Positions 1 through 35,210 of a stretch of DNA of 35,210 bases are shown here, piece after piece. How positions within the stretch are numbered: the stretch's first letter is position 1; every line of letters begins with the position of its first letter. The notes beneath the pieces were generated by a model, which searched no databases, was not told the origin of the DNA, and worked only from the letters and a program-made list of their open reading frames with translations. The DNA lies in IMG/VR virus record IMGVR_UViG_3300039309_000020, positions 1 through 35,210 of that record. One strand, written 5' to 3'. This DNA comes from a virus. The position numbers and the translations under genes were made by a program.

Positions 1-14
1 CGAATCCGGTCGAG

Positions 15-1034
15 ATGGCGTTCGACAAAGGCCCGTGGTGTTGGTACAGATTTCTACCAGACGGTACGCCTGTCGCAGTCGCAGGTGTTACAACCGTGTT
101 GAAAGTAATTTACAAACCAGCTCTCCTGCCTTGGGGAATCCGAGTCTGTTTAGAAAAGATGAAGGCGTTGCTCGTCGAAGGGCGCTACGTCATCACACCA
201 GAGATCGCAGAAACGTTTCCGTTGTATGAGGGATCACTCGATGAGATTATTCAGGCGGCACGCAAGACCGATTCAGAAATCCTCATCGAAGCTGGTGACG
301 TAGGAACGAGTGCACATGACTTCCTCGAAAAAATCGGCCAGACGTACATCCGGGGCGACGAAGCGAGACGCCTCGAACTGCTCGCACACTTTCCTGAGGA
401 TGACCGGGCTGCGTCTTGTGCAATCTCTGCGCTCGAATTCTTTCAGCGGCATCACATTCAATTCATCCACACAGAGAGGCCCGTTTATTCTAGAAGCCTC
501 GACTGTTGCGGGACGATGGACGCACTGGTCTGGGCTAGTTCTTGTGACGACCCCGCTTGTTGCCCGGAACCCTATGAACACAGCCTTACGCTTCTCGACT
601 ACAAAAGTTCGAACGGTGTCTATCCTAGCTACATGGCGCAGGCCGCTCTCTATGCGTATGCGTTCATGGAAGAGTTTCCTGACCAGCATATAGATCGTAG
701 GTTTGTGTTGAAACTGCCCAAGACAGAGGGTGCGTTTCAATCGTTTCACATGGCGGGAGACGAATTGTTTCGGCAAGACCTTGCGATTTACACTTTTGCG
801 TTAGGGCTATATCGAAGTATTCATATTGTCGAAGAACGAATGAGCGATCTGGCTGCGGAAGCGAAGGCGATTCGACAGGCTGCTGAGACAAAGGCGGACG
901 ACACTCGCCAAGCGATCAAGTGTGACAAGGCGGACGAGTACCAAGGCGTGAGAAAGAAAAAATCGTGCAATGGCAAGGAAACAATGTGCGAAGCCTGCAC
1001 GAAAATTTGGCTTGACAAGCACTCGACAGTCTGA
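15..1034 (+). CDS. PD-(D/E)XK (Cas4/RecB-like) nuclease, possibly 5' partial
   Basis: Predicted metal-dependent exonuclease of the PD-(D/E)XK superfamily, of the kind phages use in recombination and replication. Visible motifs are GTSAHDF near residue 97, E154, GTMD at 166-169, the DYK core at 195-197, and QAALY at 209-213. This is the order of the RecB/Cas4 nuclease motifs (H-E-D-DxK-QxxxY). A Cys-containing C-terminal tail follows a charged helix, but a Cas4-type Fe-S cluster is not clear. The frame stays open to the window edge and no ribosome binding site precedes the ATG, so the true start may lie upstream. A promoter for the next gene overlaps its 3' end. Confidence 0.8.
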   Translation: MAFDKGPWCWYRFLPDGTPVAVAGVTTVLKVIYKPALLPWGIRVCLEKMKALLVEGRYVITPEIAETFPLYEGSLDEIIQAARKTDSEILIEAGDVGTSAHDFLEKIGQTYIRGDEARRLELLAHFPEDDRAASCAISALEFFQRHHIQFIHTERPVYSRSLDCCGTMDALVWASSCDDPACCPEPYEHSLTLLDYKSSNGVYPSYMAQAALYAYAFMEEFPDQHIDRRFVLKLPKTEGAFQSFHMAGDELFRQDLAIYTFALGLYRSIHIVEERMSDLAAEAKAIRQAAETKADDTRQAIKCDKADEYQGVRKKKSCNGKETMCEACTKIWLDKHSTV

Positions 1035-1040
1035 TACGAT
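1012..1040 (+). promoter_or_regulatory. sigma70-like promoter P1 with CTTGACAAG box
   Basis: The -35 TTGACA (1012-1017) and -10 TACGAT (1035-1040) are separated by 17 bp. They sit over the 3' end of the nuclease gene, upstream of the alanine-repeat gene at 1063. The -35 lies inside the 9-mer CTTGACAAG that recurs at other promoters of this window. Confidence 0.75.
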
Positions 1041-1062
1041 TCTAATAGTACAGGAGAGTGAT

Positions 1063-1782
1063 ATGACAAAAATGACTTATTACAAAGTTCTCGCCGCAGA
1101 TGGGTGTTCACCTGTTCATGGTGGAACGGGGAAATGGTTTCTTCCTAAAGGAAAGCTTGTAGGAAAGTGGATGCCCGCAATCAAACCCGTGCTGTGCCAA
1201 CAAGGCTATCACTTTGTTACTCTCGATCAGTTACCACGATGGGTTGGGCCGACTCTTTACGAAATAGAAGTGCGAGGCGAAGTGCTTACCGCAGAAGACA
1301 AGAGTGTCGCAGAACAGGCCCGTCTGATTAAAAGAGTGGATACTTGGAATGAAAAAAATTTAAGGCTGTTCGCTGCGGATTGTGCGGAACACGTTTTAGG
1401 AATTTATGAAAAACAATATCCAAATGATGAACACCCTCGTAAATCCATTCAAGCCGCCCGTGATTTCGCAAATGGTCTAATTGACGCCGCTGCCGCCAAC
1501 GCCGCCTCCGCCTCCGCCTACGCCGCCTCCGCCTACGCCGCCTCCACCGCCGCCTACGCCGCCTCCACCGCCGCCAACGCCGCCTCCGCCTCCGCCTACG
1601 CCTACGCCGCCTACGCCTACGCCGCCTCCACCGCCGCCAACGCCGCCTCCGCCTCCGCCTACGCCTACGCCGCCTCCACCGCCGCCTACGCCGCCTCCGC
1701 CTCCGCCTACGCCGCCTCCGCCTCCGCCTACGAAACCCAATGGCAGGCAAATAGATTAAAATATTACTTGGAGGTAGAATAA
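1063..1782 (+). CDS. Phage protein with Ala/Ser/Tyr repeat domain
   Basis: Protein of 239 aa. The start is the ATG with AGGAG nine bases upstream, just after promoter P1. A longer in-frame ORF begins inside the previous gene but has no ribosome site. Residues 1-140 form a compact domain (KVLAADG, GKWFLPKG, GYHFVTLDQLPRW) seen in hypothetical phage proteins. Residues 142-223 consist only of Ala, Ser, Tyr, Thr and Asn in a repeating AAS-A-Y/N pattern, then a short tail ends in YYLEVE. Alanine-repeat tails after this kind of N-terminus occur in proteins sometimes labelled putative immunity proteins; that label comes from recall and is not shown here. Function unknown. The domain is probably helical, and its length may vary by slippage. 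Confidence 0.8.
   Translation: MTKMTYYKVLAADGCSPVHGGTGKWFLPKGKLVGKWMPAIKPVLCQQGYHFVTLDQLPRWVGPTLYEIEVRGEVLTAEDKSVAEQARLIKRVDTWNEKNLRLFAADCAEHVLGIYEKQYPNDEHPRKSIQAARDFANGLIDAAAANAASASAYAASAYAASTAAYAASTAANAASASAYAYAAYAYAASTAANAASASAYAYAASTAAYAASASAYAASASAYETQWQANRLKYYLEVE
1486..1731 (+). repeat. GCC/TCC/TAC trinucleotide repeat with a 63-bp higher-order period
   Basis: About 246 bp made almost only of GCC, TCC, ACC, TAC and AAC codons, so nearly every third base is C. A 54-bp unit at 1558-1611 is repeated exactly at 1621-1674. All three forward frames and some reverse frames stay open here because of composition; only the Ala/Ser/Tyr frame is continuous with a normal protein on both sides. Confidence 0.9.
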
Positions 1783-1955
1783 TGGCGAAAGATGGATTCC
1801 TATTATGGCTTGATGCAACGATTCGGGCGGTTATAGATGACAACGAAGAGAATGATTACCGGACTACTTGGTATGACGGCAACGAACGATCTGGGTCAGA
1901 TGTACTGGCAGTTCTAAAGACCGTCAGAAATCATTATTTGAAAGGAAAGAAATAA
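1782..1955 (+). CDS. Small phage protein of unknown function (57 aa)
   Basis: Starts with ATG overlapping the TAA of the alanine-repeat gene (TAATG), with GGAGG ten bases upstream, and ends in a TAATG overlap with the next gene. The product is acidic in the middle (DDNEEND) with a Lys-rich C-terminus. No family recognised. The coupled overlaps on both sides support it as real. Confidence 0.7.
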   Translation: MAKDGFLLWLDATIRAVIDDNEENDYRTTWYDGNERSGSDVLAVLKTVRNHYLKGKK

Positions 1956-2212
1956 TGGCAAAAGAGACGGCAGCAACCGTGACGGCTTGGCGGAAGACGG
2001 AGACGAAAGTTGAACTGGAAGACACGGGCGACATTTTGATTCCGCTGCGACGTATGTACGAGTACTATGTACAGAAATCCTGCAAGCTGTATCAGCAAGC
2101 AGCCGAGAATCCCGAGAATCCCGAGAATCCCGAAAAACGGGCAAACATCATCAAGAACGCCGATTACTATAAGCGGGCGGCTGAGTCCGTCATGGCGGTG
2201 ATCAACCAATGA
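1955..2212 (+). CDS. Small phage protein with ENP repeat (85 aa)
   Basis: Begins at the ATG coupled to the preceding stop (TAATG), with AAAGGA upstream. The first half is probably beta-rich; the second half is helical (RRMYEYYVQKSCKLYQQAAE). These are joined by an ENPENPENPE linker encoded by three exact 9-bp repeats. Its TGA overlaps the next ATG. Function not recognised. Confidence 0.7.
   Translation: MAKETAATVTAWRKTETKVELEDTGDILIPLRRMYEYYVQKSCKLYQQAAENPENPENPEKRANIIKNADYYKRAAESVMAVINQ
2105..2131 (+). repeat. Three tandem copies of GAGAATCCC
   Basis: Exact 9-bp in-frame tandem repeat (2105-2113, 2114-2122, 2123-2131) coding Glu-Asn-Pro three times. Copy number changes would keep the frame. 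Confidence 0.9.
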
Positions 2213-2394
2213 TTGAGAATCGAAACAATGTGACGCTTCGTAGTTTCGTGCGGTATTGCGAACAGAATCCCGAAATGCGGTTCTGGCAATGCCTAAGGAA
2301 CTGGGCGGGCGTCTACTTCATCATCGCATCAAGAGAGTGCCCGGTCAACGAATCCGAGCAAAATACTTTTTTCTGGACTGGAAGGAATAAATGA
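2209..2394 (+). CDS. Small phage protein of unknown function (61 aa)
   Basis: ATGA overlap with the stop of the previous gene and with the start of the next, typical of translational coupling. Aromatic-rich centre (FWQCLRNWAGVYFIIASRECP). No family recognised. Confidence 0.65.
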   Translation: MIENRNNVTLRSFVRYCEQNPEMRFWQCLRNWAGVYFIIASRECPVNESEQNTFFWTGRNK

Positions 2395-2768
2395 CATTCG
2401 AATCGTATGCACGTAGACTGACGAAGCACTTCATGCAAGCCCTGAAGAGGCAGAGTACTGCTTCTCATGGTAATCTCACGCTTGGAACGATTGACCTCAC
2501 CCCCAAGACTCCTCGACTCTCGTGGCTGGGCGGCAAGATGCACAAGCAAGCGAAAGGTAGGCGCTCTGGCAACTCCGGGCATTTGCCCGAGCACATTCTG
2601 GCGAACACGGACAATGCCAATCCTTATCAGGGGCCAGACGGCAAATGGTACTTCATCGAGGAAGGCAATCATCCTTGCGAAGTCGCCTATGAAACACGGG
2701 TAGCAGCGAACATCGCCCTGCTCGATTATCGGAAGTGGCTGAATATGCCGAAAGAGATTCAAGCATAG
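2391..2768 (+). CDS. Phage protein of unknown function (125 aa)
   Basis: Start ATG overlaps the previous TGA and has AAGGA upstream. A basic N-terminal half (KMHKQAKGRR) is followed by a C-terminal domain with NPYQGPDGKWYFIEE and a helix rich in Ala and Leu. The sequence resembles conserved hypothetical phage proteins, but no function can be given. Confidence 0.7.
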   Translation: MTFESYARRLTKHFMQALKRQSTASHGNLTLGTIDLTPKTPRLSWLGGKMHKQAKGRRSGNSGHLPEHILANTDNANPYQGPDGKWYFIEEGNHPCEVAYETRVAANIALLDYRKWLNMPKEIQA

Positions 2769-2777
2769 AAAGGGAAT

Positions 2778-3524
2778 ATGTCATTTGAAGAATTGCAGAT
2801 CGGTATGAATACACCGACCGAAATCGTGGGAGAAGCCGTCGCAGGCGAAGCAGCCCAGGTGTTGAAGCAGATCAAGAATCTCGTAAAGGGAATCTCGTCG
2901 AACACGTTTGATTTGGCAACTGCGCTTTACAAAGTGAAGAAAAACAAGTGGTATGCACCAAAGTGCTCGACTTTCACCGAATACATTGGTACAATAGACT
3001 TGAGGTCGAGCAAGGGACATTATCTCGTGCGAATTGCCCAGACCATGGAAGACGCCGGAATTGAGCGGGCTGTGTTCGAACCGATTGGGATTGCCAAATT
3101 AAGAGCCATTTGTCGATTGGACTTGACAGATGAGAACGGAAATGGGAAGATGTACGAAGGCAAGCCCGCTGTCGAAGTCATCAAGGATTTGATTGCACAG
3201 GCTCCTGCTCATTCGCCAGAAACGATGGGAGAAGCAGTAAAGAAATTACAAGGGTTGGTCGGAGAAGATTCAATTGTTTGGGTTAACTTCCCCATCAAAC
3301 TTGCGGCACGAAACGAATGGGATAAGGCGGTGGCACTTGCTCAAAAAAATATCGGGTCTGTTGGACAGGACACTGAGGGGAATTACATTGATGCCTCTGT
3401 CGGGCGTTGTGCGGAGGTTATTGCGCTTTCCTACAATCAAGACCCAAACAACATGCCCGAAGGAGAAACCAGTGTTCCAGAAATTTCTGAAGGACTGGGA
3501 GCAACAGAACAAAAATCTGAATAA
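2778..3524 (+). CDS. Phage protein, possible DNA-binding helical domain (248 aa)
   Basis: Start ATG follows AAAGGGA. Residues 20-120 are a helical region (LATALYKVKKNKWY, FTEYIGT, GHYLVRIAQTMEDAG, IGIAKLRAICRL). Spaced short helices of this kind occur in phage proteins of the DUF3102/ParB-associated type; this likeness is weak and is an inference. A loop and an acidic C-terminus follow. It lies 10 bp before the start of the Clp-like ATPase, so the two are probably co-translated and might act together. Confidence 0.65.
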   Translation: MSFEELQIGMNTPTEIVGEAVAGEAAQVLKQIKNLVKGISSNTFDLATALYKVKKNKWYAPKCSTFTEYIGTIDLRSSKGHYLVRIAQTMEDAGIERAVFEPIGIAKLRAICRLDLTDENGNGKMYEGKPAVEVIKDLIAQAPAHSPETMGEAVKKLQGLVGEDSIVWVNFPIKLAARNEWDKAVALAQKNIGSVGQDTEGNYIDASVGRCAEVIALSYNQDPNNMPEGETSVPEISEGLGATEQKSE

Positions 3525-3534
3525 GTAGGTGCCT

Positions 3535-4551
3535 ATGCGAACAATCGACACGTCTAAGACGAGCCCGAAGGTCCAAACTTTAAGGTCGAAGTTTGCCTCT
3601 CTGATTGTCGGCCAAGACGAAGCGACGGGTGCGATTACAAACTGTTTGGAGAAGTTTATGAGTGGTATGAACGATCCACAGAGACCTATTGCATCTTTGC
3701 TGTTTTTAGGACCGACCGGGACAGGAAAGACTTCTGTCGTCGAAGCGTTCGCTGAGGGGATTACAGGGAACGCCGTAAACATGATCAAGATTGATTGTGC
3801 GGAGTTCCAGCACTCGCACGAGATCGCCAAGCTGATTGGTAGTCCGCCCGGATATCTCGGACACAAAGAAACGCCCGCTCGCTTCAAAGACGAGACGATC
3901 AAGAAGTTACAAAACTTCGATGTACCGTTTACGATTGTCCTCTTTGACGAGATCGAGAAAGCGTCGGACGATTTGTGGAATCTACTGCTGGGAATCCTCG
4001 ACCGGGGGGCGATCACGCTGGGCGATAATAGCGTGACTGACTTTACGAAGACGATCATCTTCATGACTTCGAATGTCGGCTCTCGCAAGATCGCTGAGAA
4101 CGGCGGGCTGGGATTCTTGCCCGAGAATACTGACGCCAAAGACGAGGCTGAGATCAAGGCATCCGCTCAATCTGCGGCTAAGGCAAAATTTTCACCAGAA
4201 TTTCTTAACCGACTCGATGAGATCGTGGTCTTCCACACTCTTTCAAGAGATCAGATCGAAGAGATCATGGGCATGGAGTTGAAAAAGATTCAAGTCAGGT
4301 TTACCCGATCTTCGGGGAACGTGCTCAACGTCTCCCCTGCGGCTCTGGCTGAATTGTTACTCCGTGGATATGACAAGAAGTACAACGCCCGTGGCATTCG
4401 GCGAACATTAGAAAAAGAGATCATGACTCCTGTTTCCCGAGCGGCATCGGCGGGAGAGATCGGGCACGGGGAGAACATCGTAGCCGACTTTATGGACGGG
4501 GCGTTCAGATTCTATTCGCTGAAACAGAAGGCAGAAGGAGCGATTGCATGA
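3535..4551 (+). CDS. Clp-type AAA+ ATPase (ClpB/ClpA D2-like, single ring)
   Basis: A 338-aa AAA+ unfoldase module matching only the second ATPase ring of ClpA/ClpB. Motifs in order: IVGQDEA near 24-30, Walker A GPTGTGKT 59-66, substrate pore loop PPGYLGH 104-110, Walker B VLFDEIE 135-141, sensor-1 MTSN 177-180, arginine finger FLNR 223-226, and sensor-2 ARGIRR in the C-terminal small domain. There is no Clp N-domain, no first ring, no M-domain and no ClpX zinc finger. An IGF-type ClpP loop is not evident. The ATG after GTAGGTG was chosen over a GTG two codons earlier. It could remodel a phage complex or redirect a host protease. The family call is firm, the role is not. Confidence 0.9.
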   Translation: MRTIDTSKTSPKVQTLRSKFASLIVGQDEATGAITNCLEKFMSGMNDPQRPIASLLFLGPTGTGKTSVVEAFAEGITGNAVNMIKIDCAEFQHSHEIAKLIGSPPGYLGHKETPARFKDETIKKLQNFDVPFTIVLFDEIEKASDDLWNLLLGILDRGAITLGDNSVTDFTKTIIFMTSNVGSRKIAENGGLGFLPENTDAKDEAEIKASAQSAAKAKFSPEFLNRLDEIVVFHTLSRDQIEEIMGMELKKIQVRFTRSSGNVLNVSPAALAELLLRGYDKKYNARGIRRTLEKEIMTPVSRAASAGEIGHGENIVADFMDGAFRFYSLKQKAEGAIA

Positions 4552-4802
4552 GAGGCGTAAGTAGTTGGGCAAAGGAAGTCTATGAGCGGGATAACTGGCA
4601 CTGCCGCAGTTGCAATAACACCTCTGCGTTGACCCCTCACCACCTAAAATTTCGTAGTCAAGGGGGTACTGATACACTCGATAACCTTTTGACACTTTGT
4701 TGGAATTGCCATAGAAATTTGCACGACGGATTTCTAAAGATCACAATCGATCCCGATCTCGGGACGATTCACTTCGAACGGATGAAAGGATTCAAAATAT
4801 GA
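4548..4802 (+). CDS. HNH endonuclease (84 aa)
   Basis: Minimal HNH nuclease. C-x2-C (CRSC) near residue 20, then HH in TPHHLKF, the Asn of DNLLTLC, and a second C-x2-C-H (CWNCHRNLH) form a complete zinc-supported beta-beta-alpha-metal site. Start is the ATG overlapping the Clp-like gene stop (ATGA). It is the first of several single-gene nucleases in this genome and could be a homing nuclease or a processing enzyme. Confidence 0.88.
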   Translation: MRGVSSWAKEVYERDNWHCRSCNNTSALTPHHLKFRSQGGTDTLDNLLTLCWNCHRNLHDGFLKITIDPDLGTIHFERMKGFKI

Positions 4803-4972
4803 GCGATTCACGAAGAGGCAAGAAGCAAAACGGGAACAAGAGTTATGCGGCCCGTGCCGAATGGATGGCTGGAAAGAAGATCGGACGCCGCAAGCAAATC
4901 TGGATATGGGACCGTGAGCCTGCTGCGACTGAAAACGGGCTGCCTGGAATCGGGCATTGGGAGAAGATATGA
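4799..4972 (+). CDS. Small basic phage protein (57 aa)
   Basis: Start ATG overlaps the HNH stop and its stop overlaps the next ATG. N-terminus rich in Lys/Arg, then a Trp-rich middle (RKQIWIWDRE). May bind nucleic acid, but this rests only on charge. Confidence 0.6.
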   Translation: MSDSRRGKKQNGNKSYAARAEWMAGKKIGRRKQIWIWDREPAATENGLPGIGHWEKI

Positions 4973-5139
4973 AGAAGCCCGTTCGAAAGAAAAGTGATCC
5001 TCGCCCGGAAACGATACGATATCGAGAGCATTCCAAGCAGATCGTGATTCTTGCCCGAGAGATCGTGAAATTGCGAAAACGAATAGACGATCTGGAAAAC
5101 AGTTTCAAAACACATATTGACTTTGGAGGTCATAGATGA
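4969..5139 (+). CDS. Small basic coiled-coil protein (56 aa)
   Basis: Start is the ATG at 4969, coupled to the previous stop. A basic N-terminus (KKPVRKKSDPR) is followed by a heptad-like helix (ILAREIVKLRKRIDDLE) that probably forms a short coiled coil. No family recognised. Confidence 0.65.
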   Translation: MKKPVRKKSDPRPETIRYREHSKQIVILAREIVKLRKRIDDLENSFKTHIDFGGHR

Positions 5140-5534
5140 GCGAGACAAGGCTGTCGGGAATGAATGAGGTCGAACTGGCGAATATAGAATTTCATGATCG
5201 TGTGGAAACCGTCGAATCCGAAATTCGAGCGGACCAAGTTAAACAAGCAATTGCCGAAGTCAACAAGGTCATCGACCGGATGACAGAGCTAGTCGTCACT
5301 CCGGTCATCGAGAAAACTGTCGTCGATGCCAGTAAGGGCGGATACGAAGTTCACCCAGAATCGTATACTCCGCTGCGGATGATTGTATTTGTACAAAGCA
5401 CCGGCCAACACTACGAACTGCTCAAGACCGGAGAAGCCACCGAGTGGGGCACGAAGAACCCGCCCGACTATCTCGAATATTGGGCTATTGACTGTCCACA
5501 TATATCTTGGATAGGGGTCAAACGTGCCGGATAG
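5136..5534 (+). CDS. Phage protein of unknown function (132 aa)
   Basis: ATG overlaps the previous TGA and is preceded by GGAGG. An N-terminal helical half (residues 10-55, many Glu/Val) is followed by a beta-rich half with RMIVFVQSTGQHYELL and PDYLEYWAIDC. No family recognised. It overlaps the following gene by 11 bp. Confidence 0.65.
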   Translation: MSETRLSGMNEVELANIEFHDRVETVESEIRADQVKQAIAEVNKVIDRMTELVVTPVIEKTVVDASKGGYEVHPESYTPLRMIVFVQSTGQHYELLKTGEATEWGTKNPPDYLEYWAIDCPHISWIGVKRAG

Positions 5535-5757
5535 TTATCTCGATTACGAATTTGTCGGAAGGATTGAGAGCGGGAAGACTTGTATCTGGGATGTAAAGTC
5601 TCGGGGCAACTCGGCTCCTCTCGGGCAAGTAAAATGGTACGATGCTTGGCGGAAGTACGTTTTCTATCCTAGCCCCAACACTCTGTTCGATTACTCATGT
5701 TTGCAAGAGATTGCTTTGTTTTGCCACACGAATACTAGGAGTCACAATGCAAGCTAA
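5524..5757 (+). CDS. Small phage protein of unknown function (77 aa)
   Basis: GTG start preceded by AGGGG at normal spacing, inside the end of the previous gene. The core WDVKSRGNSAPLGQVKWY then AWRKYVFYP resembles a recurrent small phage domain with conserved Lys-Trp-Tyr and Arg-Lys-Tyr pairs. Function unknown. Overlaps the next gene by 11 bp. Confidence 0.65.
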   Translation: MPDSYLDYEFVGRIESGKTCIWDVKSRGNSAPLGQVKWYDAWRKYVFYPSPNTLFDYSCLQEIALFCHTNTRSHNAS

Positions 5758-6115
5758 TAAAACCAAGGCGGAACGTAGTCGGGAAGCGAATGCCCGATAT
5801 TACCGGCGTCACCCGAAACGGGAACTGCTCCATAGTGCCAAACGTCGAGCTAAGGAAAAGGACTGCCAGTTCGATTTGCGAGAGACCGATTTTGAGATTC
5901 CTACGGTTTGTCCAATCTTGGGAATCCCGCTGGTTTGCGGCAAAGGGAGTATCACACCAAATAGTCCGACACTGGACCGGATCGTCCCTTTATTGGGGTA
6001 CATCAAAGGAAACGTCTGGGTCATATCCGCCAGAGCGAATTTGATGAAGAACGATGCGTCGATTCACGAATTAATAGACTTTGCAGAATGGGTAGCAAGG
6101 ACATATGGAATCTAG
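5747..6115 (+). CDS. HNH-like phage endonuclease (122 aa)
   Basis: Start ATG with AGGAG seven bases upstream; a longer in-frame ORF extends back into the previous gene without a ribosome site. The N-terminal 50 residues are a basic helix (ERSREANARYYRRHPKR). The C-terminal half has CPILGIPL, SPTLDRIVPLLGYIKGNVW and SARANLMKNDAS, the pattern of a widespread phage HNH-like zinc fold that usually reads CPxLGIPL...SLDRIDxxKGYVKGNV. Here the second half of the motif keeps Asp-Arg and Asn. Probably a nuclease or DNA-binding protein. Confidence 0.72.
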   Translation: MQANKTKAERSREANARYYRRHPKRELLHSAKRRAKEKDCQFDLRETDFEIPTVCPILGIPLVCGKGSITPNSPTLDRIVPLLGYIKGNVWVISARANLMKNDASIHELIDFAEWVARTYGI

Positions 6116-7769
6116 GCTCTATCAAACCGAAGCGATTGATGCAGTGCTGACGGCATATAATCAAGGTTGGCACCAGCAGCTTCTCAGCATGGCTACCGGC
6201 ACAGGAAAAACTCGAACATGTAGCCTGCTTTATGAGAAGTTAAAATCTCGAATTCCTGGAAAGATGCTAATTCTCGATCATACCGAAGAACTGATTGACC
6301 AATTCGTCGCCACAATGAAGTCTGTGAATCCGTCTCTTCGTATTGACCGAGAAATGGCCCAACACAAAGCAGACCCAGATAAAGCTGATGTAGTAGTCGC
6401 AAGTGTTCCGTCTTTGGGCCGATTGAATACTACCCGAATCATAAAGTACGATATGTCCCAGTGGAATATTGTGATCGTTGATGAAGCCCAGCATACGCTG
6501 GCGGAATCATACATGCGAATTCTGGAAGCCTTCGGCGTCTTGGGCGATACCAAGAAACTTTTATTAGGTATGACCGCAACTCCGTTTCGAGCGGATGGTC
6601 GGGCTTTAGGGGAAGTTTACAAGAAGATTGTGTATTCGTACAGTTTACGGCAGGCGATTACTGATCAATGGTTGGTGCCCATACGAGGCTATCGGGTGGT
6701 CACCCAGACAGATATCTCGGGCGTCAAGGTCTCGGGCGGCGATCTGGACAAGATCGTGCTAGAGTCCACAATCAATACACCTGAGCGAAATAAGGCGATT
6801 GTAGATGCTTGGCTCAAATTTGGGGATCAGAGGTCAACCCTAGTATTCGCCGCTGGTATAGAGCACGCCAAGGCACTTAGTGAGACTTTTACGGAGGCGG
6901 GCGTGCCCTCAAAAGCCATTTGGGGGTCGGATGATGACCGATCCGAAAAATTGCAAGAATTTCGGGATTCCAAGATTCAGGTACTGATCAATTGTAATTT
7001 ACTAACGGAAGGCGTCGATCTACCTAGAATTTCCTGCATAATACTGGCAAGACCTACTAAAAGCGGGGTACTTTTCACCCAAATGGTGGGAAGAAGTACC
7101 CGACTATACCCAGAAAAGACGGATTCCATTGTCCTAGATGTCGTGGACATTTGTGGAAGTCACTCACTCTGTACACTGCCGATGCTGATGGGCATGCCCG
7201 TCAATCTGGATTTACAGGGACACGGTCTGGTTGAAGTCGCAGAAAAAATTGAAGCCGCCCAAGAAGAACATGATACTATCGATTTCACGAAACTCAAGGC
7301 GGTAGATAGCATCAAGCAATACATCGAGCAGGTTGATCTTTTTGCCGTAAGATTTCCTTCGGAGGTCACTGACAACTCTGAGTTTCGTTGGGTCCGTGCG
7401 ATTGACGGCGGATTCGTAATGAAAGTTCCCCGCCCGAAAATGGATAGCACGGGCACGAAATCAGGACGTGTACGAATATACGAAAACGTCCTAGGCGAGT
7501 GGGAGATCGACGGGCGGATCAAAGACAAACTGTTCCACGGTGTTCGTAAGAGCATCGAAGAGGCATTCGGCTGTGCAGACCAACAGATTCGACAACGTAG
7601 CCCGGAGTCAGTCTGTCTGGTCAATCGGAGTGCAGCATGGATGGCGAAGCCCGCAACACCTGCTCAGATGAAGATGTTGAATCGGCTGTACAAGGGAAAG
7701 CAGTGGCCAGAAGATTTCACTCAGGGACAGGCATCGTACTGGATTGACAAAAGGATCGGAGGCAAGTGA
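6105..7769 (+). CDS. Superfamily 2 DEAD/DEAH-box helicase
   Basis: ATP-dependent nucleic-acid helicase of 554 aa, similar in layout to phage UvsW and type III restriction helicases. Motif I ATGTGKT at 30-36, motif II DEAQH at 126-130, motif III TATPFR at 157-162, then the second RecA-like domain with TLVFAAGIEH, LTEGVDLP and motif VI QMVGRSTR. The C-terminal 180 residues hold an extra domain ending in a TPAQMKMLNRLYKG segment seen in other phage helicases. Start ATG overlaps the preceding gene by 11 bp. Likely role is replication restart, branch migration or recombination together with RecA and the nucleases in this arm. Confidence 0.92.
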   Translation: MESRLYQTEAIDAVLTAYNQGWHQQLLSMATGTGKTRTCSLLYEKLKSRIPGKMLILDHTEELIDQFVATMKSVNPSLRIDREMAQHKADPDKADVVVASVPSLGRLNTTRIIKYDMSQWNIVIVDEAQHTLAESYMRILEAFGVLGDTKKLLLGMTATPFRADGRALGEVYKKIVYSYSLRQAITDQWLVPIRGYRVVTQTDISGVKVSGGDLDKIVLESTINTPERNKAIVDAWLKFGDQRSTLVFAAGIEHAKALSETFTEAGVPSKAIWGSDDDRSEKLQEFRDSKIQVLINCNLLTEGVDLPRISCIILARPTKSGVLFTQMVGRSTRLYPEKTDSIVLDVVDICGSHSLCTLPMLMGMPVNLDLQGHGLVEVAEKIEAAQEEHDTIDFTKLKAVDSIKQYIEQVDLFAVRFPSEVTDNSEFRWVRAIDGGFVMKVPRPKMDSTGTKSGRVRIYENVLGEWEIDGRIKDKLFHGVRKSIEEAFGCADQQIRQRSPESVCLVNRSAAWMAKPATPAQMKMLNRLYKGKQWPEDFTQGQASYWIDKRIGGK

Positions 7770-8089
7770 TGAGTTTGGAATGGTTACAAGATTTGACGCC
7801 GGAAGAATACAAAAAACTGACGGAGACTCCAGAGGCGGTCAATCGAGTGCATCTGAGCGTAATCTTGGAGGAAATAAAGTCTGAGGTTATCAAGGCACGG
7901 GCAAAACATGCTCCGATGCGTGGGCGGCATGAAGGTTATGCCGTCATGCTGGAAGAAGTTGACGAAGTGTGGGAGGAGATCAAGAAAAGGGAATGTAATT
8001 GGTCCGAACTTCGGAAAGAACTGGTTCAGGTCGCAGCGATGGCGGTCTGTATGATTAACGAAGTGGTAGACGGACGGAGAGATGCCTGA
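7769..8089 (+). CDS. MazG-like nucleotide pyrophosphohydrolase
   Basis: All-alpha NTP pyrophosphohydrolase fold. Metal-binding acids are visible in GYAVMLEEVDEVWEEI and in the later helix ELVQVAAMA. This matches the phage MazG-like pattern of EExDE followed by E-x2-QVAA. The ATG was chosen because GGAGG lies six bases before it; a GTG just upstream is less well placed. Probably hydrolyses noncanonical or excess (d)NTPs to monophosphates. Confidence 0.75.
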   Translation: MSLEWLQDLTPEEYKKLTETPEAVNRVHLSVILEEIKSEVIKARAKHAPMRGRHEGYAVMLEEVDEVWEEIKKRECNWSELRKELVQVAAMAVCMINEVVDGRRDA

Positions 8090-8286
8090 TGAAAACAGCA
8101 TTCAAGATGTTATCTGATTTTGAAACACCATGTTTGAATTGTCCATATTGTCCCTCGCACGCCCGACCGACCAGTGTTAGGTCTTATTCTGGGCGTATAT
8201 CAAAGGTAGAGACATATCTTGTGGTATATAATTGCATGTCGAAACACCAATTTTTTGTGGAGGCGAAAGAAAAAGATGAAAGATAA
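8089..8286 (+). CDS. Small zinc-ribbon protein, Ogr/Delta-like (65 aa)
   Basis: ATG overlaps the stop of the previous gene (TGATG). Cys-rich pattern CLNCPYC then an SVRSY segment, VVYNC and KHQFF resembles the Ogr/Delta transcription-activator zinc finger (CPxC, R-x-S, YxC, HxF). If that holds it would be a transcription or replication accessory factor; this is a tentative likeness. Its last residues overlap the reductase start. Confidence 0.55.
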   Translation: MKTAFKMLSDFETPCLNCPYCPSHARPTSVRSYSGRISKVETYLVVYNCMSKHQFFVEAKEKDER

Positions 8287-9910
8287 GATGTCAGTGTTCG
8301 CAGAGACTGTCCTAAAACAAAAATACGCTCAAGACGGAGAATCTTGGGCCGACGTTGCCCATCGAGTGGTAAAGACGGTTTTCAAAGCTGTTAGTGCGCC
8401 TAAGAGTTTGGTTGATCAGACGACGCAGTATGTAATCGACAGGAAATTTATCCCTGGTGGGCGGTATCTATACGCTACCGGACGACCCTATCACATGGTT
8501 AACAACTGCCTTTTACTCAAAGCTGTAGACAGTAGAGAGGGGTGGGCAGAGTTAATGCAGAAACTTACTATGGGTCTTATGACAGGTGCGGGAATAGGTA
8601 CTGATTACTCCGCAGTTAGAGCCGAGGGTAAGATAATTAGAAAAACTGGAGGGTATGCTACGGGTCCGCTAGCCGCTATGCAGATGGGTAATGAGATTGG
8701 GAGGGGTGTGATGCAAGGCGGATCGCGTAGGTCGGCGCTATGGGCAGGACTCTCCTGGTCACACGGGGATATACAAAAGTTCATTCATATGAAAGATTGG
8801 ATTCCCGAGGTTAGAGAGTTAAAAGCAAAGGACTTTAACTTCCCCGCTACAATGGACGGCACTAACATAAGTGTTTTGTTAGACGATGAGTTTTTTGCTG
8901 CTTTCTCTGACGATAAGCATCTAAAAAATTCTCAGGCTAATGCGGTGTATTGGGCGACTGTGGAACGAATGCTTAAGACAAGTGAGCCTGGGTTCAGTAT
9001 AGATTTAGGTAAGAATAAAAAAGAGACTTTGAGAAATGCCTGCTGCGAGTTATGTAGTGAAGACGATTCTGATGTATGTAACTTAGGATCAATAAATATA
9101 GCTCGCATTAATAGCTTAGAAAACATGAAGGCCGTAGTAGAATGCGCTACAGCATTCCTCCTGGCTGGTACGGTGTATAGTGATGTACCATACGCCAAGG
9201 TGGATATGATCAGAACTAAAAACCGTAGACTTGGTTTGGGTCTCATGGGCATTCATGAATGGCTTTTACTTCATGGTAAAAAATATGGAATAGACGCCGA
9301 TTTGGATAAGTATTTAGAGGCGTATACAGAGAGCGGGATGCACGCCGGTCATTATGCTAATCAGTGGGACTTGTCTCATCCAGTGAAAACACGAGCTATA
9401 GCTCCGACAGGAAGTATCGGGATAATCGGAGAAACTTCAACGGGAATTGAACCTATATTCTGTGCAGCGTATAAAAGACGTTATCTTAAAGGTAGCGTGT
9501 GGCACTATCAATTCGTTCTTGATCCAACGGCTAAGAGACTTATAGAAGAAGGAGGCTTAAATCCAGAAAGTATTGAAGATGCCTATGTGTTGGCAGAGGA
9601 TGTCGAAAGGCGCTTAAGTTTCCAGGCACACGTTCAAAAGTATGTTGATCACGGTATTTCAAGTACCATTAACCTTCCTCAGTGGGGGTCGGAGGTTAAT
9701 AACTCGGACACTGTTCAGCGTTTTGGTAAAGTATTTATGAAGTACCTGCCTAGTTTGCGAGGGCTGACTACTTATCCAGAAGCAGCCAGATCGGGGCAGC
9801 CGTTGAATCCCGTCAAATGGGCAACCGCAATAAAGCATGTGGATCAAATTTTTGTGGAACAAGCGGACATTTGTGAAATTTCGGGTAAAGGAGGTTCGTG
9901 CGGATCATGA
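8276..9910 (+). CDS. nrdJ: Ribonucleotide reductase, adenosylcobalamin-dependent class II type
   Basis: Converts ribonucleotides to deoxyribonucleotides for phage DNA synthesis. The 544-aa protein has the first redox Cys (NNC, C78), the substrate loop GAGIGTDYSAVR, the catalytic triad N-x-C-x-E (N254, C256, E258), the second redox Cys C268 in CNLGSIN, and the phosphate-binding loop APTGSIGIIGETSTGIEP. The tail (CEISGKGGSCGS) carries two Cys that could shuttle electrons. No ATP-cone, small subunit or NrdG neighbour is present, which favours the B12-dependent class. GGAGG lies 12 bases before the ATG, with another Met four codons later. The coding sequence is visibly richer in TTA, ATA and AGA codons than the genes before it, suggesting separate acquisition. 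Confidence 0.88.
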   Translation: MKDKMSVFAETVLKQKYAQDGESWADVAHRVVKTVFKAVSAPKSLVDQTTQYVIDRKFIPGGRYLYATGRPYHMVNNCLLLKAVDSREGWAELMQKLTMGLMTGAGIGTDYSAVRAEGKIIRKTGGYATGPLAAMQMGNEIGRGVMQGGSRRSALWAGLSWSHGDIQKFIHMKDWIPEVRELKAKDFNFPATMDGTNISVLLDDEFFAAFSDDKHLKNSQANAVYWATVERMLKTSEPGFSIDLGKNKKETLRNACCELCSEDDSDVCNLGSINIARINSLENMKAVVECATAFLLAGTVYSDVPYAKVDMIRTKNRRLGLGLMGIHEWLLLHGKKYGIDADLDKYLEAYTESGMHAGHYANQWDLSHPVKTRAIAPTGSIGIIGETSTGIEPIFCAAYKRRYLKGSVWHYQFVLDPTAKRLIEEGGLNPESIEDAYVLAEDVERRLSFQAHVQKYVDHGISSTINLPQWGSEVNNSDTVQRFGKVFMKYLPSLRGLTTYPEAARSGQPLNPVKWATAIKHVDQIFVEQADICEISGKGGSCGS

Positions 9911-9960
9911 TGGATAAAAAAGATGCTGTTGGAAAAGGAGGAAACACAAATGGATCTTAA
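9907..9960 (+). CDS. Possible 17-aa coupled leader peptide
   Basis: An ATG overlapping the reductase stop (ATGA) opens a 17-codon ORF rich in Lys, Gly and Asp that runs across the GGAGG of the next gene and stops 11 bp into it. It could couple translation of the reductase to the MazG gene, or may be chance. Confidence 0.25.
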   Translation: MMDKKDAVGKGGNTNGS

Positions 9961-10291
9961 TGACTATCAGCAGGAAGCAACCAAGACGGCGGAATATCCG
10001 CATGTAGGGGCAAATTTATGCTATCCAGCCATGGGCCTCGCAGGAGAAGCGGGCGAGGTCTGTGACAAGATCAAAAAGCGTTGGCGTAACACCGGCACAA
10101 TGAGTGATGCCGGTATGCCCTCTAAGGAATGGGAAGATCTTGTAAAAGAGTGCGGAGATGTTTTGTGGTATTTATCAGCCATCGCAAATGAGATGGGCAC
10201 TACTATGAGTCATATCGCTGAAGTAAATCTAGAAAAACTCAGAGATCGTAAGGAACGTGGAGTGATTAAGAGTTCCGGAGACAACCGGTGA
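9950..10291 (+). CDS. MazG nucleotide pyrophosphohydrolase
   Basis: Start ATG with GGAGG eight bases upstream, giving 113 aa. Contains GLAGEAGEV then KECGDVLWYLSAIANEMG, the classic MazG pair of EAGE and ExxD helices that bind magnesium. Hydrolyses NTPs or dNTPs to NMP and pyrophosphate. It sits directly after the reductase, so the pair probably tunes the dNTP pool; phage MazG proteins have also been linked to host (p)ppGpp control, which cannot be judged here. Confidence 0.88.
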   Translation: MDLNDYQQEATKTAEYPHVGANLCYPAMGLAGEAGEVCDKIKKRWRNTGTMSDAGMPSKEWEDLVKECGDVLWYLSAIANEMGTTMSHIAEVNLEKLRDRKERGVIKSSGDNR

Positions 10292-10300
10292 GGAGGCCTT

Positions 10301-10741
10301 TTGCGAAAAGCGTACTGCGACGGAGCCTGTAAAGGTGGACAATGTTCCTGTGCCTTCGCTATTTACGATGGGGATGCCGTTTTTTATGCATCCTCTCGTT
10401 ACCTAGGCCCTAAGCTGCATACCAATAATTTTGCTGAATTTCAGGGCTTGATTGATTTGCTTAAGTATGCTAAGATGACTTCGATTACCGATCTAGATAT
10501 AAATTGTGACAGCCAACTTGTAGTAAAACTCGTATCTGGTGAATGGAAAGCCAAACATATAGAGTTAAAGTATTTGAGGGCTTCGGCCAATACTTTGATT
10601 ATTAGTGGCAATCATAGATTACATTGGGTGCGGGGTCATGCGGGGAACGAAGGAAATGAATTAGTAGATCAATTGTGTAACGACAAATTAGAGGGCCGGA
10701 TTGCACGGGGCACTCAGAAAGGGAGTGGTGACGAAAGATGA
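10301..10741 (+). CDS. rnhA: Ribonuclease HI
   Basis: Degrades the RNA strand of RNA-DNA hybrids, for example primers. The full active site is visible: D7 (CDGACKGG), E46 (NNFAEFQGL), D70 (NCDSQLV), H113 (RGHAGNE) and D123 (ELVDQL). Length of 146 aa is normal for a type 1 enzyme. The start is TTG with GAGGAGG at good spacing; the first residues MRKAYCDG fit beta-strand 1, so no longer start is needed. Same A/T-leaning codon use as the reductase and MazG before it. Confidence 0.93.
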   Translation: MRKAYCDGACKGGQCSCAFAIYDGDAVFYASSRYLGPKLHTNNFAEFQGLIDLLKYAKMTSITDLDINCDSQLVVKLVSGEWKAKHIELKYLRASANTLIISGNHRLHWVRGHAGNEGNELVDQLCNDKLEGRIARGTQKGSGDER

Positions 10742-10926
10742 ACATGGAACAAATAATTCAAGAGTCAATAAACGCCTGTTATATAACAGAGTTCCTACGA
10801 CATGCATGGGAATATATCAAAGCACGTCGCCCTTATGAATCGATGACGTTAGCGATATTGAATGAAAAGATGTTCGATATCAGCGACATAGCCGATGGTG
10901 AAGAACGCAACCGAAGGATCAATTGA
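10738..10926 (+). CDS. Small phage protein of unknown function (62 aa)
   Basis: ATG overlaps the RNase H stop (ATGA). Helical, acidic at the C-terminus (DISDIADGEE). Its TGA overlaps the TTG start of the next gene. No family recognised. Confidence 0.6.
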   Translation: MNMEQIIQESINACYITEFLRHAWEYIKARRPYESMTLAILNEKMFDISDIADGEERNRRIN

Positions 10927-11330
10927 CTACCGCAGAGCGGGCCAAGGACAAGCGTCTCCGAGACATTTACAACACGACGCTAGAAGCACAGAACGAGCAG
11001 AAGGCAAAGCAGGATAATCGCTGTGCGATGTGCCGAAGAGACTTCGCCAGATTCACGGCGTTTCAGGATCACGAGCACAAGTGTTGCCCGCGCCGCAAGA
11101 AAAAGTTTTGCGGTAAATGTAACCGGGGACTGCTCTGTTATCCCTGTAACAAATTCGTCACAGGCATTCTGGAGAAACAGAGTGTGGATGGGAAGTTGCT
11201 TGACCCACTCTTCATGCTGGCCCGGATGACTAAGTACTTCGAATACTGGAATCCGATTCTCAAAGCGAAAGGTTGCTATGAAGAAAAAAAAGTCGCCGCA
11301 GTTTGCAAAAAGAAAAAAAGCATTCGATAG
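10923..11330 (+). CDS. Endonuclease VII-like HNH nuclease
   Basis: Recombination endonuclease VII family. The signature is CAMCRRDF, then DHEHKCCP, CGKCNRGLLCYPCNK, an HNH/zinc arrangement with two Cys pairs around the Asp-His-His site. The related T4 enzyme resolves branched DNA; free-standing relatives act as homing nucleases. The start is TTG overlapping the previous TGA (TTGA). A Lys-rich C-terminus overlaps the next gene by 53 bp. It fits either branched-DNA processing next to RecA and helicase, or homing. Confidence 0.82.
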   Translation: MTTAERAKDKRLRDIYNTTLEAQNEQKAKQDNRCAMCRRDFARFTAFQDHEHKCCPRRKKKFCGKCNRGLLCYPCNKFVTGILEKQSVDGKLLDPLFMLARMTKYFEYWNPILKAKGCYEEKKVAAVCKKKKSIR

Positions 11331-11691
11331 CGTCCTAGATTCCTATCGAGCGGCTCGTGGTGTTCAGGTAGGAGTTTCCGCTGTCAATATTGGAAGCGGC
11401 GGGAAAGGGACGACTAATCACGTTCGCCCGACCTTGGTTGACTTTCGGGCCGACGTTGAGTTAGTCTTTCATAAGGTTTTCAAAGCAGAAACTGCGTGGC
11501 GGGCATTCGAAGAGGCATACATCAATTTTGATTCCGAGGACTATATCGAACGAGAGGTCCATGCTCAGAGTATTCTCGGGGAGACGATGCATAGCCTCGC
11601 TCAAGGATTAGGGGCCGAATTCATCAAGCGTGGAATATTTCCTTTACATGGAAAGGGTAGCTACTTCAGAACGATACGGAGGACAAAATGA
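11278..11691 (+). CDS. Phage protein of unknown function (137 aa)
   Basis: ATG preceded by AAAGG. The basic N-terminus (MKKKKSPQFAKRKK) is followed by a helical core with RADVELVFHKVFKAETAWRA and a C-terminal ELGAEFIKRG-like helix. Regions like the last segment occur in unannotated phage proteins. The start lies inside the previous gene, in a different frame. Function unknown. Confidence 0.65.
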   Translation: MKKKKSPQFAKRKKAFDSVLDSYRAARGVQVGVSAVNIGSGGKGTTNHVRPTLVDFRADVELVFHKVFKAETAWRAFEEAYINFDSEDYIEREVHAQSILGETMHSLAQGLGAEFIKRGIFPLHGKGSYFRTIRRTK

Positions 11692-12128
11692 AAGTCAAGA
11701 AATGCAAGTTTGGCTACTATCGCTATCGAGTCCGTTTCGCAGCGTGGCAAGACTATTGCATTTATATCTGTATTGGGGATGACATCGTTCACATGATTGA
11801 GTGTGAATATGGCAAACATACCGCCAGTCATCATCGAGACGACGACCCTCTTGCTCTGACTCTTCGGGCGGAATCCCCAAACTGTCATGTCTTCATGTGT
11901 ACGGATACAATTTACAAACCGTATGAGATGGCGAAGGTACTTGCTCACGAAGTCACCCATGCCGTACGGAATATGTTCAATTGGGCGGGTGTCAACATGG
12001 AGCCGGTTGATAGTGAAACTTTTGCGTATCACACGGGATACACAGTCGAGCGTGCTACCCGGTTTTTTCAGGAGGTCAGAAATGACCAATATAAGCGAAC
12101 CAACCGCAGAGCAAATAAAAGAAAGTAA
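11688..12128 (+). CDS. Zincin-like putative metallopeptidase (HEVTH)
   Basis: Contains HEVTH at residues 87-91 within MAKVLAHEVTHAVRNMF, the HExxH zinc-binding and catalytic signature, and a downstream Glu (E110 in DSETFAYHTGY) in the position of the third ligand of a gluzincin-type site. There is no signal peptide, so it would act in the cytoplasm. GGAGG precedes the ATG, which overlaps the previous stop. Substrate unknown; a phage peptidase could cut a host regulator or a virion precursor. A role as a non-enzymatic zinc protein remains possible. Confidence 0.72.
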   Translation: MKVKKCKFGYYRYRVRFAAWQDYCIYICIGDDIVHMIECEYGKHTASHHRDDDPLALTLRAESPNCHVFMCTDTIYKPYEMAKVLAHEVTHAVRNMFNWAGVNMEPVDSETFAYHTGYTVERATRFFQEVRNDQYKRTNRRANKRK

Positions 12129-12285
12129 ACTGCGGGACGATCTCAATCAGCAAGTGCGAGACGAAATCGGGGATGAAGAGAATATCAAGTTCCCGAGAAA
12201 GAATCAACTTAATCTGAAATATGGGGTAATAACTCCTACCATTAGTCTTGAGGAGATTGAATTCTGGGAGAAAATATGCAATTAG
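12082..12285 (+). CDS. Small acidic phage protein (67 aa)
   Basis: ATG with GGAGG seven bases upstream, inside the end of the peptidase gene. The product is helical and acidic in the first half (EQIKESKLRDDLNQQ). A longer in-frame ORF upstream lacks a ribosome site. Unknown function. Confidence 0.6.
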   Translation: MTNISEPTAEQIKESKLRDDLNQQVRDEIGDEENIKFPRKNQLNLKYGVITPTISLEEIEFWEKICN

Positions 12286-12806
12286 GGAATTTAGTAGGAA
12301 AGATTTTTAAGAGATTAAAAGTCTTACGAATTATACGAACCCGACGAGGTGAGCGTGTTTATTCTTGTAAATGTGTCTGCGGAAAGATAACAGAAGTTTC
12401 TGAGGGAAGTCTTCTTAGTGGAAGATCGGGAAGTTGTGGATGTTTTCGTAGAGAATTACAAAGGACATTGCATTATTTACGACCATACGAACATCTCTAT
12501 CGTCATCTTTTACGCCAAGCAAAGAAAAGGAAACATCGAGTATCTATTACCTACACCGCTTTTTTACGGTTTACAAAAGTGTTACGATGCCATTATTGTT
12601 GGGCAGATATTCAATGGGTTTCACATAATCAGCATGGAGGAAGCCTTAGGTATAATCTAGATCGTGCCGACAATAAATATGGATATACCCTTAAGAATTG
12701 CGTCGTATGCTGCCCACGGTGTAATCAAGGAAAAAGCAATTCCTTTACGTATGATGAGTGGTGGAAGATGACTGAGTGCTTTCGAAAGGAAAAATCATAT
12801 GCCTGA
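12276..12806 (+). CDS. HNH homing endonuclease with N-terminal Cys-rich DNA-binding domain
   Basis: The N-terminal part has the CKCVCGK and GSCGC pattern typical of free-standing phage homing endonucleases. The C-terminal half has CHYC, LDRADNKYGYTLKNC (the Asp-Arg and Asn of the HNH site) and CCPRCNQGKSN, ending in YDEWWKM. It is about 176 aa, normal for the class. The coding sequence is much richer in A and T than the flanking genes, a common mark of a mobile intronless homing gene. It is wedged between two small genes by overlaps of 10 and 8 bp. Confidence 0.88.
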   Translation: MQLGNLVGKIFKRLKVLRIIRTRRGERVYSCKCVCGKITEVSEGSLLSGRSGSCGCFRRELQRTLHYLRPYEHLYRHLLRQAKKRKHRVSITYTAFLRFTKVLRCHYCWADIQWVSHNQHGGSLRYNLDRADNKYGYTLKNCVVCCPRCNQGKSNSFTYDEWWKMTECFRKEKSYA

Positions 12807-13251
12807 GAACAATTGTACTCAACATGAGCACGGGCCGAAGCAGATTAGCGAAGGACAGCTACGGGAATTACGGGGTCAGTACTTCACCGTACGGCATGAA
12901 AGAGTGAAGACCTGCGGACATGCTCTGGATAGTATCAACGAACCCACATTTCGCAATTGCGAGACGTGTTGGTTCAGTTTTTTTATCACTCATGGCGAAT
13001 TGGTGAAAGTCACTGATGAGGCAATTCAGGAACATGGGCTTGCCTTCGTAGATAAGTTACGGGGCAAGAAGTACAGAGTTCAATTTTGCAGATTCATGTC
13101 TACAATGAACCGACTGCGAGAAGACGCAGAGAAATTAAAGGAGACCAATGGACAAAGCAGCGAGATTCAAAGCAATAGAGACTCTAGGGAAAACTCTGGA
13201 CAAACAGTTCGAAACAACGACCTTCCAACGACAGGGGAATCGAGTCAATAA
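12799..13251 (+). CDS. Phage protein of unknown function (150 aa), 3' end inside recA
   Basis: ATG follows AAAGGA. Contains four Cys/His groups (TCGHALD, NCETCWF) that could bind zinc. The last 35 codons overlap the recA start region in another frame and code a polar Ser/Asn-rich tail, so the folded part probably ends near residue 115. No family recognised. Confidence 0.6.
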   Translation: MPENNCTQHEHGPKQISEGQLRELRGQYFTVRHERVKTCGHALDSINEPTFRNCETCWFSFFITHGELVKVTDEAIQEHGLAFVDKLRGKKYRVQFCRFMSTMNRLREDAEKLKETNGQSSEIQSNRDSRENSGQTVRNNDLPTTGESSQ

Positions 13252-14188
13252 GCCGGTTCCAAACATACCGACTAATCTGCCTTCGGTGGATCGAGAAGTA
13301 TTGGGATGCGGAGGATTCCCTAGGGGACGAATCATAGAAGTATTTGGTCCTGAGTCTGCGGGTAAGACAGCCTTATGTTTACACCTGATTGGAGAATGCC
13401 AAAAAGCAGGCGGGATCGCGGCCTTCGTAGACGCCGAACATTCCTTGTCCCCATCGTTCGCTAATGTCTTAGGGGTAAATATGGAAGAGTTGGTCATAAG
13501 TCAGCCTGACTGCGGGGAGCAGGCTCTTGAAATCGTTGAAGGGTTAGTGGACTCAAAAGCTGTCGATCTCGTTGTCATAGATTCCGTAACAGCCCTTACT
13601 CCCCGAGCGGAAATAAATGGAGAGATGGGTGATAGTTTTATGGGGTTGCACGCAAGATTGATGAGTCAAGCCTGTCGTAAGTTAGTCGCTAAAGCAGCAG
13701 TAGCTGGCGTGATGCTCGTATGGATCAACCAAATCCGAGAGAAGGTGGGTTTAGTATTTGGATCGCCAGAAGTCACGACAGGCGGACGGGCTCTGAAATT
13801 TTACGCTTCCGTACGCTTAGAAGTTCGCAGGGTGGCCGCATCCAAGAATGGTACAATCAAAGATGGCGACCGAGTGATCGGTCACAAGGTGAATATCAAG
13901 GCTGTAAAATGTAAAGTTGCGATGCCGTTCCGTGAGACGGTAGTCGATCTCCTCTACGAAACGGGCTTTGACAAGAATGAAGACCTAATTCAGTATGCCC
14001 TAAAGATTGGGGTGCTCACCGGATCTGCGTGGTTCCAAATGCCCGGAAACGACGAAAAATGGAGACGGGAGAATATTCCCCTTGACATTCTTCGCAAAAA
14101 GGTAGATGATTATCACAGTGCGCTACAAGCCAAACTGGAGGCCGATTATGAAAAAGCACGGGAAGACGCAGAGAGTTCAGAAGGGTAG
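13148..14188 (+). CDS. recA: RecA recombinase
   Basis: DNA strand-exchange ATPase of 346 aa. Walker A GPESAGKT at 67-74, Walker B region LVVIDSVTAL, then NQIREKVGLVFGSPEVTTGG with loop L2 and GRALKFYASVRLEVRR. This is a bacterial-type RecA rather than a UvsX-type protein. Start ATG has AAAGGAGA at correct spacing. It lacks the long acidic tail of host RecA but ends in a Glu/Asp-rich helix (KAREDAESSEG). It probably works with the helicase, nucleases and endonuclease VII in recombination-linked replication. Confidence 0.95.
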   Translation: MDKAARFKAIETLGKTLDKQFETTTFQRQGNRVNKPVPNIPTNLPSVDREVLGCGGFPRGRIIEVFGPESAGKTALCLHLIGECQKAGGIAAFVDAEHSLSPSFANVLGVNMEELVISQPDCGEQALEIVEGLVDSKAVDLVVIDSVTALTPRAEINGEMGDSFMGLHARLMSQACRKLVAKAAVAGVMLVWINQIREKVGLVFGSPEVTTGGRALKFYASVRLEVRRVAASKNGTIKDGDRVIGHKVNIKAVKCKVAMPFRETVVDLLYETGFDKNEDLIQYALKIGVLTGSAWFQMPGNDEKWRRENIPLDILRKKVDDYHSALQAKLEADYEKAREDAESSEG

Positions 14189-14384
14189 CCCGGTGTATTC
14201 GTATACGTCGCAATGTTGCAAGGCTCCTGCGACCAAACCGCCGTGTCTCTACTTGGGCATGAAGTCCAAGGAAGCCGGGACTCAGGGGCTCGGATCATGG
14301 CGCTGCTCAGCCTGTCACAAACCATGCAAGGTCAGTCGGGCGAAGATTGCGCTTGACAAGGCACCCGATGTTGCGATAGAGTAG
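14148..14384 (+). CDS. Small zinc-ribbon-like protein (78 aa)
   Basis: ATG at 14148 has GGAGG just upstream, inside the end of recA. Cys pairs SQCCKA, PPC and WRCSACHKPC could form one zinc site, flanked by basic residues. Possibly nucleic-acid binding. Unknown family. Confidence 0.6.
   Translation: MKKHGKTQRVQKGSPVYSYTSQCCKAPATKPPCLYLGMKSKEAGTQGLGSWRCSACHKPCKVSRAKIALDKAPDVAIE
14353..14382 (+). promoter_or_regulatory. sigma70-like promoter P2 with CTTGACAAG box
   Basis: TTGACA (14353-14358), 18-bp spacer, TAGAGT (14377-14382). It lies at the end of the zinc-ribbon gene and faces the leader ORF and secreted-protein gene. The 9-mer CTTGACAAG is identical to that of P1. Confidence 0.65.
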
Positions 14385-14405
14385 GTATTCATAGGCGGCG
14401 TCGGT

Positions 14406-14468
14406 ATGAAGAATCCGACCCGCACCGAGGAGCGGCGGAACCGCTCCAAACTTCTGGAGGGTCTATGA
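14406..14468 (+). CDS. Possible 20-aa leader peptide
   Basis: ATG to TGA, 20 codons, basic (MKNPTRTEERRNRSK). Its stop overlaps the ATG of the secreted protein (ATGA), and the hairpin at 14429-14447 lies within it. It is placed where a translational leader would be. The ribosome site is weak (AGGCGG), so this is tentative. Confidence 0.35.
   Translation: MKNPTRTEERRNRSKLLEGL
14429..14447 (+). promoter_or_regulatory. 5'UTR hairpin GGAGCGG/CCGCTCC
   Basis: Perfect 7-bp GC-rich stem (14429-14435 with 14441-14447) and a 5-nt CGGAA loop, about 10 bp before the GGAGG of the next gene. No T-run follows, so it is not a normal terminator. It could shield or space the ribosome site. Confidence 0.5.
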
Positions 14469-14878
14469 AAACCATCACGTGGGTCGTACTCATCCTGGCA
14501 ATCCTCTGCTTCTGCTTCGGACCGCCGGTATTCCTCGCCCACGGGTCTACAACGAAAGCCAATAGACCGAACAGTCTGGGAATCTCGGAAATTTACACTA
14601 ACACCAATGAATATTTATTTGCCCAGCCGATTGATGGCCAGATTCTGGAATCTGAGGAAGACCGGGCAACGAACGTCCGTTTTAGTCCGTACAACACTCC
14701 CACCCTTTACGACGAATCTGTTCTATTCTGCGGACAGGTAGCCGACTTCTTTCAGGGCAAGACCGGACCGCTCGTCGTGACATATGACAAGATCGCACAT
14801 CGGAAATTCAACGGAGTGGCTTGTCATGACCTCATTTCTGTTTTTTCAGTACCTAACGAACCGACGGCACTGCCGTAG
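14465..14878 (+). CDS. Secreted or membrane-anchored phage protein (137 aa)
   Basis: N-terminal Lys followed by a strong hydrophobic stretch (residues 3-24, ITWVVLILAILCFCFGPP) indicates a signal peptide or anchor. A Cys near residue 15 is not in a clear lipobox. The rest is an extracytoplasmic domain with two further Cys (LFCGQVADFF, VACHDL) that could form a disulfide. Excellent ribosome site TGGAGGGTCT before the ATG, and promoter P2 upstream. Could be an exclusion or envelope protein. It ends in TAG, and the next gene continues in the same frame. Confidence 0.7.
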   Translation: MKTITWVVLILAILCFCFGPPVFLAHGSTTKANRPNSLGISEIYTNTNEYLFAQPIDGQILESEEDRATNVRFSPYNTPTLYDESVLFCGQVADFFQGKTGPLVVTYDKIAHRKFNGVACHDLISVFSVPNEPTALP

Positions 14879-14893
14879 AAAGAGGGTATCTAT

Positions 14894-15583
14894 ATTTCTG
14901 AAGACGCCCACAATTCGGACAACTACAACCCCGATATCGATCCAACGGTCTGCTGCATCTTTGATTGCGGCGATCCTTCGACGGTACTGTTAGACGGGAG
15001 ATGGTACTGCGATCAGCATGGCAGAGAGTACCAGAGTAGTAGAGAATTGACGTGTGCGGAGCCCGGATGCACGGAGACCGGGGTAATCAGTTCTAGCAAT
15101 ACGACTGCGAAGTTCTGCGTAAATCATGCGTGGAAGCAGGATCGAACGGTGGACGAGCACGGGCTAAATCACCCCGAGCCGAAGACCGAAGAGAATCTTG
15201 GTAAAGAGATTATCAAATACGTCTCCCCAGTGAAGAAATCGCTGGAAGATGTATTGACTCGTTGGCAAGCCCTTGCAGATTTTCAGGATTACATCGCAAA
15301 TGGGTTGGATGCGATAACTACGACGCTGGCGAAGTATGACAACCCTGCAAACATTCCTGCGGTGGATGCCGCCCGGAAGAAGGGGCTTGAGCACGCCTTG
15401 AAACTGATTGAAGTCTACCAGATGCAGATAGCGGGCTTCGAGCAAAAGAAGTGGGATTTGAACAACCTGCTCGACAAGTGCGTGCCTTCAAAGGATACAT
15501 TGGCCTTGATAAAGGCCGAGAAAGAACACGAAGCGGCGAGACAGAGAGTAGAGAAGAATTTGAAATCGGGGAAGAGTGAATGA
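14894..15583 (+). CDS. Tandem C-x4-C...C-x2-H zinc-finger protein with helical C-terminus; start codon unusual
   Basis: The frame is open from the codon after the TAG at 14876-14878 to 15583. Two copies of a zinc motif are visible: a first with CIFDC then YCDQH, a second with TCAEPGC then FCVNH. The first copy lies before the only normal start (TTG at 15047), so coding almost certainly begins earlier. There is no in-frame ATG, GTG or TTG there. AGAGGG followed by TATCTAT leads to an in-frame ATT at 14894, used here as a provisional start (229 aa). Alternatives are amber readthrough from the secreted-protein gene or an assembly error. The C-terminal 150 residues are helical with coiled-coil character. 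Confidence 0.6.
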   Translation: MSEDAHNSDNYNPDIDPTVCCIFDCGDPSTVLLDGRWYCDQHGREYQSSRELTCAEPGCTETGVISSSNTTAKFCVNHAWKQDRTVDEHGLNHPEPKTEENLGKEIIKYVSPVKKSLEDVLTRWQALADFQDYIANGLDAITTTLAKYDNPANIPAVDAARKKGLEHALKLIEVYQMQIAGFEQKKWDLNNLLDKCVPSKDTLALIKAEKEHEAARQRVEKNLKSGKSE

Positions 15584-16098
15584 AGACCAATCGAGAGATC
15601 GGGCTCGCTAAACGCCGTGCATTGCGGATCATCCGTAAGGTCCAGCCAAAAGTTGTTATCCAACTGGAAGCCACTGGATTGAAACTACGGGAGATCAAGA
15701 TACGGACTCGAAAAGGCATGAAAGGTAATGGTGCCTTCCGGCGTGCCTATGAGATCGTTGGCACGGGATTGGTCGTCAAGTTCCCACGCCCGGAATACAG
15801 TCGCGGCGTCGGGTGGGTGAATGCCGAACACACGAGAGACGAAGTCAAGAAGATTCGTGCCCTTTCGCAGTACTGTAGCCTTCGCCCGCACATGCCACCC
15901 GTGTACTATTACAACGGGCGAGACGGCGTAATGGTCACCGATTATTATCCGTTCGTTTGTCCAGACAAGGCGAAGAACGTCATCCTGTCGGACGTGATCC
16001 GTGAATTGACTGGCGTCCATCTGGACGATATCATGGGCGACAATGTCCGGTCGAAGGGGAAGGGTGGTAACCCGATTTTTTGCGATTGCGGGTATTGA
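15580..16098 (+). CDS. Miniature protein-kinase-fold protein (172 aa)
   Basis: The sequence carries kinase-like landmarks in order: a Gly-rich segment KGMKGNGAFRRAY near 46-57, K67 in GLVVKFPR (ATP lysine), an E88-containing helix, a catalytic-loop-like HLDDIMGDN (H147, D150, N155; D-x4-N spacing), and PIFCDCG with D169 in place of DFG. The protein stops two residues later, so nearly the whole C-lobe after the metal-binding Asp is missing. Start ATG overlaps the previous stop (ATGA). It could be a small active kinase, a phosphotransferase relative or a decoy. The fold call rests on motif spacing only. Confidence 0.6.
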   Translation: MKTNREIGLAKRRALRIIRKVQPKVVIQLEATGLKLREIKIRTRKGMKGNGAFRRAYEIVGTGLVVKFPRPEYSRGVGWVNAEHTRDEVKKIRALSQYCSLRPHMPPVYYYNGRDGVMVTDYYPFVCPDKAKNVILSDVIRELTGVHLDDIMGDNVRSKGKGGNPIFCDCGY

Positions 16099-16099
16099 G

Positions 16100-16118
16100 G
16101 GTTACTGAAGGTTACTGA
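16100..16118 (+). repeat. Tandem direct repeat GGTTACTGA
   Basis: Two exact 9-bp copies (16100-16108, 16110-16118) with a 10-bp period, ending 7 bp before the -35 of promoter P3. The one-helical-turn phasing is what an activator or repressor site would show. Confidence 0.5.
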
Positions 16119-16125
16119 CGTGCCA

Positions 16126-16154
16126 TTGACCGTTGAGAAAAAGTAGGCTACTAT
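16126..16154 (+). promoter_or_regulatory. sigma70-like promoter P3
   Basis: TTGACC (16126-16131), 17-bp spacer, TACTAT (16149-16154), in a true intergenic region after the kinase-like gene. It reads toward the small genes at 16172-16689. It lacks the CTTGACAAG box of the other promoters. Confidence 0.72.
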
Positions 16155-16171
16155 TTCTAAATGGAGGGTCT

Positions 16172-16225
16172 ATGAGAGAAGCCGTGCTAACGATTGTGCG
16201 TAGGTCAAGGCGAACAGACTTCTAA
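16172..16225 (+). CDS. Possible 17-aa basic leader peptide
   Basis: ATG preceded by the very strong TGGAGGGTCT ribosome site, the same block used by the secreted-protein gene at 14465. Seventeen codons, Arg-rich at the end (RRSRRTDF), first ORF after promoter P3. Could be a leader or a functional micropeptide. Confidence 0.45.
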   Translation: MREAVLTIVRRSRRTDF

Positions 16226-16228
16226 TTT

Positions 16229-16247
16229 CCCCTCCCCCGCCCTCCCC
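16229..16247 (-). other. Potential G-quadruplex (G-rich strand is -)
   Basis: Four runs of C separated by single bases on the + strand. On the - strand this reads as four G-runs of 3 to 5 with one-base loops, the tightest parallel G-quadruplex pattern. It lies between the leader peptide and the next + gene, and 440 bp beyond the end of the - strand operon. Confidence 0.6.
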
Positions 16248-16262
16248 ATATTGTTAGGTGAA

Positions 16263-16364
16263 GTGGCACGTCGAAACAAAATCGAGCATCAGAACGAGCC
16301 GAAATCCAAATGTGTCTGGGAGGATTTATGTCACCATTCATCGAAGAACGGTTGCCCAAGATAA
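16263..16364 (+). CDS. Possible small ORF (33 aa, GTG start)
   Basis: GTG preceded by TTAGGTGA, 33 codons, basic and Cys-containing. It overlaps the next gene in another frame. Weak support beyond the ribosome-site-like sequence. Confidence 0.25.
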   Translation: MARRNKIEHQNEPKSKCVWEDLCHHSSKNGCPR

Positions 16365-16564
16365 AGATTTTCGAAGTCAAGCCGGTTGGATTGAAGTGGG
16401 GAGTCTATGAGCCTAACGTCGGCTGTGTCTTCATCGGGACGGCTGCTGAGGTCCGTGAGTACCAGAACCAGCGTAGGTCGAAAGACGAATTAAAAGTTGC
16501 CGAGCGTGGGCTCAACCCCGTAGTCTCCCGCTACGGTGCGGTCAGGGATTTACTGGCGGGCTAA
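16328..16564 (+). CDS. Small phage protein of unknown function (78 aa)
   Basis: Start chosen at the ATG with GGGAGGA six bases upstream; a Met six codons earlier lacks a site. Beta-rich first half (KIKIFEVKPVGLKWGVYEP) and a basic helix after it. Ends in TAATG with the next gene. No family recognised. Confidence 0.65.
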   Translation: MSPFIEERLPKIKIFEVKPVGLKWGVYEPNVGCVFIGTAAEVREYQNQRRSKDELKVAERGLNPVVSRYGAVRDLLAG

Positions 16565-16689
16565 TGAAGATCACCGAACAACAAAAAGCGACGATCCGAA
16601 CCGTGTGCGCTGTCATTAGCGTCACGATTCAGATCGTCGTTGGTGTTGTCGTCATTTATTTTGACAGGATTCAACTCGCCCACAAGTGA
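16564..16689 (+). CDS. Single-TM membrane peptide (41 aa)
   Basis: ATG overlaps the previous TAA. About 12 polar residues are followed by a hydrophobic helix (VCAVISVTIQIVVGVVVIYF) and a short polar tail. Possible small holin-like or membrane-active peptide. It is the last + gene of the left arm; its stop is directly adjacent to the end of the opposing gene. Confidence 0.6.
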   Translation: MKITEQQKATIRTVCAVISVTIQIVVGVVVIYFDRIQLAHK

Positions 16690-17511
16690 TTAGACCTTAG
16701 CGAGCGTTGCTGCCATCCAAATTGCGCTGCCTGCAGTTCCACCAGACGTACATATGAAAATTTGTCCGGTCGTTCCATTTGTGCCTTGCCAAGCAATTTG
16801 CCCTGTCACCCCAGCAGTCGTTGCAGATGCCGGGGTGAGCGTAGAACCTTCAATCAGGGTTGCACATTTTAATGTGCCGCTCGCGTCAGGGGTACCAGAC
16901 GTGTTTCCTATCTGGATTACGTTTGGCGAGACGCGGCTGATGGATGTGTCGCCGTTCCATGTCTCGTCGCCTGCGCTTGGAAACACAAGGTGGGTCAGCT
17001 TCAAACTGCCCGAGTAATCACCAGCCGTACCGTTGCCTATCGCTAGGCTGGCGGCGGCGAGGCGAGAGATGCCCGCGTCCATACTGTGCGCGTTAACTGA
17101 CCCCCAGAATACCGAAGCGGTTGGGCCTAGACCCAATCCAGACTGATAGTACCCAAGTTGCCAGCCGCTCCCTGAGGCATCCCCTTGGATATACATATCA
17201 AAGCCACCATTAAGAATGTACGTAAGAGACAGACTTCCCGACTTGTCACCCGCCGTCCCGTTGCCTATCGCTAGGCTGGCGGCGGCGAGGCGGGAGATGC
17301 CAGAGTCTGCGGTGCCGGGAGTCGGCCCATCAAAGGGGATGACCTGAGTCTCGGTCAAATCGCCCAATAGCGCAGACCAGGGGACAAGTGCTGCCGCTGC
17401 TGTCTCGATCTGGCCGACGGTGTCACCGTAATTCGCTCCACCTTCTGCTACGGGGATTATGTCCGCCGAATTGAGCGTATGGGTGGGTAAAGCACTTATT
17501 TTTTCGTTCAT
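16690..17511 (-). CDS. Tail-fibre-like protein A (273 aa)
   Basis: Start ATG has AGGAG at normal spacing. The N-terminus (MNEKISALPTHTLNSADIIPVAEGG) is the KISxLP...DxIPV...GG segment common at the start of phage tail-fibre or tip proteins. The centre has two copies of GISRLAAASLAIGNGTAGD, encoded by 50-bp near-identical repeats. The C-terminus carries the GxTGQIAW...FICTSGG module that also ends the three paralogues upstream. Likely part of the host-recognition structure. Last gene of the right arm; no terminator follows. Confidence 0.75.
   Translation of the reverse strand: MNEKISALPTHTLNSADIIPVAEGGANYGDTVGQIETAAAALVPWSALLGDLTETQVIPFDGPTPGTADSGISRLAAASLAIGNGTAGDKSGSLSLTYILNGGFDMYIQGDASGSGWQLGYYQSGLGLGPTASVFWGSVNAHSMDAGISRLAAASLAIGNGTAGDYSGSLKLTHLVFPSAGDETWNGDTSISRVSPNVIQIGNTSGTPDASGTLKCATLIEGSTLTPASATTAGVTGQIAWQGTNGTTGQIFICTSGGTAGSAIWMAATLAKV
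17024..17073 (-). repeat. 50-bp direct repeat, copy 1 (within tail-fibre A)
   Basis: Matches 17252-17301 with two mismatches. It encodes one GISRLAAASLAIGNGTAGD unit and is a likely recombination or expansion site. Confidence 0.88.
17252..17301 (-). repeat. 50-bp direct repeat, copy 2 (within tail-fibre A)
   Basis: Second copy of the 17024-17073 repeat, same frame, 228 bp apart. Confidence 0.88.
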
Positions 17512-17518
17512 AATTCTC

Positions 17519-17824
17519 CTATTGTACTTCCAGCAGAAGTTCGGTCCCATCTTCTAGCAGTATTATTCCGCTTCCATCTTCCAATTCGAAACCACTTGCG
17601 CTGGACGGTGAGACGTACGGTATTGGGTTACCAAACTGATGGGGTAGATTGACGGGCGAACCGTAAATGACAGGAAGGGTTAGTATGTTCCCTGTCCCTA
17701 CAGGCATTGGTTGTGGTTCTATGTGATTCGTATCTGTCACAGTCACGGGATTCCCGAATTGATGGGTAGCAGTGTTTATGGGAAATCCATGCAGATAACT
17801 TCCCGTTCGATTAAGTCCTAACAT
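17519..17824 (-). CDS. Small structural-like protein with DGT repeat tail (101 aa)
   Basis: Start ATG with AGGAG upstream, overlapping the lysozyme stop by 14 bp. Two HQFGNP(V/I) units about 47 residues apart indicate internal duplication. The C-terminus ELEDGSGIILLEDGTELLL is the short beta repeat often found at the ends of phage tail or decoration proteins. Probably a virion component. Confidence 0.6.
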   Translation of the reverse strand: MLGLNRTGSYLHGFPINTATHQFGNPVTVTDTNHIEPQPMPVGTGNILTLPVIYGSPVNLPHQFGNPIPYVSPSSASGFELEDGSGIILLEDGTELLLEVQ

Positions 17825-18245
17825 TGTTGAACTCCTGTACTTCTGTTTGTCTACGACGGAGTAGCCCGGCGATAACTTTACCGCCCGACCTGCCCCAATG
17901 TTCAAACTGATCTGCGGCTCCTGAGTAATCGCCCGCATTAAGCAACCGCAGCATAGTGGACCCTGCGAACGCCTCGCATCCACAATTGAAACTGAAGTCT
18001 ACAAGGGCGTCGAACTCGCCTTGCGTCAACGGTACGAATACAAGGGAGTTGACATGGTTGACCGCATTTTGCACATCTTGCAGCAACCACGCATCTGCTT
18101 GCTCCTGCGTACAGGTATCTCCCAGTTGGACGCCTAGAGTATGGCCCCATCCGATTGTGGGGATTCCCTTACTGTCGGGATAGGCAGTAAGACGGCACTC
18201 TTCGAATTGTTCTGTGAGATGAAGCCCGTTCTGGCTGTATTCCAT
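17811..18245 (-). CDS. T4-type lysozyme (glycoside hydrolase 24 endolysin)
   Basis: Muramidase that cuts the peptidoglycan sugar backbone at lysis. The catalytic triad of T4 lysozyme aligns as E15, D24 and T30 in FEECRLTAYPDSKGIPTIGWGHT. The rest matches the family (DALVDFSFNCG, LLRRRQTE near the end). Length of 144 aa is normal. GGAGGT lies before the ATG at 18245; an in-frame ATG nine codons earlier has no site. There is no signal sequence, so it needs a holin. Confidence 0.95.
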   Translation of the reverse strand: MEYSQNGLHLTEQFEECRLTAYPDSKGIPTIGWGHTLGVQLGDTCTQEQADAWLLQDVQNAVNHVNSLVFVPLTQGEFDALVDFSFNCGCEAFAGSTMLRLLNAGDYSGAADQFEHWGRSGGKVIAGLLRRRQTEVQEFNNVRT

Positions 18246-18246
18246 A

Positions 18247-18723
18247 TTACCTCCCTGATACATCGTACCCAAGGTCCGAGAGGATCAGATTTTCAAACTC
18301 ATAAGCGAGCGTGACTGGCACCATACTCTGAGCTGCGTAGACTCTCGGTTTGTGCCACGGCTCAGCGAATGAATGACATGGTGTTTGTGAGAAGTCAGGC
18401 GTCACAATCGCACCGGGCGTAATGTCTGGTACAGAGACTACGGTGACGTGTTTCGGCTGCACGGTCAGTGCCCGTGGGTCTGCTGCATGCATAGGCCCGC
18501 CCGAGCACGTCATAGGAAACGGTGCGGTCGCAAGCCCTTGCTGGGCGAGAGTCCATTGCTGTAATAGTACAGAGTCGGGCACGGGCGTATAGTTGATCCA
18601 CGTAGCACCCGACGGGATGTAAGCCGTCAGAAACCGCCAGTAAATGCTGAGCGGCATCTGGATGAAGAAGCTGTACAGGAATCTGAGGAATCTGTTTTGA
18701 ATGGAACGGACGTATAAAATCAT
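18247..18723 (-). CDS. Phage protein with N-terminal hydrophobic segment (158 aa)
   Basis: ATG overlaps the previous stop region. Residues 10-35 are hydrophobic and aromatic with Arg around them (FLRFLYSFFIQMPLSIYW), a possible membrane anchor. The rest is Pro-rich with VTPDFSQTPCHSFAEPW. It stands directly before the lysozyme. Unknown function; a lysis or tail role is guessed from position only. Confidence 0.55.
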   Translation of the reverse strand: MILYVRSIQNRFLRFLYSFFIQMPLSIYWRFLTAYIPSGATWINYTPVPDSVLLQQWTLAQQGLATAPFPMTCSGGPMHAADPRALTVQPKHVTVVSVPDITPGAIVTPDFSQTPCHSFAEPWHKPRVYAAQSMVPVTLAYEFENLILSDLGYDVSGR

Positions 18724-18962
18724 TACTGACTCACTATTGCAGTTCCGTCATCTGTCAGTTGTATGCTTTTACCGAAGCGGGGAGAAACTGATCTAAACTC
18801 AGCGGGCACTCCTGCAATAGAGTTTATGTACGTGTTTAACGCAGTATTTGCGACTGCGATTGCTTTGTTATAGGGAACTGCTGCAGCTTGTGCGGTAGCC
18901 AAAGCCGCTTTCAACGAGGTTATCTCGGATTGCTGTACTGCCGTGAGTGCGATGGTTTTCAT
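18723..18962 (-). CDS. Small Ala-rich helical protein (79 aa)
   Basis: Start ATG with AGGAG seven bases upstream. Long Ala-rich helix (SLKAALATAQAAAVPYNKAIAV), then a beta-like tail. Similar short proteins sit near tail fibres in other phages. Role unknown. Confidence 0.55.
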   Translation of the reverse strand: MKTIALTAVQQSEITSLKAALATAQAAAVPYNKAIAVANTALNTYINSIAGVPAEFRSVSPRFGKSIQLTDDGTAIVSQ

Positions 18963-18969
18963 ATTTCTC

Positions 18970-19752
18970 CTATGCTGCGACTAGCGCAGATTTCTTCCAT
19001 GTAGCGACACCCGCTGCACCTCCTATCGTGCAGACATAGATGTAATTCTGATCCCAAACGATTTGCCCTGTAGTTCCAGCGGTACTTTCCGAAGTTGGGC
19101 TGAGGGATGTAGTTTCAATGAATGTGGTAGCTGACAACGATCCCGCAAAAGTACTCTGTGCGGTGCTATCACTCTTGATAGCATATGTAGTACTTGCGGT
19201 TATACCGTTCCTAATCCAAAGCCCTACGGCGGTTCCAAAAGAAGGGTCAGCTTCCACGGATGCCACATCAAAGCCAACACCGAAGGTAATGCCTCCTCCC
19301 CCACTAAAGCCACCTTGTGGGTTAATTTCAGTGCGACACCCGCCCGCATATGCGGCTGTTGCGCCTGTAGGAAGAGACCCAATTTCACAAACACAACTTA
19401 TCATGGATATGTTTTGACAAGTCTCATCTTCCGCCACCAGAAATATATCAACTCCGTGAATTGAACAGCTATGCGTAGCCCCCGATGCGGCTGCGGTTTC
19501 TACAGCCATTCCAATAGCAAAACCAGGACTCAAGACATTGAGATTAATCGCTGCTGGAATCGTGTGTACGTCATCACAGTATGCTGCAATATTAAACAGA
19601 ACACCGACTCCAGAAAAAGGACTGATACCCCCCGCCGGAATAGTGCCAGTCATGTAGTTCAAGGCTCCATAACTCATGTTACCCCAGCTGAGGTACGGTG
19701 GAACAGAAGATAAATCCCCGAGTGTCATTGTATCTACTTCTAATAAGCTCAT
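18970..19752 (-). CDS. Tail-fibre-like protein B (260 aa)
   Basis: Start ATG with GGAG upstream. It is paralogous to protein D at 20597: both have SYGALNY(M/L), GGISP...GVG, a beta-solenoid-like Ala/Gly-rich middle, G(L)xIxN-I-ATTYAI and the STFAGS segment. The C-terminus is the shared TGQIVW...YIYVCTIGG module. Probably trimeric beta-rich fibre material. Confidence 0.7.
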   Translation of the reverse strand: MSLLEVDTMTLGDLSSVPPYLSWGNMSYGALNYMTGTIPAGGISPFSGVGVLFNIAAYCDDVHTIPAAINLNVLSPGFAIGMAVETAAASGATHSCSIHGVDIFLVAEDETCQNISMISCVCEIGSLPTGATAAYAGGCRTEINPQGGFSGGGGITFGVGFDVASVEADPSFGTAVGLWIRNGITASTTYAIKSDSTAQSTFAGSLSATTFIETTSLSPTSESTAGTTGQIVWDQNYIYVCTIGGAAGVATWKKSALVAA

Positions 19753-19761
19753 TTCACTCCT

Positions 19762-20589
19762 TTATGCAATCGGCGTAAGTGTAACTTTATTCCATTGGGT
19801 TGCCCCACCACCCGGACCCGATACCGAGCAGAAATACAAATTCGTAGTATCCCATGCGAGTTGACCAGCTGTTCCCGGCGTATGGGCTGAAGTCGGAGTC
19901 GATGAAGTCGCAAGAATAAATACTCCCCCAACTGAAGTTCCGACGGTGCTAGAAATGGTAATGGAATTAACACTAGTTGAGTAGTAGCTTTGCCCTAAGA
20001 TAAGAGGGTCACCATAGGCATACATGATTGACCCGGTTTTATTACGAATCCCAGCAGTGTAATTTGTAGGAACGTTATCTACGACTATCATGTTGCTCAA
20101 CAGAAAATTTACGCCGTCATTCTGCCCTAATACCAGAAGTGCATTAAAACCATCGGACAAAGAGAAAACTGAACCTGCCGCTGTTCCATCCGACGATGCG
20201 TCTAGAAAAGGTCCAACATAATTCACAGTATCATTAAATTGCGGTAGCAGAAATATAGATACCTCGTTGTTTCCATTAACACGTTGTGTCTGAAAAGAAT
20301 TACCGTTGACATCGAAAAGCCCGATACCTGTCTGTTGAACATCGGCAATTCCAGTATAAGTCCCAAGATAAATGGTATTTCCACCGAAGGTGTATTCATC
20401 GGCGGTAATAACGCCTTGGGTAGTGATATTACCTGAGTCATCAATAGACGAACCATTTGGGAATTGAAGTCCAAACGAATATATGGTCCCATCACGGTTC
20501 AATCCTATTAATTCTGTTCCGTGTGGGTCATTCCATCTTACAAAAGTCTGCTGCGGCGGCGGCGGACCTAAACCTTCTCGAAGTGCCAT
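19762..20589 (-). CDS. Tail-fibre-like protein C (275 aa)
   Basis: Start ATG with AGGAG upstream. N-terminus Pro-rich (GLGPPPPQQTFVRW), then IDDSGNITTQGVITAD, the turn-rich layout typical of fibre shafts. The C-terminal module TAGQLAWD...LYFCSVSG matches the other three fibre-like proteins, while the middle is unrelated to B and D. Confidence 0.7.
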   Translation of the reverse strand: MALREGLGPPPPQQTFVRWNDPHGTELIGLNRDGTIYSFGLQFPNGSSIDDSGNITTQGVITADEYTFGGNTIYLGTYTGIADVQQTGIGLFDVNGNSFQTQRVNGNNEVSIFLLPQFNDTVNYVGPFLDASSDGTAAGSVFSLSDGFNALLVLGQNDGVNFLLSNMIVVDNVPTNYTAGIRNKTGSIMYAYGDPLILGQSYYSTSVNSITISSTVGTSVGGVFILATSSTPTSAHTPGTAGQLAWDTTNLYFCSVSGPGGGATQWNKVTLTPIA

Positions 20590-20596
20590 ATTTCTC

Positions 20597-21664
20597 CTAG
20601 TATCCTGCTGTCAATGCCGTTCGCTGCCAATTTCCAGAAGCGATACACACATAAATATAACTCGTACCTGCGACTGTTCCATAGGCAATTTGCCCTGCCG
20701 TACCTACTGCGTTTGATGCAGGAGTTTGTGGTGCACTCAGAATCAAATTAGGAAGTGTTATAGAACCTGCAAAAGTACTTGGTGCTGTGGAAAGACTTTG
20801 TATGGCGTAAGTAGTAGCTCCAGAGATCTCATTTGCGATGTAAAGACCCACGCTAGTCCCAGAACTAGAGTCAGACGTTATGGAATGTATATCAACTCCA
20901 TATGCCAACGCAGCCCCGGCACCTGGATTTATTATTGCATACAAACCCACTGCAAGAGATACTGTAGCCCCAGTAGGTGATTGAGGTACGTCCGCAACAA
21001 ATAGTCTTATATCGGCATTAGATACTGTACCATCTTCTATTACTGTATATCCGTCTACCCCGATGACGTTGGCTCCCGAAGAACCGCTGGCAGCTATAGC
21101 TTCGAATGCCTGAGCCACAGTAATACCTGACCCTAATATGTTGACATTTATACCTATCGAAGCCGTAGAAGCATCGGTACAATAAGTTGCGAGATTCATC
21201 ATCGCCCCTACGCCTGTGGTAGGACTTATTCCTCCCGTCGGTATGATGCCGGATAAGTAATTCAATGCCCCATAGCTGGCTTGACCAAAACCAACAAATG
21301 ATGGTAACGATGCTAAGTTACCTACTGTCAAGGCTAAACTGGTATTAGATGGGATGGTCAAAGTCTTGGCTACGATGTTTCCTATGGCATCAACAGTAGC
21401 CGATGAACCCCCAAGTATGCCCCCATCATTATATTGGATATCGCCGGGAGAACCTGCTGGGATTGGAAATGACGAATTTATCCATTCAGAACCATTCCAT
21501 ACAAGTACATCACCAGGGAGAAGGCTAACAAGAGAAGTGTTCTGATTTGTGAGAATCGAAGAAGGAACATATACCGATATATTACCCGATAAATCGAATT
21601 GCCACGTCCCATTCGTATACCCTGCCGGGGCGGTTGGGATTGAGTTTGAAAAGTTTGCTGCCAT
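20597..21664 (-). CDS. Tail-fibre-like protein D (355 aa)
   Basis: Longest of the four. Residues 1-110 include VWNGSEWINSSFP and GSPGDIQYNDGGILGGS, the latter a recurrent tail-fibre motif. The rest is a paralogue of protein B, and the C-terminus TAGQIAYG...YIYVCIASGNW is the shared module. Ribosome site GAAAGGCTTT before the ATG is the same block found at two other genes here. Confidence 0.72.
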   Translation of the reverse strand: MAANFSNSIPTAPAGYTNGTWQFDLSGNISVYVPSSILTNQNTSLVSLLPGDVLVWNGSEWINSSFPIPAGSPGDIQYNDGGILGGSSATVDAIGNIVAKTLTIPSNTSLALTVGNLASLPSFVGFGQASYGALNYLSGIIPTGGISPTTGVGAMMNLATYCTDASTASIGINVNILGSGITVAQAFEAIAASGSSGANVIGVDGYTVIEDGTVSNADIRLFVADVPQSPTGATVSLAVGLYAIINPGAGAALAYGVDIHSITSDSSSGTSVGLYIANEISGATTYAIQSLSTAPSTFAGSITLPNLILSAPQTPASNAVGTAGQIAYGTVAGTSYIYVCIASGNWQRTALTAGY

Positions 21665-21673
21665 AAAGCCTTT

Positions 21674-21991
21674 CTAGACTATCCTCGTTCCGTTTACAAG
21701 TACACCCAGATGATCTCCTGCGAGAATAAAATGATTGTTCACGAGGATCAGAGCGTCTTCACTGACGGGATTCCCGTTTACGTATATCGCATCTAGTCTT
21801 CCTCCAGAGGGAAGCCATTCAATATCCCCGTTTGCCCCCACAAAAGTTAAAACGGATTGATCTGCGGGCGGTTCAGTTGTAACTGGGATGTTCTGAATGC
21901 CCTGTACGAGTACCGTTGTAGCACCCGATTCCGCAGAGATATCTCCTCTCAATGGGAATAGGCTGGAAGGAAAAGTTTCAGAATTTGCCAA
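21674..21991 (-). CDS. Small virion-like protein (105 aa)
   Basis: Beta-rich with GATTVLVQGIQNIPV and NPVSEDALILVNNH. It sits between the HNH gene (14-bp overlap) and fibre D. Probably a tail or fibre-attachment protein; no family recognised. Confidence 0.55.
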   Translation of the reverse strand: MANSETFPSSLFPLRGDISAESGATTVLVQGIQNIPVTTEPPADQSVLTFVGANGDIEWLPSGGRLDAIYVNGNPVSEDALILVNNHFILAGDHLGVLVNGTRIV

Positions 21992-22694
21992 GGGGATTAT
22001 TCTCCATATGTTTAGAGACCTGTTTTATATGTTCTACAAAGGCGTTAACACCTAATGCAGACTTCATATAATTACAAAGATCACAACACGCACGACAATT
22101 GAAGGGCTCATATCCAATCGAATTGTCAAGCCTATCAATACCCATCCCACTTGCTTCTTGAGGAGATCGACCACAGTATCTACAAGATTGATAGATGAGG
22201 GTCTTGAATACATCAAGAGAGAGTGAAAAAGTTAACTCTCGTTTCGTGGCATCTTTTTGGTATCTGTTATAGACTAGATTAGGTCGGCATATGGCGCAAC
22301 GTTGAATGATATTGTTATGCTCACAAACTTGCGATCCCTTACAATCTTTACATACGTGTCTTTGGCGACCATGTCCGCAGATGCTTACCCCGCCGATGCC
22401 CACAGCTTTGCACTCTTTGCAACGCTGTCGATGATGATTGTGCTCACAAATCGCAGAACCCTTACAAAGTTTGCATTGCTCCTTTTGACGACTATGTTCG
22501 CAAATGCCTTTACCGCCACATTCTTTACAGGCATACCTTCTGCGATTATGTTCGCATATCCCTGCGCCTTTACACAATTTACAATAATGATGATCGACCC
22601 CATGCTCACAGATTTGTGATCCACCAGTTCCTAATTTTTTACAAATTTTACAATAGGATCTTCTAGGACCATGTTCACACGGCTTGTTTGCCAT
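21978..22694 (-). CDS. HNH endonuclease with seven tandem Cys-His repeats
   Basis: Residues 6-135 contain seven copies of a C-E/G-H-x6-C-K-x-C unit (CEHNRRRYACKECGG type). Each copy has three Cys and one His, enough for one zinc. The C-terminal 80 residues form an HNH nuclease (CRYCGR, GIDRLDNSIGYEP, CCDLCNYMKS). The repeats could read DNA modularly. It interrupts a run of virion genes and is A/T-richer than they are, so a homing insertion is likely. Its ribosome site GAAAGGCTGT matches that of neighbouring virion genes. Confidence 0.85.
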   Translation of the reverse strand: MANKPCEHGPRRSYCKICKKLGTGGSQICEHGVDHHYCKLCKGAGICEHNRRRYACKECGGKGICEHSRQKEQCKLCKGSAICEHNHHRQRCKECKAVGIGGVSICGHGRQRHVCKDCKGSQVCEHNNIIQRCAICRPNLVYNRYQKDATKRELTFSLSLDVFKTLIYQSCRYCGRSPQEASGMGIDRLDNSIGYEPFNCRACCDLCNYMKSALGVNAFVEHIKQVSKHMENNPLGKF

Positions 22695-22703
22695 ACAGCC
22701 TTT

Positions 22704-23069
22704 CTACTTCTGTTGTTTGTCAACAAACGTCAACGTAACCATGTTGAAATCACTCACCTTCGGGTCTATCTTGTACTTCTGTGCGAGAGCGTTGATGGTT
22801 GCCGAAAGTTTCTGGTCGGCATTCTGGACTGCGACTTGGGCTTGTTCCCGAGTCTGTGTTCGAACGAATTGAGCATCCCGTACTTGTAACTTTTCAGCTT
22901 CGGTAATGACCGGATACTTCTCTGGAGCGGGCTTCGATCCCGGCAGTTCTTCGAGTTTAGGTGCTGCGACGAACGGCACTTCTTGTCCGTTCACGACCAG
23001 ACCCTTCGGCCCGGATGTAGCTTTTTCTGCAAGTGCCTTTACTTCATACTTCGGTGTTTCGTTTTCCAT
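22704..23069 (-). CDS. Phage protein of unknown function (121 aa)
   Basis: AGGAGG precedes the ATG. Lys/Glu/Pro-rich N-terminal half (GLVVNGQEVPFVAAP), then a helix (TQTREQAQVAVQNADQKL). Virion context suggests a structural or tail-associated protein. No family recognised. Confidence 0.55.
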   Translation of the reverse strand: MENETPKYEVKALAEKATSGPKGLVVNGQEVPFVAAPKLEELPGSKPAPEKYPVITEAEKLQVRDAQFVRTQTREQAQVAVQNADQKLSATINALAQKYKIDPKVSDFNMVTLTFVDKQQK

Positions 23070-23087
23070 ACTTCCTCCTTTGTACTA

Positions 23088-23846
23088 TTATCCAATTATT
23101 AGGGACATATCTGCTTTTAATTGAGCGACATTGATTCCCGATGGTTGCCAAGCTGCGCCTAATAAAGTATGGGATTCATCACAGTATTTATCCCAAAATG
23201 CCACAGTCATCTTCTGCAATTGACCCCAAGTGATGCAAGTAATCGTCGTCGCATCCGCTGCTGTCGGGTCTTTGAAATGATACGCGGGACAATATACGGC
23301 ATGCCCCCCGGCAATCCCCCCATCATCGGCGACTACATCCCAAATTTGTCCGTTTTGATTTTGGGTCACCGCCGAATTCGGTAATTGTAGACCGATGTAA
23401 ACTCCTCCAAAGAGGGCGATAGAGGTCATAATGTGCCCGAAGTTCTGAGGTTGAGGCGAGACGTACGCCCTGAGGACATGTCCCCCAAGTGTAGAGTCAA
23501 GCCAGTCATGAAGAACATCAGTCTCAACTCCCCCGTTATCGGTGTTTGGATTGCCTAATACATATCCGCACCATTTCTCATATGCTGAAAGGATTGTGCT
23601 ATCCGATGGAGTGATTTTACCCTTGGTCCAAACCTGCACTGCATGACCGCAGGCTGCAATCGTGCAATCTCCTAAGCCGTCTGGTATCGAAGGCTCTGTC
23701 GGGTCAGGGCCATTAATCATCATGCCCCAGTCATTTATGCCCCATGTATAGCTGACGTACGCCGGGGGAACATACAACGCTGACACATAGTCCTTCAACC
23801 GCAATGCTTTCGTATCAAATTGAGCCGGACGTTTTCCTAATTTCAT
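23088..23846 (-). CDS. Papain-like cysteine-protease-fold protein (252 aa)
   Basis: Has GLGDCTIAACGHAVQVW (putative nucleophile C61) and GGIAGGHAVYCPAYH (putative H182), separated by GGVYIGLQLP, plus CITWGQLQKMT and a DES-x-LL end. This matches a widespread hypothetical papain-like family with G-DC near the start and GGHAV later. Substrate unknown; it could cleave peptide bonds of cell wall or virion proteins, or be inactive. AAGGA before the ATG; the start lies 32 bp inside the glycosyltransferase gene. Confidence 0.68.
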   Translation of the reverse strand: MKLGKRPAQFDTKALRLKDYVSALYVPPAYVSYTWGINDWGMMINGPDPTEPSIPDGLGDCTIAACGHAVQVWTKGKITPSDSTILSAYEKWCGYVLGNPNTDNGGVETDVLHDWLDSTLGGHVLRAYVSPQPQNFGHIMTSIALFGGVYIGLQLPNSAVTQNQNGQIWDVVADDGGIAGGHAVYCPAYHFKDPTAADATTITCITWGQLQKMTVAFWDKYCDESHTLLGAAWQPSGINVAQLKADMSLIIG

Positions 23847-24678
23847 ATAGTTTTCCTTTATCTACCTTTTTACACTCATCGACAAGTTTTCGCATTATCT
23901 TAGGACTTCTCATAGCATGATAATATCTATAAGAAAGTGTATTGTTGGTCCCTGTTTGACCTTCCCATCTTCTATCTTTAGCTATCCAATCAGAAACTCC
24001 CTGAGGGCCCAACATGGGATGCCAAATATGCATCACTGCACCCGGCAAAGTTTTATGAAGGTTGTAAAGCGTGTCCAATGCTCTCATTGCTGCATGGTCT
24101 TCTCCACCCCAACCTCGGAATCTTATATCCCAACCTCCTACCAGATCAAACGCTTCACTCGGCACAATTTGTATCATTGCTCCATACCAATGCCCGATAC
24201 TAGTACCACTATCATTCAAAAGATATTTTGCGTCTAGTGGGAAGTCGTATACATACGGATGAGATGGGTCAGAACTTAACAAAAGTTTTGAAGCCTCCTC
24301 TGTCAAACGATAGAAATAACGATAAGGAACAAACCACAGCTTCTTGTTACGCTTTCTCGCTTCTCGTATCTCCTCTGCGCAGTAAACAATGGAATCTGCT
24401 GAAATGTATCCATCTGCATCTATGAAGACCAAAACATCCCCAGTTGCCTGCGCTGCCGCGTTATTACATGCCACAGATTTAGAAAAAGGTTTATCAACTT
24501 CGGGGTCAGCACCAATAATAACTTCCGCAGAAGGAAGTTGAGCTTTCCAATAACGCTGAAGCCACTCCACATTCTTCATACGTGGATTATCTTTGTCAAG
24601 ACAACGAAACGGTATCAAAATACTAATTCCCTGACCCCTACGGCGATGTCGTAAATATTCCAGAAATCTCCTGATCAT
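23815..24678 (-). CDS. GT-A family glycosyltransferase
   Basis: Family 2-like sugar transferase. ISILIPFR at 18-25 begins the nucleotide-binding fold, the DxD-type motif is DAD at 87-89 (VFIDADGY), and GWGGEDH at 189-195 is the acceptor-site motif of polypeptide- and chondroitin-type GT-A enzymes. It is 287 aa. No membrane segment is seen, so it acts on a soluble acceptor or at the membrane edge. Start ATG overlaps the stop of the pyruvyl transferase (ATGA), so the pair is co-translated. Probably glycosylates a surface polysaccharide or a virion protein. Confidence 0.85.
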   Translation of the reverse strand: MIRRFLEYLRHRRRGQGISILIPFRCLDKDNPRMKNVEWLQRYWKAQLPSAEVIIGADPEVDKPFSKSVACNNAAAQATGDVLVFIDADGYISADSIVYCAEEIREARKRNKKLWFVPYRYFYRLTEEASKLLLSSDPSHPYVYDFPLDAKYLLNDSGTSIGHWYGAMIQIVPSEAFDLVGGWDIRFRGWGGEDHAAMRALDTLYNLHKTLPGAVMHIWHPMLGPQGVSDWIAKDRRWEGQTGTNNTLSYRYYHAMRSPKIMRKLVDECKKVDKGKLYEIRKTSGSI

Positions 24679-25442
24679 TTCAATAACCTCGCCAGCTCTC
24701 TGTAAGCATCATATACGGAGAATTTGACATCTTCTAATCTAGATTGATCCGGGGATAAAACTTTGCCGGTTTGAAACTTATGCCTAATTGAGGCACAATA
24801 GTCCCGAAATTTGAAATCCCCCCCTTCTTTCGCTAAGGCTTTACATATCTCAACTCTTCGGGGCACTCCACAAGAGTCAGCTACTATCATACCGTGCAAC
24901 GAAGACGTTACGATTTTATGACAAGACTTAATCTGTTTGATAACCTCCAAAGGATGCTGTCGTGGATCGATGATAATGAGCTTCTGCTCTGGAGGAATCA
25001 ACTTCTTAAACCTCGGAATAAGTTCTTCATCTTGCCAATGAGGTAGAATCCCACAATCGTATTGCTTCTCTTGATAATCTACTAACTCATTAGCTAGAAT
25101 ACCAGGATCGCCAATCGCATAATTTCCGGGTATTCCTTTTGCCGTAAGAGGCCCACGTAACGCAAGTATCTTTGCGGAGATTCCAGTTCTGCATTGCATG
25201 ATATTGGTTCTAGACCCTTCAATCAATCGCCCAGACCCTAGTATATAGCCATCCCAAAGAGGCGGAATATGTTCAAGAACTGAACCAACAGAAACGATAG
25301 ACGAACGAGAAATTGTATCCCATGTAACTTTAATGTTCGAAAAATGCTCTAAAAGAAGGGGTGCTAAGGCGTCCCCAAAATTAGGGACTTCACACCACCA
25401 GTATGCCCTAATCACCGGGTTAGAGGGGTTAAACAGCTTCAT
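24675..25442 (-). CDS. Polysaccharide pyruvyl transferase family protein
   Basis: Transfers a pyruvyl group from PEP to a sugar in exopolysaccharide pathways. NFGDALAPLL near 21-30, the GSGRLIEG turn, RGPLT, AIGDPGIL and VTSSLHGMIVADS fit the PS_pyruv_trans family. It is 255 aa, close to the short end of the family. Weak ribosome site (AAAGGA, 13 bases off). Together with the GT-A enzyme it suggests the phage alters host surface sugars or decorates its own particle. Confidence 0.8.
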   Translation of the reverse strand: MKLFNPSNPVIRAYWWCEVPNFGDALAPLLLEHFSNIKVTWDTISRSSIVSVGSVLEHIPPLWDGYILGSGRLIEGSRTNIMQCRTGISAKILALRGPLTAKGIPGNYAIGDPGILANELVDYQEKQYDCGILPHWQDEELIPRFKKLIPPEQKLIIIDPRQHPLEVIKQIKSCHKIVTSSLHGMIVADSCGVPRRVEICKALAKEGGDFKFRDYCASIRHKFQTGKVLSPDQSRLEDVKFSVYDAYRELARLLK

Positions 25443-25495
25443 TGGGGGAGAATCCTTTCATTATTTCTACTAATTACTTCTACTGCCCCAAGGGT

Positions 25496-25699
25496 CTACT
25501 TCTTTACCGACGGTATCGCCATCAGCGGGCGAGTCACTGCCGGGTTTACTGCTACACTCAGTGCGTTCCACTTCTCCGTCATCGCAGCGATAGTCGCTTC
25601 ATGTGCAGCGAGCCGAGAATGCAAATCTGCGATCTGGGCTGCGTGGTTAGTGACGGTGGCGGGCAATTCCGCCAGTTGATTCAGCGTTACATCAGACAT
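25496..25699 (-). CDS. Small coiled-coil protein (67 aa)
   Basis: ATG preceded by AGGGGA. A heptad helix (ATVTNHAAQIADLHSRLAAH) then a Pro-containing tail. Possibly a tail chaperone-like or attachment protein; unknown. Confidence 0.55.
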   Translation of the reverse strand: MSDVTLNQLAELPATVTNHAAQIADLHSRLAAHEATIAAMTEKWNALSVAVNPAVTRPLMAIPSVKK

Positions 25700-25709
25700 G
25701 ATTCCCCTT

Positions 25710-25886
25710 TCAAATCTCGTAATCTAGTTCGACTCTCTCACCGCCATCTTGGGCGAGACAACCGAGACCTTCAAAACCGAATGTAGTGTGCATCGTCCCT
25801 AAATTTCTAGGGACTCGCACCATTGACCGGACTGCATCAATGGCAAGGAAAACTATGATCGTAAACAGAACGAGCAACACCGTCAT
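25710..25886 (-). CDS. Single-TM membrane protein (58 aa)
   Basis: Starts at MTVLLVLFTIIVFLAI, a hydrophobic helix, then Arg residues (RSMVRVPR) and a soluble tail of Gly and acidic residues. Inside-positive charge suggests N-out, C-in. Ribosome site GGGAG upstream. Could be a small lysis accessory protein. Confidence 0.55.
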   Translation of the reverse strand: MTVLLVLFTIIVFLAIDAVRSMVRVPRNLGTMHTTFGFEGLGCLAQDGGERVELDYEI

Positions 25887-25887
25887 A

Positions 25888-25974
25888 TCACTCCCTCGGC
25901 CAAGCCATCCCATGAACCAAAGCCCAAATGAGCAGTAGCAAACAAACTACATAAACCCCGGTGTTAAAATCCAT
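25888..25974 (-). CDS. Single-TM micropeptide (28 aa)
   Basis: ATG overlaps the end of the spanin-like gene. Sequence is almost all one membrane helix (VYVVCLLLLIWALVHG) and it ends one base before the next gene's ATG. Too short for homology, but its position in a chain of membrane genes supports it. Confidence 0.5.
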   Translation of the reverse strand: MDFNTGVYVVCLLLLIWALVHGMAWPRE

Positions 25975-26698
25975 GTGCACCTGCGTATAGACCTAGCCCG
26001 AATCCGATTGCCAGAGCCCGTTTTATCCACGTCATCTTGCTCTTTCGCTCCTGTGCCTTGCATGCCTTTACGTCCGCCTTGTCCTTTGCGACGAGGTCAG
26101 TGTTCTCTTTCTGTAGACCCGTGACCTGTGCAGTCAGGTCAGCGTTCAGGATATCAGACTTCTGAACTTCCTGCTGATAGTCGCCCGCAATCATGGTCTC
26201 ATCGGCGAGATTCGCTTGGAGCATCGGCACCTGCTCCATATACTCAAGACTATCATGCGCTTGCCCGCTTGTCAAGGAGATTCCACCAGTCATCGGGGCC
26301 GAGGGCTGTACCGTCGGAATCAGGACAGCCCATCGAGCCGCCACGCCCGCCATCGGCAGGTTTGAGTCTGTGACGACTTGCGCCTTCTGCTGTACGTTGC
26401 GCTGAGCCATCGCTACATTCAATGATGCGTTCTGGGCCGATAGCGTCTGTACGAGTACAGCATACTGCTGGGCAATCTGTTGCGCTTGTGATGCGAGGGC
26501 GAGGTTGTTTGTGTGATCAGCCACTGCGATCTGTGCTGCTGCCGTCGCCTGTGCCGTCTTCACGGTCGCTTCGTGATCGTAGTACTTGCTCACGCCGAAA
26601 CAACTAAAGAGAAGAACGAGGGCGAGACATACGATTCTCTCATGTTGTTGGAGCCACGTTTTAGTCGCCGTGCGGGTGTAAATGGGGGCTGTTGCCAT
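25964..26698 (-). CDS. Membrane-anchored coiled-coil protein, possible spanin or tail-linked envelope protein (244 aa)
   Basis: Start ATG with GAAAGGCTTT; a longer in-frame ORF has no site. N-terminal TM (VCLALVLLFSCFGVSKYY) near 22-40, Ala/Gln-rich helix to about 120, a linker, a second helix (QVTGLQKENTDLVAKDKADV), and a hydrophobic C-terminus (ALAIGFGLGLYAGAHGF). This is the layout of an inner-membrane spanin with a second anchor, but no outer-membrane partner is recognised. Weak call on function. Confidence 0.55.
   Translation of the reverse strand: MATAPIYTRTATKTWLQQHERIVCLALVLLFSCFGVSKYYDHEATVKTAQATAAAQIAVADHTNNLALASQAQQIAQQYAVLVQTLSAQNASLNVAMAQRNVQQKAQVVTDSNLPMAGVAARWAVLIPTVQPSAPMTGGISLTSGQAHDSLEYMEQVPMLQANLADETMIAGDYQQEVQKSDILNADLTAQVTGLQKENTDLVAKDKADVKACKAQERKSKMTWIKRALAIGFGLGLYAGAHGF
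26247..26275 (-). promoter_or_regulatory. Possible internal promoter P6 with CTTGTCAAG box
   Basis: On the - strand TTGACA (26275-26270), 17-bp spacer, TAGTCT (26252-26247), inside the spanin-like gene. The 9-mer CTTGTCAAG (26268-26276) matches the box at the other promoters. It could serve the small membrane genes downstream. Confidence 0.4.
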
Positions 26699-26711
26699 AA
26701 AGCCTTTCCTC

Positions 26712-27365
26712 CTATCGATGTGATGCCATTGCATGTACGATGAAAATCGTGCCTGTTATATCGGTTGCTGCGGTTGGTTGCGATTCGATTGACAGCCCTA
26801 CATTGTACGCAAAGGGGGTACCTGTAAAGGCTGTGGTAACATCGAGCGTACTCCCAGCAAGAGCAAGGAACGGAATCGAATAGTTCTGTAGCGGATCACT
26901 GAGATCGCCGCTAATCGGACCAAGATATGGGTACGCAAGATTTTGAGGATTGTCCTGCGGATCGGTCCACGAAATCGTCGGGGAGAGGCTCGCCGCACCA
27001 GACCCCAGCCCAAGCGACTGATAGTACAGAGTGATGTTGTACAGAGTCGTTTGTTGTAGAACCGTTGAAAAGTCCACAGGGACGCTGATATTTGACTTTG
27101 TAAGTTTCGCCTGAACAACTGGGAAACTGGTCAAATATACGGTAGCATCAAACCCAGTCGGAGACACATTGTGTTTATCGCCCGGAGCGAGATTAAGACT
27201 AGGACCGCCTGCCAGATTCCCCGTGTCTTCAATCGCCCACGTCGTTACATAATTCGTGTCATAGAAAGGTGACGGCCAGGAGATGTGAACGACACAGAAA
27301 CCTTGAGCGGCTTCTTGAGCCGTGACGGTATGAGCCGCCTTTGCTGTTGCTGAAATGTTTGCCAT
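26712..27365 (-). CDS. Virion-like beta-rich protein (217 aa)
   Basis: Start ATG preceded by AGGGG. No TM, many short beta stretches (GDKHNVSPTGFDATVYL, TGTPFAYNVGLSIE). Looks like a phage structural or tail-tip subunit. No family recognised. Confidence 0.6.
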   Translation of the reverse strand: MANISATAKAAHTVTAQEAAQGFCVVHISWPSPFYDTNYVTTWAIEDTGNLAGGPSLNLAPGDKHNVSPTGFDATVYLTSFPVVQAKLTKSNISVPVDFSTVLQQTTLYNITLYYQSLGLGSGAASLSPTISWTDPQDNPQNLAYPYLGPISGDLSDPLQNYSIPFLALAGSTLDVTTAFTGTPFAYNVGLSIESQPTAATDITGTIFIVHAMASHR

Positions 27366-27371
27366 AGGCCC

Positions 27372-27527
27372 CTATTTCTTTACTAACCCCGGTACTTCGA
27401 TCAGCTTTCGCTTCCATTCATTCTGCATCGCCAGTACCATCATAGTCTGAGCGACATTAGGAGGGATGCCCGCCTTCAAACATCTCTTGGCGAGCCGTTC
27501 TATGTCTTTCTGAATCAGGTCTTTCAT
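27372..27527 (-). CDS. Small helical protein (51 aa)
   Basis: ATG overlaps the stop of the preceding gene (ATGA). Basic, helical, with AQTMMVLAMQ. Unknown. The TAG lies just before the virion-like gene's AGGGG. Confidence 0.55.
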   Translation of the reverse strand: MKDLIQKDIERLAKRCLKAGIPPNVAQTMMVLAMQNEWKRKLIEVPGLVKK

Positions 27528-27880
27528 TTCTTCTTGACCTTGTAGGGAATCTTACGACCCTTCGAAGCTTTGTCAAACTCCGCAAGTTTCGCAGTCCCTA
27601 ATTTTTCTGGGTGGACGTGTAAATATGCGGCCTGCGCCAAACTCGCAAAAGGATTCTTTCCCACGAGCCCGCCGATTCCACTAGGTCCGACAGGGAGAGG
27701 GCCAATGCCAATCTCTACGTCTCGGCATAACGTACGAGAGTAAACCTTCTCATGCTCACCGTTGGACATTCCCTTGAGCGTCGTCCTCACGGTCTGATTG
27801 TTGTTGATTATGTCAACCTTCGTGTTGCGAGTGACAGAATCAGGTGCTGCACTTGGTAAATCTTTCGATTGGTTGCTCAT
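27524..27880 (-). CDS. Phage protein of unknown function (118 aa)
   Basis: ATG at 27880 with GAGGA upstream. Contains a Gly/Pro loop (GIGPLPVGPSGIGGLVGK) and a basic C-terminus (KGRKIPYKVKKK). Unknown. Confidence 0.55.
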   Translation of the reverse strand: MSNQSKDLPSAAPDSVTRNTKVDIINNNQTVRTTLKGMSNGEHEKVYSRTLCRDVEIGIGPLPVGPSGIGGLVGKNPFASLAQAAYLHVHPEKLGTAKLAEFDKASKGRKIPYKVKKK

Positions 27881-28245
27881 TTTTTCCTCTTTGCTGATGC
27901 CTTGCGGGATGGGTTGCATGCACAGGTTCTTTCTCGCAATATAGTAAGATTTTCTGTGACTGCCCGCCAGACCTGTAAGTTTTTGGTCTGTTGTTCCTGA
28001 AGGGTGGATTGCACCATATCGATTTTCCCCATGGAATCTTTGAGCAGGGAATTTGTGGTTTTTGTTTCTTTCTCAGTCGAAACCGTAGCCGACTCAATTC
28101 CTGCGAGGTGATTGTTCAGGAGTTTATCTACAAACTCTTGCACGCCTCGCTTGCCTGTGAGATACGCCTTGATAACAACGCCAAACGCAGATACCCAGAC
28201 AAGCCAGTACCTCAGTTCCCCGTATAAGCTGTTAGGGTCAGTCAT
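27877..28245 (-). CDS. Small membrane protein with coiled coil (122 aa)
   Basis: GGAGGT before the ATG. N-terminal TM (YWLVWVSAFGVVIKAYL) then a long helix and a Cys/Arg-rich tail. Could be holin-like or a spanin component; unknown. Confidence 0.55.
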   Translation of the reverse strand: MTDPNSLYGELRYWLVWVSAFGVVIKAYLTGKRGVQEFVDKLLNNHLAGIESATVSTEKETKTTNSLLKDSMGKIDMVQSTLQEQQTKNLQVWRAVTENLTILRERTCACNPSRKASAKRKK

Positions 28246-28414
28246 TTACGACCTCCGGCTTGTCGGCCTTTACGTTTAGTTCAGAGGCAAGGGCTTTGCT
28301 GATGCGGGAGCCCGGTGGGGTGATCGGTTTCTCTAACTCTTGCTTTCCGGTGGGCTCAAACAGCTTCGTGAAGAAATCTTTCGGCATTGCCGATTCAGGA
28401 GTTTCGTTATTCAT
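28238..28414 (-). CDS. Small acidic protein (58 aa)
   Basis: GAAAGGCACG ribosome block before the ATG. Glu/Pro/Lys-rich, no TM. Overlaps both neighbours by 8 bp. Unknown. Confidence 0.55.
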   Translation of the reverse strand: MNNETPESAMPKDFFTKLFEPTGKQELEKPITPPGSRISKALASELNVKADKPEVVND

Positions 28415-28550
28415 CGTGCCTTTCTTCTTTCCACAACCGGCGCTCAGACTCCTCCATCGCCTTTCTACGCTGTTCTTTTGACCACGCTTTTCCGAGAGCT
28501 ACAGCCAAGGTGAATGCCGCTGCGGCTAGATAGATTGTAAGATTATCCAT
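28407..28550 (-). CDS. Single-TM peptide with charged tail (47 aa)
   Basis: AGGA before the ATG. TM (YLAAAAFTLAVALGKAW) then a basic/acidic helix. Looks like a holin- or antiholin-type small membrane protein. Confidence 0.55.
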   Translation of the reverse strand: MDNLTIYLAAAAFTLAVALGKAWSKEQRRKAMEESERRLWKEERHDE

Positions 28551-28650
28551 ATGTCCTACTTGTTGAGCCGGTCCCGACTTGCGGCCCTACTCGGGGCGAG
28601 TCATCAGACCACCGGATTACGAATTTACGTTGGCCGGGTCGGACGCCCAT
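28543..28650 (-). CDS. Possible 35-aa peptide
   Basis: ATG with AGGAG 12 bases upstream, in the only gap (about 115 bp) of this gene chain. A hairpin ACTCG-GGG-CGAGT (+ strand) lies inside it. Basic, Gly/Ser/Thr-rich. Weak evidence. Confidence 0.35.
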   Translation of the reverse strand: MGVRPGQRKFVIRWSDDSPRVGPQVGTGSTSRTYG

Positions 28651-28665
28651 TCGAATGTCGCTCTC

Positions 28666-29130
28666 CTAAGCAGGTTGCTTAGTATCTACGCTCACACTCG
28701 AAACTTTAGAACCTTTCATCATCGCATCAACTCTCTCACGCTCGAATTCCCCGAGCACGGGCGGTTGCTCCCCCGAGACATGACATGGGAGATCGTAGTA
28801 CTCTTTCGGATAGACGCCTATGTGAACGAGGATGGCTGTATGAATACAACCGCCCACATTCCAGAGTGCCTGCCACAAATGCGGTTCGTCTCGGAATCCC
28901 ATGCGGTACATTTCAAGATGCCTGTGCGCCGATGCAAGATAACGGCTCATGGGCATTCCTTGCTCCCAGTTACGAGCGGCATACTTCCGTGCACCGGCTT
29001 CCATGACCCATGCCCAAGCCATCAAAGACCAACCGGGAAGGAGTTCAAGTAACGGCTTACCAGTTGCAGTATCCCTCACTGCTCCCGTCTGAAAAGATTG
29101 CCGAGTGCCACTATCTTTCAGATCGCTCAT
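28666..29130 (-). CDS. dATP/dGTP diphosphohydrolase-like protein (DUF5664 type)
   Basis: MazG-related all-alpha hydrolase seen in phages. ATG at 29130 with GGAGG. Landmarks are TGAVRD, GKPLLELLP, RNWEQG (53-58), HRHL (69-72), DEPH (81-84) and WN. Probably removes noncanonical or excess dATP/dGTP. It overlaps the deoxyribosyltransferase-like gene by 4 bp, so they are translated together. Confidence 0.82.
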   Translation of the reverse strand: MSDLKDSGTRQSFQTGAVRDTATGKPLLELLPGWSLMAWAWVMEAGARKYAARNWEQGMPMSRYLASAHRHLEMYRMGFRDEPHLWQALWNVGGCIHTAILVHIGVYPKEYYDLPCHVSGEQPPVLGEFERERVDAMMKGSKVSSVSVDTKQPA

Positions 29131-29591
29131 TTCGCCTCCCTGAGATACGTCCGGCATTCCTCCCACATGTCGAAATGTTGAATGACCGGGTAATCCTTTG
29201 TGACGCTTTGGCCGTCGAGGAAATGGAACACATTCTCACGTGGACCTACGATGACCAGTTCATACTTGTTTGGATTCATCAGCGCCATAGCGTACATGAA
29301 CCCAGCCTCAAAGTGACGACCACCCCGAGCCATAGCTCGAAGTGTCTGGTCGGCCATCTGTTTGTCAGTCGGCACGAGCATCACTAGCTTATCAGCGGCG
29401 ACGATATCTTCCAGATCGAATACCGCCGTCTTCCTGAAATACTCGTCAGGGAAATCGGTAATCGTACAGTTGTGCGGGGCCGTCTCGTAGCACCACCCCA
29501 TCGTCGGCTCGATCCCGTCAGCCTTCAATTCCTCAGCACGGGCGGCGACTCGATCCTTGTCAGCGAAGATACTGGCAATGTATACCCTCAT
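29127..29591 (-). CDS. Nucleoside 2-deoxyribosyltransferase-like protein (154 aa)
   Basis: VYIASIFADK at the start is the Rossmann-like first strand of the NDT/DUF4406 superfamily. AADKLVMLV (D67) and GGRHFEAGFMYAM (E95, the place of the nucleophile) follow. The family cleaves or exchanges nucleobases on deoxynucleosides or nucleotides; related folds hydrolyse NAD-type nucleotides. Coupled to the diphosphohydrolase gene. It could salvage bases, or disarm nucleotide signals of host defence; the last idea is speculative. Confidence 0.72.
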   Translation of the reverse strand: MRVYIASIFADKDRVAARAEELKADGIEPTMGWCYETAPHNCTITDFPDEYFRKTAVFDLEDIVAADKLVMLVPTDKQMADQTLRAMARGGRHFEAGFMYAMALMNPNKYELVIVGPRENVFHFLDGQSVTKDYPVIQHFDMWEECRTYLREAK

Positions 29592-29839
29592 TGCCCTTGC
29601 TCGACTTTCGGTAACCGTACAATCTTGTACCCGGTGATCTGGCGCAACCCTTGAAACATGTTCAGGATTGTCAAATTGATCAGGACGTATGGGAATTCGA
29701 ACGTCTCTTCCTTCTCACCCTGCACGGGATCGCTCGTGAAGATAGTGAGGATGGCGTGATCGCCAAGCCCACCACTTCCGTCGAATTTCGCCCGATTTAC
29801 GCAATCGGGATTACCGCAGTTGCAACCTTCGTCACTCAT
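29588..29839 (-). CDS. Small Cys-rich protein (83 aa)
   Basis: GAGGAGGT before the ATG. CNCGNPDCVNR at the N-terminus may bind metal, followed by beta strands. Unknown. Confidence 0.55.
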   Translation of the reverse strand: MSDEGCNCGNPDCVNRAKFDGSGGLGDHAILTIFTSDPVQGEKEETFEFPYVLINLTILNMFQGLRQITGYKIVRLPKVEQGQ

Positions 29840-29860
29840 GAATACCTCCTCTGGAATTCA

Positions 29861-30643
29861 CTAGCAAATCGGAACATTCGTTGTCGTAACGCTCGCACCT
29901 TTCTCACTCTTCATGACACGTCCCCAGCTTCCACACTCGTTGCACTGAAAGCGGCGATAAACACGGGTGATGCATCGAGCGATTCCCCGATATTGAACGT
30001 TTGCACTTCCGCACTTCGGGCATTCGCCGCCAGTCCAGAACGTCAAATTCGGATGAATCTTCGCAAAAGGTGCTAGACGATAATAGAGTTTTTCGAGCAG
30101 GAGCACATCCATCCTGTTGTACTTGACCATCTGATTCCAGCACTTCATATCACCTTTTATGCAACCGGCCCAGAGGTCGAAGTCCGTGTGAATCTTGTGT
30201 CCAAGATCAAGCAAACCACAAAGATCGTCGAGGGAATTCGAATTGTAACGAGCGACTTCCTTGACCATTTTCTTTGTGTCAATCGTTTTGAACGGGCTGG
30301 GCGGCTTCATGCCATGAAGAATGAAACGACCTGTGGCGACTTTAATATCGAAGGAATCCCCATTATGTGCCACCAAGATATCCGCCTCGTCAAACAGATT
30401 CCACAAATCTTGTACTAGCGCCTTATCGTCATAAGAGCCTGCGGTATACCCCAGATAATCGGGCAACGCCTTTGAAATGATCTTTGGATTCCCCAGCCAT
30501 TTGCAGACAAATGTTGCTATGCAAGATTCTTGGGTGAAACGGATTACATTTTGATCCCAGCGGCCCCATGTATACCCTTGATTTGGCAGGGTCTCCAAGT
30601 CACATACCAGAATTTTAGGTTGTTGCGTTTTCGATGTATTCAA
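29861..30643 (-). CDS. DEDDy 3'-5' exonuclease with C-terminal zinc ribbon
   Basis: RNase H-like exonuclease of the DnaQ/PolB-exo type. Acids are visible: D15 and E17 in VCDLETLP, D99 in HNGDSFDIK (Asp of ExoII), and Y175-xxx-D179 in YNRMD (ExoIII), the DEDDy set. A C-terminal CPKCGSA...FQCNECGSWGR zinc ribbon follows. It is 260 aa with TTG start and AAAGGA upstream, and its 5' end overlaps the endonuclease VII gene by 29 bp. Likely used for proofreading, primer removal or mRNA/DNA end trimming; no polymerase is fused. Confidence 0.85.
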   Translation of the reverse strand: MNTSKTQQPKILVCDLETLPNQGYTWGRWDQNVIRFTQESCIATFVCKWLGNPKIISKALPDYLGYTAGSYDDKALVQDLWNLFDEADILVAHNGDSFDIKVATGRFILHGMKPPSPFKTIDTKKMVKEVARYNSNSLDDLCGLLDLGHKIHTDFDLWAGCIKGDMKCWNQMVKYNRMDVLLLEKLYYRLAPFAKIHPNLTFWTGGECPKCGSANVQYRGIARCITRVYRRFQCNECGSWGRVMKSEKGASVTTTNVPIC

Positions 30644-31078
30644 TGAGTCCTTTCAGTACCGCCGTTGAATCATTTACCTGACCTAATGCCAAATTACATG
30701 TACGACACAAGATGCCACGAATTTTTCCTGTTAGATGGTCATGGTCTGTATGCCAATAACCACGTTTATCCTTAGGCTCTGTCACTCTACAATTTTGGTT
30801 TGCACAACATCGTCCTTGAGCATTGAATAGGGTTTCCCATTCATCTACAGTCATGTGGTATTTCGTTCTCAACTTGTTACGACGGGTACGAATTCGCTTT
30901 CCCTCAGGAGTATTTGACAACCCATCTATAAAGTTATTCTTCAACTGAGTGCGTCGTATACGAGAACATTCCAAAGAACATGACACGTACTTCTTCGCTT
31001 CTGATACTCGAACATCAAATTCTTTACCGCATATTACACAGGCTTTGATTACCCTAAATTTTTTCGTCCCGCCCCCAT
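30615..31078 (-). CDS. Endonuclease VII-like HNH nuclease with possible -1 frameshift
   Basis: The C-terminal part is an endonuclease VII domain (WHTDHDHLTGKIRGILCRTCNLALG). In the same frame upstream, without any ATG, GTG or TTG except a GTG at 30986, the sequence encodes CVICGKEF...CSLEC, the usual zinc motif of phage HNH nucleases. An ATG at 31078 with AGGGA opens seven codons in another frame, ending in A AAA AAT, which on a -1 slip enters the nuclease frame (about 154 aa fused). Either a programmed frameshift, an error in the A6 run, or a truncated gene starting at 30986. Promoter P5 lies just upstream. Confidence 0.75.
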
Positions 31079-31095
31079 TCTTTCCCTACACTCCC

Positions 31096-31124
31096 AGATT
31101 ACCAAAGTACCGTTACCTTGTCAA
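31096..31124 (-). promoter_or_regulatory. sigma70-like promoter P5 with CTTGACAAG box
   Basis: On the - strand TTGACA (31124-31119), 17-bp spacer, TAATCT (31101-31096). Preceded by GTT, so GTTCTTGACAAGG is identical to P4. It reads into the endonuclease VII gene. Confidence 0.75.
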
Positions 31125-31127
31125 GAA

Positions 31128-31388
31128 CTATTTTTGATCCGTAACCTTTACGTCTCCAGACCCTTTGATTGCAACAGATAGCTTGTTCACTCCGTATAAA
31201 GAACCGCCCGCAGTCACGAACATAGCCGCTCCACCAAGATCGGGGAGGGAATGGTTTAGGAGCACGAGATACGTTACCCAACCGAGAGTTGCCAGAATGG
31301 TAAACCCTGCGAGTACCCTGCTGGCGCTGGCCGACCCGTCTGCCTCTGAGAAAGTGCTACGTAAAAACTTTAGAATTTTTTCTTTCAT
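31128..31388 (-). CDS. Holin-like membrane protein (86 aa)
   Basis: ATG overlaps the previous stop (ATGA). A basic N-terminus, then a TM (VLAGFTILATLGWVTYLVLL), a Gly/Ala-rich second hydrophobic stretch (GAAMFVTAGGSLYGV) and a charged tail. The size and two-segment layout fit a class II-type holin or small phage membrane protein. It is far from the lysozyme gene but in the same direction. Confidence 0.6.
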   Translation of the reverse strand: MKEKILKFLRSTFSEADGSASASRVLAGFTILATLGWVTYLVLLNHSLPDLGGAAMFVTAGGSLYGVNKLSVAIKGSGDVKVTDQK

Positions 31389-31750
31389 AGAGGAAGCTCC
31401 GTTTCATATCCCATCATCCCGCTCTGAAAGTTCGCCAGACTCGATTGCACATTCTGTAAGACATTCTGAGCGTTCTGAGCATATGCCTGTAATCCGCCCT
31501 GAACGTTGCCGCCCGTGGCCGTTCCCCATGGATTCGGAAAATCGCCGACGTATGGAGTATATGGAATGGGGTTAGGCTGCGGTACGCTGGGTTGTGGTAC
31601 GAATACAATCTTCTCCTGCGTGCCTTTCTCTGCGTGCGACTTCTGAATGACTTCCAATGCGATCTTCAATGCTCCAGCGGCTTGCTGTAGCGCCTCAATC
31701 GCCTTCGCCTGTAACTCGACAAACTCTTCCAAATTCTTCATTCTTGCCAT
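31385..31750 (-). CDS. Phage protein of unknown function (121 aa)
   Basis: AGGAGG before the ATG. Helix at 5-40 (LEEFVELQAKAIEALQQAAG), a Pro-rich linker (QPSVPQPNPIPYTPY), then Gln/Asn-rich sequence. Likely a tail or assembly protein; unknown. Confidence 0.55.
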   Translation of the reverse strand: MARMKNLEEFVELQAKAIEALQQAAGALKIALEVIQKSHAEKGTQEKIVFVPQPSVPQPNPIPYTPYVGDFPNPWGTATGGNVQGGLQAYAQNAQNVLQNVQSSLANFQSGMMGYETELPL

Positions 31751-31757
31751 ATTCCTC

Positions 31758-32195
31758 CTACCTGAAAAACGAAAGCGAATTCATGTTGGCGACAATCGCA
31801 TGTTGACGCTCACCCGCATGCGGGCCGTCCTCTTTGATTGGGTCTACAATCTTTTCTTTGAACCAAGGCCGTTCGATTCTGTTCAAATCCGCCCAGTATA
31901 GTGCACCTTTGCTCAAATCCGTCGCAGACCCCTCATACACGCCCTCGACGACATGCAGCAACTTCACAAACGAACCGTCCCACACGTTAGGAAATACCAG
32001 CGGAGGGAGTTCGTTTTCCGCCATGAATGCCGGGATTCGATTGATCACATCAAACCATTGTCCTTGCCCACTCCTGACACGATTAGCTAAAACCGCCATC
32101 ACCATCTGGGCCGACAAATATCCGCCGCCATAGGATTGCCCGAATCTCCAACCTGTCTCGACCAATTTGGCCTTATGAACATCTTCGATCTTCAA
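31758..32195 (-). CDS. SleB/cell-wall-hydrolase-like protein (145 aa)
   Basis: MVMAVLANRVRSGQGQWFDVIN, FVKLLHVVEGVYEG, SKGALYWADL and RPWF recall the SleB hydrolase layout (AxxxxNRV...GALYY/F...W), without a clear catalytic Glu assignment here. TTG start at 32195; an in-frame ATT lies one codon before it, in the leader shared with the zinc-finger gene at 14894. GGAGGG stands 11 bases before the TTG. First gene after promoter P4. Confidence 0.5.
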   Translation of the reverse strand: MKIEDVHKAKLVETGWRFGQSYGGGYLSAQMVMAVLANRVRSGQGQWFDVINRIPAFMAENELPPLVFPNVWDGSFVKLLHVVEGVYEGSATDLSKGALYWADLNRIERPWFKEKIVDPIKEDGPHAGERQHAIVANMNSLSFFR

Positions 32196-32224
32196 AATAT
32201 AGATACCCTCCGATTCTTATCTTT

Positions 32225-32253
32225 AGAATACGCCCTTTAGTAATCCTTGTCAA
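32225..32253 (-). promoter_or_regulatory. sigma70-like promoter P4 (- strand), divergent from P7
   Basis: TTGACA (32253-32248), 17-bp spacer, TATTCT (32230-32225) on the - strand. CTTGTCAAG spans 32246-32254. It reads into the hydrolase-like gene. Confidence 0.78.
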
Positions 32254-32280
32254 GAACTTATTTTGGGTACTTTCGTGCCC

Positions 32281-32309
32281 TTGACAAGATTGCCCGATTC
32301 CCCTATTCT
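32281..32309 (+). promoter_or_regulatory. sigma70-like promoter P7 (+ strand), divergent from P4
   Basis: TTGACA (32281-32286), 17-bp spacer, TATTCT (32304-32309), CTTGACAAG at 32280-32288. It drives the only + gene in the right arm. P4 and P7 have inverted, identical boxes 25 bp apart. Confidence 0.78.
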
Positions 32310-32332
32310 TGTATCAGTATAGGAGAACTGAC

Positions 32333-32413
32333 ATGCTAACAATCGCTTGTGGAATCTTGCTGGCTTACGGAATCATTGGGCTCGTCAACACTATTTTTGA
32401 GACCCTGCGATAA
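32333..32413 (+). CDS. Single-TM micropeptide (26 aa), convergent with the large virion gene
   Basis: AGGAGA seven bases before the ATG and promoter P7 just upstream make this ORF likely. It is nearly all hydrophobic (IACGILLAYGIIGLV) with a short TIFETLR end. Its 3' end overlaps the end of the 645-aa gene on the other strand by 23 bp. Could be a toxin-like or lysis-control peptide; such short genes cannot be classified by homology. Confidence 0.6.
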   Translation: MLTIACGILLAYGIIGLVNTIFETLR

Positions 32414-34328
32414 TCGCTGCTGGGCCATAATGGGCTGCTGCGCCTAACCCCGCTGCACCGGCTGCATATCCTCCGTATTTAGCAAGGTGCTGATTACGCA
32501 GAATGTGCGTCTCTTTGAGATGAGCATCGTTGACTTGATTGAGCATGTCTCGGGCACCCTGATCGCCTAAAGCATCTGACAATCGTCCGCTCTTAAACAT
32601 CGTCTCGATTCGATTACGCATGTATGGCAGATCGAGCTTCTCTGGGCGATGCTTCAAATACTCCGCTGAGGAAACACCTTCCGTTCCACCCATACCAGCA
32701 GTATGCGCCCGCTTAATTACGCTGTCGAGTTCATACATCGCTTGGGATTTTCGGAAGTTTGCGTCCGCTCGATTGATGAGTGCGGGGTCTACCCCTTTCG
32801 CCCGAGCCTCTGCAAACGCCTCTCTCATAGAGTCTTCGTTATCTTTCAGACCTTTGAGAATAGACGCTTCTCGTTTGTAGTCATCTTCGCTAGTGCCTAA
32901 ATCCTGTAACTGGCGACGGGAATTAAAAGCCTTATCACGGAATTGTTGAAATCGTCCATTGGTGGCTTCATCTAACACGTCATAGTCATTCTTAGACATG
33001 CCATATACGGCATCTGCCGCTTGCTCCATATTCTTTGTGATTGACGGATGTTCAGCAACGGGCTGTAATCCAGCTTCGTATTGTTTGGCAACTTCAGGAC
33101 CATTCGCCTCTTTCCACTTACCTACATCCAAAGTCCATTGGGATCGTCCTTTATCAGGAAAGTCCGTTCGCTTTACAGCGTCTGGGAAATCCCGTTGTAA
33201 ACTTTTCCAAACATTTTGGGCATCGGATGATGTACTCATGTCACTGTTAATGAACTTCACTTTTCCACCTTTAGCGGATTCAGTAATCATGCGATTGAGT
33301 TGCGCCTTGCCATATCCTCTTGCTCGGTTGACTGGATCGGAAATATTATTTCCCCGGATAGTTACAACTTCGCCATTAGCCCCTGTCGTTTGGGCGTCGG
33401 CAGACCCGATTACGGTGTCGCCTACTTTCGTAGTGACTTTGCGATCCATGTTGCCTAACTCACCTGTAGGGCTTTCTTGATATGTCAATCGAGGAACGGC
33501 TGTTGAAGTACCGCCAACATCTATTGCGGCTTTGGTAGCTGCGGTTCTTACGCCTTCAATCAAGGGCTTCTGAACTATACCCGTGTCAAGAGTATCTTTT
33601 AGAACATCTTTCAAAGCGCCTGCGCCTTCAACACCAGCGCCGGTTATCGCTCCTATCGCACCAGCAGTCAATCCAGCTTTCACGCTTTCGCCGACATCGC
33701 CAGTATGAGCAAAGGTCTGTCCACCTACAACTACGGCTTGTCTTGCCGCAGTCATACCATGATTGATTATAGCCGCAACTCTCGGAGAGGTCTTAGCGTA
33801 TTGTGCTACACGTTCCGCCAGCCCCAACTTTTCAGCTATAGACAGACCTTTTAGGACTTCATCTCCTGCAAAAAATTCTCCAAGATTCTCAGCTATGTAT
33901 CCAATTTTTTCAGAAGCATTCTCCGGGGTGGTCATACTCCGTAGAGCGGTAACTCCCTCTTTGGGGATGACCTTGTCCATGCCTGGAATCTTGCTCAATA
34001 GTTCTGCACCCGTAGCAACGGTTGACCCCGCACCTTTCGCAGCGCCCACGGTCGCACCGAACACACCCCCACGCTCACCCTCTTGAAGTTGGGAAGTAGG
34101 GACTTGCGGCCCTTCTTCTCTTCCACTTTCGAACCCTGTAGCATACGAGGGGAGTTCCGAAGTAGGCTCTGGATTAGGTTGTGTATTTGTACCTTGAGTT
34201 TCACCATATCCGATAGTCGAACCTGCTGGAACCGGAACAGTCTTTGGGCCATTAGGAATCTGGCCTTGCGATTGACCTTCGTCATATCCGATAGTTGCAC
34301 CTTGAGGAACAGGAACTTCGTTTGCCAT
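32391..34328 (-). CDS. Large virion/internal protein with GNAT-like segment (645 aa)
   Basis: AGGAG before the ATG. N-terminus has two VPVPxGxTIGY units (residues 5-14 and 31-41), a short repeat seen in phage internal or ejection proteins. A Gly/Ala-rich hydrophobic stretch follows at about 80-120 and 200-250, suggesting membrane contact during ejection. Around 330-400, RARGYGKAQLNRMI and FINSDMSTSSDAQNVW look like a GNAT acetyltransferase fold, probably structural. C-terminus ends in AAGAAGLGAAAHYGPAAIIA, again hydrophobic. Likely ejection or scaffold-type protein; no firm family. Confidence 0.65.
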   Translation of the reverse strand: MANEVPVPQGATIGYDEGQSQGQIPNGPKTVPVPAGSTIGYGETQGTNTQPNPEPTSELPSYATGFESGREEGPQVPTSQLQEGERGGVFGATVGAAKGAGSTVATGAELLSKIPGMDKVIPKEGVTALRSMTTPENASEKIGYIAENLGEFFAGDEVLKGLSIAEKLGLAERVAQYAKTSPRVAAIINHGMTAARQAVVVGGQTFAHTGDVGESVKAGLTAGAIGAITGAGVEGAGALKDVLKDTLDTGIVQKPLIEGVRTAATKAAIDVGGTSTAVPRLTYQESPTGELGNMDRKVTTKVGDTVIGSADAQTTGANGEVVTIRGNNISDPVNRARGYGKAQLNRMITESAKGGKVKFINSDMSTSSDAQNVWKSLQRDFPDAVKRTDFPDKGRSQWTLDVGKWKEANGPEVAKQYEAGLQPVAEHPSITKNMEQAADAVYGMSKNDYDVLDEATNGRFQQFRDKAFNSRRQLQDLGTSEDDYKREASILKGLKDNEDSMREAFAEARAKGVDPALINRADANFRKSQAMYELDSVIKRAHTAGMGGTEGVSSAEYLKHRPEKLDLPYMRNRIETMFKSGRLSDALGDQGARDMLNQVNDAHLKETHILRNQHLAKYGGYAAGAAGLGAAAHYGPAAIIAGSQK

Positions 34329-34335
34329 AAATCTC

Positions 34336-35210
34336 CTAGCGATACAGTTGCGTCTGTACCATTATGGGTTTACCATCTGGACCTTTGGAACCGTTTGTCC
34401 AACCTATGATTAGACCATTGTTGATCACGGGATGATACGACAGATCGGGTTGACCTGGAACTTTGTACCCGTTCTTGTTGAATACTTTCGCTGCCATTGG
34501 ACTGACTGGGATATGCCGTCCGGTATATTGATTGGCCCTTGTGTCAATCTCGCTATAACGTCCATTCATCAATCCTACGTACGCATTGATGACACCCTGA
34601 ATCTGTTCGGGACTTTGGGCGACGTTCAGATTGTCGTGTGCTTCCTTGAGGGAGGCGACTTGCGGAGTTCCGCCAGACGTAACCTTTTCTACTTCCTCGT
34701 TCAACTTCTGACCAATGGCTTTGAAGACGACGGGGGCAGCACTACCTGTTGCTATACCGTACTTCGCTGCAATAGAATTGAGCAATTGAATGTTATTATT
34801 CTTTAAAGCATCTGCTGCCTGTTGGAGCATATCAAGATGCTGTGCGGCAACCCCGCCAGCCATCAAACTTCCACCAGCAGTACCCACTTTCGTATCTCGA
34901 ATCTCTTTGATCAGATTGGCGTTCGCCTTAAAGTCACCTTCATTGAAATTCGGGTTGATGTAAGTGCGAATAAACGCCAACGCTTGCGGTCTGGGCATCG
35001 TCTGCACGCCCTTACGGGGGCTGGACGTATACGTGGCTAGATCAGCATCGTTGTGACCGATGGAATACAACGCTTCCCAGTCGGGTGGAACAGTCACCCC
35101 CTTAGAAGTCAACTGTGATCGAAGAGTGTTTGAATCCAATTCATTTGCTCTTGGATCAGCCACAAATCCCGTCGGTACTTGTACAGCTTTCGCAGTGGCA
35201 TCGTTCTGAG
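34336..35210 (-). CDS. Large virion/internal protein, 5' part outside the window
   Basis: The frame is open to the window edge (a GTG at 35163 is not needed), so only the C-terminal 290 residues are seen. Contains a PNFNEGDFKANANLIKEI then AAQHLDMLQQAADAL pattern found in phage internal or tail proteins, a helical region, and a beta-like end (HPVINNGLIIGWTNGSKG). Stops 7 bp before the next ATG, in one operon with the 645-aa protein. Confidence 0.65.
   Translation of the reverse strand, partial: QNDATAKAVQVPTGFVADPRANELDSNTLRSQLTSKGVTVPPDWEALYSIGHNDADLATYTSSPRKGVQTMPRPQALAFIRTYINPNFNEGDFKANANLIKEIRDTKVGTAGGSLMAGGVAAQHLDMLQQAADALKNNNIQLLNSIAAKYGIATGSAAPVVFKAIGQKLNEEVEKVTSGGTPQVASLKEAHDNLNVAQSPEQIQGVINAYVGLMNGRYSEIDTRANQYTGRHIPVSPMAAKVFNKNGYKVPGQPDLSYHPVINNGLIIGWTNGSKGPDGKPIMVQTQLYR

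Follow-up and report, generated by a model that had tools for sequence, protein, structure and literature searches.

A zinc-motif gene in a metagenome-derived phage record probably starts at an AUU codon

Translation of otherwise ordinary genes can begin at AUU, an uncommon start for which infC, pcnB and cvfC1 provide precedents. The pcnB gene of Escherichia coli reportedly has an AUU start (Binns and Masters 2002, as cited in PMC13009471). The infC gene of Escherichia coli starts at ATT, and IF3 discriminates against this codon, providing autoregulation (PMC5472188). In Staphylococcus aureus, cvfC1 starts at AUU behind an extended Shine-Dalgarno (SD) sequence and gives about 10% of the yield obtained with AUG; its AUU is conserved among staphylococci and was demonstrated by ribosome profiling and reporters (PMC13009471). 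Analysis of a 35,210-base virus record (here the window, to the whole of which all positions refer) pointed to a phage gene of the same kind. Its ATT, like the AUU of cvfC1, is accompanied by a strong SD-like match and heads the gene for a small protein that may contain a zinc finger, and, as with infC and pcnB, the gene is otherwise ordinary. Whereas the cvfC1 AUU is conserved and demonstrated, the ATT of the window is present in one record, its two relatives having ATG. IF3-mediated autoregulation, as in infC, would be a conjecture for the window gene.

The open reading frame at 14465-14878 (137 aa) is closed by a TAG, after which the same frame is open from 14879 to a TGA at 15581-15583. 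The codons following the TAG are AAA GAG GGT ATC TAT ATT TCT GAA GAC. The sequence-only reading had described this frame as open through a complete C-x4-C...C-x2-H motif, with no ATG, GTG or TTG ahead of it and a similar motif near 15050. Each of these points was confirmed: the earliest canonical codon in frame is the TTG at 15047, none occurs before the first motif, and the second motif follows as C-x4-C-x15-C-x2-H. Features of the locus are collected in Table 1.

Table 1. Positions of genes, motifs and translation signals at the zinc-motif locus of the window
Feature	Position	Strand	Remarks
Upstream gene, hydrophobic N-terminus	14465..14878	+	137 aa, TAG-terminated
TAG stop	14876..14878	+	in frame with zinc-motif gene; orthologous to relatives' TGA
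Shine-Dalgarno-like AAAGAGGG	14879..14886	+	anti-SD duplex -10.6 kcal/mol
ATT, proposed start codon	14894..14896	+	aligns with ATG of both relatives
Two-motif Cys/His gene	14894..15583	+	229 aa counted from ATT
Motif 1, C-x4-C-x13-C-x2-H	14951..15019	+	invariant residues; pattern of purifying selection
TTG, first canonical start in frame	15047..15049	+	rejected as main start
Motif 2, C-x4-C-x15-C-x2-H	15053..15127	+	weak resemblance to EsV-1-7 motif
Following gene	15580..16098	+	ATG overlaps TGA of zinc-motif gene (ATGA)

Scans of viral contigs recovered two contigs carrying both the upstream gene and the zinc-motif gene, IMGVR_UViG_3300044801_000135 (L002/L004) and IMGVR_UViG_3300035490_000043 (L003/L005). 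The zinc-motif genes of these relatives begin ATG-(AGC/TCC)-GAA-GAT, and the window reads ATT-TCT-GAA-GAC at the same position. The corresponding N-termini are MSEDA-DYNPDIDP in L002, MSEDCHPSDNNPDIDP in L003 and, counted from the ATT, ISEDAHNSDNYNPDIDP in the window. The ATT therefore stands opposite the ATG of both relatives, with no canonical codon between the TAG and motif 1, although the codon itself is not conserved, being ATT in one record only. An ATT start after AGAGGG, one of the options raised by the sequence-only reading, is well supported by this alignment and by the strong SD-like match. Homologues starting at 15047 without the first motif, the outcome that would have counted against a coded first motif, did not occur in the two relatives. 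The DNA preceding the start was wholly different between the window and the relatives, so that a single base change and a deletion junction replacing the old SD and ATG are indistinguishable. Further scans of viral contigs with the zinc-motif gene, the upstream gene, alignments of each, and the downstream gene returned the same two contigs, and one scan of genome contigs returned no relatives. Phage records gave no protein match, and searches with two DNA patterns of the start region were also negative.

The upstream protein of the window was 81% identical to that of L004 (on the same contig as L002) and 77% identical to that of L003, and all three proteins end in Leu-Pro followed by a stop. 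On this basis the TAG of the window is the orthologous stop. Comparison of the stop region in related phages, which had been proposed as a check, found a TGA directly after the conserved Leu-Pro in both contigs and a separate zinc-motif gene beyond it, with its ATG opposite the ATT. Another gene lies between the two in each case. In L002, the upstream TGA is followed by a 38-aa hydrophobic ORF (L002:4329-4448) whose own TGA overlaps the ATG of the zinc-motif gene. In L003, the intervening gene encodes a recombination endonuclease VII (L003:4586-5035; Pfam PF02945, E 2.8e-16) and overlaps the zinc-motif gene start. The window has no gene there. Because the content of the interval differs in this way (38-aa ORF, endonuclease VII or nothing), it represents a variable cassette site. 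Read in another frame, positions 14866-14898 of the window (frame of 14872) give the junction TAVERGYLYF-stop, similar to RAVEYLRFW near the C-terminus of the L003 endonuclease VII. This junction may be what is left of an endonuclease-VII copy since deleted, the similarity being too short to tell from chance. The upstream protein had no match above cut-off in Pfam or PHROG. One weak DNA match, to the UvsX gene of a Tunturiibacter phage, hints at a host in the Acidobacteriota.

Substitution patterns across 14897-15046, ahead of the TTG, were consistent with a translated sequence. Compared with L002, the window differed at 22.5 of 26 synonymous sites, with dN 0.14; against L003, dN was 0.26 and synonymous sites were saturated. 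Over motif 1, within 35 codons aligned without gaps, differences fell mainly at third codon positions (4/4/18 by position for L002 and 4/5/20 for L003). Window-specific changes comprised 13 synonymous and 8 nonsynonymous, and so few of the latter would be expected with a binomial P of about 4e-4, assuming a neutral nonsynonymous share of 75%. Residues C20, C25, C39 and H42 of the first motif, and C54, C59, C75 and H78 of the second, were invariant in an alignment of the three orthologues. These data indicate that purifying selection acts on the first motif, including in the changes unique to the lineage of the window. The earlier claim that this motif is truly coded is thus upheld, both by the selection pattern and by ligand-type residues that are invariant in two relatives. 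Since the window-specific changes are mostly synonymous, the lineage kept the zinc-motif protein after its split from the relatives; this signal spans the whole time since divergence and would also be compatible with a very recent loss.

The SD-like sequence is separated from the ATT by a 7-nt spacer. A duplex as strong as that predicted here occurred at 0.6% of sampled window positions. Values for the ATG starts of the relatives were -9.5 and -9.3 kcal/mol, and that for TTG 15047 was -2.8 kcal/mol, all calculated with the standard bacterial anti-SD, which may not be that of the host. Predicted accessibility at the ATT was similar to that at other starts. The TAG precedes the ATT by 15 nt, and coupling of zinc-motif gene translation to the upstream gene is possible. 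Two other codons were considered as starts. The TTG at 15047 was rejected as the main start: the relatives do not share it, its SD is weak and motif 1 would be lost. The ATC at 14888 was rejected because the SD is too close and the codon is off the orthologous position.

Given where the orthologous genes start, the constraint on the coding sequence and the strong SD-like match, we favour reading the zinc-motif gene as a normal phage gene in its own right that initiates at AUU, at a probability of roughly 0.6. In the lineage of the window, the orthologous ATG would have become ATT through a single base change, or because a small deletion in the variable interval left its junction at this point. 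Initiator tRNA would start at the AUU with the aid of the strong SD-like sequence upstream, possibly helped through coupling by ribosomes terminating at the TAG, and the yield of zinc-motif protein would be lower than with AUG. It is improbable that, beyond this, the AUU has been fixed and selected in the lineage, such that the protein is kept low and its synthesis depends on host IF3 level and upstream translation, in place of the intervening-gene coupling of the relatives.

The pattern of starts in this phage does not favour AUU: among the genes whose starts can be compared with orthologues, this one alone is non-canonical. Comparison with L002 and L003 showed canonical codons at the orthologous starts at 10923, 11278, 11688, 12799, 13148, 14106, 14465 and 15580. 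The ATT is thus the exception, and a consensus or assembly error, akin to the sequencing error that the sequence-only reading had also suggested, with a canonical codon at 14894 and an entirely normal gene, has to be weighed seriously. One base would be enough, both relatives have ATG, and the ATT comes from a single metagenome-derived record. However, window genes with good orthologues in L002 and L003 are intact, with no sign of poor consensus there, and the sequence before the ATT is wholly unlike that of the relatives, indicating that the region did change. We consider such an error the leading competitor, at something like one chance in five.

Loss of the start codon, leaving the gene expressed partly from TTG 15047 without motif 1, or null, is less probable again. 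It would agree with the presence of ATT in the window record only and with the position of the TTG as the first canonical start in frame, but this TTG would discard an invariant motif from an unconserved position with a weak SD, and in the stretch containing the first motif, changes unique to the window still show signs of constraint. Amber readthrough fusing the zinc-motif protein to the product of the upstream gene, a further option of the sequence-only reading, is very improbable, for although both genes share one frame that the TAG alone interrupts, the relatives have neither a fused arrangement nor a single in-frame stop between the genes, which have a TGA and a further gene between them and, in L002, occupy different frames; in the window, TAG ends 16 of the 47 genes in the working gene list, ARAGORN found no tRNA gene and hence no suppressor tRNA, other tandem genes also abut in register, and the SD-like sequence and orthologous start position both come after the stop.

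The paired and conserved Cys/His ligand sets suggest that the product of the zinc-motif gene is probably a zinc-binding protein. No Pfam family was matched above cut-off, and a PDB sequence search returned nothing meaningful. PF19114, the EsV-1-7 cysteine-rich motif, was the top-scoring Pfam model for each of the three orthologues, at E about 0.05-0.08 and 13.3-13.8 bits (gathering cut-off 25 bits). The EsV-1-7 family is found in brown algae, other eukaryotes and some viruses (PMC7457493). The model matches motif 2 of the window gene, but just this one of the two motifs, and below cut-off, so that kinship with EsV-1-7 would be a lead only. The C-terminal half was predicted to be mostly helical in a low-confidence AlphaFold2 model (mean pLDDT 41). 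A role in binding nucleic acid or protein would be a guess.

A gene finder limited to ATG, GTG and TTG misses non-canonical starts; here it would begin the gene at 15047 and drop one of the two conserved motifs of metal-binding type, whereas comparison of relatives recovers the true start. A limited literature search found no phage gene among natural AUU starts; if the ATT is real, a phage gene joins that short list.

Other features of the window were noted. A gene at 21978-22694 (minus strand) contains numerous CEH...CK-x-C repeats, has an endonuclease-like appearance towards its C-terminus, and matched no Pfam family above cut-off. A low-complexity repeat at about 1480-1760, within 970-1782 (plus strand), encodes Ala-Tyr/Ala-Ser runs, and long proline- or arginine-rich ORFs are open there in other frames. 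A possible second non-canonical start near 16262 was considered and dismissed, as there is an ATG shortly downstream, preceded by GGGAGGATTT. The ATG at 16310 has a weak SD, and an ATG a few codons on (16310-16340) follows GGGAGGATTT; this later ATG is probably where the ORF assigned to 16310 begins.

Follow-up and report, generated by a model that had tools for sequence, protein, structure and literature searches.

We consider it probable that, on the minus strand of the window (the whole 35,210-nucleotide stretch of viral DNA analysed here), a free-standing homing nuclease gene of the endonuclease VII type (F-CphI/DHHRN-like) has inserted at the 5' end of a DNA-polymerase exonuclease gene, separating the coding body from its promoter, and that the nuclease's own start has been lost, is hidden by a one-base difference or was misassembled. 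The preliminary description of the locus had proposed that the nuclease is expressed through a regulated -1 frameshift on an A AAA AAT heptamer. Frameshifting is possible, but we find no support for it as a programmed event. Nothing unusual is required if the start was lost by mutation or misread in the contig, or if a weak near-cognate start is used. The parts of the locus are the following:

31096-31124, minus strand: promoter TTGACA-N17-TAATCT, one of the six sites of the TTGACAAG family (from a motif count and from relatives)
31083-31087, minus strand: AGGGA, Shine-Dalgarno-like, before ATG 31078 (from the sequence)
31049-31078, minus strand: mini-ORF of nine codons, MGAGRKNLG and a stop, which includes the heptamer (from the sequence)
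31072-31076, minus strand: GGGGG, which matches the GGNGG class (from the sequence, by the criteria of PMC4066793)
31058-31064, minus strand: A AAA AAT heptamer, in the frame of ATG 31078 (from the sequence)
31047-31055, minus strand: AGG GTA ATC, the codons at which relatives start (5, 4 and 3 ahead of the first Cys)
30615-31058, minus strand: endonuclease VII (F-CphI/DHHRN-like) frame, read after the heptamer, with its stop at 30617-30615 (PF02945, phrog_2914)
30966-31040, minus strand: CVIC...CSLEC zinc-finger-like motif, N-terminal in the nuclease (from the sequence and from relatives)
29861-30643, minus strand: DNA-polymerase exonuclease subunit (phrog_403), starting at TTG 30643 with AAAGGA

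The nuclease itself is ordinary. Its frame is intact over 147 codons, with no stop inside (translation of the -1 frame, 31058-30618: FRVIKACVICGKEF...YVSCSLEC...). Its assignment to the endonuclease VII family, as first proposed, is borne out by the matches to PF02945 (residues 62-144 of 147, E 2.7e-20) and to phrog_2914 (residues 5-144, E 3.6e-27), and the catalytic DHHRN residues (D105, H106, H108, R114 and N122) are all present and invariant in alignment A1. Relatives with solved structures include T4 endonuclease VII and Hpy99I. The Endo VII motif lies at the C terminus, which in the published tree is the arrangement of the endonuclease clade with F-CphI and not of the resolvase clade (PMC6083498). 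F-CphI, from cyanophage S-PM2, resembles the window nuclease in this C-terminal motif with its D, H, H, R and N residues, in an N-terminal CxxC...CxxC and in being a small phage gene adjoining a conserved gene (PMC6083498). It differs in that the neighbour in the window is a polymerase exonuclease and not psbA, that no intron was recognized nearby by Rfam, and that the window nuclease has no in-frame start codon. A group I intron-encoded endonuclease was indeed considered and rejected, as Rfam gave no match to a group I intron RNA in 30300-31500 with E values of up to 10, nor at the gathering score in the whole window. The gene is thus a probable free-standing homing nuclease, for which homing is predicted from its sequence. 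This single 35 kb contig has five nuclease genes of the HNH or endonuclease VII type, of which it is one:

5642-6115, 10923-11330, 12276-12806, 21978-22694 and 30615-31058: HNH or endonuclease VII-type nuclease genes

The promoter just upstream of ATG 31078, which the preliminary description had already pointed out, looks real. The pattern TTGACAAG-N15-TAnnnT to which it belongs is found six times in the window, for 0.06 expected:

1012, 14353 and 32281, plus strand: TTGACAAG-N15-TAnnnT sites
32253, 31124 and 26275, minus strand: TTGACAAG-N15-TAnnnT sites

The sites at 32253 (minus) and 32281 (plus) form a back-to-back pair of promoter-like sequences. Elsewhere in the window, the C-terminal third of the ORF at 970-1782 is a long Ala/Ser/Tyr/Thr repeat (AYAASTAAYAASAS...) with 18 overlapping register copies spaced by 9, 12 or 15 nt, and four long stretches without any called gene of 100 aa (1783-2390, 4552-5135, 16099-16689 and 25443-25963) hold small ORFs with coding-like codon scores.

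The promoter at 31096-31124 probably belongs to the exonuclease gene, to judge from the arrangement in relatives. The exonuclease (phrog_403, E 2.3e-77) has its first start in the window at TTG 30643, nine residues before the conserved KIL of the family, and the gene overlaps the end of the nuclease by 29 nt. With the promoter on one side and the body of the exonuclease gene on the other, the nuclease occupies the 5' end of that gene, an address that the preliminary description had overlooked. Among the exonuclease relatives, the closest is L119, at 58% identity; there a TTGACA-N17-TATGCT promoter directly precedes the exonuclease with no nuclease, and in L014, L015 and L131 a TTGACA promoter likewise stands directly before it, again with no nuclease. 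Other relatives do carry nucleases at this address. In phage ctf1B273 (L113, MW202497), the order is the same as in the window, promoter, nuclease, polB exonuclease, and the stop TAA of the nuclease falls in codons 2-3 of the exonuclease, at the same place as the stop of the window nuclease; this nuclease is, however, an HNH_3 protein of an unrelated family, and both genes retain normal ATG starts. In L192 (IMGVR_UViG_3300018063_000007, 2140-2540), a LAGLIDADG-like gene (a weak, sub-threshold Pfam match) also occupies the 5' end of the exonuclease, whose frame likewise has no standard start codon; unlike in the window, it is fused in frame to the exonuclease's own Shine-Dalgarno sequence, TTG and KILLLDI, and a second, recoded KILLLDI-type copy follows the fusion. 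In the same contig, an ACG stands behind a strong GAGGAGG at this start-less exonuclease frame. Finally, an HNH-like gene (weak Pfam match) abuts the exonuclease in L023. The genes directly upstream of the exonuclease, scanned in 57 cases, are mostly other phage genes, and the nucleases found there are thus scattered, independent arrivals. No relatives of the exonuclease were found in bacterial genomes. Layouts similar to that of the window were also seen at other genes: an endonuclease VII-type gene overlaps the start of a tail tubular protein gene in Klebsiella phage PMBT12 (L028, 1495-1896) and that of a thymidylate synthase gene in Vibrio phage Phriendly (L031, 1501-1881).

It was tempting to define the exact join of the empty site, as ATG 31078 is in frame with the exonuclease gene and the nuclease has an AAAATT repeat on either side. 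This was given up because the native N-termini of the exonuclease vary among relatives (MAKIL, MSKPKIL, MKIL), so that the boundary of the insertion cannot be fixed. ATG 31078 could be the old start of the exonuclease, by its frame, a match that has a chance of 1 in 3.

The start region reads to the letter as the preliminary description had it. On the minus strand, the promoter (31124-31096) is followed by AGGGA (31087-31083) and by ATG 31078, from which the codons are ATG GGG GCG GGA CGA AAA AAT TTA GGG TAA (31078-31049), with A AAA AAT in frame and the stop as the third codon past it. The -1 frame opens after the TAG at 31088-31086, is free of stops from 31085 to 30618 and encodes the CVIC...CSLEC motif, as had been noticed, a motif that relatives also have. 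Equally accurate was the remark that this frame has no start codon ahead of the zinc motif: its first ATG, GTG or TTG is GTG 30986, within the motif. By codon usage, the nuclease frame scores above both other frames from about 31078 onward (+7.3 versus -10.6 and -22.7).

The place of the missing start can be looked for in relatives. An in-frame start is present in each of the 46 relatives that carry the zinc motif, with no shift needed in any, and in the 33 other relatives the motif is never found in another frame. These relatives are distant (26-49% identity), none being close, so that the count shows that the family needs no shift and not that this phage uses none. The commonest distance from the start to the first Cys is three codons (15 of 46). 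L005, L006 and L199, the closest as regards the zinc module, which is nearly identical to that of the window, start four to five codons before it, with an N-terminal sequence of the (V/I)VIKxCVICGKEFD type. At these very positions the window has AGG, GTA and ATC, each of them close to a start codon without being one. S-CBS4 had seemed start-less from its annotation, but its frame begins with an ATG. As for the site itself, blastn and megablast returned no close relative in phages, a search of viral contigs with the exact pattern gave only a 21-mer that matches by chance, in a gene unrelated to this one, and a pattern permitting any length of the A run matched no close relative.

We favor a one-base difference near the start as what would have removed or hidden the ordinary start of the nuclease, be it a real mutation or an error in a metagenome contig. 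An indel had been named from the outset as the main alternative to frameshifting, and a lost or misread start does fit, given the near-miss codons and the A6 and G5 homopolymers that are both present in the start region. In the window, most of the other genes appear intact, which counts against a contig error. In the case of a real difference, little or no nuclease would be made, and the A AAA AAT run would be incidental to a start region that is rich in lysine. The absence of stops in the nuclease frame means that, if the start was lost, either the loss is recent or the frame is still in use. The inserted nuclease would use the promoter of the exonuclease, and the exonuclease would now be translated from TTG 30643, inside the last codons of the nuclease.

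Because near-miss codons occupy the start positions of relatives, a mutation or a contig error at the start, or weak near-cognate initiation, accounts for the locus no less well than frameshifting does. Near-cognate initiation would most likely use ATC 31049, which overlaps the stop of the mini-ORF (TAATC) and would be coupled to its termination, or else ACG 31067 behind GGGGG. The former stands three codons before the first Cys, the position preferred in 15 of the 46 relatives, and the latter has the strongest Shine-Dalgarno energy among the candidates in the nuclease frame (-8.4, from GGGGG). We hold this to be unlikely, as such starts are weak (ATA is cited in PMC12864459 as reaching up to 1% of ATG) and ATC 31049 has little Shine-Dalgarno support (-1.8). 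It is highly improbable that the true gene is the 123-codon ORF beginning at GTG 30986, which would lack the N-terminal half of the zinc motif. The catalytic domain does lie wholly downstream of this codon, and relatives such as L002 have no zinc motif, but the start would fall inside the motif with almost no Shine-Dalgarno sequence (-1.9), and both the codon score and the homology reach upstream past the first CxxC.

Slippage by -1 on A AAA AAT, programmed or tolerated, would yield a MGAGRK(N/K)FRVIKACVIC... fusion and keep the nuclease low. What speaks for it is the heptamer in frame with a stop close behind, an ATG 31078 backed by a decent Shine-Dalgarno sequence, and a lead of 13 residues before the first Cys, which is within the range of the family. 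In addition, Shine-Dalgarno-like stretches upstream are known to stimulate -1 shifts, and GGGGG (31076-31072) fits the GGNGG stimulator class at a legal spacing (PMC4066793); the stimulation is putative, and makes low-level slippage possible. Heptamers of low efficiency, A AAA AAC for example, are also in use in IS elements. The locus thus shares with dnaX and the IS3-family frameshifts an X XXY YYZ heptamer and an upstream Shine-Dalgarno-like stretch, but it differs from them in lacking a downstream structure, in its AAU third codon and in the lack of conservation. Indeed, the RNA at 31057-30960 folds at -14.4, against a mean of -16.9 for shuffled sequences (z +0.91), and the RNA at 31092-31000 is also unstructured relative to its shuffles (z +1.43). 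The main rule of efficient bacterial -1 motifs is the cognate re-pairing of the A-site tRNA, which the tRNA for AAU does not achieve, and AAU-ending heptamers are not among these motifs (PMC4066793). A homopolymer indel would lead one to expect the heptamer just as much, and the presence of the heptamer alone is weak evidence, because among the 8-codon stretches of this phage's genes about 2.5% carry an in-frame X XXY YYZ (1.8% with Y = A/T, 0.5% for A6) and A AAA AAN occurs in frame six times in its other genes, three of these being A AAA AAT. The continuous frame in relatives, which the preliminary description had itself set against its proposal, is seen in 46 of 46, though none is close. 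Taken with the absence of structure and the AAU ending, this leaves the claim of frameshift control without support, and we regard slippage at this site as quite unlikely. The fuller version, in which a homing nuclease captured the promoter, the Shine-Dalgarno sequence and the start codon of another gene and is held low by -1 slippage on GGGGG and A AAA AAT, appears very unlikely; no precedent for translational-frameshift control of a homing endonuclease was found in the literature searched. Transcriptional slippage generally needs A runs longer than six, and it was set aside for this run of six A.

In relatives of T4, homing nucleases are under the control of promoters, hairpins and autorepressors (PMC2988022). 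If it were true, frameshifting would add a new throttle beside these controls. As for the insertion that we favor, homing nucleases that are unrelated to one another recur, from phage to phage, at the 5' end of one replication gene; they apparently ride on the promoter of this exonuclease gene and, in a single case, on the start codon. Such a set makes it practicable to study how parasites of this kind are expressed while the host gene stays functional.
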